From Georgenia wutianyii (GTDB lineage Bacteria; Actinomycetota; Actinomycetes; Actinomycetales; Actinomycetaceae): a stretch of 64,000 nucleotides of DNA. The stretch spans positions 372,001 to 436,000 of the forward strand of contig NZ_CP040899.1 in NCBI RefSeq assembly GCF_006349365.1, given 5' to 3'. This document shows positions 1-64,000 of the stretch, piece by piece; position 1 is the first letter of the stretch, and every line of letters starts with the position of its first letter. The position numbers were made by a program, and so were the translations under genes. A model generated the notes under the pieces. The model did no database searches, was not told the origin of the DNA, and saw only the letters and a program-made list of their open reading frames with translations.

Positions 1-711
1 GGTGCGGACCGCCTCGTGCACGTCCGCGCCCTTGGCGAGCTCGGCCGCCGTCGCCGCCGCGAGCGTGCAGCCGGCGCCGGAGACGCGCTCCTGGCCGATC
101 TTCGGCTCGGAGAGGATCGTGACCTCCTCGCCGTCGAACAGGACGTCGACGGCGTCCTCTCCCGGCAGCTCCACCCCGCCCTTGGCGAGCACGTACCTCG
201 GGCCGAGGGCGTGGATGCGGCGAGCGGCCTCGGCGAGGTCCTCCACCGACTCGATGGTGTCCATCCCCGACAGGGTGCGGGTCTCGAACATGTTCGGGGT
301 GACGACGGTGGCCAGCGGCAGCACCTGCTCGCGCAGCGCGATGTCGGTGTCGAGCGCCGCGCCGGCCTCCTGGCCCTTGCAGATGAGCACCGGGTCGAGG
401 ACGACGTGGCGCCACGGCTGGGCGCGCAGCGCGCGGGCGACGACGTCGATCGTCGCCGGGGTGCCGAGCATCCCGATCTTGACGACGTCGAGGTCGTGGG
501 TGGCCGTCGCGGCCTCGATCTGGTCGGCGATGACCTGCGGCTCGACCGGGACGAAGCGGTGTGCCCAGTCGTTCTTCGGGTCGAAGGAGACGATGCACGT
601 GATCGTGCCGACCCCGTAGACACCGAGCTGCTGGTAGGTGCGGAGGTCAGCCTGGATGCCGGCGCCGCCGGTCGCCTCCGAGCCGGCGATGACGTAGGCG
701 AGCTGGGTCAC
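1..711 (-). CDS. pdxK: Pyridoxine/hydroxymethylpyrimidine kinase, 3' end outside window
   Basis: Ribokinase-fold kinase of the PdxK/ThiD family, which phosphorylates the hydroxymethyl group of pyridoxine-type vitamers or HMP using ATP. The GTG start at 711 has a GGAG motif upstream. Visible motifs are GSEATGGAGIQADL at the N-terminus, an IDP/LDP-type strand followed by CKGQE, and the anion-hole stretch GAGCTLAAAVTAELAKG near the last residues seen. Wording such as IHALGPRYVLAKGG and AVDVLFDGE resembles the Bacillus PdxK subgroup more than E. coli ThiD, so the vitamin B6 role is favoured. 237 codons are in the window with no stop. Substrate choice between B6 and HMP cannot be settled from sequence alone. 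Confidence 0.85.
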   Translation of the reverse strand, partial: MTQLAYVIAGSEATGGAGIQADLRTYQQLGVYGVGTITCIVSFDPKNDWAHRFVPVEPQVIADQIEAATATHDLDVVKIGMLGTPATIDVVARALRAQPWRHVVLDPVLICKGQEAGAALDTDIALREQVLPLATVVTPNMFETRTLSGMDTIESVEDLAEAARRIHALGPRYVLAKGGVELPGEDAVDVLFDGEEVTILSEPKIGQERVSGAGCTLAAATAAELAKGADVHEAVRT

Positions 712-737
712 GTTCTGCTCCCGTGCGTGAGGACGAA

Positions 738-772
738 AGGACCGGCCCAGCGTAAGCCGCCGGGCCGGTCCT
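738..772 (-). terminator. Hairpin terminator of the metallophosphoesterase gene
   Basis: A perfect 11-bp GC-rich stem (AGGACCGGCCC with its complement) flanks a 13-base loop in the gap between the metallophosphoesterase stop and the kinase start. There is no clear U run, as is common in high-GC actinobacteria. Confidence 0.65.
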
Positions 773-786
773 CAGGTACCGCTGTC

Positions 787-2829
787 TCAGTGAGTCAGTC
801 GCCGCCGCAGGAGCAGGCCGGCGCCGACGAGCGCGAGCGCCGCGAGGGCCGCAACCCCCACCGGCGCGCCGGTGCTCGGCAGGCTCCCGCCACCGGGGGC
901 GTTCGGCGGGGCCGGGGCTGCCGGCTGCTCGCCCGCGTCGGCGTCCGAGCCGGCGGGCGGCGGCGTCGGGTCCGCGGTCGGCGGCTCCGGCGGCTCCGTC
1001 GGCTCGGGGTCCTCGGTGGGCGTCGGGGTGGGCGCGGGGGCGTCGGGGAGCACCGTGCCGTCCTCGCCGATGAGCAGGACGACCTCGTCGTCGTAGGTGC
1101 GGCGCTCGGTGCCGAGGACGGTGAGGTCCTCGTCGAGCAGCGGGAAGGAGTAGACGGGCGTGAGCGTCATCGTCGCGGCGACGCCCGCCTGGCTGCGCGC
1201 GGCGCTGCGCTCGAGGTTCACCTCGAGGTGCCCGTAGTGCTTGCCGCCGTCGACGAGCACCTCCCCGTCCCACACCTCCGGCTCGAACTGGTCGGCCGAC
1301 CACACGCGGTAGGGGTTGTACTCGAGCAGCGGCTCGGACAGCAGGTTGCCGTTCTCGTGGCGCTCACCGCGCAGGCCGTCACCCGCGACGCCGACGTCGT
1401 AGTAGTTGATGCCCCTGCCGTCGCCGTCGACGTCCACCCACGAGCGCTCGAACATCTCCGAGTGGCCCGAGATGACGGCGGCGACGCCGTACTCCTCGAA
1501 CAGCTCGCTGTACACACGCATCGGCGGGCCGCCCTGGCCGGAGGACTCCACGTGGTTCATCGGCAAGCCGTGCTCCCCGGAGGAGTACGGCGCGTGGTGG
1601 AACTGGACGACGACGACCTGGCCCTGCTCCCGCGCGTCGGCGAGCTGCTCCACCGCCCACTCCCACTGGACGCTGCCCGGGTTGTAGGGCGAGAGGTCGG
1701 TGCCACCGCCCTCCTCGTAGGCGGTGGAGGTGTAGCTCGACTGGGTGTCGGTGCCGGGCCCGGTGAACTCGCGGCCGGTGAGACGCTCCGCCTCCGGGTA
1801 GCTGTCGCGGTGGTCGTCGGGCAGACCCTTGGTGGAGTCGAGGGTGAGCACGGTGAGCGGCCCGTGGTCGACGCGGTGGTAGTTGCTCTGGTGCTCGGGG
1901 GTGCCGTTGCTCGGCGGGGTGAAGTAGCTGCGGTAGGACGCGCGCCCGTCGATGACCGCGGGGATCGTGTACGCGCCGTCGGAGGCGCCGTAGGGCTCCC
2001 AGTTGCCGATCGCGGTGACGACCGGGCGGCTCTGCGCCAGCTGCCCGACGTCCCCGCTCAGGTAGCGGAACCACTCGTCCCACGCCGGCTGGAAGCCGCC
2101 GCCCTGGACGAGGTCACCGGCGAAGAGCATGAGGTCGGGGTCGCGCTCGGCGACGATCTCCAGGTTCGCGGCGAAGCCCTGGTCCTCGGTGAGCGCGTAG
2201 CGCAGGATCCGCTCGCCCTGGCGGTCCTCCGACCCGAACGTCTGCGCCCACAGCGAGTCGGTGGGCGACGGGCGCTCGCTGCCCTCGGCGACGACGCCCG
2301 GCACCCACTCCCGGTGCGTCACCCGCCCGGCCGGCTCGGTCTCGGAGTCCGACATCGCGGTGAAGCGGATGTGGTCCCAGTCCTCCCGGGTGGGGGCGGT
2401 GGTGAGGGTGCTGGTGACCTCCGAGTCGCCCTGGCGCACGGTGTACTCGTACGTCGTGCCCGGCTCCAGGCCCTCGACGAGCACCTGGTGGCGGTAGTTG
2501 CGGCCCTCGCGGAACCAGTCGCCCCACTCCGGGTTGTCCACCGCCTGCTGCCGGTTGTTGTCGGTCCAGTCGAGGTGCTCCTGGAGCTCGGGGGCGGAGA
2601 CGAGCGGCGCGCGGCCGGGGACCTCGAGCTGCCCGGGCTCCTCCTCCCAGGAGAACCAGGTCACGAGCATCGACGACGACGTCGGGCTCTGCAGGTAGGG
2701 CTGGATGCGGAAGTCCTCGGTGGCGGCGCTCGCGGGCGCTCCCGCGAGGGCGGCGAACGCGAGGGCGGCTGTGGCGGCCAGGCCGCCCGTTCGGACGAGT
2801 GGACGGCGTCTGGATGTGGTCATAAACAC
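787..2829 (-). CDS. LPxTG-anchored purple-acid-phosphatase-like metallophosphoesterase
   Basis: Exported, wall-anchored calcineurin-fold phosphoesterase of 680 residues. It has a twin-basic N-terminus with a hydrophobic signal segment (about 14-36), a fibronectin-like purple acid phosphatase N-domain (about 40-145), the metallophosphoesterase domain (about 155-490), a Pro/Thr/Glu-rich spacer (600-645), and a sortase signal LPSTG at 650-654 followed by a hydrophobic stretch and basic tail. Metal-site motifs are recognisable but altered: SDSE at 160, GD at 238, GNWE at 275 instead of GNHE/D, HH at 411, and GHSE at 455 instead of GHxH. Activity may therefore differ from typical family members. 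The GTG start has no obvious Shine-Dalgarno; the ATG two codons downstream (2823) is equally plausible. Substrate unknown. Confidence 0.8.
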   Translation of the reverse strand: MFMTTSRRRPLVRTGGLAATAALAFAALAGAPASAATEDFRIQPYLQSPTSSSMLVTWFSWEEEPGQLEVPGRAPLVSAPELQEHLDWTDNNRQQAVDNPEWGDWFREGRNYRHQVLVEGLEPGTTYEYTVRQGDSEVTSTLTTAPTREDWDHIRFTAMSDSETEPAGRVTHREWVPGVVAEGSERPSPTDSLWAQTFGSEDRQGERILRYALTEDQGFAANLEIVAERDPDLMLFAGDLVQGGGFQPAWDEWFRYLSGDVGQLAQSRPVVTAIGNWEPYGASDGAYTIPAVIDGRASYRSYFTPPSNGTPEHQSNYHRVDHGPLTVLTLDSTKGLPDDHRDSYPEAERLTGREFTGPGTDTQSSYTSTAYEEGGGTDLSPYNPGSVQWEWAVEQLADAREQGQVVVVQFHHAPYSSGEHGLPMNHVESSGQGGPPMRVYSELFEEYGVAAVISGHSEMFERSWVDVDGDGRGINYYDVGVAGDGLRGERHENGNLLSEPLLEYNPYRVWSADQFEPEVWDGEVLVDGGKHYGHLEVNLERSAARSQAGVAATMTLTPVYSFPLLDEDLTVLGTERRTYDDEVVLLIGEDGTVLPDAPAPTPTPTEDPEPTEPPEPPTADPTPPPAGSDADAGEQPAAPAPPNAPGGGSLPSTGAPVGVAALAALALVGAGLLLRRRLTH

Positions 2830-3007
2830 TCATGCAAGCAGAACCGGACAAACGGCACGTGTCGAACGGGTGAACGCTGAGGAAGTCCTGAGCCGCGCCT
2901 GCGGGGGCAGGCGGGGGTGGTTGAGGTGGGCGGGGGAAGGTGGGCCGGTGCCGGGCGCTCGCGCCCACCCCACCGGTACCCGCCGGGCCCGAGACCAGGA
3001 GAACCCC

Positions 3008-3766
3008 GTGAGCAACGTCGTCCTCACCGCCCGTCACCGGGACGCCCAACGGCCCCGACGACTCACCCCCATGCTGCTCGCCCGGCTGGTGCCCGCCGTC
3101 GCGCTCGCCGTACTCCTCGTGGTCCTGGCCCTGCTCGTCGTCCTCCCGCGGCTCCTCGGCTGGGCGCCCCTCACGGTGCTCACCGGCTCGATGGAGCCGA
3201 CCATCCCCACCGGCAGCCAGGTCGTCGTCGCCCCGGTCCGCGACGTCGCCACCCTCGAGGTCGGCGACGTCGTCACGGTCATGCCCTACCCGGACACCCC
3301 GACGCTCGTCACGCACCGCATCGTCGCGCGGACCGACTCGGCCGCCGGCCCGACGTTCGTCACCCAGGGCGACGCGAACGACGCCGTCGACGGGTGGGAG
3401 GTGACCGAGACCCAGATCCGTGGCGAGGTGCGGTACTGGGTGCCGCTCGCCGGGTACGTCGCGACGGTGCTCACGGGGCACACCAAGGCGCTCGGGCTCC
3501 TCGTCGTGGCGCTCGCGCTGTTCGGCTACGCCGCGGCGCAGGTGGGCGCGGTGGCGCGGGAGCGGCAGGCAGGGCGCGAGGCGGTCCCCGCCGCGGCGGA
3601 CGTCCCGGCCTGGACCCGGACTGCGGGACGCCGCACGCCGCCGACCGGTGGGGCGGAGCTGCTCGGTGAGGTCGCCACGGTCTCGCGCGCCGTGGACGTC
3701 GCGCTCGCCCGGCAGGCGCTCGGCGAGCTCGAGGACGTCGCGCGCGTCACCGCCGGGCGGGGCTGA
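3008..3766 (+). CDS. Signal peptidase I, SipW/ER type
   Basis: Membrane serine protease of the S26B type, cleaving signal peptides outside the membrane. The GTG start is preceded by AGGAGA. The 252-residue protein has a transmembrane segment at about 25-48, the nucleophile Ser61 in LTGSMEPTI, a histidine at 103 in VTHRIV (the His that replaces Lys in ER/SipW-type enzymes), GDAND at 121-125, and a second membrane segment around 155-180, followed by a charged tail of unknown role. SipW-type enzymes often serve a few dedicated substrates; none is encoded beside it here except the surface phosphoesterase, which is divergent. Confidence 0.85.
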   Translation: MSNVVLTARHRDAQRPRRLTPMLLARLVPAVALAVLLVVLALLVVLPRLLGWAPLTVLTGSMEPTIPTGSQVVVAPVRDVATLEVGDVVTVMPYPDTPTLVTHRIVARTDSAAGPTFVTQGDANDAVDGWEVTETQIRGEVRYWVPLAGYVATVLTGHTKALGLLVVALALFGYAAAQVGAVARERQAGREAVPAAADVPAWTRTAGRRTPPTGGAELLGEVATVSRAVDVALARQALGELEDVARVTAGRG

Positions 3767-3794
3767 GCCCGCCGCTCGACGGCCGCAGCCCTCC

Positions 3795-4010
3795 CCGCGA
3801 GAGCCGACTTCCGCGCGAGAGCCGACTTCCTCACGAGAGCGGACTTTCGCGCGAGAGCGGACTTTCGCGCGAGAGCGGACTTTCGCGCGAGAGCCGACTT
3901 TCGCGCGAGAGCCGACTTCCGCGCGAGAGCCGACTTCCGCGCGAGAGCGGACTTCTGCGCGAGAGCGGACTTCTGCGCGAGAGCGGACTTTCGCGCGAGA
4001 GCGGACTTCC
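3795..4010. repeat. Tandem array of 12 x 18-bp units (array 1)
   Basis: Twelve consecutive 18-bp units with consensus GCGCGAGAGCSGACTTYC fill the space between two convergent genes (signal peptidase and serC). Units vary mainly at C/G in position 11 and in the last three bases. Because 18 is a multiple of three, every frame stays open and gives meaningless hexapeptide repeats. The same unit family recurs at 5191, 20459 and 21590. Confidence 0.95.
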
Positions 4011-4019
4011 GCGTGTGCG

Positions 4020-6322
<2,303 letters not shown>

Positions 6323-6348
6323 CACAGAGGATGGTAGGGGCTCCCGGC

Positions 6349-6855
6349 TCAGACCTCCTCCCGCTCCTCCTGCAGGGGCAGGTCGGCGATCATCTTGATG
6401 AGCAGGACGCGCAGCTCGGCGGTCTCCTGCGGCGACAGCGACGTGCCGATGAGCGACTCGACCGACTGGGCGTGGTCCAGCGCGTGGAGCGCCTCCAGAC
6501 CGGCCGGGGTGAGCTCGACGACGTGACGGCGCCGGTCGCCCGGGTGGGGGGCGCGCGTGATGTGCCCGTTGGCCTGCAATCCCCGCAGGACGCGGCCGAT
6601 CGACTGCTCGGTGACGTGCATCTTGGCGGCGATCTCCCGCTGGGAGAGCGAACCGCGGGACAGGACGACGAGCACCGGGACCGAGGCGTGGGTGAGGTCC
6701 CACTGCTGGAGGTAGGCGTCCCACGCCCGTTCGACGCGGCGGGCGGCGGCGGAGAGGAGTCGCCCGGTGGGCCAGGTCTCCGGGGGAGGGTAGGCCTGGC
6801 CCGGGGTCGCCTGCGTGGCGCCCTGCGTCTCGACCGTGGTGCCTGCTTCCGTCAC
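6349..6855 (-). CDS. MarR-family regulator, likely CrtR-type carotenoid repressor
   Basis: Winged-helix MarR protein with the wHTH spanning roughly LSQREIAAKMHVTEQSIGRVLRGL and the wing at HPGDRRRHVVELT. The GTG at 6855 is chosen because GGGAAAGGA lies a few bases upstream; an in-frame GTG at 6870 would add five residues. It is divergent from the carotenoid operon. In Corynebacterium glutamicum a MarR protein, CrtR, sits divergently in front of the crt operon, represses it, and is induced by geranylgeranyl diphosphate. The same genomic position here suggests the same role. A palindrome between the two genes (6905-6920) is the likely operator. Confidence 0.8.
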   Translation of the reverse strand: MTEAGTTVETQGATQATPGQAYPPPETWPTGRLLSAAARRVERAWDAYLQQWDLTHASVPVLVVLSRGSLSQREIAAKMHVTEQSIGRVLRGLQANGHITRAPHPGDRRRHVVELTPAGLEALHALDHAQSVESLIGTSLSPQETAELRVLLIKMIADLPLQEEREEV

Positions 6856-6904
6856 AACGTCCTTTCCCACCCGGCTTGCATCGTCACGCCGCCTCCACCA
6901 TATT

Positions 6905-6920
6905 ACTAAGCGTGCTTAGT
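6905..6920. promoter_or_regulatory. Palindromic operator between crtR-like gene and carotenoid operon
   Basis: ACTAAGCG/TGCTTAGT is a 16-bp palindrome with a mismatch only at the centre. It abuts an AT-rich ATATTA/TAATAT element that can act as a -10 on either strand, so a bound MarR dimer could block both divergent transcripts. It is the only such AT-rich palindrome in this intergenic region. Confidence 0.7.
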
Positions 6921-6977
6921 GTTCAGGGCGGCCGTAGCGCCCCAACTCATCGTAAGTCCGAAGGACGCGGCGGCGCC

Positions 6978-9170
6978 GTGGTCCGCGCACTCGTCCTCGT
7001 CGCCGTCCTCGCCGTCTGGCTCGGGGTCGCCGCCTTCGGTGGCATGGCGCAGGGCACCCTGTCCGAGGTCCAGGAGAACGACCAGGCCGCGTTCCTCCCC
7101 GAGAGCGCGGAGTCGACCCGCGCCGACGAGATCGCCCGCGAGTTCGCCGGCGACCAGCCGCTGCCCGCGCTCGTGGTCGCGACGCCCGCCGGCGGCGGGG
7201 CGCTGACCCCGGAGCAGCTCCAGGCGGCCGAGGCCTTCGCCGCCGAGATCCCTCAGCTCGAGCTGCCCGACGGCAGCACGGTCGGTGACGTCATCGAGGG
7301 TCCGGTCCCCGTCATCCCGGCCGAGGACGGCGAGGCGCTCCTCTTCCCCGTCTCGATCTCCGCCGACGCGGCGGAGGAGACCCTCGGTGACACGGAGGAG
7401 GGCACCACCGGCGCCGTCGTCGCCGCGCTGCGTGAGCTCGCCGCCGACACGCTCGTCGGCGCCGACCTCGACGCCTGGGTCACCGGGCCGGCGGGCTTCG
7501 TCGCCGACCTCGTCTCGGCCTTCGGCGGCATCGACGGAGTCCTGCTCCTCGTCGCGCTCGTCGTCGTCCTCGTCATCCTCTTCATCGTCTACCGCTCGCC
7601 GAGCCTGCCCTTCACGGTGCTCCTCACCGCGGTGTTCGCGCTGTGCGCGGCCGCGCTCGTCGTCAAGCCGCTCGCAGCCAACGGCACGATCCTGCTCAAC
7701 GGCCAGAGCCAGGGCATCCTCTCGATCCTCGTCATCGGCGCGGCCACCGACTACTCCCTGCTCATCGTGGCCCGCTACCGCGAGGAGCTCACCCGTCACG
7801 CGCTCCCGACGGACGCGATGAAGGTGGCGTGGAAGGCCTCCCTGCCGCCGATCGTCGCGAGCGCCGGCACGGTCATCGTCGGTCTGCTGTGCCTCCTGCT
7901 CTCGGACCTCGGCTCCAACGCGAGCCTCGGCCCGGTGGGCGCGATCGGCATCGCCGCCTCCGTCCTCGCCGCGCTCACCCTGCTGCCGGCGTTCCTCCTC
8001 ATCGGCGGCCGACGTGCCCGCTGGATCTTCTGGCCGCGCATGCCGCAGTACCAGCCCGACGCCGTCGTCGGCGCCGACGACTCCACCCGCCTGTGGGGCC
8101 GCGTCGCGACGTTCGTCGCGCGCCGCCCCCGCGCCGTCTGGGTGACCACGGCCGTCGCGCTGCTCGCCCTGGCCGCGTTCCTGCCCACCCTGGACGCGAA
8201 CGGCACCGGCGACGGCGACGTGTTCCTCGACGAGACCGAGGCCGTCACCGGTCAGGAGGTGCTCAGCGAGCACTTCGACGCCGGGCTCGTCGAGCCGGTC
8301 ATCGTCATCACCGCCGAGGACACCGCCGAGCAGGCGGTCGAGGCAGTGAGCGGCGTCGAGGGCGTCGCCAGCGCCCAGCTCTTCGCGGGCGAGGACGGTC
8401 AGCCCGTCGTCATCGACGGTCTCGTGCAGATCCAGGCCGCGACGACCGACTCGGCCGAGAGCCAGGAGGCGACCGTCACGGCGGGGGAGATCCGCACCGC
8501 CGTGCGCGACGTCGACCCCGACGCGCTCGTCGGCGGGGCGGCCGCGCAGCGGCTCGACACCCAGGAGACGGCGGAGCAGGACCTGCGCACCATCGTCCCG
8601 ATCGTGCTCGCCGTCATCTTCGTCATGCTCGTCATCCTGCTGCGCTCGATCGTCGCTCCGCTGGTCATCCTCGCGGCCAACGTGCTGTCCTTCGCCGCGA
8701 CGCTCGGCCTCTCGGCGATCTTCTTCAACCACGTCTTCGGCTTCCCCGGCGCCGACGCCTCCGTGCCGCTGTACGGGTTCGTCTTCCTCGTGGCACTGAG
8801 CATCGACTACTCGATCTTCCTCATGACGCGCGTGCGGGAGGAGGCCCTGTCGCACGGCACCCGGATGGGGGTGCGCCGCGGCCTGGCGATGACCGGTGGC
8901 GTCATCACCTCCGCCGGGCTCGTCCTGGCGGCCACGTTCGGCGCGCTCGTCGTCATCCCGCTGCTCTTCCTCGTGCAGCTCGCGTTCATCGTCGCGGTCG
9001 GCGTCCTCATCGACACCTTCGTCGTCCGCTCGCTGCTCGTCTCCGGGCTCGTCTACGACATCGGTCGCCCGGTGTGGTGGCCGTGGAAGGCGAAGATCCC
9101 TGAGGACGACCCCGCCCCCGGCGCCGTCCCCGGTCGCCCGGAGCCCGCCCCGGTCGGGAGCGGGACGTGA
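6978..9170 (+). CDS. MMPL-family membrane transporter
   Basis: RND-type transporter of about 730 residues with two MMPL repeats, each with a large extracytoplasmic loop followed by a bundle of membrane segments, and paired Asp-containing motifs (GAATDYSLLIVARYREE and ALSIDYSIFLMTRVREE). The GTG at 6978 is proposed because the operator and probable transcription start lie upstream of it; AAGGA sits 11 bases before. An MmpL gene also lies within the C. glutamicum crt operon, so export or placement of carotenoids or other isoprenoids is a reasonable inference. It overlaps the next gene by GTGA. Confidence 0.88.
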   Translation: MVRALVLVAVLAVWLGVAAFGGMAQGTLSEVQENDQAAFLPESAESTRADEIAREFAGDQPLPALVVATPAGGGALTPEQLQAAEAFAAEIPQLELPDGSTVGDVIEGPVPVIPAEDGEALLFPVSISADAAEETLGDTEEGTTGAVVAALRELAADTLVGADLDAWVTGPAGFVADLVSAFGGIDGVLLLVALVVVLVILFIVYRSPSLPFTVLLTAVFALCAAALVVKPLAANGTILLNGQSQGILSILVIGAATDYSLLIVARYREELTRHALPTDAMKVAWKASLPPIVASAGTVIVGLLCLLLSDLGSNASLGPVGAIGIAASVLAALTLLPAFLLIGGRRARWIFWPRMPQYQPDAVVGADDSTRLWGRVATFVARRPRAVWVTTAVALLALAAFLPTLDANGTGDGDVFLDETEAVTGQEVLSEHFDAGLVEPVIVITAEDTAEQAVEAVSGVEGVASAQLFAGEDGQPVVIDGLVQIQAATTDSAESQEATVTAGEIRTAVRDVDPDALVGGAAAQRLDTQETAEQDLRTIVPIVLAVIFVMLVILLRSIVAPLVILAANVLSFAATLGLSAIFFNHVFGFPGADASVPLYGFVFLVALSIDYSIFLMTRVREEALSHGTRMGVRRGLAMTGGVITSAGLVLAATFGALVVIPLLFLVQLAFIVAVGVLIDTFVVRSLLVSGLVYDIGRPVWWPWKAKIPEDDPAPGAVPGRPEPAPVGSGT

Positions 9171-9997
9171 CCGGGCAGGGCACGACCGTGCGCCGCAGCG
9201 CCGTGACCGGGGAGGGCCGCTCGCCGCTCGTGCGCCAGGTGGCCGTCACGCTGACGTTCGTCGTCTGCATCATCGGCTCGCTCATCGGCGTCGGGGTCTT
9301 CGGGGGGACCCGGGTCGCCGAGGCGGCCGACGGTCTCCTCTCGGCCGACGCGACCCTGCTCGCCCCCGCCACCGAGGCCTTCTCGGTGTGGAGCGTCATC
9401 TACGCGGGCCTCGGCCTGTACACGGTGTGGCAGTGGTGGGACCGGACCGACGAGCGGCGCATCGCGTGGCTCGTGGCCGCCTCCCTCGTGCTCAACGCGG
9501 CGTGGATCCTCGCCGTGCAGGCCGGGATCGTCGCGCTCAGCGTCGTCGTCATCCTCGCGCTGCTCGTCGTCCTCGCGGTCGCCTTCGCGCGGCTGCTCGG
9601 CGGACGGCCGCGCAGCCGGGTGGAGGCGGTCGTCGCCGACGGGACCGTGGGGATCTACCTCGGCTGGGTCTCGGTGGCGACGTGCGCGAACATTGCCGCG
9701 GCGCTCTACGGCGCCGGGTTCACCGGCGGCTCGCGACCCGAGCTGTGGGCCGTGGGCGTCCTCGCCGTGGTCGCGGTCATCGGCTCGGCGGTCGCCGTCA
9801 TCGGCCGCGGGCGCATCGCCCCGGCGTTGACGACGGTCTGGGGGCTCTCGTGGATAGCGATCGGGCGCGGGACAGGGGATGCTGAGGCGACGACCACCGC
9901 CGTCGCCGCGGCGGTGGCTGCCGCCATCATCGCCGTCGTCACCGTCGCCTCCCGGGTGCGGGCCCTGACGGCACCGAGGAGACAGGAGACGACATGA
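9167..9997 (+). CDS. TspO/MBR-like tryptophan-rich membrane protein
   Basis: A 276-residue polytopic membrane protein with about seven or eight hydrophobic segments. The motif AFSVWSVIYAGLGLYTVWQWW is typical of tryptophan-rich sensory (TspO/MBR) proteins, which bind tetrapyrroles or affect pigment metabolism; TspO genes are repeatedly found beside carotenoid genes. It is longer than classical TspO (about 160 residues), so it is best called TspO-like. Its GTG start overlaps the transporter stop, and its stop overlaps the idi start by ATGA, indicating translational coupling. Confidence 0.7.
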   Translation: MTGQGTTVRRSAVTGEGRSPLVRQVAVTLTFVVCIIGSLIGVGVFGGTRVAEAADGLLSADATLLAPATEAFSVWSVIYAGLGLYTVWQWWDRTDERRIAWLVAASLVLNAAWILAVQAGIVALSVVVILALLVVLAVAFARLLGGRPRSRVEAVVADGTVGIYLGWVSVATCANIAAALYGAGFTGGSRPELWAVGVLAVVAVIGSAVAVIGRGRIAPALTTVWGLSWIAIGRGTGDAEATTTAVAAAVAAAIIAVVTVASRVRALTAPRRQETT

Positions 9998-10551
9998 CGA
10001 CGACGCAGACCGAGGACCTCGTCACGCTGCTCGCGGAGGACGGGACCCCGATCGGCTCGGCGCCTCGCATGACGGTGCACACCGACGACACCCCGCTCCA
10101 CCTCGCCTTCTCCTGCTACGTCAGTGACGCGAGCGGCCGCCTGCTCCTCACCCGCCGCGCGCTGAGCAAGAAGACGTGGCCCGGGGTGTGGACCAACTCC
10201 TTCTGCGGGCACCCGCGGCCGGGGGAGGACCTGCTCGACGCGATCACCCGCTACGCCCGCCACGAGCTCGGCCTGGAGGTGGAGGACGTGCGCTGCGTGC
10301 TGCCCGACTTCCGCTACCGCGCCGTCGACGCCTCCGGCGTCGTCGAGAACGAGATCTGCCCGGTGTTCGTCGCGACGACCACCCAGCAGCCCGATCCCAA
10401 CCCGGAGGAGGTCGCCGAGTACGCCTGGGCGGCCCCCGAGGACGCCGTGCGCGCCGTCGCGGCCGTGCCCTTCGCGCTGAGCCCGTGGATGGTCGAGCAG
10501 GTGGAGGGAATGAACGCCGACAGGGTCCTGGCACAAGGGTCACCAGGATGA
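9994..10551 (+). CDS. idi: Isopentenyl-diphosphate delta-isomerase, type I
   Basis: Nudix-fold enzyme interconverting IPP and DMAPP, supplying the primer for prenyl chains. The 185-residue protein has the conserved TNSFCGHPRPGE motif with the catalytic Cys, an ARHELGLEV Nudix helix, and the ENEICPVF segment carrying the metal-binding Glu residues. It overlaps both neighbours by four bases and precedes crtE, so precursor supply is co-regulated with carotenoid synthesis. Confidence 0.95.
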   Translation: MTTTQTEDLVTLLAEDGTPIGSAPRMTVHTDDTPLHLAFSCYVSDASGRLLLTRRALSKKTWPGVWTNSFCGHPRPGEDLLDAITRYARHELGLEVEDVRCVLPDFRYRAVDASGVVENEICPVFVATTTQQPDPNPEEVAEYAWAAPEDAVRAVAAVPFALSPWMVEQVEGMNADRVLAQGSPG

Positions 10552-11588
10552 GCGCGCCGACCCGGGACGCCCTCGCGCCCGCCCCGGTCGACGGCGCCCT
10601 CGCGAGCTTCTTCGCCGACGGCGCGGGCCACGGGGAGACCTCCGAGCACCGCGAGCTCTGGGACGCGCTGTCCCGGGCCGCCGAGGGTGGCAAGCGACTG
10701 CGCCCCGCCCTCTTCCACAGCGTCTACCTCGCGCTCGGCGGACGGCAGGGCGAGGTCGCGGCCCGGGTCGGTGCCGCGCTCGAGCTGCTCCACACGGCGC
10801 TCGTCGTCCACGACGACGTCATCGACGGCGACGACGTCCGGCGCGGCGTGCCGAACGTCGTCGGGGAGTTCTCCGCGCGCGCCCGCGAGCGGGGGCACGA
10901 GGAGCAGAAGGCCGTCCGCTACGGGCAGACCGCGGCCATCCTCGCGGGTGACCTCGCGCTCGCCGGTGCCGTGCGCACCCTCGCCCTGTGCGGGGCGGCG
11001 CCCGGGACGGTCGCCCGCATGCTCGACCTCCTCGACCGTGCCCTGCACCTGTCGGCCGCGGGCGAGCTCGCCGACGTCCGGCTGAGCCTCGACGGCGACG
11101 GCGACCTCGCCACCGTCGTGTCGATGGAGCACCAGAAGACGGCGGTCTACTCCTTCGAGCTGCCCGTCCAGCTCGCCGCCGCGCTCGCCGGCGCGGCGGC
11201 GGACCACGAGGCCGCCCTCACCCGCTACGCGCAGCTCGTCGGGGTGGTCTACCAGATCCGCGACGACCTCGACGGGATGTTCGGGGACGAGACGGTCACC
11301 GGCAAGAGCACGGTCTCGGACCTGCGCGAGGGCAAGTGCACCACCCTCATCGCCTACGCCCGGACCACCGCCGCCTGGCCGCAGATCGCGCCGGTCCTCG
11401 CGGCCGGCACGGCCGACGAGGCCGACGCCACGCGGGTGCGGACGCTGCTCGAGGAGTGCGGCGCGCGCACGTACGTCGAGGACCTCGCGGTGGACTTCAC
11501 CCGGCAGGCGCGCCAGAGCGTCGCCCACCTTCCCCAGGCGCCGCTCCTGGACGACTGGGCCCGGGCCGTCACCCGCGGGGCCGCCTGA
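10548..11588 (+). CDS. crtE: Geranylgeranyl diphosphate synthase
   Basis: Trans-isoprenyl diphosphate synthase condensing IPP units to GGPP, the carotenoid precursor and, in C. glutamicum, the inducer of CrtR. The first Asp-rich motif is DDVIDGDD at about residue 89, and the second is RDDLDGMFGDE about 150 residues later; GGKRLRP is the IPP-binding segment. The ATG overlaps the idi stop, and the stop shares a base with the crtB start (TGATG). Confidence 0.93.
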   Translation: MSAPTRDALAPAPVDGALASFFADGAGHGETSEHRELWDALSRAAEGGKRLRPALFHSVYLALGGRQGEVAARVGAALELLHTALVVHDDVIDGDDVRRGVPNVVGEFSARARERGHEEQKAVRYGQTAAILAGDLALAGAVRTLALCGAAPGTVARMLDLLDRALHLSAAGELADVRLSLDGDGDLATVVSMEHQKTAVYSFELPVQLAAALAGAAADHEAALTRYAQLVGVVYQIRDDLDGMFGDETVTGKSTVSDLREGKCTTLIAYARTTAAWPQIAPVLAAGTADEADATRVRTLLEECGARTYVEDLAVDFTRQARQSVAHLPQAPLLDDWARAVTRGAA

Positions 11589-12439
11589 TGCCTCTGCGCA
11601 GGACCCGGTACGACGACGCCGCGAGCCGCAGTGCCGCCGTCGTCATCGGGGTGTACTCCACGTCCTTCGGCTGGGCGTGCCGGCTGCTCGGCCCCGAGGA
11701 GCGCGAGCACGTGCGCAACATCTACGCCCTCGTGCGGGTGGCCGACGAGATCGTCGACGAGGCCGACGAATCGTGGTCCGTGGCTGACCGCCGCCGCATG
11801 CTCGACGCGCTGGAGGAGGAGACCGCCCGCGCGATCGCCACCGGTCGCAGCGCCAACCTCGTCGTCCACGCCTTCGCGCGAGCGGCCCGGCTCCACGGCA
11901 TCGGCGACGACCTCATCGCCCCGTTCTTCGCGTCCATGCGGGCCGACCTCACCGTCGACTCGCACGACGACGCCAGCCTGGCCGAGTACGTCCACGGCTC
12001 CGCGGAGGTCGTCGGGCTCATGTGCCTGCGCGTGTTCGTCGGCGGGGACGACGCGACCTACGCCCGCCTCGCGCCCGGGGCGAGCCGCCTCGGCGCCGCG
12101 TTCCAGAAGGTCAACTTCCTGCGCGACCTGCGCCAGGACCACGACGCCCTGGGGCGCACCTACTTCCCCGGGCTCGACCCGGCCGCGTTCAGCGACGCGC
12201 ACCGCGACGTCCTCCTCGACGACATCGACGAGGACCTGCGGGTGGCCCGTGAGGCGCTCCTCCAGCTCCCGCCGAGCAGCCGGCGGGCCGTGTGGCTCGC
12301 CCACGCGCTGTTCGGCGAGCTGTCCAAGCGGCTGCGGGCCACGCCCGCGGCCGAGATCCGTTCGCGCCGGGTCCGTGTGCCCGACGCCGTCAAGGCCCGG
12401 ATCGTGCTCCGGGCCGCCGTGTCCGGAGGACGCCGATGA
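11588..12439 (+). CDS. crtB: Phytoene synthase
   Basis: Squalene/phytoene synthase family enzyme joining two GGPP molecules to phytoene. The 283-residue protein has the first Asp-rich motif ADEIVDEAD and the second in NFLRDLRQD, both magnesium-diphosphate sites, and the expected small all-helical size. It is encoded within the overlapping carotenoid operon and followed by crtI with an ATGA overlap. Confidence 0.94.
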   Translation: MPLRRTRYDDAASRSAAVVIGVYSTSFGWACRLLGPEEREHVRNIYALVRVADEIVDEADESWSVADRRRMLDALEEETARAIATGRSANLVVHAFARAARLHGIGDDLIAPFFASMRADLTVDSHDDASLAEYVHGSAEVVGLMCLRVFVGGDDATYARLAPGASRLGAAFQKVNFLRDLRQDHDALGRTYFPGLDPAAFSDAHRDVLLDDIDEDLRVAREALLQLPPSSRRAVWLAHALFGELSKRLRATPAAEIRSRRVRVPDAVKARIVLRAAVSGGRR

Positions 12440-14052
12440 CCCAGCCGCCCGCCGCCCCCGCCCGCGTCCCAGCGACGGGCACGGGCCGAGCCGGGCGCTC
12501 GGCCCCCTCCGCCGTCGTCATCGGTGCCGGCATCGCCGGCCTCGCGACGGCGGCCCTCCTCGCCCGCGACGGCTACCGCGTCGAGGTGCTCGAGCGGGGC
12601 GCGGACGTCGGCGGGCGCGCCGGCTCGTGGAGCGCCGACGGCTTCCGCTTCGACACCGGGCCGTCCTGGTACCTCATGCCCGAGGTCTTCGACCGGTTCT
12701 TCCGGAGCGTGGGGACCTCGACCGAGGAGCAGCTCCAGCTCACCTCCCTCGACCCGGCCTACCGGGTCTACTTCGAGGGGGAGGCCGAGCCGGTGGAGAT
12801 CGTCGCCGACACCGGCGCGAACCTCGCGACCTTCGAGCGGATCGAGCCCGGCGCGGGGCGCCGGCTCGCGGACCACCTCGCCTCCGCGCAGCGGACCTAC
12901 GACATCGCGCTGCGCCACTTCCTCTACACGAGCTTCACCTCCCCGCGGTGGCTCGCCGCCCCCGAGGTCGCGCGCCAGGCGCACCGCCTCGTCCCGCTGC
13001 TCACCCGGTCCCTGCAGTCGCGCGTCGCCGCGCGGTTCACCGACCGCCGGTTGCGCCAGATCCTCGGCTACCCCGCCGTCTTCCTCGGCTCCTCCCCGGA
13101 CCGCACGCCGAGCATGTACCACCTCATGAGCGCCCTCGACCTCACCGGTGGGGTGAGCTACCCGCAGGGCGGCTTCACCGCCCTCATCACCGCGATCGCC
13201 GCCCAGGCCGAGCGGCACGGAGCCGTCGTCCGCACGGGCTGCGAGGTCACCGGGATCACCACCGCACCCGGCCCTCGCGGCCGGGCGCGGGCCACCGGGG
13301 TGCGCTACCGCGACTCCGCGGGGCAGGAGCAGGTGGTGGAGGCGGACGTCGTCGTCGGGGCGACGGACCTCCACCACGTCGAGACCGACCTCCTCCCGCC
13401 CACCCTGCGCGACCACTCCGAGCGGTGGTGGCGCCGTCACGACCCCGGCCCCGGCGGTGTGCTCGTCCACCTCGGGGTGGAGGGCCGCCTGCCCCAGCTC
13501 ACCCACCACACCCTGCTCTTCACGCGCGACTGGGAGCGCAACTTCCGGGACATCCGTGAGGGTCGCATCCCCAGCCCCGCCTCGGCGTACGTGTGCGCCC
13601 CGTCCCGCACCGATGCCTCGGTCGCCCCGCCCGACGCGGAGAACCTCTTCATCCTCGTCCCCGTCCCCGCCGACCCCGCCATCGGGCGCGGCGGCGTCGA
13701 CGGCGCGGGCGACGACGCCGTGGAGGCGGCGGCGGACGCCGCCATCGACCGGCTCGCCGAGCAGGCCGGCATCCCCGACCTGCGGGAGCGGATCCGGGTG
13801 CGCCGCACCGTCGGCCCGGGCGACTTCGCCGCGGACCTCGGCGCCTGGCAGGGCAGCATGCTCGGCCCCGCCCACACCCTGCGGCAGAGCGCCTTCTTCC
13901 GGGCCGGCAACGCCTCCCGCAAGGTCGCCGGGCTCTACTTCGCCGGCGCCGGGACCATCCCCGGGATCGGCCTGCCCATGTGCCTCATCAGCGCGGAGGT
14001 CGTCACCGACCGGATCCGCGCCGAGCAGGCCCGACGAGGGGTGCGCCGGTGA
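12436..14052 (+). CDS. crtI: Phytoene desaturase
   Basis: FAD-dependent CrtI-type desaturase of 538 residues converting phytoene to lycopene. The dinucleotide-binding motif GAGIAGLATA is at about 30-39 after a short Pro/Ala extension, and the C-terminal FAD motif includes YFAGAGTIPGIGLPMCLISA. A GGAGGA Shine-Dalgarno lies before the ATG, which overlaps the crtB stop. Confidence 0.95.
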   Translation: MTQPPAAPARVPATGTGRAGRSAPSAVVIGAGIAGLATAALLARDGYRVEVLERGADVGGRAGSWSADGFRFDTGPSWYLMPEVFDRFFRSVGTSTEEQLQLTSLDPAYRVYFEGEAEPVEIVADTGANLATFERIEPGAGRRLADHLASAQRTYDIALRHFLYTSFTSPRWLAAPEVARQAHRLVPLLTRSLQSRVAARFTDRRLRQILGYPAVFLGSSPDRTPSMYHLMSALDLTGGVSYPQGGFTALITAIAAQAERHGAVVRTGCEVTGITTAPGPRGRARATGVRYRDSAGQEQVVEADVVVGATDLHHVETDLLPPTLRDHSERWWRRHDPGPGGVLVHLGVEGRLPQLTHHTLLFTRDWERNFRDIREGRIPSPASAYVCAPSRTDASVAPPDAENLFILVPVPADPAIGRGGVDGAGDDAVEAAADAAIDRLAEQAGIPDLRERIRVRRTVGPGDFAADLGAWQGSMLGPAHTLRQSAFFRAGNASRKVAGLYFAGAGTIPGIGLPMCLISAEVVTDRIRAEQARRGVRR

Positions 14053-14387
14053 TCGCGGTCGCCTACCTCGCCTCCCTGCTCGCCGTCATCGGGTGCATGG
14101 CCCTGCTGGACCGACGCTTCGGGCTGGTCATGTGGGCCGACGCGCGCCGCGGGGCGCTCGTCCTGGGTGCCGGTGTGGTGTTCTTCCTCCTGTGGGACGT
14201 CGCGGCGATCGCGGCGGGCTTCTACTACCGGGGGGAGAGCGAGGCGATGACCGGCGTCATGCTCGCGCCCGAGCTGCCCCTCGAGGAGCTCGTCTTCGTC
14301 ACGTTCCTCTGCTACCTCACCCTCGTCCTGCACGGTCTCGTGCTCCTCGCGCTGCGCTCGCGCCGCCCGGTGGGGGAGCGGTCATGA
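14049..14387 (+). CDS. crtYe: Lycopene epsilon-cyclase subunit
   Basis: Small (112 residues) three-helix membrane protein of the heterodimeric lycopene cyclase family used by C40/C50 carotenoid producers. The ending of its core, ELPLEELVFVTFLCYLTLVLH, contains the PxE(E) motif of this family. It works together with the next gene product; in C50 pathways the pair cyclises the elongated intermediate. GTG start overlaps crtI. Confidence 0.88.
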   Translation: MIAVAYLASLLAVIGCMALLDRRFGLVMWADARRGALVLGAGVVFFLLWDVAAIAAGFYYRGESEAMTGVMLAPELPLEELVFVTFLCYLTLVLHGLVLLALRSRRPVGERS

Positions 14388-14719
14388 CCTACCTCGGGCT
14401 CGCCGGGCTCTTCCTCCTGCCGGTCGCCGTGCTCGCCGTCGTCGTCGCGTGGCGCCGGCAGCTCGGCGCGCGGTGGTGGACGGCGACAGCCGTCAGCGCC
14501 GTCGTCCTCCTCGTGCTCACCGTCGTCTTCGACAGCCTCATGATCCACGTCGACCTCTTCCGCTTCGAGGGCGCCCACCTCACCGGCATCCGCCTGGTCC
14601 TCGCCCCGCTCGAGGACCTCGCCTGGCCGCTCGCCGCCGTCCTGCTCCTGCCCGCCCTGTGGGAGCTCAGCCGTCCCCGCTCCGAGCGGGAGCAGTCCCG
14701 AGAGGAGCAGCACCCGTGA
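14384..14719 (+). CDS. crtYf: Lycopene epsilon-cyclase subunit
   Basis: Second cyclase half, 111 residues with three hydrophobic helices and the LAPLEDLAWPL motif that mirrors the ELPLEELVF motif of its partner. Together the two subunits form the cyclase for flavuxanthin to decaprenoxanthin in corynebacteria. Overlaps both neighbours by four bases. Confidence 0.88.
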   Translation: MTYLGLAGLFLLPVAVLAVVVAWRRQLGARWWTATAVSAVVLLVLTVVFDSLMIHVDLFRFEGAHLTGIRLVLAPLEDLAWPLAAVLLLPALWELSRPRSEREQSREEQHP

Positions 14720-15594
14720 GCGCGACGACGGCGGCCGCCACCCGCCAGGTCATCGGCTCCTCGCGGCCGGTCAGCTGGATCAACACCGCCTACCCCTTCG
14801 CCGCCGCCTACCTCCTGGCCGGCGGGTCGGTCGACCGCGCGCTCGTCCTCGGCACGCTGTACTTCCTCGTGCCCTACAACCTCCTCATGTACGGGCTCAA
14901 CGACGTCTTCGACTACGAGTCCGACCTGCGCAACCCGCGCAAGGGCAGCATCGAGGGCGTCGTCCTGGACCGGCGCTGGCACCGGCTGACCATCTGGGCC
15001 GCGGTGGGCAGCAACCTGCCCTTCCTCCTCGCCCTCGTCCTCCTCGGCACGCCGGCCTCCACCGCCGTGCTCGCCGTCAGCGTCCTCGCCGTCATCGCCT
15101 ACTCGGCGCCCGTGCTCCGCTTCAAGGAGCGGCCCTTCCTCGACTCCCTCACCTCCAGCACCCACTTCGTCAGCCCGGCGGTGTTCGGCCTCGTCCTGGC
15201 CGGCGGGGAGCCCACCGGAACGGCGCTCGCGGCCCTCGGGGCGTTCTTCCTGTGGGGGATGGCCTCCCACGCGTTCGGGGCCGTCCAGGACGTCACCGCC
15301 GACCGCGCCGGGGGCATCGCCTCGATCGCCACCTGGCTCGGCGCAGCCCGCACCGTGCGCCTGGCGATCGGGCTCTACGCCGCCGCCGGGGTCGCCGTCC
15401 TGTGGACCGGCTGGCCCGGGGCGCTGGCCGCGCTGCTCGTGGTCCCCTACATCGCGAGCATCGCGCCGTTCCGCTCGGTGAGCGACGAGCAGTGCGAGAC
15501 CGCCAACGTCGGCTGGCGTCGCTTCCTCTGGCTCAACATCCTCACCGGGTTCCTCGTCACCCAGCTCCTCATCGCGATCGCGTGGACACGGTGA
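14716..15594 (+). CDS. crtEb: Lycopene elongase (UbiA-family prenyltransferase)
   Basis: UbiA-superfamily membrane prenyltransferase that adds C5 units to lycopene. The first Asp-rich motif is NDVFDYESD and the second is DVTADRAGG; six to nine membrane helices are visible over 292 residues. Together with crtYe and crtYf it makes this a C50 carotenoid pathway of the decaprenoxanthin or sarcinaxanthin kind. GTG start overlaps the crtYf stop. Confidence 0.92.
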   Translation: MSATTAAATRQVIGSSRPVSWINTAYPFAAAYLLAGGSVDRALVLGTLYFLVPYNLLMYGLNDVFDYESDLRNPRKGSIEGVVLDRRWHRLTIWAAVGSNLPFLLALVLLGTPASTAVLAVSVLAVIAYSAPVLRFKERPFLDSLTSSTHFVSPAVFGLVLAGGEPTGTALAALGAFFLWGMASHAFGAVQDVTADRAGGIASIATWLGAARTVRLAIGLYAAAGVAVLWTGWPGALAALLVVPYIASIAPFRSVSDEQCETANVGWRRFLWLNILTGFLVTQLLIAIAWTR

Positions 15595-16181
15595 TGCCTG
15601 CCCCCATCCGCGACGTGTCGCCCGCCGAGGTGCTCCTCACGGTGCCCGGGAGCCCGGCCGAGCGTGCCGCGGCCCACGCGGTCGGGGTGCTCGCCGTCCT
15701 CGGTGTGCCCGCCGCGCTCACCGTCGACGCCGTCGCCGTCGCGGTCGCCGCGCTCGTCCTCGGCGGCGTCGTGCTCGCCCGGGTCATCGCGCTGCCCGGC
15801 TGGCTCCAGGCGGCCCTCGGCGCGGCGATGCTCGCCGCCGCGGCAGCCAGCGTGCTCGGTCTCTACGTCACGACCCCGTGGATCGACCTGCCCGCCCACC
15901 TCCTCCTCAACGGCCTCATCGCCGCCTCCCTCGGCGTCCTGCTGCTGCGGGCCGGCATGCTCGCCGACCCGCGGTCCCGCCACGGCCGGGCAGGCATCGC
16001 CCTGACGGTCGCGACCACCGGCATCGCGCTGGGCGTCGTGTGGGAGATCGCCGAGTGGGTCGGCTTCACCTACATCGACCGCTCCGTCTACGTGTACTAC
16101 GGCGACACCATCGGCGACCTCAGCGCCGGCGGCACCGGCTGCGTCCTCGCCGGGCTCCTCATCGCGCGGGAGGCGCGGTGA
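15594..16181 (+). CDS. Small polytopic membrane protein of unknown function
   Basis: A 195-residue protein with about six membrane segments and conserved-looking polar positions: a WIDLPAHLLLNG segment, GVVWEIAEWVGF, and YYGDTIGDLSAGG. The DLPxH, ExxEW and GDTxxD arrangement recalls the DUF2238/YjdF-like integral membrane family, whose role is unknown. The ATG shares a base with the crtEb stop and the gene overlaps the glycosyltransferase, so it is part of the carotenoid transcript. Confidence 0.65.
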   Translation: MPAPIRDVSPAEVLLTVPGSPAERAAAHAVGVLAVLGVPAALTVDAVAVAVAALVLGGVVLARVIALPGWLQAALGAAMLAAAAASVLGLYVTTPWIDLPAHLLLNGLIAASLGVLLLRAGMLADPRSRHGRAGIALTVATTGIALGVVWEIAEWVGFTYIDRSVYVYYGDTIGDLSAGGTGCVLAGLLIAREAR

Positions 16182-16909
16182 GCGCTGCCGGCGTCAGCGT
16201 GGTCATCCCGGCCCGCGACGACGCCCCCGCGCTCGAGCGCTGCCTCACCGCGCTCGCCCGCCAGACGCTCGCCCCGCTCGAGGTCGTCGTCGTCGACAAC
16301 GGCTCGAGCGACACGACCGCCCAGGTGGCCCGCGACCACGGCGCCCGGGTGGTGCAGGAGCCGCGGGTGGGGATCCCGATGGCGGCCGCCGCCGGGTACG
16401 ACGCCGCCCGCGGGGAGGTCATCGCCCGGCTCGACGCGGACTCGGTGCCCTCGCCGGACTGGGTCGAGCGCATCGCCGCCGCCATGCGTGACCCGCAGCT
16501 GGAGGCGGTGACCGGCGTCGGCCGCTTCTACGAGCTGCCGCGCTCCGGGCGCGCCGTCGCCGCGGTCTACCTCGGCCTCTACTACGGCCTGTGCTACCTC
16601 GCGCTCGGCCACCACGCCCTGTGGGGCTCCTCAATGGCGTTCCGGCGCGTCACCTGGCTGGCCGTCCGCCGCGCCGTCCACGACGACGACGCCGAGCTCC
16701 ACGACGACCTCGACCTCGCCTTCGCCCTCGGCCCGCGGCGGGTGGTGCGGCTCGACCGCACGCTCACGGTGGGGGTCTCGGCGCGCAGCCTCGTTGGCTG
16801 GGGCCAGCTGCGCCGCCGGTTCCGCCGGGCCTTCCGCACGCTGTCGGTCAACTGGGAGGTCGCGCGGCCCTGGGAGCGGTGGGCGCTGCGGCTGCGGGGG
16901 GCGGGGTGA
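16178..16909 (+). CDS. Family 2 glycosyltransferase, candidate carotenoid glycosyltransferase
   Basis: GT-A fold transferase of 243 residues: VSVVIPARDD at the N-terminus, VVDNGSSD for nucleotide binding, the DxD-like ARLDADSVP motif, and a HDDLDLAF acceptor-side motif. A weakly hydrophobic segment (LGLYYGLCYLAL) suggests membrane contact. Since it is translationally coupled to the carotenoid genes, glycosylation of the terminal hydroxyls of the C50 carotenoid is an attractive inference, but the acceptor is not determined by sequence. Confidence 0.8.
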   Translation: MSAAGVSVVIPARDDAPALERCLTALARQTLAPLEVVVVDNGSSDTTAQVARDHGARVVQEPRVGIPMAAAAGYDAARGEVIARLDADSVPSPDWVERIAAAMRDPQLEAVTGVGRFYELPRSGRAVAAVYLGLYYGLCYLALGHHALWGSSMAFRRVTWLAVRRAVHDDDAELHDDLDLAFALGPRRVVRLDRTLTVGVSARSLVGWGQLRRRFRRAFRTLSVNWEVARPWERWALRLRGAG

Positions 16910-17355
16910 GGGTCTGGTCCCTCCACCCGCGCTACCTCGACCGACAGGGCCTGCTCGCGTGCTGGCGCGAGTCGCTGCTCGCCCAGGCCGTGCTCGCCGG
17001 GCGCACGCGCGGGTACCGCGAGCACAGCCAGCTCGTGCGCTTCCGTGCGACCCCCGAGCCGGTCGCCACGATCGGCGCCTACCTCCTCGTCGTCGCCGAG
17101 GAGGCCCGGGAGCGGGGCTACCGCTTCGACACCGGACGCATCGACCGGCCCGCCACCGTCGGGCAGGCCCCGGGCGGGGTGGAGCGCGTGCCGGTCACCG
17201 ACGGGCAGGTCGCCCACGAGTGGGCCCACCTGGGGGCCAAGCTCGCCATGCGCAGCCCCGAGCGGCTGGCCCTCCTGGACCCCGTCGCCACCGTCGAGGT
17301 CCACCCGCTGTTCGTCAGGGTCCCCGGCGCGGTCGAGCCGTGGGAGAGGGCCTGA
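16906..17355 (+). CDS. Pyrimidine dimer DNA glycosylase (T4 endonuclease V-like)
   Basis: Matches the Pyr_excise family: the protein opens MRVWSLHPRYLDRQGLLACW and continues RESLLAQAVLAGRTRGYREH, typical of this small (149 residues) UV-repair glycosylase/AP lyase family, which removes cyclobutane dimers. It is the last gene of the carotenoid chain, overlapping the glycosyltransferase stop, so UV repair and photoprotective pigment appear to be co-expressed. Confidence 0.78.
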   Translation: MRVWSLHPRYLDRQGLLACWRESLLAQAVLAGRTRGYREHSQLVRFRATPEPVATIGAYLLVVAEEARERGYRFDTGRIDRPATVGQAPGGVERVPVTDGQVAHEWAHLGAKLAMRSPERLALLDPVATVEVHPLFVRVPGAVEPWERA

Positions 17356-17440
17356 CCAGCCACAGAGTGCCGTGGCCCCGCGGCGGCACGCTCCGGCGTC
17401 ATATCCTCTTGGAGGACGACGGCGACAGAAGGCAGGCACG

Positions 17441-18121
17441 ATGAGCGATCTGATCGACACCACCGAGATGTACCTCAAGACGGTCTACGAGCTCGAGGAG
17501 GAGGGCGTGGTGCCCATGCGGGCACGCATCGCCGAGCGCCTCGGGCACTCCGGACCGACGGTGTCGCAGACGGTCGCGCGCATGGAGCGCGACGGGCTCC
17601 TCCACCTCGAGGAGGGACGGCGCATCGCCCTGTCCGAGGCCGGGCGGGAGAAGGCCACGCGGGTCATGCGCAAGCACCGCCTCGCCGAGCGCCTGCTCAC
17701 CGACGTCATCGGGCTGGAGTGGGAGTACGTCCACGAGGAGGCGTGCCGCTGGGAGCACGTCATGAGCGAGCAGGTGGAGCACCGGCTCGTCGCTCTCCTC
17801 GACCACCCGCACCACGACCCCTACGGCAACCCCATCCCCGGCCTCGCCGAGCTGGGGGAGATCTCCGTCGCCGCCGGGGCGTCGCAGCTGCGCCAGCTCG
17901 CCGCCGTGGACGGGGAGGACGAGGTCGTCCTGCGCCGGATCGGCGAGCCGCTGCAGGTGGACGTCGAGCTCCTCGCCCGCTTCGCCGAGGTCGGCATCCG
18001 GCCCGGTGCCCGGCTGCGCCTGCAGCGCGGGCCCGGTTTCGTCTCGCTTCGCGCCGAGGGCTCCGAGCTCGTCCTCGACGTGCCGGCCGACGTTACCCGG
18101 CACCTCTTCGTCGACGCCTGA
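17441..18121 (+). CDS. ideR: Iron-dependent repressor, DtxR/IdeR family
   Basis: Metal-dependent repressor of 226 residues. All metal ligands of IdeR/DtxR are present at the canonical numbers: Met10, Cys102, Glu105 and His106 (ancillary/primary site in EACRWEHVMS) and His79, Glu83 and His98 for the second site. N-terminal winged helix includes SGPTVSQTVARMERDGLL, and an SH3-like C-terminal domain is present. It probably represses iron uptake and controls oxidative stress genes in response to Fe(II). The ATG at 17441 fits the family start exactly. Confidence 0.93.
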   Translation: MSDLIDTTEMYLKTVYELEEEGVVPMRARIAERLGHSGPTVSQTVARMERDGLLHLEEGRRIALSEAGREKATRVMRKHRLAERLLTDVIGLEWEYVHEEACRWEHVMSEQVEHRLVALLDHPHHDPYGNPIPGLAELGEISVAAGASQLRQLAAVDGEDEVVLRRIGEPLQVDVELLARFAEVGIRPGARLRLQRGPGFVSLRAEGSELVLDVPADVTRHLFVDA

Positions 18122-18202
18122 AGAACCGCGTGATCCCGCGGTTCTCCGTGCTCCACAGGTGTGAACCGCGACACGCCGCGCGGCGCGCCCGTAACCGGAA
18201 CG

Positions 18203-18231
18203 TGACAATCGCCGTCGTGGTCCGGTAACGT
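18203..18231 (+). promoter_or_regulatory. Promoter for the c-di-AMP-controlled hydrolase
   Basis: TGACAA and TAACGT are separated by 17 bases, a good match to a vegetative -35/-10 pair, located just upstream of the riboswitch and oriented toward the NlpC/P60 gene. Confidence 0.6.
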
Positions 18232-18254
18232 CCCACTCGTTCGTCTCATCCCTC

Positions 18255-18441
18255 CGGTGACGAACCCTCAGGCGGAGCCCAACCCTGCCGCCGCCCGGGG
18301 TCCCTCAAGATCGACCGTCGGCAGGGGCGGGGGAACCAGGTAGTGGAGGTCGGCCCAGGCCGGCCCCTAGGGGTGAAGCCCGTCCGTCAGGACGGGCCGG
18401 GTGATCTCCCACCCGAACCCGACAGCTCACCTCGTCGGCAA
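18255..18441 (+). ncRNA. Cyclic di-AMP riboswitch (ydaO-yuaA type)
   Basis: The leader contains the ydaO signature pieces in order: GGGGGAACC at 18329, GGGGTGAAG at 18370, then GGGTGATCTCCCACCCGAAC from 18399 and a conserved CGACAGCTCACCTCGTCGGC ending near 18440. In actinobacteria this riboswitch class precedes cell-wall hydrolase and resuscitation genes and is normally an OFF switch for c-di-AMP. Here it ends about 18 bases before the hydrolase start, so it can affect that start or terminate transcription just ahead of it. Exact 5' end is approximate. Confidence 0.88.
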
Positions 18442-18458
18442 CATTGGAGAGGCAGTAC

Positions 18459-19313
18459 GTGACCGTCATCAGCACCGGGGCGCGCCATCGCGCGGCCTGC
18501 CGTCCCACCACGCCCTTCACCGCGTTCGGCCAGGCCGTCACCGGCACGGCGGCGCGTCGGGGGATGCTCGTCGCAGCATCCTCGGGTCTCGCCCTCACCA
18601 TGGCCGCCAGCACCGCCGTCGCTGCTCCGGAGGGCTCCGCCCTGCCGCAGGTCGACGTCTCTGCCCTGTCGAGCCAGGCGCGGACCGCCCTCACCGTCAG
18701 CCCGACCGTCTCGGTCCCCGCCGACGTCGAGTACGCCGTCGCCGACCTCACGGTCCAGGCCACCCCGCCCAAGACCACGGTCGCCGAGCAGTCCGACCCG
18801 GTCGCGGAGCACGTCGCCGCCGCCGAGGCGGAGCGCGCGGCCGCGGCTGCCGCCGAGGCCCAGGCCGTGGCCGCCGCCCGGTCCACCGAGACCGCCTCGC
18901 GGTCCACCGCCAGTGCCCCGGCCGCCCAGGCCGAGGCCGCCACCCCGGCCCCTGCCCCCGCGCAGTCGGTCTCCGGCAACGCCATCGTCGACATCGCCTT
19001 CCGCTACGTCGGCACCCCGTACGTCTACGGCGGCTCCAGCCCGGCCGGCTTCGACTGCTCCGGGTTCACCTGGTACGTCTTCCAGCAGGTCGGCATCAAC
19101 ATCCCGCGCAGCTCCGGCGCGCAGGCCAGCGCCGGCACCGTCGTGTCCGCCGCCGAGGCTCGCCCCGGTGACCTCGTGTGGTGGCCGGGCCACGTCGGCA
19201 TCTACCTGGGCGACGGCCAGCACATCGCCGCCCGCAACCCCTCCAAGCCGCTCCAGGCCGGCCCGATCTCCGACGTCGGCCGCGGCACCCCGACGTTCAT
19301 CCGGGTCGCCTGA
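18459..19313 (+). CDS. Secreted NlpC/P60 peptidoglycan hydrolase
   Basis: Peptidoglycan endopeptidase of 284 residues acting outside the cell. The GTG at 18459 follows GGAGAGG. It has a basic N-terminus and signal peptide (hydrophobic 35-55, AVAAPEG cleavage region), an Ala-rich low-complexity linker (about 100-168), and a C-terminal NlpC/P60 domain with catalytic Cys200 (FDCSGF), His245 (GHVGIYL) and His255. No LysM or other wall-binding module is evident. Expression is predicted to fall with rising c-di-AMP through the upstream riboswitch, linking wall hydrolysis to turgor signalling. Confidence 0.9.
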   Translation: MTVISTGARHRAACRPTTPFTAFGQAVTGTAARRGMLVAASSGLALTMAASTAVAAPEGSALPQVDVSALSSQARTALTVSPTVSVPADVEYAVADLTVQATPPKTTVAEQSDPVAEHVAAAEAERAAAAAAEAQAVAAARSTETASRSTASAPAAQAEAATPAPAPAQSVSGNAIVDIAFRYVGTPYVYGGSSPAGFDCSGFTWYVFQQVGINIPRSSGAQASAGTVVSAAEARPGDLVWWPGHVGIYLGDGQHIAARNPSKPLQAGPISDVGRGTPTFIRVA

Positions 19314-19329
19314 CAGCCGACCCGGACAA

Positions 19330-19365
19330 GGGAGGGGCCCGGACCATGAGGTCCGGGCCCCTCCC
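19330..19365 (+). terminator. Intrinsic terminator after the NlpC/P60 gene
   Basis: Perfect 16-bp stem (GGGAGGGGCCCGGACC with its complement) closed by the tetraloop ATGA, 17 bases after the stop codon. Confidence 0.85.
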
Positions 19366-19478
19366 TCGTCCCGTCCCCGTCCGGGTACCCGGCGCGGCGT
19401 AGGACGTTCGAACCGCCGCCGGCGCCTGGACGGAGCACAATGGGGGCAGCAACAGTCCCGACCCTGGAGGGCGGCCAG

Positions 19479-20414
19479 ATGCCTCGAGACGACGTCGTCA
19501 TCGTTGGAGTCGACGGTTCCGAGACCAGCAACGCAGCGCTCGAGTGGGCCGCCGCCGAGGCGCGCAGGCTCGGCTGGCGGCTGCACGTCGTGTGCGCCTA
19601 CGCGGTGCCGGCGTTCACCGTCGCCTCGCTCGACGGCGGGTTCGCCGCCGTCGACGACTCCGCCATCCAGGCCGGGGCGCAGGCAGTCCTCGACGACGCC
19701 GTCGCCCGCGTGAGCGGCGGTGGTCTCGAGGTGAGCTCCGCCCTCGAGCTGGGAGACCCGACGGGCGTGCTCGTCGACCTGTCGCGCCAGGTGAGGCTCG
19801 CCGTCGTCGGCACCCGCGGCGGTGGCGGCTTCGCCGACCGCCTGCTCGGTACCGTCTCCTCCTCCCTGCCCGCGCACGCGCACTGCCCCACGGTCGTCGT
19901 CCCGCGCGTCGAGGAGGGTCGCCCGCCCTTCACGCCGTTGCGCCGGATGGTCGTCGGGGTGGACGGCTCGGAGTCCGCGACGATCGCGCTGCGTCGTGCC
20001 GTGGACGAGGCGGCCCTGTGGGGGGCGCACCTCACCGCCGTCGCCGCGGTGCCGATCGGCGGCGGGGCGGGCTCGCTCGCCTGGCTGCCGGCAGCCGTCG
20101 ACCGTGACGACGTCCTCGCCGACGTCAAGGTCGGCCTCGGCGTCGCCGTCGAGCAGGCCGTCGCCGGTCGTGACGTGCGGGTGAGCCAGCACGCGCTGGA
20201 CGGCAACGGCGCCGCGCTGCTCGCCGAGTTCTCCACCGCCGTCGACCTCGTCGTCGTCGGCTCGCGCGGGCGCGGCGGGTTCGCGGGCCTGCTCATGGGC
20301 TCGACCAGCCAGGCGGTGCTGCACCACGCGGTGTGCCCCGTCATGGTGGTGCCCGCCCGCTCCGTCCACGAGGAGAACCGCAGCCCCACCGACGTCCCCT
20401 GGCGCCGCCGCTGA
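19479..20414 (+). CDS. Tandem-domain universal stress protein
   Basis: Two UspA domains in 311 residues: VVIVGVDGSETSNAAL with VVGTRGGGGFADRLLGTVSS in the first, and MVVGVDGSESATIAL with VVGSRGRGGFAGLLMGSTSQ in the second. Both carry the G2xG9G(S/T)-like ATP-binding motif. The second ATG (19479) is chosen because TGGAGGGCGG precedes it; an upstream in-frame ATG at 19440 would add 13 residues. Members act in dormancy, hypoxia or general stress; the specific trigger is unknown here. Confidence 0.88.
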   Translation: MPRDDVVIVGVDGSETSNAALEWAAAEARRLGWRLHVVCAYAVPAFTVASLDGGFAAVDDSAIQAGAQAVLDDAVARVSGGGLEVSSALELGDPTGVLVDLSRQVRLAVVGTRGGGGFADRLLGTVSSSLPAHAHCPTVVVPRVEEGRPPFTPLRRMVVGVDGSESATIALRRAVDEAALWGAHLTAVAAVPIGGGAGSLAWLPAAVDRDDVLADVKVGLGVAVEQAVAGRDVRVSQHALDGNGAALLAEFSTAVDLVVVGSRGRGGFAGLLMGSTSQAVLHHAVCPVMVVPARSVHEENRSPTDVPWRRR

Positions 20415-20458
20415 CCCCCGCTGCCGCCGCTGACGCCCCGCCCGCCCGCCCCGCCCGC

Positions 20459-20566
20459 CCGCGACAGCCGACTTCCGCCCGACAGCGGAGTTCCGCGCGA
20501 CAGCGGAGTTCCGTCCGAGAGCCGACTTTCGCGCGACAGCGGAGTTCCACGCCACAGTGGAGTTCG
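20459..20566. repeat. Tandem array of 6 x 18-bp units (array 3)
   Basis: Six 18-bp units in the same orientation as array 1, more degenerate, mostly with core GACAGC and with the final half varying between CCGACTTCC and CGGAGTTCC. The array lies upstream of the dimethylargininase-like gene. Confidence 0.9.
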
Positions 20567-20652
20567 TCGCACTCCACGGGCGCTGCATTGCGCGGGTGGG
20601 TGCCCCGGTGCCTACCCTGGCGGGCACCCCAAGAGCGACGAAAGGGTCTGAC

Positions 20653-21519
20653 GTGCGGCCACCCCGCCAAGCCACCCCCCGGCACTTCCTCATGTGCCGT
20701 CCGACGTACTTCACCGTCAGCTACGAGATCAACCCCTGGATGCACCCCTCGGTGCCGACCGACACCGCGAAGGCGGTCGCCCAGTGGCAGGAGCTGTACG
20801 ACACGTACGTGCGGCTGGGTCACCGGATCGAGCTCATCGACCCGCTCGAGGGCCTGCCCGACATGGTCTACGCCGCGAACGGCGCGCTCGTGAGCGACGG
20901 CGTCGTCTACACCGCGAAGTTCACCTACCCGGAGCGCATGGCCGAGGGGCCGGCGTACGCGGAGTGGTTCGCCGAGCGTGGGTACCGCGTCCACACGGCC
21001 GCGGAGACGAACGAGGGCGAGGGCGACATCCTCACCGTCGGTGACCTCGTGCTCGCGGGCACCGGCTTCCGCACCTCGACGGCCGCGCACAAGGAGCTGC
21101 AGGAGGTCATCGGCAAGCCGGTCATCTCCCTCACCCTCGTCGACCCGCGGTTCTACCACCTCGACACCGCGCTCATGGTGCTCTCCGACACCGAGATCGC
21201 CTACTACCCGGCCGCGTTCAGCGACGGGAGCCGGCGGGTCCTCGAGCGCCTCTTCCCCGACGCCGTCATCGCGACCGAGGACGACGCCGTCGTGCTCGGA
21301 CTCAACGGCGTGAGCGACGGGCGCCACGTCATCCACAACCCGCGCGCGACGCACCTCGCCGCGGCGCTGGCCGAGCGCGGGTTCGAGCCCATCGGGATCG
21401 ACACCTCCGAGCTGCTCAAGGGCGGTGGCGGTGCGAAGTGCTGCACGCTCGAGCTGCGGGCGGCCGTGGATGCCGCAGAGGTCCCCAGCGCTCCTGTGGC
21501 GGTGCCCCAGGCCGTCTGA
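20653..21519 (+). CDS. ddaH: Dimethylargininase/amidinotransferase-family hydrolase
   Basis: Guanidine-modifying superfamily protein related to dimethylarginine dimethylaminohydrolase, which gives citrulline and dimethylamine. The GTG start has GAAAGGG upstream. Family features are the MCRPTYFTVSYEINPWM opening, EGEGDILTVGD, the catalytic His region PRFYHLDTAL, and the nucleophilic Cys near the end in GGGAKCCTLEL. It is 288 residues, as expected. No ornithine or arginine genes adjoin it, but an arginine deiminase lies 26 kb away. The true substrate (dimethylarginine, arginine or another guanidine) is uncertain. Confidence 0.78.
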   Translation: MRPPRQATPRHFLMCRPTYFTVSYEINPWMHPSVPTDTAKAVAQWQELYDTYVRLGHRIELIDPLEGLPDMVYAANGALVSDGVVYTAKFTYPERMAEGPAYAEWFAERGYRVHTAAETNEGEGDILTVGDLVLAGTGFRTSTAAHKELQEVIGKPVISLTLVDPRFYHLDTALMVLSDTEIAYYPAAFSDGSRRVLERLFPDAVIATEDDAVVLGLNGVSDGRHVIHNPRATHLAAALAERGFEPIGIDTSELLKGGGGAKCCTLELRAAVDAAEVPSAPVAVPQAV

Positions 21520-21530
21520 CCGATCGTCCC

Positions 21531-21574
21531 GTCCGCCGGGAGCCGAGCACTCTGCGCGTCGGCTCCCGGCGGAC
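21531..21574 (+). terminator. Hairpin terminator after ddaH
   Basis: Perfect 15-bp stem GTCCGCCGGGAGCCG with its complement and a 14-base loop, starting 12 bases after the stop. It lies between convergent genes and may serve both. Confidence 0.75.
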
Positions 21575-21589
21575 GTGTGTTCGGGCACG

Positions 21590-21643
21590 GAAGTCGGCTC
21601 TCGTGCGGAAGTCGGCTCTCGTGCGGAAGTCGGCTTTCGCGGG
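21590..21643. repeat. Tandem array of 3 x 18-bp units (array 4)
   Basis: Three units GAAGTCGGCTCTCGTGCG and variant, opposite in orientation to array 1 but sharing its GAGAGC core when read on the minus strand. Like array 1, it lies between convergent genes. A purine-rich GGGGGAGGGG tract follows. Confidence 0.92.
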
Positions 21644-21701
21644 GGAGGGGGGAGAGGCGGGGGAGGGGGGAGGGAGAGATCGCGGGGGGAGTGGGAGCCG
21701 G

Positions 21702-22163
21702 TCAGGCGGGCCAGCCGGCGCGGCGGGCGCGGTCGATCCACTCGAGGTCGATGTCGGCGCTCGGGGCGCCGGTGACGAGGTCGACCACCTCCTGGGCCCG
21801 CTCCACCCCGGGCGTCACCGCGTCGATGACGCCGTTCCACAGGTCCGAGAGCACCGACCGGGCGTCGTCGAACGCCGAGAGCAGGAAGGTGCGCGCCGAC
21901 TCGATCGCGGCGAGCGTGTCCTCCACGCCGTCGGCGTGCGCGCGCAGCGCGGCCGCGACGTCCTCGACCCGGTCGGCGCTGCGGCCGGTGACCTCGGCGC
22001 GCTCGAGCAGCGACTCGCGGTACTCCTCGGCGGCGAGGGACTGCCAGCCGATCTGCTCGCGCAGTCCCACGAGGTCGGCTCCGAGGTCACGCACCTGGGC
22101 CACGACGTCGTCCATCCGGGCCGCGAGCGCGCGCAGCTCCTCCGGTGCCTCACCGAGTCCCAC
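21702..22163 (-). CDS. Small helical protein, possible WXG100-like partner
   Basis: A 153-residue, almost wholly helical protein starting at a GTG with GGGAGGG upstream. The helical pair around IGWQSLAAEEYRESLLERA and the following heptad-like helix are reminiscent of WXG100/ESX substrates, although WQS replaces the WxG turn. It is the last gene of a four-gene operon containing an EspG-like protein and a hydrolase. No family can be assigned firmly; a secreted partner or substrate of a type VII-like system is the leading inference. Confidence 0.55.
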   Translation of the reverse strand: MGLGEAPEELRALAARMDDVVAQVRDLGADLVGLREQIGWQSLAAEEYRESLLERAEVTGRSADRVEDVAAALRAHADGVEDTLAAIESARTFLLSAFDDARSVLSDLWNGVIDAVTPGVERAQEVVDLVTGAPSADIDLEWIDRARRAGWPA

Positions 22164-22178
22164 GGCGTCCCTCCCAGG

Positions 22179-22631
22179 TCACGGCTGCCAGTCCTCGTCG
22201 GCGGCCGGGGCGCCGAACATCGCGTAGAGCCCGGCGGCGTCGGCGCCGCGGCGCGGGAAGCCGAGGTCGCGGGCGTCGAGGGTCGTGCCGTCGGGCCCGA
22301 CGAGCGTGGCCCGCACCTCCGTGGGCACGAACGCGGTCGTGTGCCACCCGGCCTCGGTCACCGCCTCGAGCACCGCCCGCTGCTCACCGGGCGTCGTGGC
22401 GTCGGTGGCGGCGTCCACCGTGACCTGCCGGCCCGAGCTCACGTCGGCACGCAGCCGGACGTCGGCGCTCGTCACGCCCTCGATGCCGGTGAGCTCCGAG
22501 CTCATCCGCGCGGTCTCGGCGTCGAGGTCGGGCGTGGGGGACGACGACGGCGCAGCCCCGCCGCCCCCGCCGCCGCACGCGGTCGCGAGCAGGACGAGGG
22601 CGACGACGGCGCAGCCCGCCACCCGCCTCAC
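22179..22631 (-). CDS. Lipoprotein of unknown function
   Basis: A 150-residue lipoprotein: the signal peptide ends in a lipobox LLATAC, followed by a Gly/Ser/Pro linker and a compact domain with repeated beta strands (VTSADVRLRADVSS, QVTVDAAT, EVRATLVGPDG). GTG start follows AGGAG and overlaps the hydrolase stop (GTGA). Anchored on the outer face of the membrane. Its position after a hydrolase gene fits either an accessory binding protein or an immunity lipoprotein; neither is shown by sequence. Confidence 0.7.
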   Translation of the reverse strand: MRRVAGCAVVALVLLATACGGGGGGAAPSSSPTPDLDAETARMSSELTGIEGVTSADVRLRADVSSGRQVTVDAATDATTPGEQRAVLEAVTEAGWHTTAFVPTEVRATLVGPDGTTLDARDLGFPRRGADAAGLYAMFGAPAADEDWQP

Positions 22632-24163
22632 CGGTGCTCCTGCGCGATGTCGAACTGGAACACGTGCGCCTCGCCGCCGCGCACGTGGGAGAACTGCTCC
22701 TGCAGCGGGCCGAGCGCGAGCTGCAGGGCGGGGTCGTGGGCGGCCTGCTCGTCGACCAGCGCGCCGGTCTCGGCGTAGAGCGAGCCGTGGTGGGCGGAGA
22801 ACGGGTCGCCCGCCGTCACGTGGCTGTGCCCGTCGACGTCGCGCACGACGGTCGTCCAGTTCGGGCCTGCCGGGTTGGGGTTGCCGTCGAGGTGGTGGAC
22901 CGGGTCCTGGGCGTGCTCGAGGCTGATGACGGTGACGGAGTCGGGCACGGCCATGTTCGCCACGGGGGACCCGCCGGTGACGACGGTCGTGACGTTGAGG
23001 CCGTTGCCCGGGTCGGCCGCGAGCGAGGCCGCGACGATCCCGCCCTGGCTGTGTCCCGCGAGGGTGACCGGCTGGGCGGCGAGCTCGGAGAGCGGGACAC
23101 CCGTGCTCGCCGCGAGCTCGGCCCGGGCCTGGGCGAGCGCCTCGAGGACGCCCTGCTCCATCGCCGTGGCGTGCGAGCCGGCCATGAGGTGGAGGTTCGT
23201 CGCGAGGTTCGAGGGGTTGGACCCGGACTCCGCGGCCCAGTCCTGGGTGCCGGGGATCTCCACGATCCACGTGTGGCCGCCCGCGCCGTCGGGCACGGCG
23301 GTGACGCGCACCTCGGAGGTCGCGCCGTCGCCCAGGCCGGAGATGTTGTCGAAGAGGGCCGAGAGGCTGTCGGCGGCCGTCGCGTCCAGCGCCGCCTGCC
23401 AGGACTCGGGCGTGGGGTAGCGGGGGTCGTGCGGCTCGGGGGTGACGACGGGCGTGCCGTCGGCCAGCAGCCCCAGCAGGCCGCCGCCGGCGATGACCGC
23501 GGCGACCACCTGCTCGTAGGTGAGCGGGACGGACGTGAACGTCCACGGCGTCAGCGCACCGAGGACGAGCGGGACCTGGGTGCCCAGCACCCACGGCAAC
23601 CCGGAGATGATCGAGTCCGTGGCCCACGGGTGGTCGTACAGCTCCGCGAGGACGGCGCCCGCCGGGTCCTCGCCCACCTCGTCGATCCAGGCCGCGAAGG
23701 CATCGGGCGTGAGGGCGTCGGCCATCGGGTCGGGCAGCACGTCGAGAAGGAGGGAGGTGAGGGCGATCCCGCCGGCGCCGAGCAGCCCGGCGTTGACGAG
23801 CACGACCCCGGTGGCGGTGTCGCGCAGCTCGGCGAGCCGGGCGAGTGCGGCGTCGGTCTCCTCGTAGGCGGTCGCGGCGCCGCGCAGGAAGACGGCAGCG
23901 GCCTCGTACTCCAGTGCGACCCAGATGAGCCCCTCGGGCGGGAGCTGGGCCTGGGCGACCTCCCCGAGGACCCGCGCTCCGGTGACCGGTGAGAGGACCT
24001 GGGACCCGAGCACGGCGTCGTGCACCGCGACCTCGGCGACCTGCGTGGCGAGGCTGCGGGCGACGTCGCCCTTGGTGTCCAGGACGTCGGCGGTGGCCCG
24101 CATGTCGGCGACGCGCGCGAGAACCCCGGTCGCGCCCCCACCGACCGTGAGGGACTCCGTCAC
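22628..24163 (-). CDS. Serine alpha/beta-hydrolase with helical ESX-like N-terminus
   Basis: A 511-residue protein with strong Shine-Dalgarno GAGGAGGTCCT before its GTG. The first 120 residues are helical without a signal peptide, similar in style to the N-termini of type VII substrates; a Gly/Ala-rich middle with hydrophobic patches follows. The C-terminal alpha/beta-hydrolase has the nucleophile elbow GHSQGG (Ser372), an acidic candidate at Asp420 in EHAQDPVHHLDG, and His458/459. PE-PPE/cutinase-like esterases have this layout. It overlaps the genes on both sides. Substrate and export are unproven. Confidence 0.7.
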   Translation of the reverse strand: MTESLTVGGGATGVLARVADMRATADVLDTKGDVARSLATQVAEVAVHDAVLGSQVLSPVTGARVLGEVAQAQLPPEGLIWVALEYEAAAVFLRGAATAYEETDAALARLAELRDTATGVVLVNAGLLGAGGIALTSLLLDVLPDPMADALTPDAFAAWIDEVGEDPAGAVLAELYDHPWATDSIISGLPWVLGTQVPLVLGALTPWTFTSVPLTYEQVVAAVIAGGGLLGLLADGTPVVTPEPHDPRYPTPESWQAALDATAADSLSALFDNISGLGDGATSEVRVTAVPDGAGGHTWIVEIPGTQDWAAESGSNPSNLATNLHLMAGSHATAMEQGVLEALAQARAELAASTGVPLSELAAQPVTLAGHSQGGIVAASLAADPGNGLNVTTVVTGGSPVANMAVPDSVTVISLEHAQDPVHHLDGNPNPAGPNWTTVVRDVDGHSHVTAGDPFSAHHGSLYAETGALVDEQAAHDPALQLALGPLQEQFSHVRGGEAHVFQFDIAQEHR

Positions 24164-25062
24164 AGGACCTCCTCGGCGTGGAGCAGACCGGTGAGGGCGG
24201 AGAGCAGCTCCTGGCGGACCTGGCCGAGGTCCGAGCGGCGCAGGGTCACCGCGTGGGAGCTGGCGTCGACGAGCTCCACGACGTCGGCCTCGGTCCACAG
24301 CCACACCCCGCGGAAGGCGAGCGCCTCGGCGCCGCGCAGCCGGACCGCGCTCACCGAGGCGCCGCCGGTGACGTCGCCGGCCAGCGAGCCGAGGACCGAC
24401 AGGGCGGAGGTCGGCAGGCCCGCGAGGTGGGCGGCGACGTCCTGCCGCCCGGAACGCATCGCCCGGGCGATCGCGGCCGACTGGGGCCAGCCCACGCGCA
24501 CGGGCGAGCGGTGCTCGGGGCCGAAGGAGGCGGTCGGGCCGGGCAGCGCCCGCACGACCTCGTTGAGCAGGCCACCGGCCGCGGAGAGCGAGACCTCGAC
24601 GACGGGCTCCTGCTCGAGCACCGCCTCACCGCCGGTGACCCCCGCCTGCCGGCGGCGGCGGGACAGGGCTGCCGTGCGGCCGGCGCTCCACGCGACGGCC
24701 TGGTTGACGACGACGTCACCGGCCCAGGAGGCGACGTCGACCCGCACCTCGGACTCCAGGAGCTGGAGCATGCCGAGGACGCACGGCGGGGTGAGGGCGG
24801 TGACGGTGTCCTCCGCCGGGACGTGGCTGGCCAGGCCGCGCAGCTGGAGGCCTGCCCAGGCGCGCGCCCGCTGCTCGTCGGTGAGCGGGGTGTCGGGGTC
24901 CAGGCCGAAGGACTCGGGCTCGAACCCGGCCGGCGTGCCGGCGCCGGGGGCGTGGGAGAGCAGCGCGGAGCGCAGCACGGTCCACTCCGCGACGTCGAGC
25001 CGGAAGCGCGCAACCTTGCTGTGCGCCTGGCGCCGAGCGCGCTGGACGGTCTGTGCAGACAT
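24160..25062 (-). CDS. EspG-like ESX secretion-associated protein
   Basis: A 300-residue cytosolic-type protein without membrane segments, similar in layout to EspG chaperones of mycobacterial type VII secretion: FRLDVAEWTVLRSALL opening, TDEQRARAWAGLQLRGL, then alternating strand pairs (VEVSLSAAGG, VVWLWTEADVVELV). ATG at 25062 has GAAAGGTGG upstream. EspG proteins bind PE-PPE pairs; here the downstream genes encode a hydrolase with a helical N-terminus and a small helical protein, which would be natural clients. Similarity is judged by eye, so the family call is moderate. Confidence 0.55.
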   Translation of the reverse strand: MSAQTVQRARRQAHSKVARFRLDVAEWTVLRSALLSHAPGAGTPAGFEPESFGLDPDTPLTDEQRARAWAGLQLRGLASHVPAEDTVTALTPPCVLGMLQLLESEVRVDVASWAGDVVVNQAVAWSAGRTAALSRRRRQAGVTGGEAVLEQEPVVEVSLSAAGGLLNEVVRALPGPTASFGPEHRSPVRVGWPQSAAIARAMRSGRQDVAAHLAGLPTSALSVLGSLAGDVTGGASVSAVRLRGAEALAFRGVWLWTEADVVELVDASSHAVTLRRSDLGQVRQELLSALTGLLHAEEVL

Positions 25063-25276
25063 GGCGACCACCTTTCTCACCGGGCCGCACGGGGCGCCGG
25101 TGCCCCCGCGGTCATCCTCGCCTCGGGGGTGCGGCCCTGACCATGGGGAGAACTGCCCATGCCGCGCGCCACCCCGTCCCACGGAGGCCGGGCTGTCGCC
25201 CTTCTCGGTCCACCTGGTGGGACCGGCCAGGTGGCCGCCCGCGCCCGCCCCGGCCCTCTGGCTAGCATCGGGTCGA

Positions 25277-25357
25277 CCCATCCAGAGCAGCCGAGAGACC
25301 TGGCTCGACGACGCTGCAGCAACCCGGTCCACGGGTGCTCCCGCCAGGAACGATGGA
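25277..25357 (+). ncRNA. S-adenosylmethionine riboswitch (S-box, SAM-I clan)
   Basis: The leader of metZ has S-box elements: a P1 helix CCATC (25278-25282) with GATGG (25352-25356), AGAG followed by GAGAGACCTGGCTCGACGAC, the core GCAGCAACC, and a terminal P4-like hairpin CGGTCCACGGGTG. The 3' strand of P1 runs directly into the GGAGGAG ribosome-binding site five bases before the ATG, which suggests control of translation initiation rather than termination. SAM-I versus the SAM-I/IV variant cannot be decided by eye. Confidence 0.85.
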
Positions 25358-25363
25358 GGAGCC

Positions 25364-26635
25364 ATGGCCACCGACCCCGCCCGCCCCGCCTGTCCCGGCC
25401 CCGGCGGCTACCCGGACCCCGACCCGGCCTGGGGACCGGCGACGCGCGCCGTCCACGCCGGGCACGCGCGCACCGGCTTCCAGGAGACCTCGGAGGCGCT
25501 GTTCCTCACCCAGGGCTTCGTCTACGACGGCGCCGCGGACGCCGAGGCGGCCTTCGAAGGCACCCTCGACCGGTTCACCTACGCGCGCTACGAGAACCCG
25601 ACGGTCTCGACGTTCGAGGAGCGGCTGCGCGCACTGGAGGGGGCCGAGGCGTGCCTGGCGACCGCCTCGGGCATGTCCGCGGTCTTCTCCACCCTCGCCG
25701 CCCTCGTGCGCAGCGGGTCGCGCATCGTCGCCGGCCGCGCCCTGTTCGGCTCGACCGTGACGGTCTTCGAGGACCTCCTCGCCCGCTGGGGCGTGGTCAC
25801 CGACTACGTCGACGCCCACGACCTCGCCGACTGGCGGCGGGCCCTGGCCACGCCGGCCGACGTCGTCTTCTTCGAGACACCGTCCAATCCGATGCAGGAC
25901 GTCGTCGACGTCGCCGCGGTGAGCGCGCTCGCCCACGCCGCGGGAGCGACGGTCGTCGTCGACAACGTCCTGGCCACCCCGGTGCTCCAGCGGGTGCTGC
26001 CCCAGGGCGCCGACGTCGTCGTCTACTCGGCGACCAAGCACATCGACGGGCAGGGTCGGACGATGGGGGGCGCGGTGCTCGGCAGCCGCGAGTTCGTCCA
26101 CGGGCCGCTGCGGCTCGTGCTGCGCAACACCGGGCCCACGCTCAGCCCGTTCAACGCGTGGGTGCTGCTCAAGGGCCTGGAGACGCTGCCGCTGCGGGTG
26201 CGCGCGCAGAGCGCCGCGGCCCTCGAGCTCGCCCGGTGGCTGGAGACCCGGCCCGGCATCGGCCGCGTCCACTACCCCTTCCTCGACTCCCACCCGCAGG
26301 CGGCGCTCGCCCGCGCCCAGATGAGCGGCGGCGGCACGGTGGTGACGTTCGACCTCGTCGTCGACGGCCGTCCGGCGGGCCGGGCCGAGGCGTTCGCGTT
26401 CCTCGACGCCCTGCGACTCGTGCTCATCTCCAACAACCTCGGGGACACGAAGTCGCTGGTCACCCACCCGGCGACGACGACGCACCGGCGGCTCGGTCCC
26501 GACGGGCGTGCCCGGGTGGGGATCAGCGACGCGACCGTGCGGCTGTCGGTGGGGCTGGAGGAGGTCGCCGACCTGCGCGCCGACCTCGACCAGGCGCTCG
26601 CCGCGGTGCGCGCCGTGCGCCGGCCGGCGGCCTGA
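25364..26635 (+). CDS. metZ: O-succinylhomoserine sulfhydrylase
   Basis: Cys/Met metabolism PLP enzyme making homocysteine from O-succinylhomoserine and sulfide. The 423-residue protein has the PLP lysine K225 in YSATKHIDGQGR, which is the MetZ-type signature, with YENPTVSTFEERLRALEGAE and the LRNTGPTLSPFNAW segment also typical. It is under S-box control, consistent with repression when SAM is plentiful. A stand-alone gene; no other methionine gene adjoins it. Confidence 0.92.
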   Translation: MATDPARPACPGPGGYPDPDPAWGPATRAVHAGHARTGFQETSEALFLTQGFVYDGAADAEAAFEGTLDRFTYARYENPTVSTFEERLRALEGAEACLATASGMSAVFSTLAALVRSGSRIVAGRALFGSTVTVFEDLLARWGVVTDYVDAHDLADWRRALATPADVVFFETPSNPMQDVVDVAAVSALAHAAGATVVVDNVLATPVLQRVLPQGADVVVYSATKHIDGQGRTMGGAVLGSREFVHGPLRLVLRNTGPTLSPFNAWVLLKGLETLPLRVRAQSAAALELARWLETRPGIGRVHYPFLDSHPQAALARAQMSGGGTVVTFDLVVDGRPAGRAEAFAFLDALRLVLISNNLGDTKSLVTHPATTTHRRLGPDGRARVGISDATVRLSVGLEEVADLRADLDQALAAVRAVRRPAA

Positions 26636-26641
26636 GGCGGG

Positions 26642-27061
26642 TCAGCCGGCCGGCCGGGTGCGCCGCACCCAGCGGGCCATCCGCCACATCGCCACGGCCG
26701 CCATCGCCTCGAGCACGGGGTTGAGCACGCCGGGGGCGGGCACGGGGCCACGCAGGTGGGCGTCGTAGGTCCACGTCACGCGTGACCGGCCGCCCGCGGC
26801 GGGGGACACGGTGATCGTCGAGGTCCCCAGGAGCACGGGCCCGAGCTTGCGCAGGACGAGCTCGTGGGGTGGGTCGGCGCGCGCGACCTGCATCCGGTCG
26901 ACGAACACCCCCGCGGTGCGCGCGAGGACGACGTCGCCGGTCCGGGCCGGGCCCGGGGGCGCCGCGACGTGGGTGAGCGGGATCCACCGGTCGTGCCGGC
27001 CGAGCGTGGCGACGAGCCGGAACGCGCGGTCGGGCGGGACGTCGAGCACGCGCGAGGCCAT
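26642..27061 (-). CDS. SRPBCC/polyketide-cyclase-like ligand-binding protein
   Basis: A 139-residue START/SRPBCC-fold protein: MASRVLDVPPDRAFRLVATLGRHDRW opens as in polyketide-cyclase-type hydrophobic-ligand proteins, with the long C-terminal helix at LNPVLEAMAAVAMWRMARWVRR. Convergent with metZ, six bases apart. Ligand unknown. Confidence 0.7.
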   Translation of the reverse strand: MASRVLDVPPDRAFRLVATLGRHDRWIPLTHVAAPPGPARTGDVVLARTAGVFVDRMQVARADPPHELVLRKLGPVLLGTSTITVSPAAGGRSRVTWTYDAHLRGPVPAPGVLNPVLEAMAAVAMWRMARWVRRTRPAG

Positions 27062-27155
27062 GGCCGGGACTGTAGTGGGCGCGGGCGTCCGCAGCCCGGG
27101 GTGGTGCCCGCATGACGTGCCCGCGCCCGGGCGCGGGTAGGCTAGCCCGTGCCCC

Positions 27156-27231
27156 GCCCTCGTAGCTCAGGGGATAGAGCACCGCTCTCCTAAAGCGGGT
27201 GTCGGCAGTTCGAATCTGCCCGAGGGCACCA
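27156..27231 (+). tRNA. tRNA-Arg (anticodon CCT)
   Basis: Complete cloverleaf: acceptor GCCCTCG pairs with CGAGGGC, D arm GCTC/GAGC, anticodon stem CCGCT/AGCGG with loop CTCCTAA giving anticodon CCT, T arm GGCAG-TTCGAAT-CTGCC, and an encoded ACCA. The 3' part is the integration site of the adjacent element, which restores the tRNA sequence. Confidence 0.97.
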
Positions 27232-27232
27232 G
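27183..27232 (+). other. Left attachment site (attL) in tRNA-Arg
   Basis: A 50-base stretch from the anticodon stem to one base past CCA is repeated exactly at 32937-32986. It lies beside the integrase gene, as expected for attL of a tRNA-targeting tyrosine-integrase element. Confidence 0.95.
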
Positions 27233-27244
27233 TACAACTGCACA

Positions 27245-28342
27245 TCAGCGCGGCCTTACGGTCGTTGTGTCGTCTCGGGTCGGCGCCTCGGGTGCCCCCG
27301 GCGTGCCCCCGAAGGCGTTAACCAGCGCGAATCCCGCTCGGTCGGCGGCCGTCCCGAGGTAGTGGACGTAGACCTGCGTCGCGCTGATGCTCTCGTGACC
27401 GAGCCATGCCTGGACAGTTCGGAGATCGACACCCGCCCGCAGCCACTCGGTAGCCGCCGTATGCCGAAGATCGTGGATGGTGTGGCCAGGTGCGTAGAGG
27501 CTCCACTTCAAGGCACGGCGGAAGTTGCTCTTGTGGAGCTGGGCGCCTCGGCCCGTAGTGAAGAGGTAGTCACCGCCAGGACGTCCGTCGGCCATCTCGC
27601 GCACGAGCGGCCAAACCCGCATCGGTATCGGTACAGATCTGTTGGCCTTGCCCTTTGTGACCTTCTCTGCGTAGCCCTCGCTATGGGACCGCGAGATTCG
27701 AAGCACCGGCATGTCTCCTCCCACGACCGCGTCGACGCGGAGGGCGCGAGCTTCACCCCAGCGAAGCCCCGTCCAGGCGAGGATGCGCACCACATCGGCC
27801 ATCGCGGCATCGACCTTTTGCATCTGCTCGGTGACCAGGTCCAGCTCGGTCCACGTCCAGGGGCGCATCTCGCGAGGTGGTGCCCCAACCGAGCGCGAGA
27901 CTTTGACCCCGGCGACTGGAGACGCCAGAACGAGCCCTTCCCGCACGCACCAGGTCCAGAAGGCTGCGAGGGTGATGCGTGTGCGCTCAACCGTCGCGGT
28001 CGCGCCGATGACACGAGACAAGACCCGCTCTATGTCGGTCGGTTTGACGGAGCCGACCTGCCGCTGGAGAAGGGCCGCAGGCAGCCTCGAAGTCACCGAT
28101 GCGTCGCGAGCCCATGTTGACTGAGCGACACGACCTCGCCGGTGGTCGAGCCACTCGTCCAGAGCTTGGCGAACGAGCACGCGGCCTGCTCGCGGGTCAA
28201 CGAGCCCGTCGAGTGCCGCCCGCTGGCGGCGCTCCCATGCCTCGGCGTCAGCCTTTCGATCAAAGGTCCGCCCGGCGACATAGTTTCGCCCGTTCTTGAC
28301 GACCGCGCGCCATCGGCCTGACGACGTCTTGCGGATGCTCAC
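27245..28342 (-). CDS. int: Tyrosine recombinase (integrase)
   Basis: Site-specific recombinase of 365 residues integrating the element at tRNA-Arg. An Arm-type/AP2-like N-terminus (SGRWRAVVKNGRNYVAGRTF), core-binding SAM-like domain (about 55-150), and catalytic domain with Arg194 (TGLRWGEARAL), His290-x-x-Arg293 (HDLRH), His316 and Tyr325 (QVYVHY). GTG at 28342 has GGAGAAG upstream and overlaps the excisionase stop. The stop is only 12 bases from attL. Confidence 0.95.
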   Translation of the reverse strand: MSIRKTSSGRWRAVVKNGRNYVAGRTFDRKADAEAWERRQRAALDGLVDPRAGRVLVRQALDEWLDHRRGRVAQSTWARDASVTSRLPAALLQRQVGSVKPTDIERVLSRVIGATATVERTRITLAAFWTWCVREGLVLASPVAGVKVSRSVGAPPREMRPWTWTELDLVTEQMQKVDAAMADVVRILAWTGLRWGEARALRVDAVVGGDMPVLRISRSHSEGYAEKVTKGKANRSVPIPMRVWPLVREMADGRPGGDYLFTTGRGAQLHKSNFRRALKWSLYAPGHTIHDLRHTAATEWLRAGVDLRTVQAWLGHESISATQVYVHYLGTAADRAGFALVNAFGGTPGAPEAPTRDDTTTVRPR

Positions 28343-28566
28343 GCTGCTTCTCCGAGATGAAGGCTGCTTGCGGGGGAGTGGGAGGCGGCTGAGACCGACG
28401 ACTGCGAAACCCATGCGCGCACCTGGGTCTCGGAGTAGCGAGGGGTCCGCGCAGTGACCCAGATGACAGGCGGCCCTTCGCCGGTCTGACGGAGCCGGCA
28501 GAGGGTGGCCGCCGACACCTGGAGGTAGGCGGCCACCTCCCGCGTGGTCAGGAGTCGGTCACTCAT
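28339..28566 (-). CDS. xis: Excisionase-like helix-turn-helix protein
   Basis: A 75-residue protein with a MerR/AlpA-type winged helix: LLTTREVAAYLQVSAATLCR followed by a basic wing PRYSETQVRAWV. Small proteins of this type directly before the integrase act as recombination directionality factors. The ATG overlaps the upstream gene and its stop overlaps the int GTG, so the genes form one transcript. Confidence 0.82.
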   Translation of the reverse strand: MSDRLLTTREVAAYLQVSAATLCRLRQTGEGPPVIWVTARTPRYSETQVRAWVSQSSVSAASHSPASSLHLGEAA

Positions 28567-28921
28567 CGCCGAGCTTCTCGAGGAGTGCCTGGCGGCTCTG
28601 TTCGAGTCCCCTGATGACCTGGTGTTCATGGTGCAGTGCGGTTCGGAGGGACTCCACCTCCATCTCGAGCTCTCGGACGAGACGGTGGATAGCGCTCCTT
28701 GCGACAGCGAAGTCACCCCCGGCCTGCCGAGAGGCGTGGCCGTGAGCCTCAAACCGTGCCGTGTTGTACTCATCCACCGTGAGCCCCATGCTCGGGTCCT
28801 TCATCGCCTTCCACTCTCGCTGGCTGAGCGGCTGGGGGGCGAGCACCCTGAACCACACCTCCCGGGAGTGCGCGTGCAGCAGCTCGCCGACCAGCTGCGT
28901 CAGCTTCTCGTCCGTGGTCAC
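28559..28921 (-). CDS. Small hypothetical protein of the element
   Basis: A 120-residue protein of no recognised family. It has an N-terminal segment (TTDEKLTQLVGELLHAHSRE) and a C-terminal coiled-coil-like helix (VRELEMEVESLRTALHHEHQ) ending in acidic residues. GTG start overlaps the upstream stop (GTGA) and the gene overlaps xis. Cotranscription with xis-int suggests a role in excision, replication or maintenance; nothing more can be said. Confidence 0.65.
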   Translation of the reverse strand: MTTDEKLTQLVGELLHAHSREVWFRVLAPQPLSQREWKAMKDPSMGLTVDEYNTARFEAHGHASRQAGGDFAVARSAIHRLVRELEMEVESLRTALHHEHQVIRGLEQSRQALLEKLGDE

Positions 28922-29265
28922 GACTGCGACTCCCTGTGCGCGGAGACCGCGACGAGGCGCTCGACCGTGATGGAGAGCGCGACTCGCGAGTTGTTCTCGT
29001 ACGGCATGACCCAGACGCGGCCCTGGGCGGCGTACTTCTGCCCCAGCTCGTACCCGGCCTCGGCGGGCTCGACCACGTGGACAGACGCCGTCTTGTCCGC
29101 CTTGACCTCGCCACCACGCAGCGTCATCAGGATGGTGCCGCTCGCGTACGTCGGGCGGCCGTCCGGGGTCAACTTCCCCTCACGGAGGCGGGGCGTCTCC
29201 CCGAGTCCGATGGTGAGCACCGGCCACGCCTTCGCGTCCGTAGCCACGGGCAGGGCCGTCGTCAA
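28918..29265 (-). CDS. Hypothetical protein, first gene of the int-xis operon
   Basis: About 115 residues rich in beta strands (AWPVLTIGLGETPRLREGKL, TYASGTILMTLRGGEV, RVWVMPYENNSRVALSITVERL), with the appearance of a single OB-like or beta-barrel domain. The frame is open to an ATG at 29343, but the upstream part looks non-coding; TTG at 29265 with GGAG nine bases before is preferred. Comparable small proteins occur beside replication genes in actinomycete elements, but no family is recognised. Confidence 0.6.
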   Translation of the reverse strand: MTTALPVATDAKAWPVLTIGLGETPRLREGKLTPDGRPTYASGTILMTLRGGEVKADKTASVHVVEPAEAGYELGQKYAAQGRVWVMPYENNSRVALSITVERLVAVSAHRESQS

Positions 29266-29389
29266 CCTGGTGTTCTCCAAGGTTCTCTCGCTTCTTCTCC
29301 CCGAGGGGAGACGTAGGGTGCTGCGCTGACATCCGCGGCACATGTATGTAGGTGATCGCAGTGTGGCATGGACATCATTGCCTGGTCAA

Positions 29390-29406
29390 GCAGGGTGCTA
29401 CCCTGC
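29390..29406. promoter_or_regulatory. Inverted repeat operator before the element's regulator
   Basis: GCAGGGT-GCT-ACCCTGC, perfect 7-bp arms around a 3-base centre, ends four bases before the ATG of the small HTH protein and overlaps a -10-like TACCCT with TTGCCT 15 bases earlier. An autoregulatory operator is likely; the transcript would be nearly leaderless. Confidence 0.6.
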
Positions 29407-29410
29407 CTAG

Positions 29411-29779
29411 ATGACGAACTATCAGCAGTGGTCCGTCCTAGGTGGCGCGCCGGACGTCCTGAAGCTCGGCCTCAACGAAGTCGAAACCGCGCTAGGGCGT
29501 GCAGCGTCTATGCCGCCTGAGGTGTACGAGCACGCTCCGGGTGCTTACACCGTCAAGACGCTCGAACAGTTGCAGCAGGCGCAGCGCTGGCTTCAGTGGA
29601 CGGTCCGCGTCCTTGCTGACGAGGCGCTTACGCGCGAGACCGCATCTAGGCGAGGGCTGGCCGAAGCGGCGGGTGTTGCGTTCACTACGGTTCAAAAATG
29701 GAGTCGCGAGCCCATCTTGGAGGGGCCTGAAGGCGAGCTGGGGCCCGCAATGTTGCCCGATGGGCGTCGCCGCAAGTAG
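29411..29779 (+). CDS. Small DNA-binding protein of the element
   Basis: A 122-residue protein with a helical N-terminus and a C-terminal HTH (SRRGLAEAAGVAFTTVQKWS). It is divergent from the int-xis operon, with a perfect inverted repeat just before its start, an arrangement typical of an element's master repressor or copy control protein. No family name can be given. Confidence 0.7.
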   Translation: MTNYQQWSVLGGAPDVLKLGLNEVETALGRAASMPPEVYEHAPGAYTVKTLEQLQQAQRWLQWTVRVLADEALTRETASRRGLAEAAGVAFTTVQKWSREPILEGPEGELGPAMLPDGRRRK

Positions 29780-29943
29780 AACGCCAAAGAGCAGGACCTC
29801 TCGATGCGGGTCGGTGGCTCGGGTCAGGTCTCCCCGTAGGGGCAGGCTCGCTCTATCAGGCGACTCTCTTTCTGGGCACGGGATGCGGGGTGTCGCGTCG
29901 TAAGTCGAAGACAACGGGTAGTCGTGCGGTCTAGCGTGATCGC

Positions 29944-31338
29944 ATGTCACTTGAAAGTCTGAGGGCGGGACATCCGGTCGCTGCGCTGATCGTTGATGGG
30001 GCCCCAGAGACGCCCTTTGTGGCCGCAACGCTGGCGGTGTCAGCGTCTGGAATCGACCTCGATATTCCATTCCTCGATGCGAGGAGTGTGTCTGGCTTTG
30101 AGCACGTCGATGGCTGGCGCAGGACGGGCGTGCCTCAGAGTCTGCAGCTCCTCGTTCCAGGCGCGAAGGTCTCATTGTTCGACCTCCGATATGCCGGAGA
30201 AAATCTGCCGAGCGAGGGTGCATCGATCCTGATGGTGCGGGCGACTGAGGCAGTACTCGCTGGCCGCGATGGTCCCGTTTCGGATCCCCTGGAGGTCGAA
30301 ACGGTCCGGAGTCGCTTGGACGGTCTAAACGGCTGGTCCCAAGTCACCGCCGTGACGACCGATAGGGCAGTTGATGCGGAGAGCCGCGTGTATCGGTTGA
30401 CGGTGGTCGCTGAAACGGGCGACGGCGTAGTTTGGCGCCAGGGGGATGCCGAGATGGCGCTGCAGGCTCACTGGAGGACCGACAACCCCGGTGTGGGGGA
30501 CGAGCGTGCGCTCCTTATCGCAGACGATGTAACGCTGGAGACGACATTCGCCTCCCCCCGGCCATTCCGTGACCACCTCGTAGAGCAGCGCAAGATCGCC
30601 AATCTAATGGTGTTTATCTACGGCAGGTCAATGAGCTTCCGTCAGCACAAGGTGCGCGACGAGCGGTTTCCTGCGCGGCTCCTGAGTGGAGAGATCTATG
30701 ACATCCCTTACGTGGAGTTGGTCTCAGCACGCACCCTTGGTGAGGCGGCTTCGGAGCCGCCGACTCGGGAGGACTTGGCACGGCCTCTTGCGCTACTGCC
30801 CGCGATTGGTGTGGGTGGCCTGACACGCTGGGCGGAAGTGTATGACGAGTGGAAGCGGTTCATTCTTCCTGCAGTGAACTCGCTAGCTCGGCGCGGGGCG
30901 CTCATCGAGGAAGTTGTGATGTCGACGTCGACCGCCATCGAGGCGGCTGGTCGAAAGATTGGGAAGTGTGATGGTGAGGAAGGGACGTATAGCTCACGGG
31001 GAAAGGAGACGACTGCTACCTATTCGTACCGTTGTCTCAAAGTGCTAGACCTGCCATGGGGTGACTATGTGATGAGCCTCAGAGGGCTAGCGCAGGCCAT
31101 GGCGGACAACTACAACGAGCTTAAGCATGAAGATAGGGGCGACTTTCCTGATCCTCGCCAGAGTTACCTCATCGGACTAGTGAACAAGTGGGTCGTCCGG
31201 TTGTTGGCGTTGCGCTTGACCGGTTCGGACCACTTGATCGAACCGCATCGCTCAAGCGGTGCGCTCTGGCACATCACCCAGGCATTCGAGGCCAATCACC
31301 TCCGCACCCTCGAAAGTGGTGAGTGGGAGGCCTTTTGA
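29944..31338 (+). CDS. ApeA-like HEPN-domain protein, candidate anti-phage defence
   Basis: A 464-residue cytosolic protein with lower GC than the host genes. The N-terminal half is beta-rich with the SRLDGLNGWSQV segment and a mid-region PFRDHLVEQRKIANLMVFIYG, both characteristic of ApeA_NTD-type proteins. The C-terminal part is helical and ends in a HEPN-like helix containing YNELKH (residues 390-395) followed by PRQSYLIGLVNKWVVRLL. ApeA proteins are HEPN RNases giving abortive anti-phage defence. The classical Rx4-6H is not strictly met (Asn instead of Arg before the His), so nuclease activity is not certain. It stands alone on the element, as cargo would. Confidence 0.6.
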   Translation: MSLESLRAGHPVAALIVDGAPETPFVAATLAVSASGIDLDIPFLDARSVSGFEHVDGWRRTGVPQSLQLLVPGAKVSLFDLRYAGENLPSEGASILMVRATEAVLAGRDGPVSDPLEVETVRSRLDGLNGWSQVTAVTTDRAVDAESRVYRLTVVAETGDGVVWRQGDAEMALQAHWRTDNPGVGDERALLIADDVTLETTFASPRPFRDHLVEQRKIANLMVFIYGRSMSFRQHKVRDERFPARLLSGEIYDIPYVELVSARTLGEAASEPPTREDLARPLALLPAIGVGGLTRWAEVYDEWKRFILPAVNSLARRGALIEEVVMSTSTAIEAAGRKIGKCDGEEGTYSSRGKETTATYSYRCLKVLDLPWGDYVMSLRGLAQAMADNYNELKHEDRGDFPDPRQSYLIGLVNKWVVRLLALRLTGSDHLIEPHRSSGALWHITQAFEANHLRTLESGEWEAF

Positions 31339-31435
31339 CCCTTGGCGGCGAACGGCAGGGGGCGGTTCCCATCGGGCGCCAGTCAAGTGGCCGAAATCTT
31401 CATGAGTTTTCGAATTTCTCTATACAGAATCAAGG

Positions 31436-31522
31436 CCGGGGGTGCTGCGCACCCCCGGCGTGCGCCTCACCGGGGGGTTGGGTCGCGGGCTCCGTTGTCA
31501 CCCGCGACCCAACGCCCCCGGT
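31436..31522. other. Pair of strong hairpins in the element's largest non-coding gap
   Basis: Within the 339-base gap between two convergent genes, hairpin 1 (31436-31458) has perfect 10-bp arms CCGGGGGTGC around a 3-base loop. Hairpin 2 (31469-31522) has about 20 bp with one small bulge around an 11-base loop. They may act as terminators for the converging HEPN and rep transcripts, or as part of a single-strand or double-strand origin for rolling-circle replication. The rest of the gap shows nothing recognisable. Confidence 0.6.
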
Positions 31523-31677
31523 GGGACGCCCCTGACCAGTTCGTTGACGATCGGCTATGAGGGGGCATCCCGAACTGCCACCTGACGACGTCGGACGATG
31601 CCATAACCGCTTCGCTGGTCATGGCTTTGTCGCGCCTGTCGGCAGGATGGCACCTCGGGCGTGGGGTAGAAGTCCAA

Positions 31678-32826
31678 CTAGGGCAAGGCGGGAGGGCCAG
31701 TTCGCGGCGGCTGCAACGCCTGCCAGGTGGAGATCGAGTTGCCGATGCTCTCCGAGGTCGTGGCGAGGGTAGCGATGCTGGTCGTTTCCACTGGTAGCGC
31801 GGTGAATCTCTGCCGGAGTGCCCACGCCGCTCTCGCCGCTCGCTGAGCCGTACGGGTCAGACCAGTGAGGCTCCAGCCGGGTGAGGTCTCGCCGGTCTCC
31901 GCGTCTGTGGTGGGTCGAGAGACCGTTACGACGGCGGACGCTGCTCCCTGGCGTCTGTGCGCAGGCAGCGGGCAACCGGGGCGAGCCTCTGATGTCCCGC
32001 GGCCGCGACTACGGCTGAGACATGTCGGGCAGGGCATCAGGCTTGCCGCTCGGGATAGCCGAGCTGTCAGCTGCCAAGGCACGTTCGCAGCCGATCCATC
32101 AGCGACGGCTTTTCCGAGGTAGCTCAGTGCCTTGGTGACGTACCAAATCGCCTTAGCGGCATCACCGTCGGGCGTCAGCCGCCGCACGTCCACTTGGTTG
32201 CCCCAACGGACTCGCGTTCCTTCGTAACCTGTCGCTACCACAGACGCGAGAACGCCTCGCAGCTTTTCGCGCGGAGCCGCCTCAGACGCTGGGACTCGAA
32301 TAAGCACGTGATGGTGCAAGGCGCCGCGAGCTTGCCACTCACGGACGGACGCGAACTGCATGCGAGGCATCAGCACGCGGAGTCGAGACCGTGTTCGGTC
32401 CCAGAGGCGGCTCGAGTCCCTGTTCCATCGGACGGTTCCGTCGTAGTCGTAACCGTCCAAATCGACGGGTACGCCTCGGAGGTGGGAGTCCACATCTGAT
32501 TGGTGCACTACCCCGCATGAGCACCGCCGATTCGGCGAGCCGCTCGTTCGTGGAACTCGATGGACGCGGCCGAACGAGGGTGCGGTCAAGGTGACCATGT
32601 AGAACACAGAAGCACCCGGTGCCGCGAAGACGCCGGATCGTAGGATGGCGGCCCAGTCCCCGACTACTAGCTTCGAGCACGAGACGCATTGGTCTCGGAG
32701 TCTGCTTCCACAGCGCACCTGCTGCTCGGTGCCGTCTGGCATCTGTACGGTTACTGGCCGGGCGCAGCGGCGCTCCTCGCGGACGGCCAGCGCGAGGCGT
32801 TCGCTCGCGGAGAGATCGTCGATCAT
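31678..32826 (-). CDS. rep: RepSA-like rolling-circle replication initiator
   Basis: A 382-residue HUH endonuclease. A Cys-rich N-terminal motif (CVSC with upstream CG, residues about 39-50) and CSCG at 102-105 are followed by the HUH motif HHH at 171-173 (ALHHHVLIRV) and the candidate nicking tyrosines Y229 and Y236 in WYVTKALSYLGK. A second Cys cluster (CPTC) lies in the C-terminal half. This is the architecture of pSAM2/pIJ101-type initiators that nick the double-strand origin. The ATG start is about 110 bases from attR; no strong Shine-Dalgarno is seen. Confidence 0.88.
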   Translation of the reverse strand: MIDDLSASERLALAVREERRCARPVTVQMPDGTEQQVRCGSRLRDQCVSCSKLVVGDWAAILRSGVFAAPGASVFYMVTLTAPSFGRVHRVPRTSGSPNRRCSCGVVHQSDVDSHLRGVPVDLDGYDYDGTVRWNRDSSRLWDRTRSRLRVLMPRMQFASVREWQARGALHHHVLIRVPASEAAPREKLRGVLASVVATGYEGTRVRWGNQVDVRRLTPDGDAAKAIWYVTKALSYLGKAVADGSAANVPWQLTARLSRAASLMPCPTCLSRSRGRGTSEARPGCPLPAHRRQGAASAVVTVSRPTTDAETGETSPGWSLTGLTRTAQRAARAAWALRQRFTALPVETTSIATLATTSESIGNSISTWQALQPPRTGPPALP

Positions 32827-32936
32827 CGCGCCACATCCGTGTGCCCCCGATGTGCCCCGCCGGTGTCCGCCGGTGCAACCCGTGCACTATGAGTCCCCGG
32901 CAGTACCGGCAGAACGCTAAGGCGTCGACCCTGGGG

Positions 32937-32986
32937 CGCTCTCCTAAAGCGGGTGTCGGCAGTTCGAATCTGCCCGAGGGCACCAG
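32937..32986 (+). other. Right attachment site (attR), tRNA-Arg 3' fragment
   Basis: An exact 50-base copy of the 3' part of tRNA-Arg (27183-27232). It lacks the acceptor 5' strand and D arm and is not a functional tRNA. Confidence 0.95.
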
Positions 32987-33117
32987 GCGCGGACGTACCC
33001 TCCAGGAGGGGATGCGTCGTGCCGTGCGTGGTCGCCGTCGACGACGTCCGGCCGGCGGGCCGCTGAGTCCGGCGCTCCTCCCGGGTCTGCACCAGCACCC
33101 GCACCGAGGAGGACCGC

Positions 33118-33678
33118 ATGCGCACCGTGACGTACTCGATGGGAATGTCCGCGGACGGCTACGTCGTCGGGCCGGACGGCCGCTTCGACTGGGCGGCGCC
33201 CGACGCGGAGATCTTCGCCTTCCACCTGGAGGAGATCCGGCAGGTCGGGGTCCACCTCCTGGGCCGGCGGCTCTACGAGGTGATGCTCTACTGGGAGACC
33301 GCCGAGGAGGACCAGGAGCTCGACGACGCGGAGCGCGAGTGGGCCCGGCTGTGGAAGGCGCTGCCGAAGGTCGTCTTCTCCCGCACCCTCACCGCCGTGG
33401 AGGGCAGCAACACCCGGCTGGCCACGGGGACGGTCGCCGAGGAGGTCGCCCGCCTGCGCGCCGAGCCGGGGGAGGGGGACATCGCCATCGGCGGGGCCGC
33501 GCTCGCCGCGTCCGCCGAGGACCTCATCGACGAGTACCGCGCCGTGGTCTACCCCGTCCTCCTCGGCGGGGGGACGCCGTACTTCCCGCAGCACGAGCGC
33601 TTCGTGCGCCTCGAGCTCGCCGAGGTCCGGACGTTCGGCTCCAAGGTGGTCCACCACCGCTACCGGGCGCTGCGCTGA
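33118..33678 (+). CDS. Dihydrofolate reductase/RibD-C family protein
   Basis: A 186-residue YyaP-like member of the RibD C-terminal/DHFR family: TYSMGMSADGYVVGPDGRFDW at the N-terminus, LLGRRLYEVMLYW, and a late nucleotide-binding IAIGGAALAA. A GAGGAGG Shine-Dalgarno precedes the ATG. Members reduce unknown heterocyclic substrates with NADPH. It is the first chromosomal gene right of the integrated element. Confidence 0.85.
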   Translation: MRTVTYSMGMSADGYVVGPDGRFDWAAPDAEIFAFHLEEIRQVGVHLLGRRLYEVMLYWETAEEDQELDDAEREWARLWKALPKVVFSRTLTAVEGSNTRLATGTVAEEVARLRAEPGEGDIAIGGAALAASAEDLIDEYRAVVYPVLLGGGTPYFPQHERFVRLELAEVRTFGSKVVHHRYRALR

Positions 33679-33715
33679 GGCGGCGGCAGGCCAGTCTGCG
33701 CCCGATTTGTCGCCA

Positions 33716-33731
33716 CGTGACGAAGGTCACA
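33716..33731. promoter_or_regulatory. CRP/GlxR-like binding site
   Basis: CGTGA-N6-TCACA matches the TGTGA-N6-TCACA consensus at nine of ten positions. It lies upstream of the hairpin RNA candidate and about 190 bases before the large helicase-like gene. Confidence 0.5.
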
Positions 33732-33801
33732 CACAATCATGCGGACGTACAGGGTCGAGGCGCTTGCGCTCCGACGAAAGTTGGGCCAATATTTCTTCTT
33801 G

Positions 33802-33840
33802 TAGGGCGTGACGCCTGCCCCCCGTGTGCGTCACGCCCTA
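33802..33840 (+). ncRNA. C-rich-loop hairpin, possible small RNA or terminator (6C-like)
   Basis: Perfect 13-bp stem TAGGGCGTGACGC with its complement encloses a loop containing six consecutive C residues, preceded by AT-rich ATTTCTTCTTG. A weaker hairpin lies about 50 bases upstream (around 33750-33770). Actinobacterial 6C RNAs are defined by hairpins with C6 loops, but here only one C6 loop is visible, so a plain terminator for an unannotated transcript is the alternative. Confidence 0.45.
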
Positions 33841-33921
33841 TCCCATACCCTGAGCCGATAACTCGGCAACCGCGCGGCGGGTCGCCCCGGTCCCGCGCGT
33901 CGCCCTGGTTAGCGTGGGTGA

Positions 33922-36900
33922 ATGGCCCCTTCAGCGATCTCCGCCCGCCCCCCTGCGGCGTCACGCCGCCCCGGGGCACCAGGACTCGCCGGCCTCGCCC
34001 GGCGCGACGACGCCGACCCGGCCGAGGGCGGTGACGCACGCACCACCCGCGCCCGCGCCGTCGACGACGCGGCCCAGGAGTGGCGCGACCGTCTCGTCGG
34101 GCTGAGCGGCGCGAGCGCGCTGTCCGACGTCAGCCTGCTCGGAGCGGCGGTCATCGACCTCACCGCGGCCCACCCCTCCGGCATCGCCCAGCTCTACTCC
34201 GGGCGCACGACCCGGCTGTCCAACCTCGTGCGCGAGGGCGGGGCGCTCGTCGCCGCGCGCCGCTCGGCCCGCACCGTCGTCGCGCGCACCGACGAGCTCG
34301 CCCAGCGCTACGGCGTCGCGCCCACCTACCTCGCGGCCGGGATCGCGACCTGGACCGAGCTCCCGCCGCCCGCCGGCGTCCCCGAGGACGCCGAGGACGC
34401 CGACGCCGCCGAGGACGCGGCTGCTGACCGGCCCGCCTCCGACTCCCCCCGGACCGTGCGTGCCCCCGTGCTCCTGCGGCCGGTGCGGCTGACCCCGCGC
34501 GGCGGGCAGGTGGCCGACCTCGACCTCGAGCTCGAGCAGGCGGTGGACGTCAACTCCGTGCTCGTGCGGGCGTTGCGGGCGCGTGGCGTGAGCGTCGACG
34601 TCCAGGCCGTCACCGCCGGCACGCTCACCGAGGACGGCTTCTCCCCGCGGGCCGCGCTCGCCCGTCTGGGCCTCCTCGGGGAGGAGCACCTGCCTGACTT
34701 CACCCTCGAGGAGCGCGTCCTCATCGGGCCCTTCGTCCACCCCGGGCAGGTGCTCGTCGACGACCTCGAGGCGATGCACGACGACCTCGTCCAGCACGAC
34801 GTCGTCGCCGCCCTCGCCGGCGACGAGGGCGCCCGCGCCGCCCTCGACCGTCCGCTGCCCGACCGGGTCGGGCCCGACCGTCCGCCGCAGGCCGAGCGCG
34901 GTGTCGGGGACCTCGACCCCGACCAGCAGCGGGTCGTCGACGCCGTCGCCGCCGGGACCGACCTGTTCATCGACGCGCCCCCCGGCGCCGACGTGCCCGC
35001 GACCCTCGCCGCCGTCCTCGCCGACGCCGTCGCCTCCGGACGCCGGGTGCTCTACGTGCCCGGCTCCCGGCGCGTGGGCCGCGCGCTCCTCGGCGAGCTC
35101 GAGCGGCTCGGGCTGCGCGACCTCGTCCTGGACCTGTCCACCGACTCCGGCTGGCGGACCAGCGCCCCGGAGGAGCTGCGCACGGGCCTGCGGGCCACCG
35201 ACCCGAAGGGGCAGGTCGAGACGGTCCGCGCCGTGCGGGCCGAGCTCGTCACCGTCCGCGAGCGGCTCGCCGGCTACGTCAGTGCCCTGCACACCGTGCG
35301 TGAGCCGTGGGGCTGCTCGGCCCACGCGGCGCTCCAGGCCCTCGCCGCGCTCACCGCCGCCCGGCCCGCCCCGCGTACCGAGGTCCGGCTCCCCTCCGCG
35401 ACCGTCCGAGACCTGGTCGGGGAGCAGCGGGCGCACGCCCGCGAGCGGCTCGTGCGGGCCGCGAGCCTCGGCGCCTTCGACCTGCGCCCGCACGACACCC
35501 CGTGGTTCGGGGCGCGGCTCACCAGCGCCGAGGAGGCGCGCGCCGCGCTCGAGCGCACCCAGCGGCTCTCCGGCCTCGAGATGCCCCGGCTGCTCGCCGA
35601 GGTCGGGCGCACCACCCACGAGACGGGCGTGGTGCAGGCCGCCACCCTGCGCGGCTGGCTCGAGCAGCTCGAGATGCTCGACGGCGTCCGCTCGGCCCTC
35701 GACGTCTTCGTCCCGCAGGTCTTCGAGCGCTCCGCGGCCGACATGGTCGTGGCGACCGCGAGCCGGGCGTGGCGCAAGCAGCACGGCGTGAGCATGCCGC
35801 GCCGGGTGCGGCGCCGGATGCGCAAGCAGGCCAAGGACCTCCTGCGGCCCGGGCGCCCGGTCCCCGACCTGCACGCCGAGCTCGTCCACGTCCAGGAGCA
35901 GCGCGAGGTCTGGCGCCGGCACTGTCCCGGGGGCGGGTGGCCCGCGCTGCCCGAGGGGCTGTCCGCGATGACCGAGCACGCCCGCGCCGTCGAGGCCGAC
36001 GTGCTCGCCCTCCAGGGCGTCGTCGGGACGGGTGCCGGCAAGCCCGACCTCCTCGACCTCCCGCTCGAGGACCTCGCTCGGTTCATCGACGCGCTCGCCG
36101 GTGACAGCGAGGCGGTCCGCCTCATGCCCGAGCGCACCGCGGTCCTCGCCGACCTCGAGCGTCTGGGACTCACCGAGCTCGTCACCGACCTCACCGAGCG
36201 CCGGGTGGCGGCCGGGCTGGCCGGCGCCGAGCTCGACCTCGCCTGGTGGACCTCCGTCCTGGAGGAGATCCTGCGCACCGACCCGGCGCTCGCCGGGTAC
36301 GACGGGCCGGCGCTCGTCGCGCTCGCCGAGCGCTTCCGCCGCCTGGACGCCGAGCACGTCGACACCCTGACGACCCCGGTCCGTCGCGCCGTCGTGCGTC
36401 GCCTCCAGGGCCTCGTGCGCGACCGGCGTGAGGAGGCCGCGCAGCTCGAGGCCGAGCTCGCCGCCGGGCGGGCCGCCGACCTGCGCCGACTCAACGCCCG
36501 CCACCCCGAGCTCATCGGCGCGATCCGGCCCGGCTGGGTCGTGCCGCCGGTCCTCGTGCCGCAGCTGCTGCCGCCGGCGCGCTGCGTCGACCTCGTCGTC
36601 CTCGACGGCGTCCACCACCTGCCGACCGAGCAGGCCGTCGGCGCGATCACCCGCGGCCGCCAGGTCGTGCTCGTGGGGGACTCCCGTCGCGGCGGGGACG
36701 GGCTGGTCGGGGAGCTCGCCCCGCTGCTTCCCGCGCTCACCCTGCCCACCGACCGCGCCGACCGTGAGGAGTCGATCGCCGGCTTCCTCGCCGGGCACGG
36801 CTACGAGGACGTCATCGCCCCGGTCCCCGCGCCGCCCGCGGCCGGCCGGGTCCGCTTCGAGCGGGTCGAGGGCTTCGGCATGCCGGCGCCGGGTGCCGAC

Positions 36901-38082
36901 GCCGTCGAGAGCGTCCAGGCGGAGGTCGAGCGCGTCGTCGACCTCGTCATCGAGCACGCGCTCACCACCCCCGACCGGTCCCTCGCCGTCGTCGCGCTCA
37001 ACGCACGCCACGCCGACCGGGTGCGTGAGGCCGTGATCTCGGCCGTCGCCGGCAGCGCCGCGGTCGCCGAGTTCTTCGCGGCCGACAAGGACGAGCCGTT
37101 CGTCGTCGTCGACGCCGACGGCGCGGGAGGTCTGCGGCGCGACACCGTCGTGCTCACCATCGGCTACGCGAAGACCCCGCACGGGCGGGTCCTGCACAGC
37201 TTCGGCGCCGTGAGCGAGCCGGACGGCAAGGCCTGCCTCATCGACGCGCTCGACGCCGTCCGGGAGAACCTCGTCCTCGTCTCGTGCCTCGGCCCGGGGG
37301 ACATCGACCGGGACCGGCTCCACCAGTCCGGCCCGCTCCTGCTCGCCGACCTCATCGACTGGGTCGCGCAGCCCCACGGCGGCGCGACCGCGGCGCAGGA
37401 CGTCGCCCCCGACCCGCTGCTCCTCGACCTCGCCGAGCGGCTGTGGCGCCTCGGGCTGACCGTGGTCCCGCAGTACGGCGTCGAGGGCGGGGTCCGCATC
37501 CCGCTGGCGATCGGCCACCCCGAGCTGCCCGGTGAGCTGCTCCTCGCCGTGCTCACCGACGATCCCGCCTACATCGCCGAGCCGAACCTGCGCCGCCGTG
37601 AGCGGCACTGGGTCCAGCGCCTCGTCTCGCGCGGGTGGCGCGTGCACATGGCGTTCTCCACCGCCGTCTTCGCCGACCCGCAGGGGGAGGCCGAGACGAT
37701 CCTCGCGACCGTCCTCGACGTCGTTGATGCCCGGCGGCGGGCCACCGAGCCCGTCGGCGCCCGGGTCGCGCCCCCGACCGACCTCGAGGACGACGACGCC
37801 GACGACGGGTACGCCGCCGTCGGGTCCGAGTCCGAGTCCGAGTCCGAGTCCGGTGCCGAGGACCTCCCGCGTGAGCGGGGGACCCGCCCGGAGGTCACGC
37901 CCGGGCTGCCGATCGGCGCCTACTCCGACGACGAGCTCGACGACCTCGCCGCGTGGATCGACTCCGACGGCGTGCCCCGTGATGACGAGGCGATGATGGC
38001 CGCCCTGCGCGAGGAGCTCGGGCTCACCCGGCGGGGCGTCGAGGTCGACACGGTGCTGCGCACCGTCGCCGCCCGGCGATGA
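33922..38082 (+). CDS. Giant SF1 helicase-like protein with degenerate ATPase motifs
   Basis: A 1386-residue protein with the overall plan of actinobacterial DUF4011/AAA_11-type helicase-like proteins. After DPDQQRVVDAVAAGTDLFIDAPPG comes the place of Walker A, which reads APPGADVPAT (from about residue 352) without the invariant Lys-Thr. The Walker B position is LDGVHHL (894-899) rather than DEAQ/DEAD. The C-terminal third includes a motif-III-like GRQVVLVGDSRR and restriction-endonuclease-like alpha/beta segments, then an acidic Ser-Glu repeat and a tail. It is followed with overlap by a small partner gene. ATP hydrolysis by the normal mechanism seems impossible. Confidence 0.7.
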   Translation: MAPSAISARPPAASRRPGAPGLAGLARRDDADPAEGGDARTTRARAVDDAAQEWRDRLVGLSGASALSDVSLLGAAVIDLTAAHPSGIAQLYSGRTTRLSNLVREGGALVAARRSARTVVARTDELAQRYGVAPTYLAAGIATWTELPPPAGVPEDAEDADAAEDAAADRPASDSPRTVRAPVLLRPVRLTPRGGQVADLDLELEQAVDVNSVLVRALRARGVSVDVQAVTAGTLTEDGFSPRAALARLGLLGEEHLPDFTLEERVLIGPFVHPGQVLVDDLEAMHDDLVQHDVVAALAGDEGARAALDRPLPDRVGPDRPPQAERGVGDLDPDQQRVVDAVAAGTDLFIDAPPGADVPATLAAVLADAVASGRRVLYVPGSRRVGRALLGELERLGLRDLVLDLSTDSGWRTSAPEELRTGLRATDPKGQVETVRAVRAELVTVRERLAGYVSALHTVREPWGCSAHAALQALAALTAARPAPRTEVRLPSATVRDLVGEQRAHARERLVRAASLGAFDLRPHDTPWFGARLTSAEEARAALERTQRLSGLEMPRLLAEVGRTTHETGVVQAATLRGWLEQLEMLDGVRSALDVFVPQVFERSAADMVVATASRAWRKQHGVSMPRRVRRRMRKQAKDLLRPGRPVPDLHAELVHVQEQREVWRRHCPGGGWPALPEGLSAMTEHARAVEADVLALQGVVGTGAGKPDLLDLPLEDLARFIDALAGDSEAVRLMPERTAVLADLERLGLTELVTDLTERRVAAGLAGAELDLAWWTSVLEEILRTDPALAGYDGPALVALAERFRRLDAEHVDTLTTPVRRAVVRRLQGLVRDRREEAAQLEAELAAGRAADLRRLNARHPELIGAIRPGWVVPPVLVPQLLPPARCVDLVVLDGVHHLPTEQAVGAITRGRQVVLVGDSRRGGDGLVGELAPLLPALTLPTDRADREESIAGFLAGHGYEDVIAPVPAPPAAGRVRFERVEGFGMPAPGADAVESVQAEVERVVDLVIEHALTTPDRSLAVVALNARHADRVREAVISAVAGSAAVAEFFAADKDEPFVVVDADGAGGLRRDTVVLTIGYAKTPHGRVLHSFGAVSEPDGKACLIDALDAVRENLVLVSCLGPGDIDRDRLHQSGPLLLADLIDWVAQPHGGATAAQDVAPDPLLLDLAERLWRLGLTVVPQYGVEGGVRIPLAIGHPELPGELLLAVLTDDPAYIAEPNLRRRERHWVQRLVSRGWRVHMAFSTAVFADPQGEAETILATVLDVVDARRRATEPVGARVAPPTDLEDDDADDGYAAVGSESESESESGAEDLPRERGTRPEVTPGLPIGAYSDDELDDLAAWIDSDGVPRDDEAMMAALREELGLTRRGVEVDTVLRTVAARR

Positions 38083-38345
38083 CCCGCGGACGGCACCGGC
38101 GGGTCGTCGCCCCGCCGACCCGCCTCGGGGCGAGCGAGGAGGGGGACCTCACGCCTGCCGGAGGGCCGGCCGTGCAGCCCAGGCAGGTGCGCCGCCCGCA
38201 GGCACCCGCGGCGGCTCCCGAGCCGCCGTCGACACCGGTGCTGCCCACGCGGGCGCGTGAGGACACCGACGAGGCGTGGGGGGACCGGCCCGAGGGCTCG
38301 GACGACGCCCGCTTCCTGCGCGACAAGCCGCCGCACTGGCAGTAG
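38079..38345 (+). CDS. Small conserved-looking protein coupled to the helicase-like gene
   Basis: An 88-residue, Pro/Arg-rich, probably disordered protein ending in a compact motif DDARFLRDKPPHWQ. Its ATG overlaps the upstream stop by ATGA, so it is translationally coupled. Function unknown; a partner or adaptor of the helicase-like protein is an inference from linkage only. Confidence 0.65.
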   Translation: MTRGRHRRVVAPPTRLGASEEGDLTPAGGPAVQPRQVRRPQAPAAAPEPPSTPVLPTRAREDTDEAWGDRPEGSDDARFLRDKPPHWQ

Positions 38346-38348
38346 CGG

Positions 38349-38753
38349 TCAGGGCCGGGTGGTGCCCTGCGTCTTGAGCAGGTCGCGGATCTCCTGGAGC
38401 AGGATGATGTTCTCGTCCGGGGCCTCGGGCTCGGGCTCCTGGCCGCGCTTGCGCCGCTCCTGGTACTTGTTCATCGGCACGACGAAGATGAGGTAGACGA
38501 CCGCCGCCGTGATGAGGAAGACGATGACGGCGTTGATGATCTCCGACAGGTTGACGTAGGTGTCGGGGCGGTCGGAGAGGATGAAGAAGCCGAGGCCGGA
38601 GGTCTCCGCGCCACCCGTGGCATTGAGCACCGGGGTGATGATCGCGGAGACGACCGTGTTGACGATCGCTGCGAAGGCGCCCCCGATGACGACCGCGACG
38701 GCGAGGTCGACGACGTTGCCGCGCATGATGAACTCTTTGAAACCCTTGAGCAT
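38349..38753 (-). CDS. mscL: Large-conductance mechanosensitive channel
   Basis: MscL releases solutes under hypo-osmotic shock. The 134-residue protein has MLKGFKEFIMRGNVVDLAVA with the gating glycine-rich TM1 (VVIGGAFAAIVNTVV), TM2 (AVIVFLITAAVVYLIFVV), and the charged C-terminal helix ILLQEIRDLL. The ATG at 38753 is the family start. Confidence 0.95.
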   Translation of the reverse strand: MLKGFKEFIMRGNVVDLAVAVVIGGAFAAIVNTVVSAIITPVLNATGGAETSGLGFFILSDRPDTYVNLSEIINAVIVFLITAAVVYLIFVVPMNKYQERRKRGQEPEPEAPDENIILLQEIRDLLKTQGTTRP

Positions 38754-38897
38754 GGTCCGCGCTTCCTCTCGGATTGGGGCCGTGGCACCCCGGGCCTCGG
38801 CAGCGTAGCGCGGGCCTGGGCGGGGTCGCAGCGGCCGAACGGTCATTCGGGCGGATCGGTCCCCGCATCGCCCACCACGGGCGAGGCAGGTCGTCCG

Positions 38898-39554
38898 TCA
38901 GCCCGGCAGGACGACGCGCAGCGGCGCCCAGGCGCTCGCGCCGACGACCGCGGGGGCCGCCGCGCGGGGCAGCGCGACGAACAGCAGCGGCGAGTCCTCC
39001 TGCCCGCCGAGCAGCCCGCCGGCGGCCCCGTCGTCCCGCGCGAGGACGAGCGCCCCCGCCGCGACGACCCGGGCCGCTCCCTCGCTCGACGTCGCGTCGG
39101 CGGTCGCGGCGAGCAGGTCCACCCGGTCGCCCGGGCGCAGGGTGCGCGCCGCCGCGGCGTCGGCGACCCGCACCGGCACGACGACCTCGCCCGCGGCGAC
39201 GCCGTCGGCGAGCCCCGGACCGACGAGCACCTGCGCGGCGAGCGGGAACCCCGCGGGCAGGGCGACGGCCATCCGCTCCCCGGCGACCTGCGGTGGGGCA
39301 CGCAGCATCCCCGGCGACACGAGGTCGCGCGGGAGCGCGGCGGTCCGCACGTCGCCCTCGGAGAGCGCGGTGCCCGCCGCCACGTCGCGGGTGAGGACGA
39401 GCACCTCGAGGGTGGGTGGGGGAGCGGGACGCAGCTCCCCGACTACCGTCCAGGCGCCGGTGGCGAGGGCCGCGACGAGCAGGGCGTGGCGCCAGCGCCA
39501 CAGCAGGCGGCGCAGGCGGGCGGTGCGCCGCCGGGACGGGGGGACGGGAGCCAT
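38898..39554 (-). CDS. SAF-domain membrane-anchored protein
   Basis: A 218-residue protein with a basic N-terminus, one transmembrane segment (HALLVAALATGAWTVVG) and an extracytoplasmic SAF domain (VLVLTRDVAAGTALSEGDVR) related to CpaB/RcpC and flagellar FlgA-type proteins. No pilus genes lie nearby; actinobacteria commonly have this gene between mscL and the 5-FTHF cyclo-ligase region. Role unknown, probably envelope assembly. Confidence 0.75.
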   Translation of the reverse strand: MAPVPPSRRRTARLRRLLWRWRHALLVAALATGAWTVVGELRPAPPPTLEVLVLTRDVAAGTALSEGDVRTAALPRDLVSPGMLRAPPQVAGERMAVALPAGFPLAAQVLVGPGLADGVAAGEVVVPVRVADAAAARTLRPGDRVDLLAATADATSSEGAARVVAAGALVLARDDGAAGGLLGGQEDSPLLFVALPRAAAPAVVGASAWAPLRVVLPG

Positions 39555-39736
39555 GGCGGCGACGGTAGGGACCGCGCGTGACCGCCGCCCCGCCGGGCTC
39601 CTCGACTGTGGACGCGGGACCCGCCGGTGCCCGTTGGGGACAGGTCCCGCCGGGGCGCGGGCGAGCCGGCGCGCCGCCACACCGGGGAGCACCGCAGGCC
39701 TCTCGGGCGTCGGCCGATGCGGTTACCCTCGGACTC

Positions 39737-42340
39737 GTGCGTGGCTCCAACCTCATCCAACGTCTGGCGATCGTCGTCGCCGCCGTGCTCGTCGTCGTCC
39801 TCGTCGCAGGGGTGGCGCTCGCAACGGTGCTCACGCGTCGTCCCCTGCCCGAGTACTCGGGCGACTCGACCCTGCGGATCCTGTCCACCGACGTCGAGGT
39901 GCTACGCGACGAGCGCGGCGTCCCGCACATCTACGCGGACACCGACGCCGACCTCATGCGCGCCCAGGGCTACGTCCACGCGCAGGACCGCTTCTTCGAG
40001 ATGGACTACCGCCGCCACGTGACCGCCGGGCGCGTCTCCGAGCTCGTCGGGGAGAACGACGCCGCGCTCGCGGCGGACCAGGTCATCCGCACCCTCGGCT
40101 GGCGCCGCGTCGCCGAGCAGGAGTGGGACCTCCTCAGCGACGAGACCAGGGCCCTGTACGACGCCTACGCCGAGGGCGTCAACGCCTACCTCGACACCCG
40201 CGAGGCGAGCCAGCTCGGCGTGGAGTACACCGTGCTCGGCCTGGTGACCGAGCTGCGCGAGATCGAGCCGTGGACGCCGGTGGACTCCCTCGCCTGGCTC
40301 AAGGCCATGGCGTGGGACCTCGGCGGGAACTACGACCAGGAGCTCGGCCGCGCCACCGCCGTGCGCGCCCTCGGCGGCGACGTCGCCCGGGTCGAGGAGC
40401 TCTACCCCGCCTACCCCGGGGAGCAGAACCTGCCGATCCTGCCGCCGGCGGACGCCGTGGCGACCCCGACCGTCGAGGACGCCTCGTGGGAGGAGGTCCC
40501 CGCCGGCGCCGTCGAGGCGGTCGACGCCGCCTACGCCGCCCTCCAGGCCACGCCCCGTCTGCTCGGCGAGGGGGACGGCATCGGCTCGAACTCCTTCGCG
40601 GTCTCCGGCGCGCACACCGCCTCGGGCAGCCCGGTGCTCGCCAACGACCCGCACCTCGCCGTCAGTGCCCCCGGCATCTGGCACCAGGTCGGGCTGCACT
40701 GCCGCGAGGTCACGACGCTGTGCACCTTCGACGTCGCAGGCTTCGACTTCGCCGGCATGCCAGGCGTCATCATCGGCCACAACGCCGAGCTCGCGTGGGG
40801 GCTGACCAACCTCGGCCCCGACGTCATGGACTTCTTCCTCGAGCGCGTCTACGACGACGGCACCTACCTGCGCGGTGGGGAGCGGGTGCCGCTCACCCGG
40901 CGCACCGAGACCATCCGCGTCAACGGCGGCAGCGACCTCTCGCTCAGCGTCGCCGCGACCGCCCACGGGCCGATCGTCTCGGGGATCCTGCCCGACACGG
41001 CGGCCGCGAACAACGCCCCCGTGCCGGACGGCTCGCCCTCCCCGGGCTTCGGCGGGTACGCCGTCGCGCTGTCGTGGACGGCGCTGACCCCCGGCCGCTC
41101 GGCCGACGCGATCTTCGCGCTCAACCGCGCGACGAACGCCGAGCAGATCGCCGCGGCCGCCGCCCTGTTCGACGTGCCCGCGCAGAACATCGTCTTCGCG
41201 ACGACGAGCGGGGACATCGGCTACCAGGCGCCGGGCCGCATCCCGGTCCGCCAGCACGTCGAGGACGGACCGGTCCCCTCCGACGGCACCTGGCCCCGCC
41301 CCGGCTGGGACGGTCGCTACGACTGGGCCGGGTACGTGCCGGCCGAGGACATGCCGCGCGCGCTCAACCCCGAGGAGGGCTTCATCGTCGCGGCCAACCA
41401 GGCCGTCCAGCCCGCCGGCGTGGGCCCCTTCCTCACCGAGGACTGGGACTACGGCTACCGCTCCCAGCGGCTGCGCGAGCTCATCACCGGCGCGATCGCC
41501 GAGGGCACGCCGATCGACGCCGAGTGGGCCAACGCGGCGATGAACGACGAGGCGAGCCCCTACGCCGCCCTGCTCGTCCCCGCGCTGCTCGAGGTCCCCG
41601 TGGAGGACCCCTTCGTCGGCGAGGCGGTGAGCCTGCTCGCGGACTGGGAGCAGGCGGACTACCAGCAGGGCGACGACTCCGCCGCCGCGGCCTACTTCGC
41701 GGCGGTGTGGGCCAACCTCCTGGACCTCACCTTCGCCGACGACCTCCCCGAGGCGCTCGCGCCCGAGGGAGGCAGCCGGTGGCTCACCGTGGTCGACCAG
41801 CTCCTCGACGACCCGACCAGCCCGTGGTGGGACGACCGCCGCACGGTCAACCTCGTCGAGAGCCGCGACGAGATCCTCCTCCAGGCGCTCACCGCGGCCC
41901 GCAACGAGCTGACCCAGACCCTGGGCAAGGACCCCGGCGACTGGCAGTGGTCACGGCTGCACGTCGTCGCCCCCCGCCACGCCGTCCTCGGGGCCGACGT
42001 GCCCGCGCCCGTCCGCTGGTTCGCCAACCCGTCCGCAGTCGGCGTCGGCGGCGGCTCGAGCATCGTCAACGCCACCGGGTGGGACGCCTCGGCCGACGTC
42101 GACGGCCGCCGCGACTACGGCGTCACCTCGATCCCCTCGATGCGCATGGCCGTCGAGCTCGGGGACCTCGACCAGTCGGTGTGGGTGAACTTCACCGGCG
42201 TCTCCGGCCACCCGGCCTCGGAGTTCTACGACGACCAGATGGCCGCGTGGGCGGCAGGGGAGACCTTCCCCTGGCCCTTCACCCGGGCTGCGGTCGACGA
42301 GGCGACGACCGTCACCCGCACGCTGCGCGCGCCGGGCTGA
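39737..42340 (+). CDS. Penicillin acylase family Ntn-hydrolase
   Basis: An 867-residue secreted or membrane-anchored amidase. One hydrophobic segment (about 8-30) is followed by the alpha chain opening EVLRDERGVPHIYADTDADL, a linker, and the autocatalytic site with nucleophile Ser284 in GIGSNSFAVSG, then beta-chain motifs AGFDFAGMPGVIIGHNAELA and WGLTNLGPDVMDFF. Members cleave acyl-homoserine lactones, beta-lactams or other N-acyl amides; the substrate cannot be told. The GTG start has a -10-like TTACCCT nine bases earlier and no Shine-Dalgarno, suggesting a leaderless message. Confidence 0.88.
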   Translation: MRGSNLIQRLAIVVAAVLVVVLVAGVALATVLTRRPLPEYSGDSTLRILSTDVEVLRDERGVPHIYADTDADLMRAQGYVHAQDRFFEMDYRRHVTAGRVSELVGENDAALAADQVIRTLGWRRVAEQEWDLLSDETRALYDAYAEGVNAYLDTREASQLGVEYTVLGLVTELREIEPWTPVDSLAWLKAMAWDLGGNYDQELGRATAVRALGGDVARVEELYPAYPGEQNLPILPPADAVATPTVEDASWEEVPAGAVEAVDAAYAALQATPRLLGEGDGIGSNSFAVSGAHTASGSPVLANDPHLAVSAPGIWHQVGLHCREVTTLCTFDVAGFDFAGMPGVIIGHNAELAWGLTNLGPDVMDFFLERVYDDGTYLRGGERVPLTRRTETIRVNGGSDLSLSVAATAHGPIVSGILPDTAAANNAPVPDGSPSPGFGGYAVALSWTALTPGRSADAIFALNRATNAEQIAAAAALFDVPAQNIVFATTSGDIGYQAPGRIPVRQHVEDGPVPSDGTWPRPGWDGRYDWAGYVPAEDMPRALNPEEGFIVAANQAVQPAGVGPFLTEDWDYGYRSQRLRELITGAIAEGTPIDAEWANAAMNDEASPYAALLVPALLEVPVEDPFVGEAVSLLADWEQADYQQGDDSAAAAYFAAVWANLLDLTFADDLPEALAPEGGSRWLTVVDQLLDDPTSPWWDDRRTVNLVESRDEILLQALTAARNELTQTLGKDPGDWQWSRLHVVAPRHAVLGADVPAPVRWFANPSAVGVGGGSSIVNATGWDASADVDGRRDYGVTSIPSMRMAVELGDLDQSVWVNFTGVSGHPASEFYDDQMAAWAAGETFPWPFTRAAVDEATTVTRTLRAPG

Positions 42341-42353
42341 GCGGGCCGGACCG

Positions 42354-43010
42354 TCAGGAGCTCGGGGCCGCGTCCTTGACGGCGAACGGGGAGCCGTCCA
42401 GGAGGAACCACCGCTCCTCGGTGATGACGGCGTCGACCGGGAGGTCGTGGTCGGCGCGCGGCAGCGGCCCGTCGTCGACGAGCTCGGCCTCGTGGACCAT
42501 CGCGAAGACCGGGACGCCGGGACGGCGGTGCTGCAGCGCGCGGTCGTACCAGCCGCCGCCCTGGCCGAGCCGGATCCCGTACCGGTCCACGGCGAGCGCG
42601 GGCGCGATGACGACGTCGGCCTGGGCCAGGGACTCCGGCTCCAGGACCTCCCCGGTGGGCTCGAGCGGGCGGCCCGGGGCGTGGTGGGCGAGGTCGTCCG
42701 CGCCCGTGTACTCACCCCAGCAGCGCGCCAGGCCGGGGCCGAGCACGGGGAGCAGCACGCGGGTCCCGCGCTCGTGCAGGGCGTCGAGCAGGGCGCTGGT
42801 CACCGGCTCGACGTACGTCGAGACGTAGGCGGCGACGCACCGGGCGTCCCCGACGGCCTGGACTCCGTGCTCGGCGAAGGCGTGCGCGTCCTGCTCACGC
42901 TGCCGGGCGGACCGAGCCCCCCGGTGGGCCCGGACCGCCTCACGTATCGCCTGCTTCGCGTCCTCCATCTCCAGACCGGAGGTGCTGGGAAAGCGGATCG
43001 CCGTCGACAT
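42354..43010 (-). CDS. 5-formyltetrahydrofolate cyclo-ligase
   Basis: MTHFS/YgfA family: ATP-dependent conversion of 5-formyl-THF to 5,10-methenyl-THF in one-carbon metabolism. The 218-residue protein has the C-terminal signature RLGQGGGWYDRAL and an ATP/folate region AYVSTYVEPVTS. It is divergent from galU, as in many actinobacteria. Confidence 0.9.
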   Translation of the reverse strand: MSTAIRFPSTSGLEMEDAKQAIREAVRAHRGARSARQREQDAHAFAEHGVQAVGDARCVAAYVSTYVEPVTSALLDALHERGTRVLLPVLGPGLARCWGEYTGADDLAHHAPGRPLEPTGEVLEPESLAQADVVIAPALAVDRYGIRLGQGGGWYDRALQHRRPGVPVFAMVHEAELVDDGPLPRADHDLPVDAVITEERWFLLDGSPFAVKDAAPSS

Positions 43011-43102
43011 GCCGACCAGTCTCCCACGCCTCGCGCGGCACGGACCGGGCAACCGGGGAGCTCTCCGGGGCGCGGCGCCGCGCGGGTCGGTAGCCTGCGG
43101 CC

Positions 43103-44068
43103 ATGGAGCAGCCACACGTCATCCCGGTCCGTAAGGCAGTCGTGCCCGTGGCCGGACTCGGTACCCGGTTCGTCCCCGCCACCAAGGCGGTCGCCAAGGA
43201 GATGCTGCCGGTCGTCGACCGGCCGGCCATCCAGTACGTCGTCGAGGAGGTCTCGGCGGCGGGCATCCGCGACGTCCTCCTCGTGACCGGCCGCGGCAAG
43301 TCGGCGATCGAGGACCACTTCGACCGCAACGCCGAGCTCGAGGCCGCGCTCGAGGCCAAGGGCGACGCCGACCGGCTCGCCGAGGTGCAGCGCCCCACCG
43401 ACCTCGCCGACATCCACGCCGTGCGCCAGGGGGCGCCCAAGGGCCTGGGCCACGCGGTGCTGTGCGGTCGTGAGCACGTGGGCCACGAGCCCTTCGCCGT
43501 CCTCCTCGGTGACGACCTCATCGACGCCCGCAACCCCATCCTGCCGACGATGATCGAGGTCCAGCAGCGGCTCGGCGGCTCCGTGGTCGCGCTCCTCGAG
43601 GTCGAGCCCTCCCAGATCAGCCTCTACGGCGCCGCCGCCGTCGAGCCGGTGTCCCTCGCCGGGATCCCCGACGGCGACGTCGTCTCCGTCACCGAGCTGG
43701 TGGAGAAGCCCTCGGCCGACGAGGCGCCGTCGAACCTCGCCGTCATCGGCCGCTACGTGCTCTCCCCGGCCGTCTTCGACGTCCTGGAGCGGACCGAGCC
43801 GGGCCGGGGCGGGGAGATCCAGCTGACCGACGCGCTGCAGACGCTGGCCCGGATGCCCCGCGAGGAGGGCGGCGGCGTGCACGGCGTCGTCTTCCGCGGC
43901 CTGCGGTACGACACCGGCGACAAGCTCGACTACCTCAAGGCGGTCGTCCAGCTCGCCGTCGACCGTGAGGACCTCGGCCCGGAGTTCTCCGCCTGGCTCG
44001 AGCAGTTCGTCGCCGGCCGCCACGTCGAGCTCAGCTCGGACCCGGCCGCGTCCCTGCCCGCCCGGTGA
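43103..44068 (+). CDS. galU: UTP-glucose-1-phosphate uridylyltransferase
   Basis: Makes UDP-glucose from UTP and glucose-1-phosphate. The 321-residue protein has the nucleotidyltransferase motif VPVAGLGTRFVPATKAVAKE, LPVVDRPAIQYVVEE and EKPSADEAPSN, typical of bacterial GalU. The GTG of moeA overlaps its stop. UDP-glucose could supply glycosylation, including the carotenoid glycosyltransferase candidate. Confidence 0.94.
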   Translation: MEQPHVIPVRKAVVPVAGLGTRFVPATKAVAKEMLPVVDRPAIQYVVEEVSAAGIRDVLLVTGRGKSAIEDHFDRNAELEAALEAKGDADRLAEVQRPTDLADIHAVRQGAPKGLGHAVLCGREHVGHEPFAVLLGDDLIDARNPILPTMIEVQQRLGGSVVALLEVEPSQISLYGAAAVEPVSLAGIPDGDVVSVTELVEKPSADEAPSNLAVIGRYVLSPAVFDVLERTEPGRGGEIQLTDALQTLARMPREEGGGVHGVVFRGLRYDTGDKLDYLKAVVQLAVDREDLGPEFSAWLEQFVAGRHVELSSDPAASLPAR

Positions 44069-45279
44069 GGAGCGTCCAGGAGCACCTCGCCGCCTGCCTG
44101 GCGGCGGTGGGCCCTCAACCCCCGCTCGAGGTGGTCCTCGCCGACGCCGTCGGCTGCGTGCTCGCCGAGGACGTGCTCGCCACGCGGGACCTGCCGCTCG
44201 CGGACGTCGCCGCCCTCGACGGGTACGCGGTGCGTGCCGCCGACGTCGCGACCGCCGGCCCCGCCGCCCCGGTCGCGTTGCGCGTCCTCGACGAGATCCG
44301 CGCCGGGAGCGTCGACCCGACCCGCCTCCCGGCCGGCAGCTGCGTGCGCATCGCCTCCGGTGCACCGCTGCCGCTGGAGGCCGACGCCGTCGTCCCGGTC
44401 GAGCAGACCGACCGCGGTACCGCGAAGGTCGAGATCCGCACGGCCGCCGCGCATGGCGAGAACGTCCGCCCGCGCGCCCAGGACGTGCGCGACGGGGAGG
44501 TCGTGCTGCGCGCGGGGGAGCGGGTGGGCGCCCGTCAGGTCGCGCTCCTCGCCGCCGTCGGGCGGGGCCGGGTCACCGTCCACCCGCGGCCGCGCGTCGT
44601 CGTCGTGTCCGTCGGGGATGAGCTGGTCGAGCCCGGCGCGACCGCCCGGCCCGGCCAGGTGTACGACGCCAACGGCCACGCGCTGGCCGCGGCGCTGCAG
44701 GACGTCGGCGTCGCGACCTACCGGGTGGCGGCCGTCCCGGACCAGCGCGGCCCGCTGCGCGAGACGCTCGAGGACCAGCTCGTCCGCGCCGACCTCGTCG
44801 TCACGACGGGCGGGCTGAGCCACGGGTCGAACGACACCGTCAAGGAGGTCCTCGGCCCGCTCGGCACGGTGCGCTTCGACAACGTTGCGATGTGGCCCGG
44901 GCGCCAGCTCGGCGTGGGGCACGTCGGGGACGGGACGCCGATCCTCGCGCTGCCCGGGGACCCGGTGGCCGCGCAGGTCGCCTTCGAGGTGTTCGTCCGC
45001 CCGGCGGTGCGCGCGATGGCCGGCTACGCCGACCTCTACCGCCCCACGGTCCGGGCGACCGTCACCACGGGCTGGTACTCCCCGGCCGGGCGGCGCGAGT
45101 TCGTCCGCGTCACCCTCGCCGGCTCGCCGCAGGAGGGCTACCGGGCGACCCCTGCCGGGGCGCCCGGGACGCTGCTCCTCTCCGCGCTCGCCCGGTCGAA
45201 CGCGCTCGCCGTCGTGCCGGAGGACCTCACCGAGGTCCGTGAGGGAACCGCGCTGTCATGCCTGGTGCTCGACGCCTGA
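44065..45279 (+). CDS. moeA: Molybdopterin molybdenumtransferase
   Basis: Inserts molybdenum into adenylylated molybdopterin. The 404-residue protein has DVAALDGYAVRAADV, the MoCF_biosynth domain with VSVGDELVEPG and TTGGLSHGSNDTVKEVL, LPGDPVAAQVAFEVFVRP, and the MoeA C-terminal beta domain. galU-moeA-GNAT is a conserved actinobacterial order. Start GTG overlaps galU; the stop overlaps the next ATG. Confidence 0.93.
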   Translation: MRSVQEHLAACLAAVGPQPPLEVVLADAVGCVLAEDVLATRDLPLADVAALDGYAVRAADVATAGPAAPVALRVLDEIRAGSVDPTRLPAGSCVRIASGAPLPLEADAVVPVEQTDRGTAKVEIRTAAAHGENVRPRAQDVRDGEVVLRAGERVGARQVALLAAVGRGRVTVHPRPRVVVVSVGDELVEPGATARPGQVYDANGHALAAALQDVGVATYRVAAVPDQRGPLRETLEDQLVRADLVVTTGGLSHGSNDTVKEVLGPLGTVRFDNVAMWPGRQLGVGHVGDGTPILALPGDPVAAQVAFEVFVRPAVRAMAGYADLYRPTVRATVTTGWYSPAGRREFVRVTLAGSPQEGYRATPAGAPGTLLLSALARSNALAVVPEDLTEVREGTALSCLVLDA

Positions 45280-45896
45280 TGGTCGTGCTCGAGGAGGACG
45301 GCGTGCGCCTGCGGCCGCTGCGCTACCGCGACCGCGCGGCGTGGCACCAGGTACGCGCCGCCAACGCCGCCTGGCTGGCGCCGTGGGAGGCCACGAGCCC
45401 GGTCCCCGGCCCGCCCGTGGGGTTCGCCGCCTACGTCGCCCAGTGCCGGCGGCAGACCCGGCGCGGGGAAGGGCTGCCGTTCGTCATCGAGGTCGAGGGC
45501 GAGCTGGTCGGCCAGCTGTCGGTCTCCTCGATCGTCATGGGCGCGGCCCGCAGCGCCTCGATCGGCTACTGGGTGAGCCGGGACCTCGCGGGCCGCGGGA
45601 TCGTCCCGACGGCCGTCGCGATGGCGGCGGACGACTGCTTCACCCGGCTGGGCCTGCACCGGCTGGAGATCAACATCCGGCCGGAGAACACGGCGAGCCT
45701 GCGGGTCGTGGAGAAGCTGGGCTTCCGTGACGAGGGGGTGCGCCGCCGCTACCTGCACATCGCCGGTGACTGGCGCGACCACCGCACCTTCGCCCTCCTC
45801 GCCGAGGAGGTGCCCGAGGGGCTGCTCGAGCGCTGGCGGCGCAGCCGGGGGAGACACGCCGGGGACGTCCCCGGAAGTGGTCCGGCCCACGGATAG
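45279..45896 (+). CDS. GNAT acetyltransferase, RimJ-like
   Basis: Acetyl-CoA-dependent N-acetyltransferase of about 205 residues, RimJ/RimL style: VRLRPLRYRDRAAWHQVRAA, the beta-bulge IGYWVSRDLAGRGIVPTAVA pyrophosphate loop, and EINIRPENTASLRVVEKLGF. The ATG at 45279 sharing a base with the moeA stop is preferred; an ATG at 45258 would add seven residues. Substrate, probably a protein N-terminus, unproven. Confidence 0.85.
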   Translation: MVVLEEDGVRLRPLRYRDRAAWHQVRAANAAWLAPWEATSPVPGPPVGFAAYVAQCRRQTRRGEGLPFVIEVEGELVGQLSVSSIVMGAARSASIGYWVSRDLAGRGIVPTAVAMAADDCFTRLGLHRLEINIRPENTASLRVVEKLGFRDEGVRRRYLHIAGDWRDHRTFALLAEEVPEGLLERWRRSRGRHAGDVPGSGPAHG

Positions 45897-45900
45897 TTTC

Positions 45901-46872
45901 ATGCTCGTGGACGTACAGGGTTGGGTGATCCTCGCGCTCGCCGTCGTCCTGTTCGGGTACCTGGTCCCGACCCTGGTCAACAGCCGGCAGCAGCTGGCCG
46001 AGGCGCGGGTCGAGGACCGCTTCTCCACCACCCTGCGGGTGGTCGGCACGGGGGCGACGGCGCGCCGCCCGTCCCCCGGGGAGCACCACGGCACCCGCGA
46101 GAACCGCCCCTATCTGCACGACCCACGACGACGGACGGAGGCACCCGCCGTGAACAGGCCGACCACCCCGAGCGAGCGGGCCGCCGCCGAGGCGCGCCGC
46201 CTGGCCGCCGCCCGTGCGGCCCGTGCCGCCGAGATCAGCCGCCGCAAGGCTGCCGCCCGGCGCCGACTCGTCCTCACCCTGCTCCTGGCCGCCGCCGGCG
46301 CCGCCGGCTGGAGCGCCGTCGGGGTGTCGGGCATGTCGCTCGCGCTCGGTGTCGTGCCCACGGTGCTGCTCGTCGTCGTCCTGGTCCTGGGCCGGCGGGC
46401 TGCCAAGGTCGCCGCCCGCCGCAACGCCGCCGACCGTGCGGCGATGGCTCGCCTCGAGCTGCGGGCCGAGCCGCGCCGGGTCGTCACCCGTCCGGCCGTC
46501 ACCGCGCCGCGCGAGGAGCCCGCCGTCGAGGCGCCCGCGCAGGAGGCGGTCGCACCGGCCGTCGAGGAGGCCGCGCCGACCGTGACGGCACCCGCCGCCA
46601 CCGGTGCCCCGTGGACGCCGGTGCCGGTGCCTGCGCCGTCCTACACGCTCAAGGCCGCCGCCCCCCGCCGCGACATCGCGCCCTACGAGGCACCCGAGCC
46701 GGTGGTCGCTCGGACCGTGACCGAGCCGGTCCTCGAGTCGGGCCTCGCGGGCTCCCCGTACGCCCCGGTGGCCGACCCGCAGCCGCAGGAGGCCCCGGCG
46801 CCGCTCGTCGGCCCCGCGCGCGGTCTGGACCTCGACTCGGTCCTCGCCCGCCGTCGCGCCGCCAGCGCCTGA
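45901..46872 (+). CDS. Membrane protein with basic Ala-rich linker, function unknown
   Basis: A 323-residue protein with an N-terminal transmembrane segment (GWVILALAVVLFGYLVPTLV), a cytosolic basic and Ala-rich coiled stretch (residues 90-120), one or two further hydrophobic segments (LVLTLLLAAAGAAGW, ALGVVPTVLLVVVLVLG), and a long Pro/Ala/Val-rich tail ending in LDLDSVLARRRAAS. It follows the rimJ-like gene by four bases. Proteins of this layout are common next to moeA/rimJ in actinobacteria; no function is known to me. Confidence 0.7.
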   Translation: MLVDVQGWVILALAVVLFGYLVPTLVNSRQQLAEARVEDRFSTTLRVVGTGATARRPSPGEHHGTRENRPYLHDPRRRTEAPAVNRPTTPSERAAAEARRLAAARAARAAEISRRKAAARRRLVLTLLLAAAGAAGWSAVGVSGMSLALGVVPTVLLVVVLVLGRRAAKVAARRNAADRAAMARLELRAEPRRVVTRPAVTAPREEPAVEAPAQEAVAPAVEEAAPTVTAPAATGAPWTPVPVPAPSYTLKAAAPRRDIAPYEAPEPVVARTVTEPVLESGLAGSPYAPVADPQPQEAPAPLVGPARGLDLDSVLARRRAASA

Positions 46873-46931
46873 CAGGCCACCGCCCTCACTCAGCCGGGTA
46901 CGACCGCGCGCGATCCCGCCGACCGCGCGCA

Positions 46932-46975
46932 AGACCGCCGACCGCGGGTGACACCGCGCCCGCGGTCGGCGGTCT
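46932..46975. terminator. Bidirectional terminator between convergent genes
   Basis: Perfect 17-bp stem AGACCGCCGACCGCGGG with its complement, 10-base loop, between the membrane protein stop and the arcA stop. Direct GACCGCGCGC/CCGACCGCG repeats lie just upstream. Confidence 0.85.
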
Positions 46976-47006
46976 CACCCGCGCTCGTGTTCAGACGCGG
47001 TCGCGC

Positions 47007-48230
47007 TCAGATGCCGTCGCGGACGGTCGGGCAGCTCATGCACCGCGGCCCGCCGCGGCCGCGGCCGAGCTCGCCGCCGGGCACGGTGATCACCTCGACG
47101 CCGTGGGAGCGCAGGTAGGCGTTCGTCGTCGTGTTGCGCTCGTAGCCGACGACGACGCCCGGGGCGAGGGCGAGGACGTTGCACGCGTCGTCCCACTGCT
47201 CGCGCTCGGCGCTCAGGGAGTCCTGCGCGGGGGTGAGGACGCGCAGGGCCTCGACGCCCAGCGCCTGGGCGATGGAGTCGTGCATCTCCTGCGGGGGGTG
47301 GTCGGTGACGACGAGCTCGCCGTCGGCGTCGCCGGGCGTGATCCGGTAGGAGGGCAGCGGGCCGAGCCCCGCGTACTCGATGATCGTGTGGTCGTCGACC
47401 ATCGTCATCACGGTGTCCAGGTGCATGAAGGAGCGCTGCTGGGGCAGGGCGAGCGCGACGACCTGCGTGGCCGAGCCGGTCTCGAAGAGCCGCTGGGCCA
47501 CCCGTTCGACCCCCTGCGGGGTGGTCCGCTCGCTCATCCCCACGAGCACCGCGCCCCGCCCCAGGACGAGGACGTCACCGCCCTCGACGCTCGTCGAGCC
47601 GCGGCCACCGGCGCCGCTCCACAGGTGGAAGCTCACCCCGGCGAAGTCCGGGTGGAAGCGGTAGACCGCCTGGTAGTGAAGGGACTCGCGCATCCGGGAG
47701 CGCTTGCGCATGTTGCTCACGCCGACGCCGTCGTACACCCACGCGGAGGCGTCGCGCGCGTAGAGGTGGTTGGGCAGCGGGGGGAGCACGAAGTCGTCCG
47801 GGCGCAGGACGTGGAGCGCGATCGAGCGGGGCTCGGGGATGCGTTCGAGCAGCTCCCGCTTGGTGAGGCCGCCGACGAGCAGCGTGGTGAGCTCCCCGGC
47901 GTCGAGGGTCTCGACGAGCTCGAGCACCGGCTCGACACCCGCCGCACCGAGGAGCCCGGCGTCGAAGGTGCTCTCGACGACGAGCCGCCGCGCGGCCGGC
48001 ACCTCGAGCGTCTCGCGCAGGAGCCCGGTGAGGTAGCGGACCTCGACGCCCTGCTCCCGCAGCGCCGCGGCGAAGGCGTCGTGCTCCTCCTGCGCGCGCT
48101 CGACCCAGAGCACCTCGTCGAAGAGGAGCTCGTCGCGGTTCTGCGGGGTGAGGCGCAGCATCTCCGGGCCCGGCCGGTGGAGGATCACCTGGTGGAGACG
48201 GCCGACCTCGGAGTCCACGTGGTAGGTCAT
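47007..48230 (-). CDS. arcA: Arginine deiminase
   Basis: Converts arginine to citrulline and ammonia. The 407-residue protein begins [21 protein letters not shown], has [13 protein letters not shown], the catalytic His in [12 protein letters not shown], and the Cys nucleophile in [12 protein letters not shown] at the C-terminus. GAGGAA lies before the ATG. It is solitary: no arcB or arcC is adjacent, so it may work with genes elsewhere or serve acid tolerance or nitrogen supply. Confidence 0.93.
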
Positions 48231-48366
48231 CGGGTTCCTCGTCGTCGGGGGCTGGGGTGCGCAACAACGTAGCGTCGGCGGCAGCGCCCGGCCCACTGTG
48301 ACCCACGTCAACGCCGGTGCCGGTTCACTCCCCGCCGACGGCGGTGCTAAAGTTGGCGATGCTCAA

Positions 48367-48442
48367 GGGGCTATGGCGCAGTTGGTAGCGCGTCTCGTTC
48401 GCAATGAGAAGGTCGGGGGTTCGAATCCCCCTAGCTCCACCA
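48367..48442 (+). tRNA. tRNA-Ala (anticodon CGC)
   Basis: Cloverleaf with acceptor GGGGCTA/TAGCTCC, D arm GCGC/GCGC, anticodon stem TCTCG/TGAGA with loop TTCGCAA (anticodon CGC), T arm GGGGG-TTCGAAT-CCCCC, and encoded ACCA. Confidence 0.95.
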
Positions 48443-48526
48443 GCAGAGGCCGCCGATCCGGACACCGGGACGGCGGCCTCTCGCGTTTCCCGGACACCGT
48501 GCGCGGGCCGCTGGGAGAGTGTGCCC

Positions 48527-49075
48527 ATGGCATCCGCGCAGACGCTCAGCGAGGCCGAGCGGCGCCGGGTGGCGCTGTGGGCGGCCGACTGCGCGGAGCG
48601 TGTCCTGCCGCTGTTCGAGGCCGACGCCCCGCAGGACGGCCGCGTGCGCGACGCCGTCGAGCGTGCTCGAGCCTTCGGCCGTGGCGAGCTGGACGCGGCG
48701 GGTGAGATCCGACGCAGGTTCGTCGCAGGGCGCGCGGCCGGGGCGGCGAGGAGTCCCGCCGCGGTGGCTGCCGCGCGGTCCGCCGGGCAGGCCTCGGGCG
48801 TCGCGCACATGGGCGCCCACGCCCTGGGAGCGGCGGCCTATGCAGCGAGGGCCGCGGCTCTCGTGGCGAGCGACCCGGAGCAGGCCCGTCGCGACGAGAT
48901 CCGCTGGCAGCTGGACCACATGACGGCTGAGGCCCGCGCCGCGCTGTCGCGCCTGCCGCTGCTCGGGCAGGACCCGTCCGGGCCGCTCGGGCAGGGCCTC
49001 CTCACGTCGAGTGCGCTCGCCCCGACCATCCGGGACATCCAGGCTCGGCTGAGCAGCCCCGCAGCCTCCGACTGA
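48527..49075 (+). CDS. Helical immunity-like protein (Imm-5-like)
   Basis: A 182-residue all-helical protein with the pattern VALWAADCAERVLPLFEADAP, AVERARAFGRGEL and alternating Ala-rich helices AARSAGQASGVAHMGAHALG and AAAYAARAAALV, as in proteins annotated as putative Imm-5-type immunity proteins. GGGAGAG precedes the ATG. No toxin gene is adjacent. It ends exactly where the convergent TetR gene ends, with no base between the stops. Confidence 0.55.
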   Translation: MASAQTLSEAERRRVALWAADCAERVLPLFEADAPQDGRVRDAVERARAFGRGELDAAGEIRRRFVAGRAAGAARSPAAVAAARSAGQASGVAHMGAHALGAAAYAARAAALVASDPEQARRDEIRWQLDHMTAEARAALSRLPLLGQDPSGPLGQGLLTSSALAPTIRDIQARLSSPAASD

Positions 49076-49651
49076 CTAGCCGGCCTGCGTGAGCCCGAGC
49101 AGCCGGTACCCGGCCTCGGCGATCGCCCGCTCGAGCTCGGCGTCGTCGAGGTCGGCCAGGTCCGCCTCGATGGCGGGGCCGACGAGCCCGCTGAGGAAGA
49201 TGCTCACCCGCACGAGCGCGGGGCCGTCGCCGTCCGGCCCGGCCAGGGTGTCGCGCAGGCGCTGGAACGTGCGGGCGTGGTCGGGCCGCCCGGCGGACAG
49301 CGCGGCAGCGGCGACGTCCTTGAGGACGACGGCGTAGAGCTGGCGGTGGGTGACCGCCTGGCGGGCGAGCCCGTCGACGAGCGCCGCGGCGCGCCGCTCC
49401 ACGGGGAGGACGCCGACGGCGGCGAGCAGCTCGTCGAAGGTGCGGACGGCCGGGTGGAGCACGGCCTGGACGATCTCCTCCTTGCTGCGGAAGTGGTAGT
49501 ACACCGCCGCCTTGGTGACGCCGAGCTCCTCGGCGATCATCCGCAGCGACGTCCCGGCCACCCCGTGGCGCGCGAACAGCTCCAGCGCGCAGGACCGGAT
49601 CCGGTCCGCGGACGAGTCCCCTCTCGGCACGGTGCCACCTCCCGGCCCCAT
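49076..49651 (-). CDS. TetR-family transcriptional regulator
   Basis: A 191-residue repressor: SADRIRSCALELFARHGVAG, then the HTH TSLRMIAEELGVTKAAVYYHF. The C-terminal ligand domain is not classifiable. The ATG at 49651 is chosen because the HTH is then at the usual distance. It is divergent from the flavoprotein gene, with the palindrome TGGTACCA at 49654-49661 just before its start as a possible operator. Confidence 0.85.
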   Translation of the reverse strand: MGPGGGTVPRGDSSADRIRSCALELFARHGVAGTSLRMIAEELGVTKAAVYYHFRSKEEIVQAVLHPAVRTFDELLAAVGVLPVERRAAALVDGLARQAVTHRQLYAVVLKDVAAAALSAGRPDHARTFQRLRDTLAGPDGDGPALVRVSIFLSGLVGPAIEADLADLDDAELERAIAEAGYRLLGLTQAG

Positions 49652-49754
49652 TGTGGTACCAGTTTCCCCTTGCCGATCGACTAGTACAGTGCGGAGCACG
49701 AGGTCAGCAGCCGTTGGGGCAGGCCCCCACGGCCCGATTCAACGAGGAGCACCC

Positions 49755-51440
49755 GTGAGCAGCACGCCAGCAGGACCGCGAGCCCAGGACACCACCGTCG
49801 ACGTCCTCGTCGTCGGCTCGGGAACGGGCATGGCCGCCGCACTCTCGGCCCGGGACCAGGACATGTCGGTGCTCGTCGTGGAGAAGACCGAGTACGTCGG
49901 CGGGTCGACGGCGCGCTCGGGCGGCGCCTTCTGGATCCCCGGCAACGACACGCTGCGCTCCGAGGGCTCACCCGCCACCCCGGAGATGGACCGCGACTAC
50001 GTCGCCGCCGTCGTCGGTGACACCTCCTCCCGCACGCGCTGGCAGGCCTTCCTCGACCACGGACCGGACGCCGTCGCGATGCTCGCCCGCACCACCCCGA
50101 TGGAGTTCTTCTGGGCCCGCGGCTACTCCGACTACCACCCGGAGAAGCCCGGCGGCTCGGCCCTCGGCCGGTCCTGCGAGTGCCACCCCTTCGACGCCTC
50201 GGTGCTCGGGGACGAGCGTGGCCGGCTGCGGCCCGGCGTCGTCGAGGCGCCCGTCCCGATGCCGGTGACGGGGGCGGACTACAAGTGGATGAACCTCATG
50301 ACCCGCACCCCGCTGCGGTCCCTGCCCCGCATCGTCAAGCGTGTCGTCCAGGGCCTCGGCGGCAAGCTCATCGGCCGTGAGTACACGGCCGGCGGGCAGG
50401 CGCTCGCGGCCGGGATGTTCGCCGGGCTCATCGGCGCCGGCGTCCCGGTGTGGACGCGTACCTCCCTCGTCGAGCTCCTCACCGACGGCGGCCGGGTCAC
50501 CGGCGCCGTCGTCGAGCAGGACGGCACCCGGGTCACCGTCACCGCGCGCCGCGGCGTCGTCCTCGCGGCCGGCGGCTTCGACCACGACATGGCCATGCGC
50601 CACGAGTACCAGTCCCCGCGCCTGGGCCACTGGAGCCTGGGCTCCGAGGGCAACGAGGGTGACGCCATCGCCGCCGGCCGGGCGCTCGGCGCGGGCGTCG
50701 ACCACATGGCGGAGGCCTGGTGGTTCCCCGCCGTCGCGCCGGTGGGTGACGGTGAGCCCTCCGTCCTGCTCGCCGAGCGGTCGCTGCCCGGCTCGATGAT
50801 CGTCGACCAGACCGGCAGCCGCTTCATCAACGAGGCGACCGACTACATGTCCTTCGGCCAGGAGATCCTGCGCAGGGAGGCCGACGGGTCCCCGGTCACC
50901 GACATGTGGCTCGTCTTCGACCAGCGCTACCGCAACAGCTACGTCCTCGCCGGCGGCGTCTTCCCGCGGATGCCGCTGCCCAAGGCCTGGTACGACGCCG
51001 GGATCGCCGTGCGCGCCGACAACCCCGGGGACCTCGCCACCGCCATGGGGGTGCCGCAGGCCGACTTCGCCGCCACCGTCGCCCGGTTCAACGAGATGGC
51101 CGGCACGGGGATCGACCACGACTTCCAGCGGGGCGCCAGCGCCTACGACCGCTACTACGGCGACCCGACGGTCACCCCCAACCCCAACCTGCGGCCGCTG
51201 TCCGGCGGGCTGTACGCCGTGCGCGTCGTGCTCTCCGACCTCGGCACGTGCGGTGGCCTCACGGTGGACGAGCGGGCCCGCGTCCTTCGCGAGGACGGGG
51301 ACGTCGTCCCCGGTCTGTACGCCATCGGCAACACCGCGGCCAACGCCTTCGGGGACACCTACCCCGGCGCCGGCGCGACGATCGGCCAGGGCCTGGTCTT
51401 CGGGCACCTCGCGGCCCTGGACATGGCCGCCGCCCTGTAG
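49755..51440 (+). CDS. FAD-dependent dehydrogenase, 3-ketosteroid delta1-dehydrogenase-like
   Basis: A 561-residue fumarate reductase/KstD-family flavoprotein. The Rossmann motif is VVGSGTGMAAAL, EKTEYVGGSTARSGGAFW contacts FAD, and the end LYAIGNTAANAFGDTYPGAGAT is the KstD-type FAD-closing motif; SGGLYAVRV has the tyrosine expected near the active site. KstDs introduce a C1-C2 double bond into steroid ring A. GTG start follows CGAGGAGC. The divergent TetR probably controls it. No other steroid genes are nearby, so the substrate is open. Confidence 0.75.
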   Translation: MSSTPAGPRAQDTTVDVLVVGSGTGMAAALSARDQDMSVLVVEKTEYVGGSTARSGGAFWIPGNDTLRSEGSPATPEMDRDYVAAVVGDTSSRTRWQAFLDHGPDAVAMLARTTPMEFFWARGYSDYHPEKPGGSALGRSCECHPFDASVLGDERGRLRPGVVEAPVPMPVTGADYKWMNLMTRTPLRSLPRIVKRVVQGLGGKLIGREYTAGGQALAAGMFAGLIGAGVPVWTRTSLVELLTDGGRVTGAVVEQDGTRVTVTARRGVVLAAGGFDHDMAMRHEYQSPRLGHWSLGSEGNEGDAIAAGRALGAGVDHMAEAWWFPAVAPVGDGEPSVLLAERSLPGSMIVDQTGSRFINEATDYMSFGQEILRREADGSPVTDMWLVFDQRYRNSYVLAGGVFPRMPLPKAWYDAGIAVRADNPGDLATAMGVPQADFAATVARFNEMAGTGIDHDFQRGASAYDRYYGDPTVTPNPNLRPLSGGLYAVRVVLSDLGTCGGLTVDERARVLREDGDVVPGLYAIGNTAANAFGDTYPGAGATIGQGLVFGHLAALDMAAAL

Positions 51441-51450
51441 GACGAGTACG

Positions 51451-51487
51451 CGGGCGGGGTGACCGGGCAGCCCGGTCACCCCGCCCG
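51451..51487. terminator. Bidirectional terminator overlapping the APC permease stop
   Basis: Perfect 17-bp stem CGGGCGGGGTGACCGGG with its complement and a CAG loop. The APC permease stop (51476-51478) is inside the right arm, so the terminator is partly coding for that gene. Confidence 0.85.
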
Positions 51488-52960
51488 CGGGCGTTCCCAG
51501 GTGAACGGCTCGAAGTCGGGGTCGGCGGTGTCCCAGGACGGGGCACGGAACTGGTAGACGAGGTTGGGCAGCGCGTACATGACGAGGGTCGCCGCGACGA
51601 GGATCCCCACGTAGAGGCCGGGGCTGCCGACGTTGATCTGGTCGGGCGGCACGAAGCTGAGGACGTAGGCGAGCGAGGACGCGAGCAGGCCCGCCCCGGC
51701 GACGACCCACACGAGGGTGTTGGACCGGCCCAGCCGGAAGGGCCGGGGCCGGTCGCGCTGGGTGTAGCGCAGCCGGATGACGCTGGTGAACATCAGCAGG
51801 TACACCGTGAGGTAGAGGATGTTCGCGAGCTGGTTGAGGATCTGGTAGGCCGACTGCACCGAGGGCAGCAGGACGAAGAGGATCGAGACGAGGGTGACGA
51901 TGCACCCCTGGAGCACCATGATCGTCACTGCGGCGCCGTGCCTGTTCGTGCGGTGGAACGCCCGGGGCAGGTAGCCGGCCCTGGCCACCGCCAGCAGACC
52001 GGTCGACGGGCCGGCCGCCCACGTCGTGACGTTGACGAGGACGCCGACGGCGAGCATGACCGCGAGGACCGAGGACGCCCACGGGATGCCCGCCCACCGG
52101 AAGACGTCGATGTAGGTGACGAGGATGGCCTCGGTGAGGTTAATGTCCCGCCGGGGCACGATCCACGCGATGGCGAGCGCACCGAGGACGAAGACGAGCA
52201 CCGTGACGATCGCGGAGAGGAAGATGGCGATCGGGTAGTTCCGGGTCGGGTTGTCGACCTCCTTGACGTGGACGGCGTTCATCTCCATGCCGGCGTACAT
52301 GAGGAAGATGCTCGCGGCGAGCACGACGGTGCTGAGGCCGGCGAAGTCGGGCAGGAGCTCGCCCCAGGCGACGTCCATCTCCGGGACGTTGCCGGCCACC
52401 GCGTAGGCGACGGCGAAGCCGACGAGCACGGTGATCGGGACGAAGACGCCGACGACGCCGCCCCACTTGGCCATCGTGGCGTAGCCGCCGGTACCCCGGA
52501 GCGCGACGAGCAGCGCGATCCAGAAGACGACGAGCACGACCCCGAGCACGAAGGCGGGGGTCCCGGCGAGGCTCTGCGCCTCGGACTCGTCGGGGTTGAT
52601 GTAGGCCAGGGCCACCGCCCCGAAGGTCAGCGACGTCGGGACGAACACGCACACCTGGACCCACAGGAGGAACATCGCCATGAAGCCGAGCCGGCCGCGG
52701 AACGCCTCGCCCACCCAACGGAACACCCCGCCCTTCTCCGGCCAGCCGGTGGCGAGCTCGGCCGCGACGAGCGAGACGGGCACGAGGAAGAAGACCGCCG
52801 CGAAGAGGAAGTACGTCACAGAGCTCAGCCCGTACTCGGCCTCGGAGGGGAGGTCGTTGAGCGAGACGACCGCGGTGATGTTGAGCAGTGCGAGCCCGAA
52901 GACGGTGATCGTGCCGGAGGCCTTCGTGGGGGCGCGCCCTGAGCTCGCAGACACCGCCAC
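51476..52960 (-). CDS. APC-family amino acid/GABA antiporter-like permease
   Basis: A 494-residue, 12-TM APC transporter. The N-terminus LALLNITAVVSLNDLPSEAE and AELATGWPEKGGVFRWVGEAF are typical of the glutamate:GABA antiporter (GadC-like) branch. YAGMEMNAVHVKEVDNP is the conserved TM6 region. GTG start at 52960; another GTG two codons in is possible. The substrate is probably an amino acid or polyamine-related compound. Confidence 0.88.
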   Translation of the reverse strand: MAVSASSGRAPTKASGTITVFGLALLNITAVVSLNDLPSEAEYGLSSVTYFLFAAVFFLVPVSLVAAELATGWPEKGGVFRWVGEAFRGRLGFMAMFLLWVQVCVFVPTSLTFGAVALAYINPDESEAQSLAGTPAFVLGVVLVVFWIALLVALRGTGGYATMAKWGGVVGVFVPITVLVGFAVAYAVAGNVPEMDVAWGELLPDFAGLSTVVLAASIFLMYAGMEMNAVHVKEVDNPTRNYPIAIFLSAIVTVLVFVLGALAIAWIVPRRDINLTEAILVTYIDVFRWAGIPWASSVLAVMLAVGVLVNVTTWAAGPSTGLLAVARAGYLPRAFHRTNRHGAAVTIMVLQGCIVTLVSILFVLLPSVQSAYQILNQLANILYLTVYLLMFTSVIRLRYTQRDRPRPFRLGRSNTLVWVVAGAGLLASSLAYVLSFVPPDQINVGSPGLYVGILVAATLVMYALPNLVYQFRAPSWDTADPDFEPFTWERPRAG

Positions 52961-53158
52961 CCCCCGACGTGACGCGCAAAAACCAGGGTCCCCGGCCGCG
53001 GACCCGGCCCGACCGCCTCGACGCTACTCCCGCCCCGAGGACCCGCAACACGGCCCCTGCGGCCGGGTCGCGGGAGGAGAGATGCGCGGATCCGCGGGAA
53101 TGAGGCGCATCTCACGTGCTTGGGCGGTCGCGCGGCCTCGCCGCTAATCTGCTCGACC

Positions 53159-55063
53159 ATGACCGACCACCCGAGTCCTTCCACGCCGGGCGGCGCCACC
53201 GAGACGCGTGAGGACGGCCGCCGGCCGGAACGCGCCGGTGAACGCGTGCGCCGGGCGATCCGCACCGCCACCACCGAGCCCGCCTTCGGCATCCACCCCG
53301 GCCTCGTGCCCGGCATCAGCGTCGAGGACACCGGCGTCCGCTTCCGCACACGGCGCAGCGTCTTCGTCGTCGCCCTCCTCGTCGCGCTCGCCGTGCTCGT
53401 CTGGGCCATCGCCGCCCCCACCAACCTCAACGACGTCGGCACGAGCATGCAGAGCTGGGTCGTGGCCCGCTTCGGCTGGCTGTTCAACGGCACCGTCGTC
53501 GCCATCGTCATCTTCATGCTCGTCGTCGGCTTCGGTCCCACCGGTCGCATCCGGCTCGGCGCGGACGACAGCACCCCGGAGTACTCGACGGCGTCGTGGA
53601 TCTCCATGCTCTTCGCCGCGGGCCTGGGGATCGCCCTCATCTTCTACGGGCCGCTCGAGCCGCTGAGCCACTTCCTCACGCCCCCGCCGTGGACCGACGC
53701 GCAGGGAGGCACGCCCGAGGCGATCCTGCCCTCGATGGCCTCCTCCTTCCTCCACCAGGCGACCTTCGCCTGGTGCATCTACGCGCTCGTCGGCGGCGCC
53801 CTGGCCTACGCCTCCTTCCGGCGCGGCCGCCTGCCGCTCATCTCCTCGCTGTTCGAGCCGGTCTTCGCCGACGGCAACCACCGCGTGCTCGGCAAGGTCA
53901 TCGACATCTTCGCCGTCCTCGTCACGCTCTTCGGCACGGCGACCTCGCTGGGCATCGGCGCCCTGCAGATCCGCACCGGCACCTCGATCGTCACCGGGCA
54001 GGAGCTCGGCACCCCGTTCGTCGTCGTCACCATCAGCGTGCTCACGGTCGTCTTCACCTTCTCCGCCGTCGCCGGCATCAAGAAGGGCATCCGGCTGATG
54101 TCCAACGCGAACATGACGCTCGTCGTCGTCCTCGCCGTCTTCGCGCTGCTCGCCGGACCGACCTTCTTCCTCCTCGACCTCTTCCCGGCCTCGCTCATCG
54201 CCTTCGCCGGCAACCTGCCCGACATGCTCGCCGTCTTCGCGGGCCAGGGCGCCGAGCAGCAGGAGTACCTCACCGCGTGGACCACGCTCTACTGGGCGTG
54301 GTGGATCTCCTGGTCGCCCTTCGTCGGGATGTTCATCGCCAAGATCTCCAAGGGACGGTCGCTGCGGCAGTTCGTCGCCGTCGTCGTCTTCGTCCCGTCG
54401 GCGATCTCGCTCGCCTGGTTCACCATCTTCGGCGGGACCGCGATCCGGATGAGCCTCGACGGCGTGGGCCTGGGTGTCGAGGGCGCCGGCGAGAACGTCA
54501 TGTTCGACGTCCTCGGCAACCTCCCCCTCAGCCCGGTCATGTGGGTGCTCTGCCTCGTCGCCATCGTCATCTTCTTCGTCACCGCGGCGGACTCGGCGAG
54601 CAACGTCATGGGCTCGATGTCGCAGTCCGGCCGTCCGGTCCCCTCTCGGTCGGTGACGATCGTGTGGGGCGTGGCGCTCGGGCTCCTCGGGCTGTTCCTG
54701 CTGCTGGCGGGCGGCCAGAACGCGCTGTCGGGTCTGCAGGCGATCATGGTCACCACCGCGCTGCCCTTCACGGTCATCCTCATCGGGATCATGGTGGCCT
54801 GGGCACTGGACCTGCGGCACGACCCGATGATGATCCGCCGTCGCTACGCGCTCGCCGCGATCCGTCAGGGTGTGCGCCGCGGCATCGACGAGCACGGCGA
54901 CGACTTCGTCTTCGACATCGCCCAGGTGGAGGGGGACGAGGGAGCGGGTGCGGGCTTCGAGAGCGACGACCCCGCCCTCACCCAGTGGTACACCGACTCG
55001 GCGCTGCGCGAGGTCGAGGAGGAGCTGCCCGACAGCGTGGCCGGGCGTCAGACCGACGGCTGA
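53159..55063 (+). CDS. BCCT-family betaine/choline/carnitine transporter
   Basis: A 634-residue, 12-TM sodium- or proton-coupled transporter of quaternary ammonium compounds. Characteristic segments are GTATSLGIGALQI, WTLYWAWWISWSPFVGMFIA and KISKGRSLRQFV. The -10-like TAATCT ends eight bases before the ATG, and no Shine-Dalgarno is visible, so the message may be leaderless. Probably takes up betaine, choline or carnitine as osmoprotectant or nutrient. Confidence 0.92.
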   Translation: MTDHPSPSTPGGATETREDGRRPERAGERVRRAIRTATTEPAFGIHPGLVPGISVEDTGVRFRTRRSVFVVALLVALAVLVWAIAAPTNLNDVGTSMQSWVVARFGWLFNGTVVAIVIFMLVVGFGPTGRIRLGADDSTPEYSTASWISMLFAAGLGIALIFYGPLEPLSHFLTPPPWTDAQGGTPEAILPSMASSFLHQATFAWCIYALVGGALAYASFRRGRLPLISSLFEPVFADGNHRVLGKVIDIFAVLVTLFGTATSLGIGALQIRTGTSIVTGQELGTPFVVVTISVLTVVFTFSAVAGIKKGIRLMSNANMTLVVVLAVFALLAGPTFFLLDLFPASLIAFAGNLPDMLAVFAGQGAEQQEYLTAWTTLYWAWWISWSPFVGMFIAKISKGRSLRQFVAVVVFVPSAISLAWFTIFGGTAIRMSLDGVGLGVEGAGENVMFDVLGNLPLSPVMWVLCLVAIVIFFVTAADSASNVMGSMSQSGRPVPSRSVTIVWGVALGLLGLFLLLAGGQNALSGLQAIMVTTALPFTVILIGIMVAWALDLRHDPMMIRRRYALAAIRQGVRRGIDEHGDDFVFDIAQVEGDEGAGAGFESDDPALTQWYTDSALREVEEELPDSVAGRQTDG

Positions 55064-55081
55064 CCTCGAGCGGGTGGACGA

Positions 55082-55116
55082 AGGGGCCCGGGCGCGCACT
55101 GCGCGCCCGGGCCCCT
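55082..55116. terminator. Terminator between BCCT gene and deacetylase gene
   Basis: Perfect 16-bp stem AGGGGCCCGGGCGCGC with its complement and an ACT loop, between two convergent genes. Confidence 0.85.
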
Positions 55117-55125
55117 CGTCGTCGG

Positions 55126-56007
55126 TCAGCCGCTGAACGGCACCCGGCGGCGGAAGTCGGTGGCGACCTCGTCGAACGTCAGCCACTCCACCCCGTCGTG
55201 CCCGGAGATGTAGTCGAAGATGCGCTCGAGCATGAGCAGCACCTGCGGCCGGCCGGAGACGTCCGGGTGGATGGTGAAGGGGAAGACGCCGTAGTCCATC
55301 TCCCGGTAGACCCAGTCGAACTGGTCCTTCCAGAGCTGCTCGATGACCTGCGGGGCGACGAAGCCGTGGGAGTTGGCGTTCGCCTTGATGAACATCATCG
55401 GAGGCAGGTCGTCGACGTACCAGTTCGCCGAGATCTCCACGAGGTCGACCTCACGGCCACGCATGAGCGGCTTCATCCACTCCGCGGCGTCCTTGGAGTA
55501 GTCGACGTGCGTCCACGTGTCCCCGACCCGTGCGTAGTACGGGCTGAAGTCGTCGTAGCTCTGGGAGTTGTCGTAGGAGAATCCGTTGTCGAGCAGGAGC
55601 TGGGCGGTGCGCTCGCTCATCTCCCACCACGGCGCGACGTAGCCCGTCGGTGCGCTGCCGGTGAGCCCCTTGACGAGCTCGATCGAGCGCCCGAGGACGT
55701 CGGCCTCCTGCTGGGCGGTCATCGCCACCGGGTTCTCGTGGCTGTAGCCGTGGCAGCCGATCTCGAAGCCGGCCTCCGCGACGTCACCGATCTCCCGGCG
55801 GAAGGTGTCGATCGAGTGGCCGGGCACGAACCACGTGGCGGGCAGCTCGCGCTGCTGGAGGAGGCGACGCAGGCGGGGGACGCCCACCTCGCCGGCGAAC
55901 ATGCCCCGCTGGATGTCGTTGGGGGAGTCCTGGCCGCCGTAGGAGCCGAGCCATCCGGCCACCGCGTCGACGTGGACGCCGATGCAGACCTTGATGTCCT
56001 TGGCCAT
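55126..56007 (-). CDS. Polysaccharide deacetylase family protein (PuuE/allantoinase-like subgroup possible)
   Basis: NodB-homology metal hydrolase of 293 residues without a signal peptide: metal Asp in [13 protein letters not shown], HxxxH in [18 protein letters not shown] and a late [12 protein letters not shown]. The absence of export signals and the neighbouring NCS1 permease argue for an intracellular amide or cyclic-amide hydrolase (as in PuuE-type allantoinases) rather than a wall deacetylase. Substrate unproven. It is downstream of the permease in one operon. Confidence 0.78.
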
Positions 56008-56027
56008 GGGTAGTTCCTCTCTCTCGC

Positions 56028-57470
56028 TCAGTGGGCCGTGCGCGTCACGGGCTCCCCGGTGACATCCTCCACCGGGCCGGAGGTCCGGCCGCGCAGCGCG
56101 TAGTGGAGGACGACGTGGAGGACGACCGTGATGAGGAGCGCGGCGATGCCCGAGGAGAAGCCGAACGGCAGCGGCCAGACGTACTGGAACAGCAGGCCCA
56201 GGGTCGCGCCGACGAGGAAGGAGATGACGCCCGGCCACCGCACCGCCGGCTGGCGGCGGTAGGACTCGGCGGTGAACTCGTTGCGGCGCACGAGGTAGTA
56301 GTCGGCGAGGATCGGCCCGACGAGCGGGACGAAGGCGGCGCCGAGCACGGTGATGAAGTCGACGAAGAACAGCTGGTAGAAGGCCAGCGAGCCGAGGATC
56401 GTGCCGATGACGCCGACGATGAGGACGATCTTGGTGCGCTTGACCCGCACGCCGAAGGCGTTGAGCGCGGGGCCGGTGTAGAGGGAGTTGGAGTACAGCT
56501 CGGAGTTGTTCGTCGTCCACAGCGAGGTGGTCCACACGATGACGCCGATGATCGCGAGCAGGATGCCGCGGTCGTACATCCAGTTGACGAAGTTGGAGTC
56601 GCCCGTGGTCACGGCGCCGATGTAGCCGACGACGTTGAGGACCGGGTTGGTGAGGATGAAGCACGCCCCGGCGCCGATGAGGACCGCGCCGACGTTCTTC
56701 GCGTAGCGCATGATGTCCGCGCCCATGATCGCGCCGGCGATCCAGGCGCCGACGACGATCGTCACGCCGGAGCCGAAGCCGAGGCCGGACTGGGTGGAGG
56801 CGGTCTCGACCATCGTGCCCCAGCCGCCGTTGTCGGAGAGCATCCCGGCGCCGACGCCGAGGGCGACGATGAGGACGAACGGTGCCACCGGGATGGCGAC
56901 CTTCTCGATCGCGGCGATGCCGCGGTAGGCGGTCCAGGTGAACAGGGCGCCGAAGGCGATGCAGCTGAGGACGACCTCGAGGCTCACCGGGGCGACGTCG
57001 GGACGTCCGAAGGAGGCCGGGTCGATGACGGTGATCCCGGTGGGGTTGCCGAGGAGGCTGCCCCAGATGTCGGCGATCATGCCGAGGATCGAGGCGAACC
57101 AGCCGAGGGTGAGGAGGGCCATGACGACCATCGGGACCGCGAAGCCCTTGCTCCCGAAGGAGAAGCGGGACAGCAGCGCGAGGTTGAAGCCGGTGCGCAT
57201 GGCCGGGATGCCGAGCAGCACGGTGAGGGCGAAGAGGATGAGCTCACCGGTCGCGATGGTCGACATCGCGAGCCCGAACGGCATGCCGGCGGCGCCGCCC
57301 TGACCGGCGAGCTGACCGCCGACGATGAGGCCGGTGACGACGAAGCCGAACCCGACCCAGACCATCGCCAGCCCGAAGGTGCCGCGTCGCGCCTCCGGCG
57401 GGACTGGCTCGAGCATGTACTCCTCGTGGTCGTGCGCGGTCTCCTCCGGCACGACGGCTCCCTTGGTCAC
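56028..57470 (-). CDS. NCS1-family nucleobase/cytosine permease
   Basis: A 480-residue, 12-TM symporter: [15 protein letters not shown], the NCS1 [15 protein letters not shown] segment, and [20 protein letters not shown] near TM8. CodB/PurP subgroup members import cytosine, purines, hydantoins or allantoin. GTG start has a near-perfect AGGAGGAAAGT. A perfect inverted repeat at 57496-57515 lies upstream as the probable operator. Confidence 0.88.
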
Positions 57471-57495
57471 ACTTTCCTCCTAAAGGATGAGCAAA

Positions 57496-57515
57496 TACCA
57501 CGTCCATGCGTGGTA
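57496..57515. promoter_or_regulatory. Inverted repeat upstream of the NCS1 permease
   Basis: TACCACG-TCCATG-CGTGGTA: perfect 7-bp arms with a 6-base centre, 25 bases before the permease GTG. A dimeric regulator site is likely; which regulator binds is unknown. Confidence 0.65.
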
Positions 57516-57677
57516 ATTGCGGAGCGTACTCCCTGGAAGATGACAACCGTGTGACGCGTCCGGGAACGGCTCAGCGAGCGGCGTCGTGGCCCGCCGTCTC
57601 GCTGCCCTCGCGGGCCGGACCCGAGCCGGCAGCGGATGCAGGTGGTCCCTCGGCCGAGCGGGGTCCGGCGCGTGGCG

Positions 57678-58697
57678 CTACCGCTCCTTGGGTGAGCCCT
57701 CGACGAGGTCCGCGCTGCTGTCGGGCTGGTAGACGCACAACCACAGCGCCCCGGGCCGTACGGACGCGGTGAGGGTGCGCCGCGGTTCGATGACGTCGCC
57801 GTCGAGCTCGCAGGGCTGCTCCCGGTCGCTGGTGACCGTGATTCGCGAGCCCCGGAGCACCTCCATCCGGCGCACGCGGTCGCGTCGGCGCAGGACGCCC
57901 CACGCGAGGGCCGCCCAGTCGGAGAGGTGGCGGGGGCTGAGGATGGCGACGTCGAGCCGGCCGTTGTCGGGCTCGGCATCCGCGAGGAGGCGGACGCCGC
58001 CCTGGAGGCGACCGACGTTGCCGATGATGACGGTGCGGGCGCGCCGCCGGAGGGGCGGGTCGTCGTCGACGCGGATCTCGACGTGCATCGGACGGTCGCG
58101 CAGGTGCTTGAGCGCGGAGAGGACGTACGCGGGTGAGCCGATGCGGGCCTTGAGCGTGGTCGAGGCGTCGTCGAGCAGCTTCGCGTCGAAGCCCATGCCG
58201 GCCATGACGGCGAAGAGCTGACCGTCGACCTCGCCGAGGTCGAGGAGGTGGCGGCCGCGGTCGACGGCGAGCCGGACACCCTCGGCGGGCTCGTCCGGCA
58301 GGCCCAGGTTGGCCGCCAGCAGGTTGCCGGTGCCGGCCGGCAGCACGGCGAGCGCGGCCTCCGTGCCGGCCAGGCCCTCGATGCACGAGCGAACGGTCCC
58401 GTCCCCACCGCTGACGAAGACGACCTCGGCACCGTCCTCGACCGCCCGGCGGGCCTGTCCCGCCCCGGGATCCTCCGGGGTCGTCTCCAACCACAGCGGG
58501 GCCGGCCACCCCGCCTCGGCCAGTGCTGCCTCGATGGTGGTGCGCAGCTCGTCGAGGTTCTCGACCCTTACCGGGTTGACGACGACGGCCGTGTGGAGCG
58601 GGCCGTCGCGCTTGACGCGCTGCCGGTCGGCAGGGTCAACGCCGTCGCTCAGGGTCGGACCACCCGTCGGGTCGCGCGGCTGGTGTTCGTGGGTCAC
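57678..58697 (-). CDS. Diacylglycerol/lipid kinase family protein
   Basis: A DgkB/YegS-type lipid kinase of 339 residues: FVSGGDGTVRSCIEGLAGT (nucleotide loop), LPAGTGNLLAANLGLP, and the C-terminal DVAILSPRHLSDW. Phosphorylates diacylglycerol or a related lipid at the membrane. GTG start at 58697. Stand-alone gene. Confidence 0.88.
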   Translation of the reverse strand: MTHEHQPRDPTGGPTLSDGVDPADRQRVKRDGPLHTAVVVNPVRVENLDELRTTIEAALAEAGWPAPLWLETTPEDPGAGQARRAVEDGAEVVFVSGGDGTVRSCIEGLAGTEAALAVLPAGTGNLLAANLGLPDEPAEGVRLAVDRGRHLLDLGEVDGQLFAVMAGMGFDAKLLDDASTTLKARIGSPAYVLSALKHLRDRPMHVEIRVDDDPPLRRRARTVIIGNVGRLQGGVRLLADAEPDNGRLDVAILSPRHLSDWAALAWGVLRRRDRVRRMEVLRGSRITVTSDREQPCELDGDVIEPRRTLTASVRPGALWLCVYQPDSSADLVEGSPKER

Positions 58698-58858
58698 GTC
58701 GTCAGTATGTGCGCTGAAGGATGCCGGGGCGCGACGGGCGAAGAAGGGGGTCCGTGGGCCGGTGTGCCTCAGCCCCAGCGCGCGGTGTCAGCTGCCGGTC
58801 AGCGGGTGGGTGCGATCCCGCGGTGCTTCCCGACACATGGGCAGGTCCCCGGACTGCG

Positions 58859-59446
58859 TCAGTGCGGCCGGTGCTCCTCCTGGGCGCGGTCGAGCCGCTC
58901 GTCCAGGCCGATCCCCACGAGGTCGTAGTCGTCGGGCTCCTGGCCCTCGCGCTCACGGATGCGCCAGCGCATCAGACAGAGCATCGCGAAGTCGGTGCCC
59001 GAGAAGCCCGGGCCTTCCTCGTGGGCGAGGATCCCGCGCGTCACCCAGCCCAGGGCTCGGCGGTCGTCGCCGTGGTCGGCCCACACGTCGGCCATGTACT
59101 CGTAGGTCGCGGCGTCGGACGGTCGGCTCCGGCGCAGCTCGGTGTCCAGGACGAGCGCCTGCTCGGTGTCACCCCGCTCGAGCAGCAGGGCCATGAGGTG
59201 GGAGCGGGGATCGAGCTCGCTGACGCCCTCGGCCACGACGGCCCGGCGGTAGACGACCTCGGCGGCCTCCGGGTCCCCGGCGAGCTCGAGCTGCTCCCCC
59301 GCCGCGGTGAGCAGCTCACGGGCGGAGAGCTCGTCCCTGGGGTGGGGGTGGTCGCCCCACTCGATGAGCTGGTCGGCGACGCGCCGGTGGTCGGGCGTGG
59401 AGAGCTCGAGCTCGTCGACGTCGTCCTCGGAGATCGGTGAGCGCAT
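58859..59446 (-). CDS. TPR-like helical-repeat protein
   Basis: A 195-residue acidic protein with paired-helix repeats (ELDPRSHLMALLLERGDTEQ, YEYMADVWADHGDDRRALGW) in the style of tetratricopeptide repeats, ending GIGLDERLDRAQEEHRPH. No catalytic domain is visible. It starts 11 bases downstream of the PucR stop, so it may be in the same transcript. Function unknown. Confidence 0.7.
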   Translation of the reverse strand: MRSPISEDDVDELELSTPDHRRVADQLIEWGDHPHPRDELSARELLTAAGEQLELAGDPEAAEVVYRRAVVAEGVSELDPRSHLMALLLERGDTEQALVLDTELRRSRPSDAATYEYMADVWADHGDDRRALGWVTRGILAHEEGPGFSGTDFAMLCLMRWRIREREGQEPDDYDLVGIGLDERLDRAQEEHRPH

Positions 59447-59456
59447 GTGCCCGAGT

Positions 59457-60989
59457 CTAGGAGGAGCGGGGGGCGTCGGCGTGTGTCTCGCCGAGCAGCG
59501 CCCGCACCTCGAGGGCGAAGGCGAGCTGGAGGCGGGCGCGCGGGTCGTGGAGGTCGGTGCCGGTGAGCTCGGCGATGCGTACGAGGCGGTGCTTGAGGGT
59601 GTTGTAGTGGATGTAGAGCTGTCGGGCTGCCTCCGCCGCGTTGCCCAGGCCCAGGTAGACCTCGAGCGTGCGGCACAGGTCCCCGCCGGTCTGCTCGTCG
59701 TGCCGGACGAGGTCCCCGACCTGCTGCTCGACGAACTCACGCAGCTGTTGGGGCGGTGCGGCGAGGATGAGCCGTTCGAGGGTGAGGTTCTCGTGGCGCA
59801 CGGCGGCCTGCCCCGTCAGCTGCGCGACGCGCAGTGCCTCCTGCGCGGCGCCGTGGCTGGTGGCCAGCGCGGCCGGCTCGGCGACGACGGACCCCGCCGC
59901 GACGGTGACCGGGCCGCCGCCCAGGCGGGTGAGCTCCTCCTGCCAGCGACGCTCCGGTGCCCGCTCCCACGTGGACACCCCGGTGATCGCCACGACGGCA
60001 CGCCCCCGGCACCACGCGAGCGCGTCGGGGCCGAGCGCCCGCTCGGCGGCCTGGGCGACCGCGGTGTCGCCGAGCTCGGCACCGCACGTCGCGAGGAGGA
60101 CGGCGTGCGGCCCGTCGAGATGCCAGCCGAGCAGGCGCGCGCGCTGGCGCAGCGCCCCCTCGTCCATCCGCGGCCCGGTGACGATCTCCTCGAGGAAGAG
60201 CACCCGCAGCCGCCGGTCGAGCTCGATGCTCGCCAGCGCCTGCGCCATGTGCATGCCGGCGGCGAAGCAGGACTGGCGGATGATGCGCCGCTGGCCGAGG
60301 GTCGGCTCCTGCTCCCCGCCGACGACGATCTCGCCCCGGCGGGCGCCCGCGACGCTGATCGCGAACCGCCACCGCCGGGAGTCCTCCGCCGTCCCGGTCG
60401 CGGCCGGACCCGCCGCCACGGTGTGCAACGACGTCGCGTCGCTCGCGCCGAGGACCACGCCCTCCTCGTCGATGACCGTCACCGGCCGGTCGAGCGCCCC
60501 GGCGAGCGTGCGGGCGATCTCCCGCAGCCCGCCGCCGCTGAGCGCGACCCCGGTGAGCCGCTCGCGGATCGCCTCGGCGCGAGAGGGCTCGGCGCCGTAG
60601 TCGGCCAGGACGACGGCGAGCACGGCTCCGATGACCTCGTTGAAGGAGGTGTGGTCCGGGACGATGAGGACCGGGAAGCGCAGCCGTTCGGCCGTCTCGC
60701 GGAGGTTGTCGGGGAGCCGGTCGAGGTAGCGCAGCGGCTTGATCGCCAGGCCGGCGAGCCCGCGGGCGGCCAGCTCGGGCAGCATCTCGACGAGCCGCTC
60801 CGGGCGCTCGCGGACGGGGTAGCCCGTCGTGAGGAGGAGCTCCCCGGCCGTCACGTACGGCTCGATGTCGGGGACCTCCATGACGTTGACGCCGGAGACC
60901 GCCCGGTCCAGACCGTCCGAGCCCCCCAGGACGTATGTCCCGGCCAGGGGTGTCAGGGTCATGATCTCCCGGACCGTCACGTGGCTCAT
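59457..60989 (-). CDS. PucR-family transcriptional regulator
   Basis: A 510-residue regulator with the PucR N-terminal domain (MSHVTVREIMTLTPLAG, GVNVMEVPDIEPYVTAGELL), a GGDEF-like middle domain (AVLLATCGAELGD), and the C-terminal PucR HTH (LYIHYNTLKHRLVRIAELTG). AGGGATG precedes the ATG. PucR proteins activate purine and allantoin catabolic genes. It is divergent from allH-fdrA-allG, which is the likely target, with repeated TTTCGGAC boxes in the shared promoter region. Confidence 0.9.
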   Translation of the reverse strand: MSHVTVREIMTLTPLAGTYVLGGSDGLDRAVSGVNVMEVPDIEPYVTAGELLLTTGYPVRERPERLVEMLPELAARGLAGLAIKPLRYLDRLPDNLRETAERLRFPVLIVPDHTSFNEVIGAVLAVVLADYGAEPSRAEAIRERLTGVALSGGGLREIARTLAGALDRPVTVIDEEGVVLGASDATSLHTVAAGPAATGTAEDSRRWRFAISVAGARRGEIVVGGEQEPTLGQRRIIRQSCFAAGMHMAQALASIELDRRLRVLFLEEIVTGPRMDEGALRQRARLLGWHLDGPHAVLLATCGAELGDTAVAQAAERALGPDALAWCRGRAVVAITGVSTWERAPERRWQEELTRLGGGPVTVAAGSVVAEPAALATSHGAAQEALRVAQLTGQAAVRHENLTLERLILAAPPQQLREFVEQQVGDLVRHDEQTGGDLCRTLEVYLGLGNAAEAARQLYIHYNTLKHRLVRIAELTGTDLHDPRARLQLAFALEVRALLGETHADAPRSS

Positions 60990-61007
60990 TGCATCCCTCA
61001 CTGTCAC

Positions 61008-61047
61008 TTTCGGACAACGGCAGGCGCGGACGCCGTCTGTTTCGGAC
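61008..61047. promoter_or_regulatory. Repeated TTTCGGAC boxes, possible PucR site
   Basis: TTTCGGAC occurs at 61008-61015 and 61040-61047 in the gap between the divergent pucR and allH genes. The spacing of 32 bases is about three helical turns, so both copies face the same side of the DNA. Confidence 0.5.
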
Positions 61048-61084
61048 GCTGCCCCGGGCCCCACCCGAACCCTACGTTGTCTGT

Positions 61085-61918
61085 ATGTCCAGGGAGACGG
61101 CGGCGGTGCCGACGGAAGCTCGCCTCGGGCGCGGGACGACACCGTGGCCCCTTGCCGAGATCGTCCATGTCGTCCATGTCGGACAGTCGGTCGTGCTCCT
61201 CGCCGACGGCGCCCGCCTGCTCCCGGTCACCGGCCCGGCACACGGGCTCGTCCCCGGCGGCGCCCGCATCCCGGAGGCCGATCTGCGCGCCCTCGCGGAC
61301 ACCGCACGGCGTAGCGCCACCCTCGACGTCTCGGGCTGGGCCGAGACCCCCAGCGTCTCCTGGCAGGACCTCACCCTCACCCCCGGGCCGGTGGACCGGC
61401 GCGCTGCCGTCGCGCTCTGGGCGGCGTGCGTCGCCACCGGCTCCACCGGGCCGATGAGCCCGGCACCCCAGCGCCGGGCCGCCCGCGAGCTCGTGGCCGC
61501 GGCCCTCGCGCGGCCAGCGGACATCGGGGCGCACCTCACCGCCCTCGTCGGCGCCGGACCGGGCTCCACGCCCGCGGGGGACGACGTCGTCGTCGGCGTG
61601 CTCGCCGGCCTCGACCGGTCCGGGGCCGCCCTCGCCGCCGCGGCCGTGCGCCGCGCACTGCCCGACCTGCTCGACCGCACGACCGCGCTGTCGCGGCACG
61701 AGCTCGCCGCCGCGATCGAGGGGCACGTCGCCGAGCGCGTCCACACCCTCGTCGCCGCCCTCGCCGACCCGGCGCTCGTCCCGGGTACCGTGCGCGCCGC
61801 CCGCGCGTGGGGTGCCAGCTCGGGACTCGACCTGGCGAGCGGGGTGGCCGCGGCCGCCCTCGTCACGTCCGCGCCCACCACCGTCCACATCCCACCGACA
61901 GACAGGAGAAGCGCGTGA
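61085..61918 (+). CDS. allH: DUF2877 protein, AllH-like oxamate carbamoyltransferase subunit
   Basis: A 277-residue DUF2877 protein with the family motif GAGPGSTPAGDDVVVGVLAGL and TALSRHELAAAIEGHV. In enterobacteria the YlbF/AllH subunit acts with FdrA/AllF and YlbE/AllG as oxamate carbamoyltransferase, releasing carbamoyl phosphate from oxalurate at the end of allantoin degradation. The gene order here is allH-fdrA-allG. ATG at 61085 is near the presumed transcription start. Confidence 0.8.
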   Translation: MSRETAAVPTEARLGRGTTPWPLAEIVHVVHVGQSVVLLADGARLLPVTGPAHGLVPGGARIPEADLRALADTARRSATLDVSGWAETPSVSWQDLTLTPGPVDRRAAVALWAACVATGSTGPMSPAPQRRAARELVAAALARPADIGAHLTALVGAGPGSTPAGDDVVVGVLAGLDRSGAALAAAAVRRALPDLLDRTTALSRHELAAAIEGHVAERVHTLVAALADPALVPGTVRAARAWGASSGLDLASGVAAAALVTSAPTTVHIPPTDRRSA

Positions 61919-63402
61919 GCGCCATCCCCCAGACCGTTCTCGGGTCCCTGGTGTTCCCACGGCTGTACCGGGACTCGGTGACCCTCATGGCCCTGGCCTC
62001 GACCGTCGAGCGCCGAGACGGCGTCGTGCGCGTGGGCGCCGTCATGGGCACCCCCGCCAACATCGAGATCCTCGAACGGTCCGACATGCGTCCCGCCGAC
62101 CTCGACGTCGCACCCGACGACCTCGTCATCGTCGTCCGCGGCGCGGACGACGACATCGTGCAGGAGGCGCTCGCCGTCGCCGAGGAGGGCCTCACGGCCG
62201 TCGCCGCCCCGTCCGGGCCGCGGGCGCAGGTCGCCCCGCAGACCATCGCCGAGGCCCTCGCCGTCGCCGAGCGCGACGGCGGCGCGCCCGCCACCCTCGC
62301 GGCGGTCTCGACGCCCGGCACCTACGCCCCCGTCGTCGTCGAGCAGGCGCTCAAGGCAGGACTGCACGTCTTCTGCTTCTCCGACAACGTCCCCCTCGCC
62401 GAGGAGGTCCGGCTCAAGCAGCTGGCCGTCGAGCAGCGACTGCTCCTCATGGGCCCGGACTGCGGCACCGCGATCATCGACGGCGTGCCCCTCGGCTTCG
62501 CCAACGTCGTCGCCCCGGGGCCCGTGGGCATCGTCGCGGCGTCCGGCACCGGCGCCCAGGAGGTCGCCAGCCTGGTCGACGGCGCCGGCTCCGGCGTCTC
62601 CCAGCTCATCGGCGTCGGCGGGCGCGACCTGTCCGTCGAGGTCGGCGGCCGGATGACCGACCTCGCCCTCGACCTCCTCGCCCAGGACGAGGCGACGCGC
62701 GTCGTCATCGTCGTCTCCAAGCCGCCCGCGCCCGAGGTGGCGCAGCGGCTGCTCGACCGGCTCGCGGGCCTGGGCAAGCCTGCCGTCGCCTGCCTCCTCG
62801 GTATGGAGGACGCCGACGGCCCGGTGACCGTGCGCGGCACGCTCGAGGGTGGCGCAGCCGCCGTCGCCGAGCTGCTCGGCACGAGCCTGCGGCTGGCGGA
62901 GGCGCCACCGCTGCCCCCGGCACCCTCCGCGCGCGGGGTCCTCGGGCTCTACACCGGCGGCACCCTCGCCGCGGAGTCGGCGGTCGTGCTGCGCCGCGCC
63001 GGGGTCACCGCCGAGATCCTCGACCTCGGTGACGACGAGTTCACCACCGGCCGGCCACACCCGATGATCGACCCTGCCGCCCGCTCCGAGCACGTCGTCG
63101 CCGCCGGCGCCCGCCGCGACGTCGGGGTGCTCCTCGTGGACCTCGTCCTGGGCCACGGCGCCAGCACCGACCCCGCGACCCCGCTCGCGGACGCCGTCCG
63201 CGAGGCGATCGCCACCGCCGCCGCCGACGGACGCGAGCTGCGCGTCCTCGGGTCCGTCTGCGGGACCGCGGCCGACCCCCAGGGGTTCGACGCCCAGCGC
63301 GCCGTCCTCGAGGAGGCCGGGGTCCTCGTCCACCCGTCCAACGCCGCCGCCGCCCGCGCCGCCGCCGCGCTCGTGGGCGCCACCCCCGAGGAGAACGCAT
63401 GA
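61915..63402 (+). CDS. fdrA: FdrA/AllF acyl-CoA synthetase-like subunit
   Basis: A 495-residue FdrA family protein with succinyl-CoA-synthetase-like CoA-binding and ligase domains: VGIVAASGTGAQEVASLVD, LIGVGGRDLSVEVGGR and a second Rossmann region GVLGLYTGGTLAAESA. GTG start has ACAGGAGAA and overlaps the allH stop. It is the largest subunit of the presumed oxamate carbamoyltransferase. Confidence 0.88.
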   Translation: MSAIPQTVLGSLVFPRLYRDSVTLMALASTVERRDGVVRVGAVMGTPANIEILERSDMRPADLDVAPDDLVIVVRGADDDIVQEALAVAEEGLTAVAAPSGPRAQVAPQTIAEALAVAERDGGAPATLAAVSTPGTYAPVVVEQALKAGLHVFCFSDNVPLAEEVRLKQLAVEQRLLLMGPDCGTAIIDGVPLGFANVVAPGPVGIVAASGTGAQEVASLVDGAGSGVSQLIGVGGRDLSVEVGGRMTDLALDLLAQDEATRVVIVVSKPPAPEVAQRLLDRLAGLGKPAVACLLGMEDADGPVTVRGTLEGGAAAVAELLGTSLRLAEAPPLPPAPSARGVLGLYTGGTLAAESAVVLRRAGVTAEILDLGDDEFTTGRPHPMIDPAARSEHVVAAGARRDVGVLLVDLVLGHGASTDPATPLADAVREAIATAAADGRELRVLGSVCGTAADPQGFDAQRAVLEEAGVLVHPSNAAAARAAAALVGATPEENA

Positions 63403-64000
63403 TCACCACCGGAGTCCGGGTCCTCAACGCGGGACTGCCGGTCATCGTCGAGGCCGTGCCGCCCGCCGACGTCGTCCAGCTCGACTGGCGCCCGCCGGCG
63501 TTCGGGGACGCGCTCGCCGCTGCCCGGGCGGTCGCGCTCGACACCCCTGCCACCCGTGAGGCCAACGCCGAGGCGATCGCCCGGGTGCACGCCGTCCGCC
63601 CTCGCCTCGTGGGCGTCCGGCCCGCCCGCGACGTCGTCCCCGGCATCGCCGAGGGCAGGACGCTGCTCCACGCCGGGCCGCCCATCGAGGTCGGGCGCAT
63701 GTGCGGCCCGATGCGTGGCGCGCTCGTCGGCGCCGCGATCTTCGAGGGCTGGGCGCAGGACCGGGCGGGCGCGGAGGAGCTGCTCGACTCCGGGCAGATC
63801 AGCGTCGCGCCCTGCCACCACCACGGGGCGGTCGGCCCGATGGCCGGCGTGCTCGCCCCGTCGATGCCCGTCGTCGTCGTCGAGGACGAGGGCCGTCGGG
63901 CCTTCTCCTCGCTCAACGAGGGCCTGGGCAAGGTGCTGCGCTTCGGCGCCTTCGACGACGAGGTCGTCACCCGGCTGCGCTGGATGCGCGACGTGCTCGG
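63399..64000 (+). CDS. allG: DUF1116 protein, AllG-like subunit, cut by window end
   Basis: The first 200 residues of a YlbE/AllG-like DUF1116 protein: LDWRPPAFGDALAAARAVAL, VGRMCGPMRGALVGAAIFEGW and SVAPCHHHGAVGPMAGVLAP. The ATG overlaps the fdrA stop (ATGA). The C-terminal half lies beyond base 64000. Confidence 0.85.
   Translation, partial: MITTGVRVLNAGLPVIVEAVPPADVVQLDWRPPAFGDALAAARAVALDTPATREANAEAIARVHAVRPRLVGVRPARDVVPGIAEGRTLLHAGPPIEVGRMCGPMRGALVGAAIFEGWAQDRAGAEELLDSGQISVAPCHHHGAVGPMAGVLAPSMPVVVVEDEGRRAFSSLNEGLGKVLRFGAFDDEVVTRLRWMRDVL

Follow-up and report, generated by a model that had tools for sequence, protein, structure and literature searches.

The actinomycete integrative conjugative elements (AICEs) of the RepSA type, i.e. 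the pSAM2 family, are characterised by a tyrosine integrase at a tRNA 3' end, an Xis-like HTH protein, a RepSA initiator and a pC194-type origin, pSAM2 having been assigned to the pC194-type origin group in the excerpted text of PMC3218068. The element described here, which lies within a 64-kb stretch of DNA (the window), resembles these AICEs in each of the above features, its origin being a predicted one, but differs from them in lacking an FtsK/TraB-type transfer gene, in its size of 5.75 kb and in carrying a single ApeA-type cargo gene. With a probability of roughly 60%, we consider it to be a helper-dependent relative of the AICEs that carries a defence payload.

Boundaries and integration site

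The 5.75-kb stretch is an integrative element in tRNA-Arg(CCT). The original prediction of a 50-bp repeat of the tRNA-Arg 3' end bounding 5.8 kb was borne out, as two exact direct copies were found with a spacing of 5754, and 50 identical bases at a tRNA 3' end can be accepted as a true repeat without a calculation of chance. The GC content of the element is 64.7%, as against 74.2% in the remainder of the window. The features are as follows:

27156..27231, plus strand: tRNA-Arg(CCT), the integration site (ARAGORN)
27183..27232, no strand: attL, 50-bp exact repeat, overlapping the tRNA-Arg(CCT) 3' end
27245..28342, minus strand: tyrosine integrase, int (Phage_integrase, 1.2e-24; longest open reading frame 27245-28414)
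28339..28566, minus strand: xis, excisionase-like HTH_17 protein (HTH_17, 3e-8; phrog_66 excisionase, 9.4e-9; ATG at 28566)
28559..28921, minus strand: orf120, small protein, member of a stop/start-overlapping operon
28918..29343, minus strand: orf141, small plasmid/AICE protein with relatives in Actinomyces oris, G167, G190, pRE8424, pAN12 and Rothia p3
29411..29779, plus strand: reg122, regulator candidate (34%, 1e-14 to a divergent small gene in G190)
29944..31338, plus strand: ApeA-type protein, the cargo (ApeA_NTD1, 9.5e-8)
31419..31434, minus strand: predicted nick region of the double-strand origin, CTTGATTCTGTATAGA, with a motif common to the compact elements described below
31435-31459 and 31472-31518, no strand: two strong hairpins adjoining the nick-like site (31400-31530 folded as DNA, z -8.7)
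31678..32826, minus strand: RepSA-type HUH initiator, Rep (RepSA PF20199, 4.7e-32; REP_ORF2-G2P, 2.7e-7)
32937..32986, no strand: attR, 50-bp exact repeat

tRNA-Arg(CCT) is free of the element in all four informative same-genus genomes (G001-G004), a fifth (57% complete, with the site split across contigs) being left out of this count. The constant presence of the sequence in relatives, which had been named as the finding that would speak against an integrative element, was thus not what we observed, and since the site is empty in all four congeners a recent arrival of the element is suggested. Within the family this tRNA is not a crowded hotspot: all 11 examined sites were empty, though the A. 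oris site is occupied.

Integration, regulation and replication genes

Int contains the stretches TGLRWGE, HDLRHT and LGH...Y, which we take to be those of the tyrosine-recombinase motif. Its start is likely the GTG at 28342, which overlaps the xis stop, while that of orf141, judged by eye against its relatives, is likely the TTG at 29265. orf141, orf120, xis and int constitute a single overlapping operon, from which reg122, probably a regulator as judged from sequence, is divergent. No Pfam match above cutoff was obtained for orf120 and no Pfam family for reg122, and structure prediction for orf141 (two sequences) gave a mean pLDDT of 35, too low for use. PDB profile searches returned unconvincing matches only (histones at 0.06 and regucalcin at 0.075).

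Rep carries the stretches HHHVLIRV and WYVTKALSYLGK, presumably its HUH and Tyr motifs, respectively. The integrase, the excisionase-like protein and the RepSA-type HUH initiator that had been claimed for the element were all recovered; orf120, orf141 and the predicted origin are additions to that earlier account. The predicted origin as a whole spans 31419-31518, and its pattern, which was partly derived from that very site, matches once in the 64 kb and not at all in shuffled sequences.

Transfer genes and relatives of orf141

Three features were considered for assignment as an AICE: an integrase with tRNA att sites and a replication initiator (RepSA, RepAM or Prim-Pol) are both present, while an FtsK/SpoIIIE-type transfer protein is absent. 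A whole-genome search for FtsK (PF01580) gave four matches at three places, none within the window, thereby ruling out a hidden FtsK inside the element bounds, in line with the predicted lack of an FtsK/TraB-type gene; the same search revealed no AICE-type helper in the host genome. Since it encodes no FtsK/TraB, the element would depend on a helper for passage into other cells. Clustered 8-mers, a possible TraB binding site, were found in neither the window element nor the A. oris element (L062), such clusters occurring only in L124 and L117.

Six of the seven replicons with a clear orf141 relative carry FtsK (L060, L061, L062, L073, L074 and L075), the exception being L232. FtsK mostly adjoins orf141 in these relatives and is missing from the window element. 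The A. oris element (L062/L147) likewise occupies this tRNA-Arg and has a repeat of 55 nt. No close relative of the window element itself was found.

Compact FtsK-less elements of Microbacteriaceae

Eighteen further FtsK-less RepSA elements, with the plan rep/cargo/origin/int, were identified in Microbacteriaceae and are new here. The compact class is defined here by rep, cargo, a CTTGAT origin motif, int and att, and by the lack of FtsK; the window element has this gene plan, but its origin lies between rep and cargo, whereas that of the other 18 lies where the slot faces int. The CTTGAT motif occurs in 18/18 compact elements and is clear in two of 11 FtsK-carrying ones. The Reps of the 18 elements form one clade (support 99/97), outside which the window Rep falls, among FtsK-associated Reps with weak placement; its highest identity is 45%, to that of the FtsK-carrying L134, and a tree constrained to unite it with the Microbacteriaceae clade was not rejected (p-AU 0.194). 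Furthermore, rep is under purifying selection in the clade (NG86 omega 0.058-0.182 in eight pairs, dS being close to 0.9 or higher in many of them).

These data bear on the possibility that the element is a decayed AICE remnant which lost FtsK, acquired apeA, ceased to spread and has persisted vertically. Such decay would fit the FtsK carried by most orf141 relatives, the weak placement and closest match of the window Rep among FtsK-associated ones and the lack of a helper in the genome; however, the att repeats are identical, Int, Xis, Rep and the origin look intact, the empty sites in the congeners speak for recent arrival, and an entire clade persists without FtsK while its rep is under purifying selection. 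We regard a remnant as rather unlikely.

The cargo gene and the cargo slot

ApeA is a tested anti-phage gene. By its ApeA_NTD1 domain (32.3 bits against a cutoff of 25.5), the cargo gene of the window element is assigned to this anti-phage family, and it probably has an anti-phage role. The original prediction of a HEPN defence gene thus stands as regards the family, whereas the HEPN label is weaker: no HEPN model matches the protein directly, and the canonical Arg of the Rx4-6H motif is absent, there being none at H-5 to H-7. The excerpted text of PMC3710099 defines Rx4-6H as the HEPN RNase catalytic motif, and its Table 1 counts the ApeA family among those that retain it. The C-terminus aligns with ApeA relatives, two of ten of which match HEPN_Apea above cutoff and two below it, while the nearest genomic relatives (L063 and L064) similarly lack a HEPN_Apea match. 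In the aligned set H395 and K394 are invariant (10/10) and N391 is conserved in at least 9/10. The protein matched nothing in NCBIfam and, at E values of up to 1, nothing in PADLOC, and its structure prediction (one sequence; mean pLDDT 33) was too low in confidence for use.

The deviating HEPN motif, and the fact that this is a one-gene cargo on a replicating element, are also consistent with a gene whose main role is not phage defence but service to the element itself, by keeping out rival elements or by post-segregational stabilisation. The testing of ApeA against phages argues against this, as do the varied defence families in the slots of related elements, and we hold it to be unlikely. 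Those slots also agree with the prediction that elements with a related rep would bear different cargo. A PADLOC match at E<=1e-4 was obtained for the cargo of 11 of the 19 elements (the 18 and the window element), as against none of ten flanking control genes; two further elements (the window element and L130) have a Pfam-only defence match, five have cargo of unassigned kind and one has none. Among FtsK-carrying relatives, a weak control with eight elements scanned, two also gave defence matches at this threshold, and defence cargo is therefore not special to FtsK-less elements. Since other defence genes are frequent on comparably tiny elements of other actinobacteria, such elements give the impression of small carriers of bacterial immunity.

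We also considered a phage satellite that spreads by transduction as PICMIs do, with a helper phage packaging either its circle or a concatemer made by rolling-circle replication. Small size, int, a replication gene and defence cargo fit the PICMI plan as far as the excerpt of PMC10803314 sets it out; yet the element showed no recognisable capsid or packaging gene and viral contigs yielded no relative in three scans (two with a small operon gene, one with Rep), and we consider this reading quite improbable.

Proposed life cycle and significance

Under the favoured reading of a helper-dependent AICE relative, Int and Xis would recombine the 50-bp att sites for entry into and exit from tRNA-Arg(CCT), and RepSA would nick CTTGAT beside the hairpins for rolling-circle copying of the circle. 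The orf141-orf120-xis-int operon would probably be controlled by the divergent reg122, the helper for cell-to-cell transfer would most likely be an AICE or an actinobacterial plasmid, and the ApeA-type payload may act as an RNase-type defence protein upon entry of a phage or competing element. The element had been described as a minimal, non-self-transmissible rolling-circle element for defence; its gene set, its lack of FtsK and the anti-phage family of its cargo agree with this, while its excision, replication, helper-mediated transfer and defence activity are what we infer.

More speculatively, and with considerable doubt, FtsK-type conjugative elements of actinobacteria may have a widespread class of satellites, 3-6 kb in size, which have discarded the transfer gene, kept integration and rolling-circle replication and hold mostly anti-phage genes in a swappable origin-side slot; the window element would then belong to a distinct second line, with an ApeA-type cargo protecting its host from phages or the rivals of its helpers. 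If true, this would give actinobacteria their own equivalent of phage satellites and mobilizable islands, in the form of elements a few kb long that carry defence genes singly from one genus to another. The rep-int slot would be a simple place to seek unknown defence systems (five of the 18 Microbacteriaceae slots have genes of unassigned kind), and helper dependence becomes testable, with any FtsK-type AICE as a candidate helper.

Comparison with known systems

Four AICE-like elements lacking tra or rep are already known; the excerpted account of them describes no link to defence, whereas here a conserved plan, an origin motif and defence cargo recur across many genera. The IMEs with relaxases resembling rolling-circle initiators, some without a coupling protein, are likewise small, combine an integrase with such an initiator and would rely on a helper for an FtsK-like protein, but their initiators, in the excerpt of PMC5704250, are MobT, PF01719, PHA00330 and PF02407, as opposed to RepSA in actinobacteria. 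PICMI and P4-like phage satellites with defence genes, to the extent covered by the excerpts of PMC10803314 and PMC9122126, are similarly minimal and unite integration, replication and defence cargo, while the window element has a RepSA rolling-circle module and no sign of packaging genes. Finally, the rolling-circle plasmids pRE8424, pAN12 and Rothia amarae p3 have orf141 in common with the window element, the last also having a divergent small gene upstream of its orf141 relative; unlike the window element, all three are not integrated, use another Rep and carry FtsK.

Boundaries and insertion of the element

The original prediction placed the element between exact 50-bp direct repeats of the tRNA-Arg end, and both copies were confirmed, the first starting within the tRNA gene. 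GC content is 64.7% between the copies versus 74.2% in the remaining window. On the minus strand, from the left, lie int, xis, orf120 and orf141, each overlapping stop to start; to the right of orf141, the plus strand carries the probable regulator gene reg122 and then the ApeA-type gene, after which rep follows on the minus strand. Catalytic stretches are present in both Int and Rep.

Features of the window element
27156-27231, tRNA-Arg(CCT)
27183-27232, first repeat copy
32937-32986, second repeat copy
Minus strand, int, tyrosine integrase (Pfam Phage_integrase, 1.2e-24)
Minus strand, xis, excisionase-like (Pfam HTH_17, 3e-8)
Plus strand, ApeA-type cargo gene (Pfam ApeA_NTD1, 9.5e-8, above cutoff)
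Minus strand, rep, RepSA-type initiator (Pfam RepSA, 4.7e-32)
31419-31434, predicted origin motif CTTGATTCTGTATAGA between rep and apeA, two hairpins adjoining (z -8.7)

The element is missing from four same-genus genomes, where the tRNA directly joins sequence matching window 33759-33763 onward (a fifth, uninformative, was left out of this count). Neither an att repeat nor an integrase was detected beside tRNA-Arg(CCT) at any of 11 loci (four same genus, seven same family), as assessed by exact 18-mer seeds and our own profile in fetched stretches of 3.5-19.5 kb. The segment 32987-33762, which lies outside attR and contains a DHFR-like ORF, is absent from the four congeners too; no third att copy was seen, and the segment was not reckoned to the element. 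The acceptor stem of the tRNA (27156-27231) reads GCCCTCG/CGAGGGC versus GCCTCCG/CGGAGGC in congeners, a paired change on both sides.

Absence of a transfer gene and relatives through orf141

The element had been described as lacking an FtsK/TraB-type transfer gene, and this held: a PF01580 search of the whole genome returned four matches in three places, none in the window. Since the open frames bearing them are 1281, 1474 and 1122 aa long, no source of a TraB-sized FtsK was seen in the element or, by this search, in an AICE elsewhere in the genome.

Matches to orf141 were found in 6/396 genomes of the order (window genome included), those in two of the five others being weak and interrupted by stops; plasmids pRE8424, pAN12 and Rothia amarae p3 also carry a relative. 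Six of the seven replicons with a clear relative encode an FtsK protein (L060, L061, L062, L073, L074 and L075), L232 being the only FtsK-less one. L062, from Actinomyces oris, is a 6.0-kb element also located in tRNA-Arg(CCT), with a 55-nt repeat whose copies are 96% identical. Judged by these replicons, the A. oris element among them, the window element looks like an orf141-type element minus FtsK, plus an ApeA-type gene.

Compact FtsK-less relatives identified through Rep

Rep matched at 1e-8 in 45/396 genomes of the order. A scan of named genomes confirmed 552 places, of which the 80 best were considered and annotated with our own profiles (L123-L149 first, all 80 Rep loci afterwards). In the family of genome G340 (398-genome sample), a compact Rep query at 1e-30 matched 18 genomes, namely 13 FtsK-less, three with FtsK (L234, L235, L236) and two degraded (L115, L237); this query favours the compact clade, and 13 of 18 is no rate for RepSA elements overall. 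Five FtsK-less elements came from the named-genome scan only (L124, L126, L130, L131, L133), bringing the total to 18, with FtsK absence judged by our own profile of eight FtsK proteins (E<=1e-3). These compact elements occupy tRNA-Phe (11) or tRNA-Met (7). Exact att repeats of 40-51 bp border 16 of them (the exact match of L125 is 20 bases only, and L233 begins at a contig end), and 16 measure 3.1-5.4 kb, L232 being 9.0 kb and L233 cut. No integrase was detected in L224, even with filters off; its region 2937-7152 holds att and rep without FtsK, and a RhuM/Fic gene on the side where the integrase is missing. A third att copy (L124, L130) and a degraded second integrase (L112) suggest tandem elements in one tRNA-Phe.

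In a tree of 47 author-chosen Reps (19 FtsK-less, window included, 22 with FtsK and six unknown), the 18 compact Reps formed a single clade (support 99/97). The window Rep fell outside it with weak placement, and a single clade of all 19 was not rejected (p-AU 0.194). The rep gene is under purifying selection (omega 0.058-0.182, eight pairs, dS 0.27-1.68); omega for int was 0.19-0.52 (seven pairs).

Cargo of the elements

Elements with a related rep were predicted to hold different cargo, as borne out by the varied defence families in the slots of compact elements. L129 and L224 share 91.6% identity across 1481 bp, rep included, and differ in cargo; the slot is swapped between nearly equal backbones. 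Among the 19 FtsK-less elements (window included), 11 had a PADLOC cargo match at E<=1e-4.

PADLOC cargo matches (E<=1e-4)
L112, DzbB (1.5e-7)
L124, NsnA (1.9e-53)
L126, HEC-04
L128, AbiU
L129, TIR-TM
L131, PDC-S66
L132, HEC-01A/B
L224, PDC-S23
L230, AriA/Old
L232, MTase_II
L233, PDC-S02 (9.6e-5)

Including the Pfam-only cases, i.e. the window (ApeA_NTD1) and L130 (DndB, 4.8e-14; PADLOC 1.4e-4, above threshold), the count of elements with a defence-family cargo match rises to 13/19. L125 has no cargo gene, and the cargo of L127 (DUF3467), L133, L223, L228 and L229 is of unrecognised kind; the scans covered selected ORFs, L125 and L127 being outside the PADLOC scan. The cargo of L229 (4599-5333), without Pfam or PADLOC match, contains RHHLTHG, similar by eye to the HEPN RNxxxH motif. 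Defence matches occurred in 2/8 FtsK+ elements (10 genes scanned; type I RM in L234, and both AbiTii and an MTase in L235) and in 0/10 flanking genes (one per locus, chosen by codon GC, PADLOC only at 1e-4; best JetC, 1.7e-4). On these counts defence cargo is common in such elements and seemingly more so in FtsK-less ones, although the numbers are small.

The ApeA-type protein

The cargo had been called a probable HEPN defence gene. Its ApeA_NTD1 match places it in an anti-phage family, but the HEPN label is weaker than that wording: no HEPN model matched the protein itself, HEPN_Apea matches occur in a few of the relatives it aligns with, and the Arg of Rx4-6H is missing. NCBIfam and PADLOC gave no match. 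Relatives occur in 16/396 genomes (window genome included); ApeA_NTD1 was passed by 8/10 scanned and HEPN_Apea by 2/10, with two further matches below cutoff and none in the nearest genomic relatives (L063, L064). Across the ten aligned rows K394, H395, E333 and R419 never vary, N391 hardly does, and no Arg occupies H-5 to H-7. According to PMC3710099 the HEPN site is Rx4-6H, some families have lost its R, and ApeA is among those keeping the motif; RNase action of this protein is thus inferred. On a Pseudarthrobacter plasmid (L077), TIR genes, caspase genes and a methyltransferase/DUF262 pair are found close to an ApeA-like gene. According to PMC11706625, deoxydinucleotide-specific nucleases adjoin AICE genes in 16% of cases; speculatively, AICEs carrying them might blunt ApeA, if the ApeA trigger is right.

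Predicted origin and comparison with known elements

The slot of all 18 compact elements (18/18) has a CTTGATCnTGTA...ATTTCGGGA motif on its int side, 13 found through the pattern and five chosen by eye among many loose matches. In the search of the window (one match in 64 kb, none in shuffles) the zero expectation is not independent, because the pattern used there was partly drawn from the site at 31419-31434. At pC194-type nick sites the cut falls at CTTG/AT. The motif was clear in 2/11 scanned FtsK+ elements (L062, L134). Another FtsK+ element, L117, has a CCATGGGT repeat cluster with 18-nt spacing (11459-11660), a possible transfer-protein binding site.

Among the titles and abstract starts covered by text searches, none presents tra-less RepSA-type elements as carriers of defence genes. 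Ghinet 2011 (PMC3218068) groups pSAM2 with pC194 by nick site. AICE-like elements without tra or rep are already known from the same paper, which regards four of them, from Frankia, as remnants or mobilizable.
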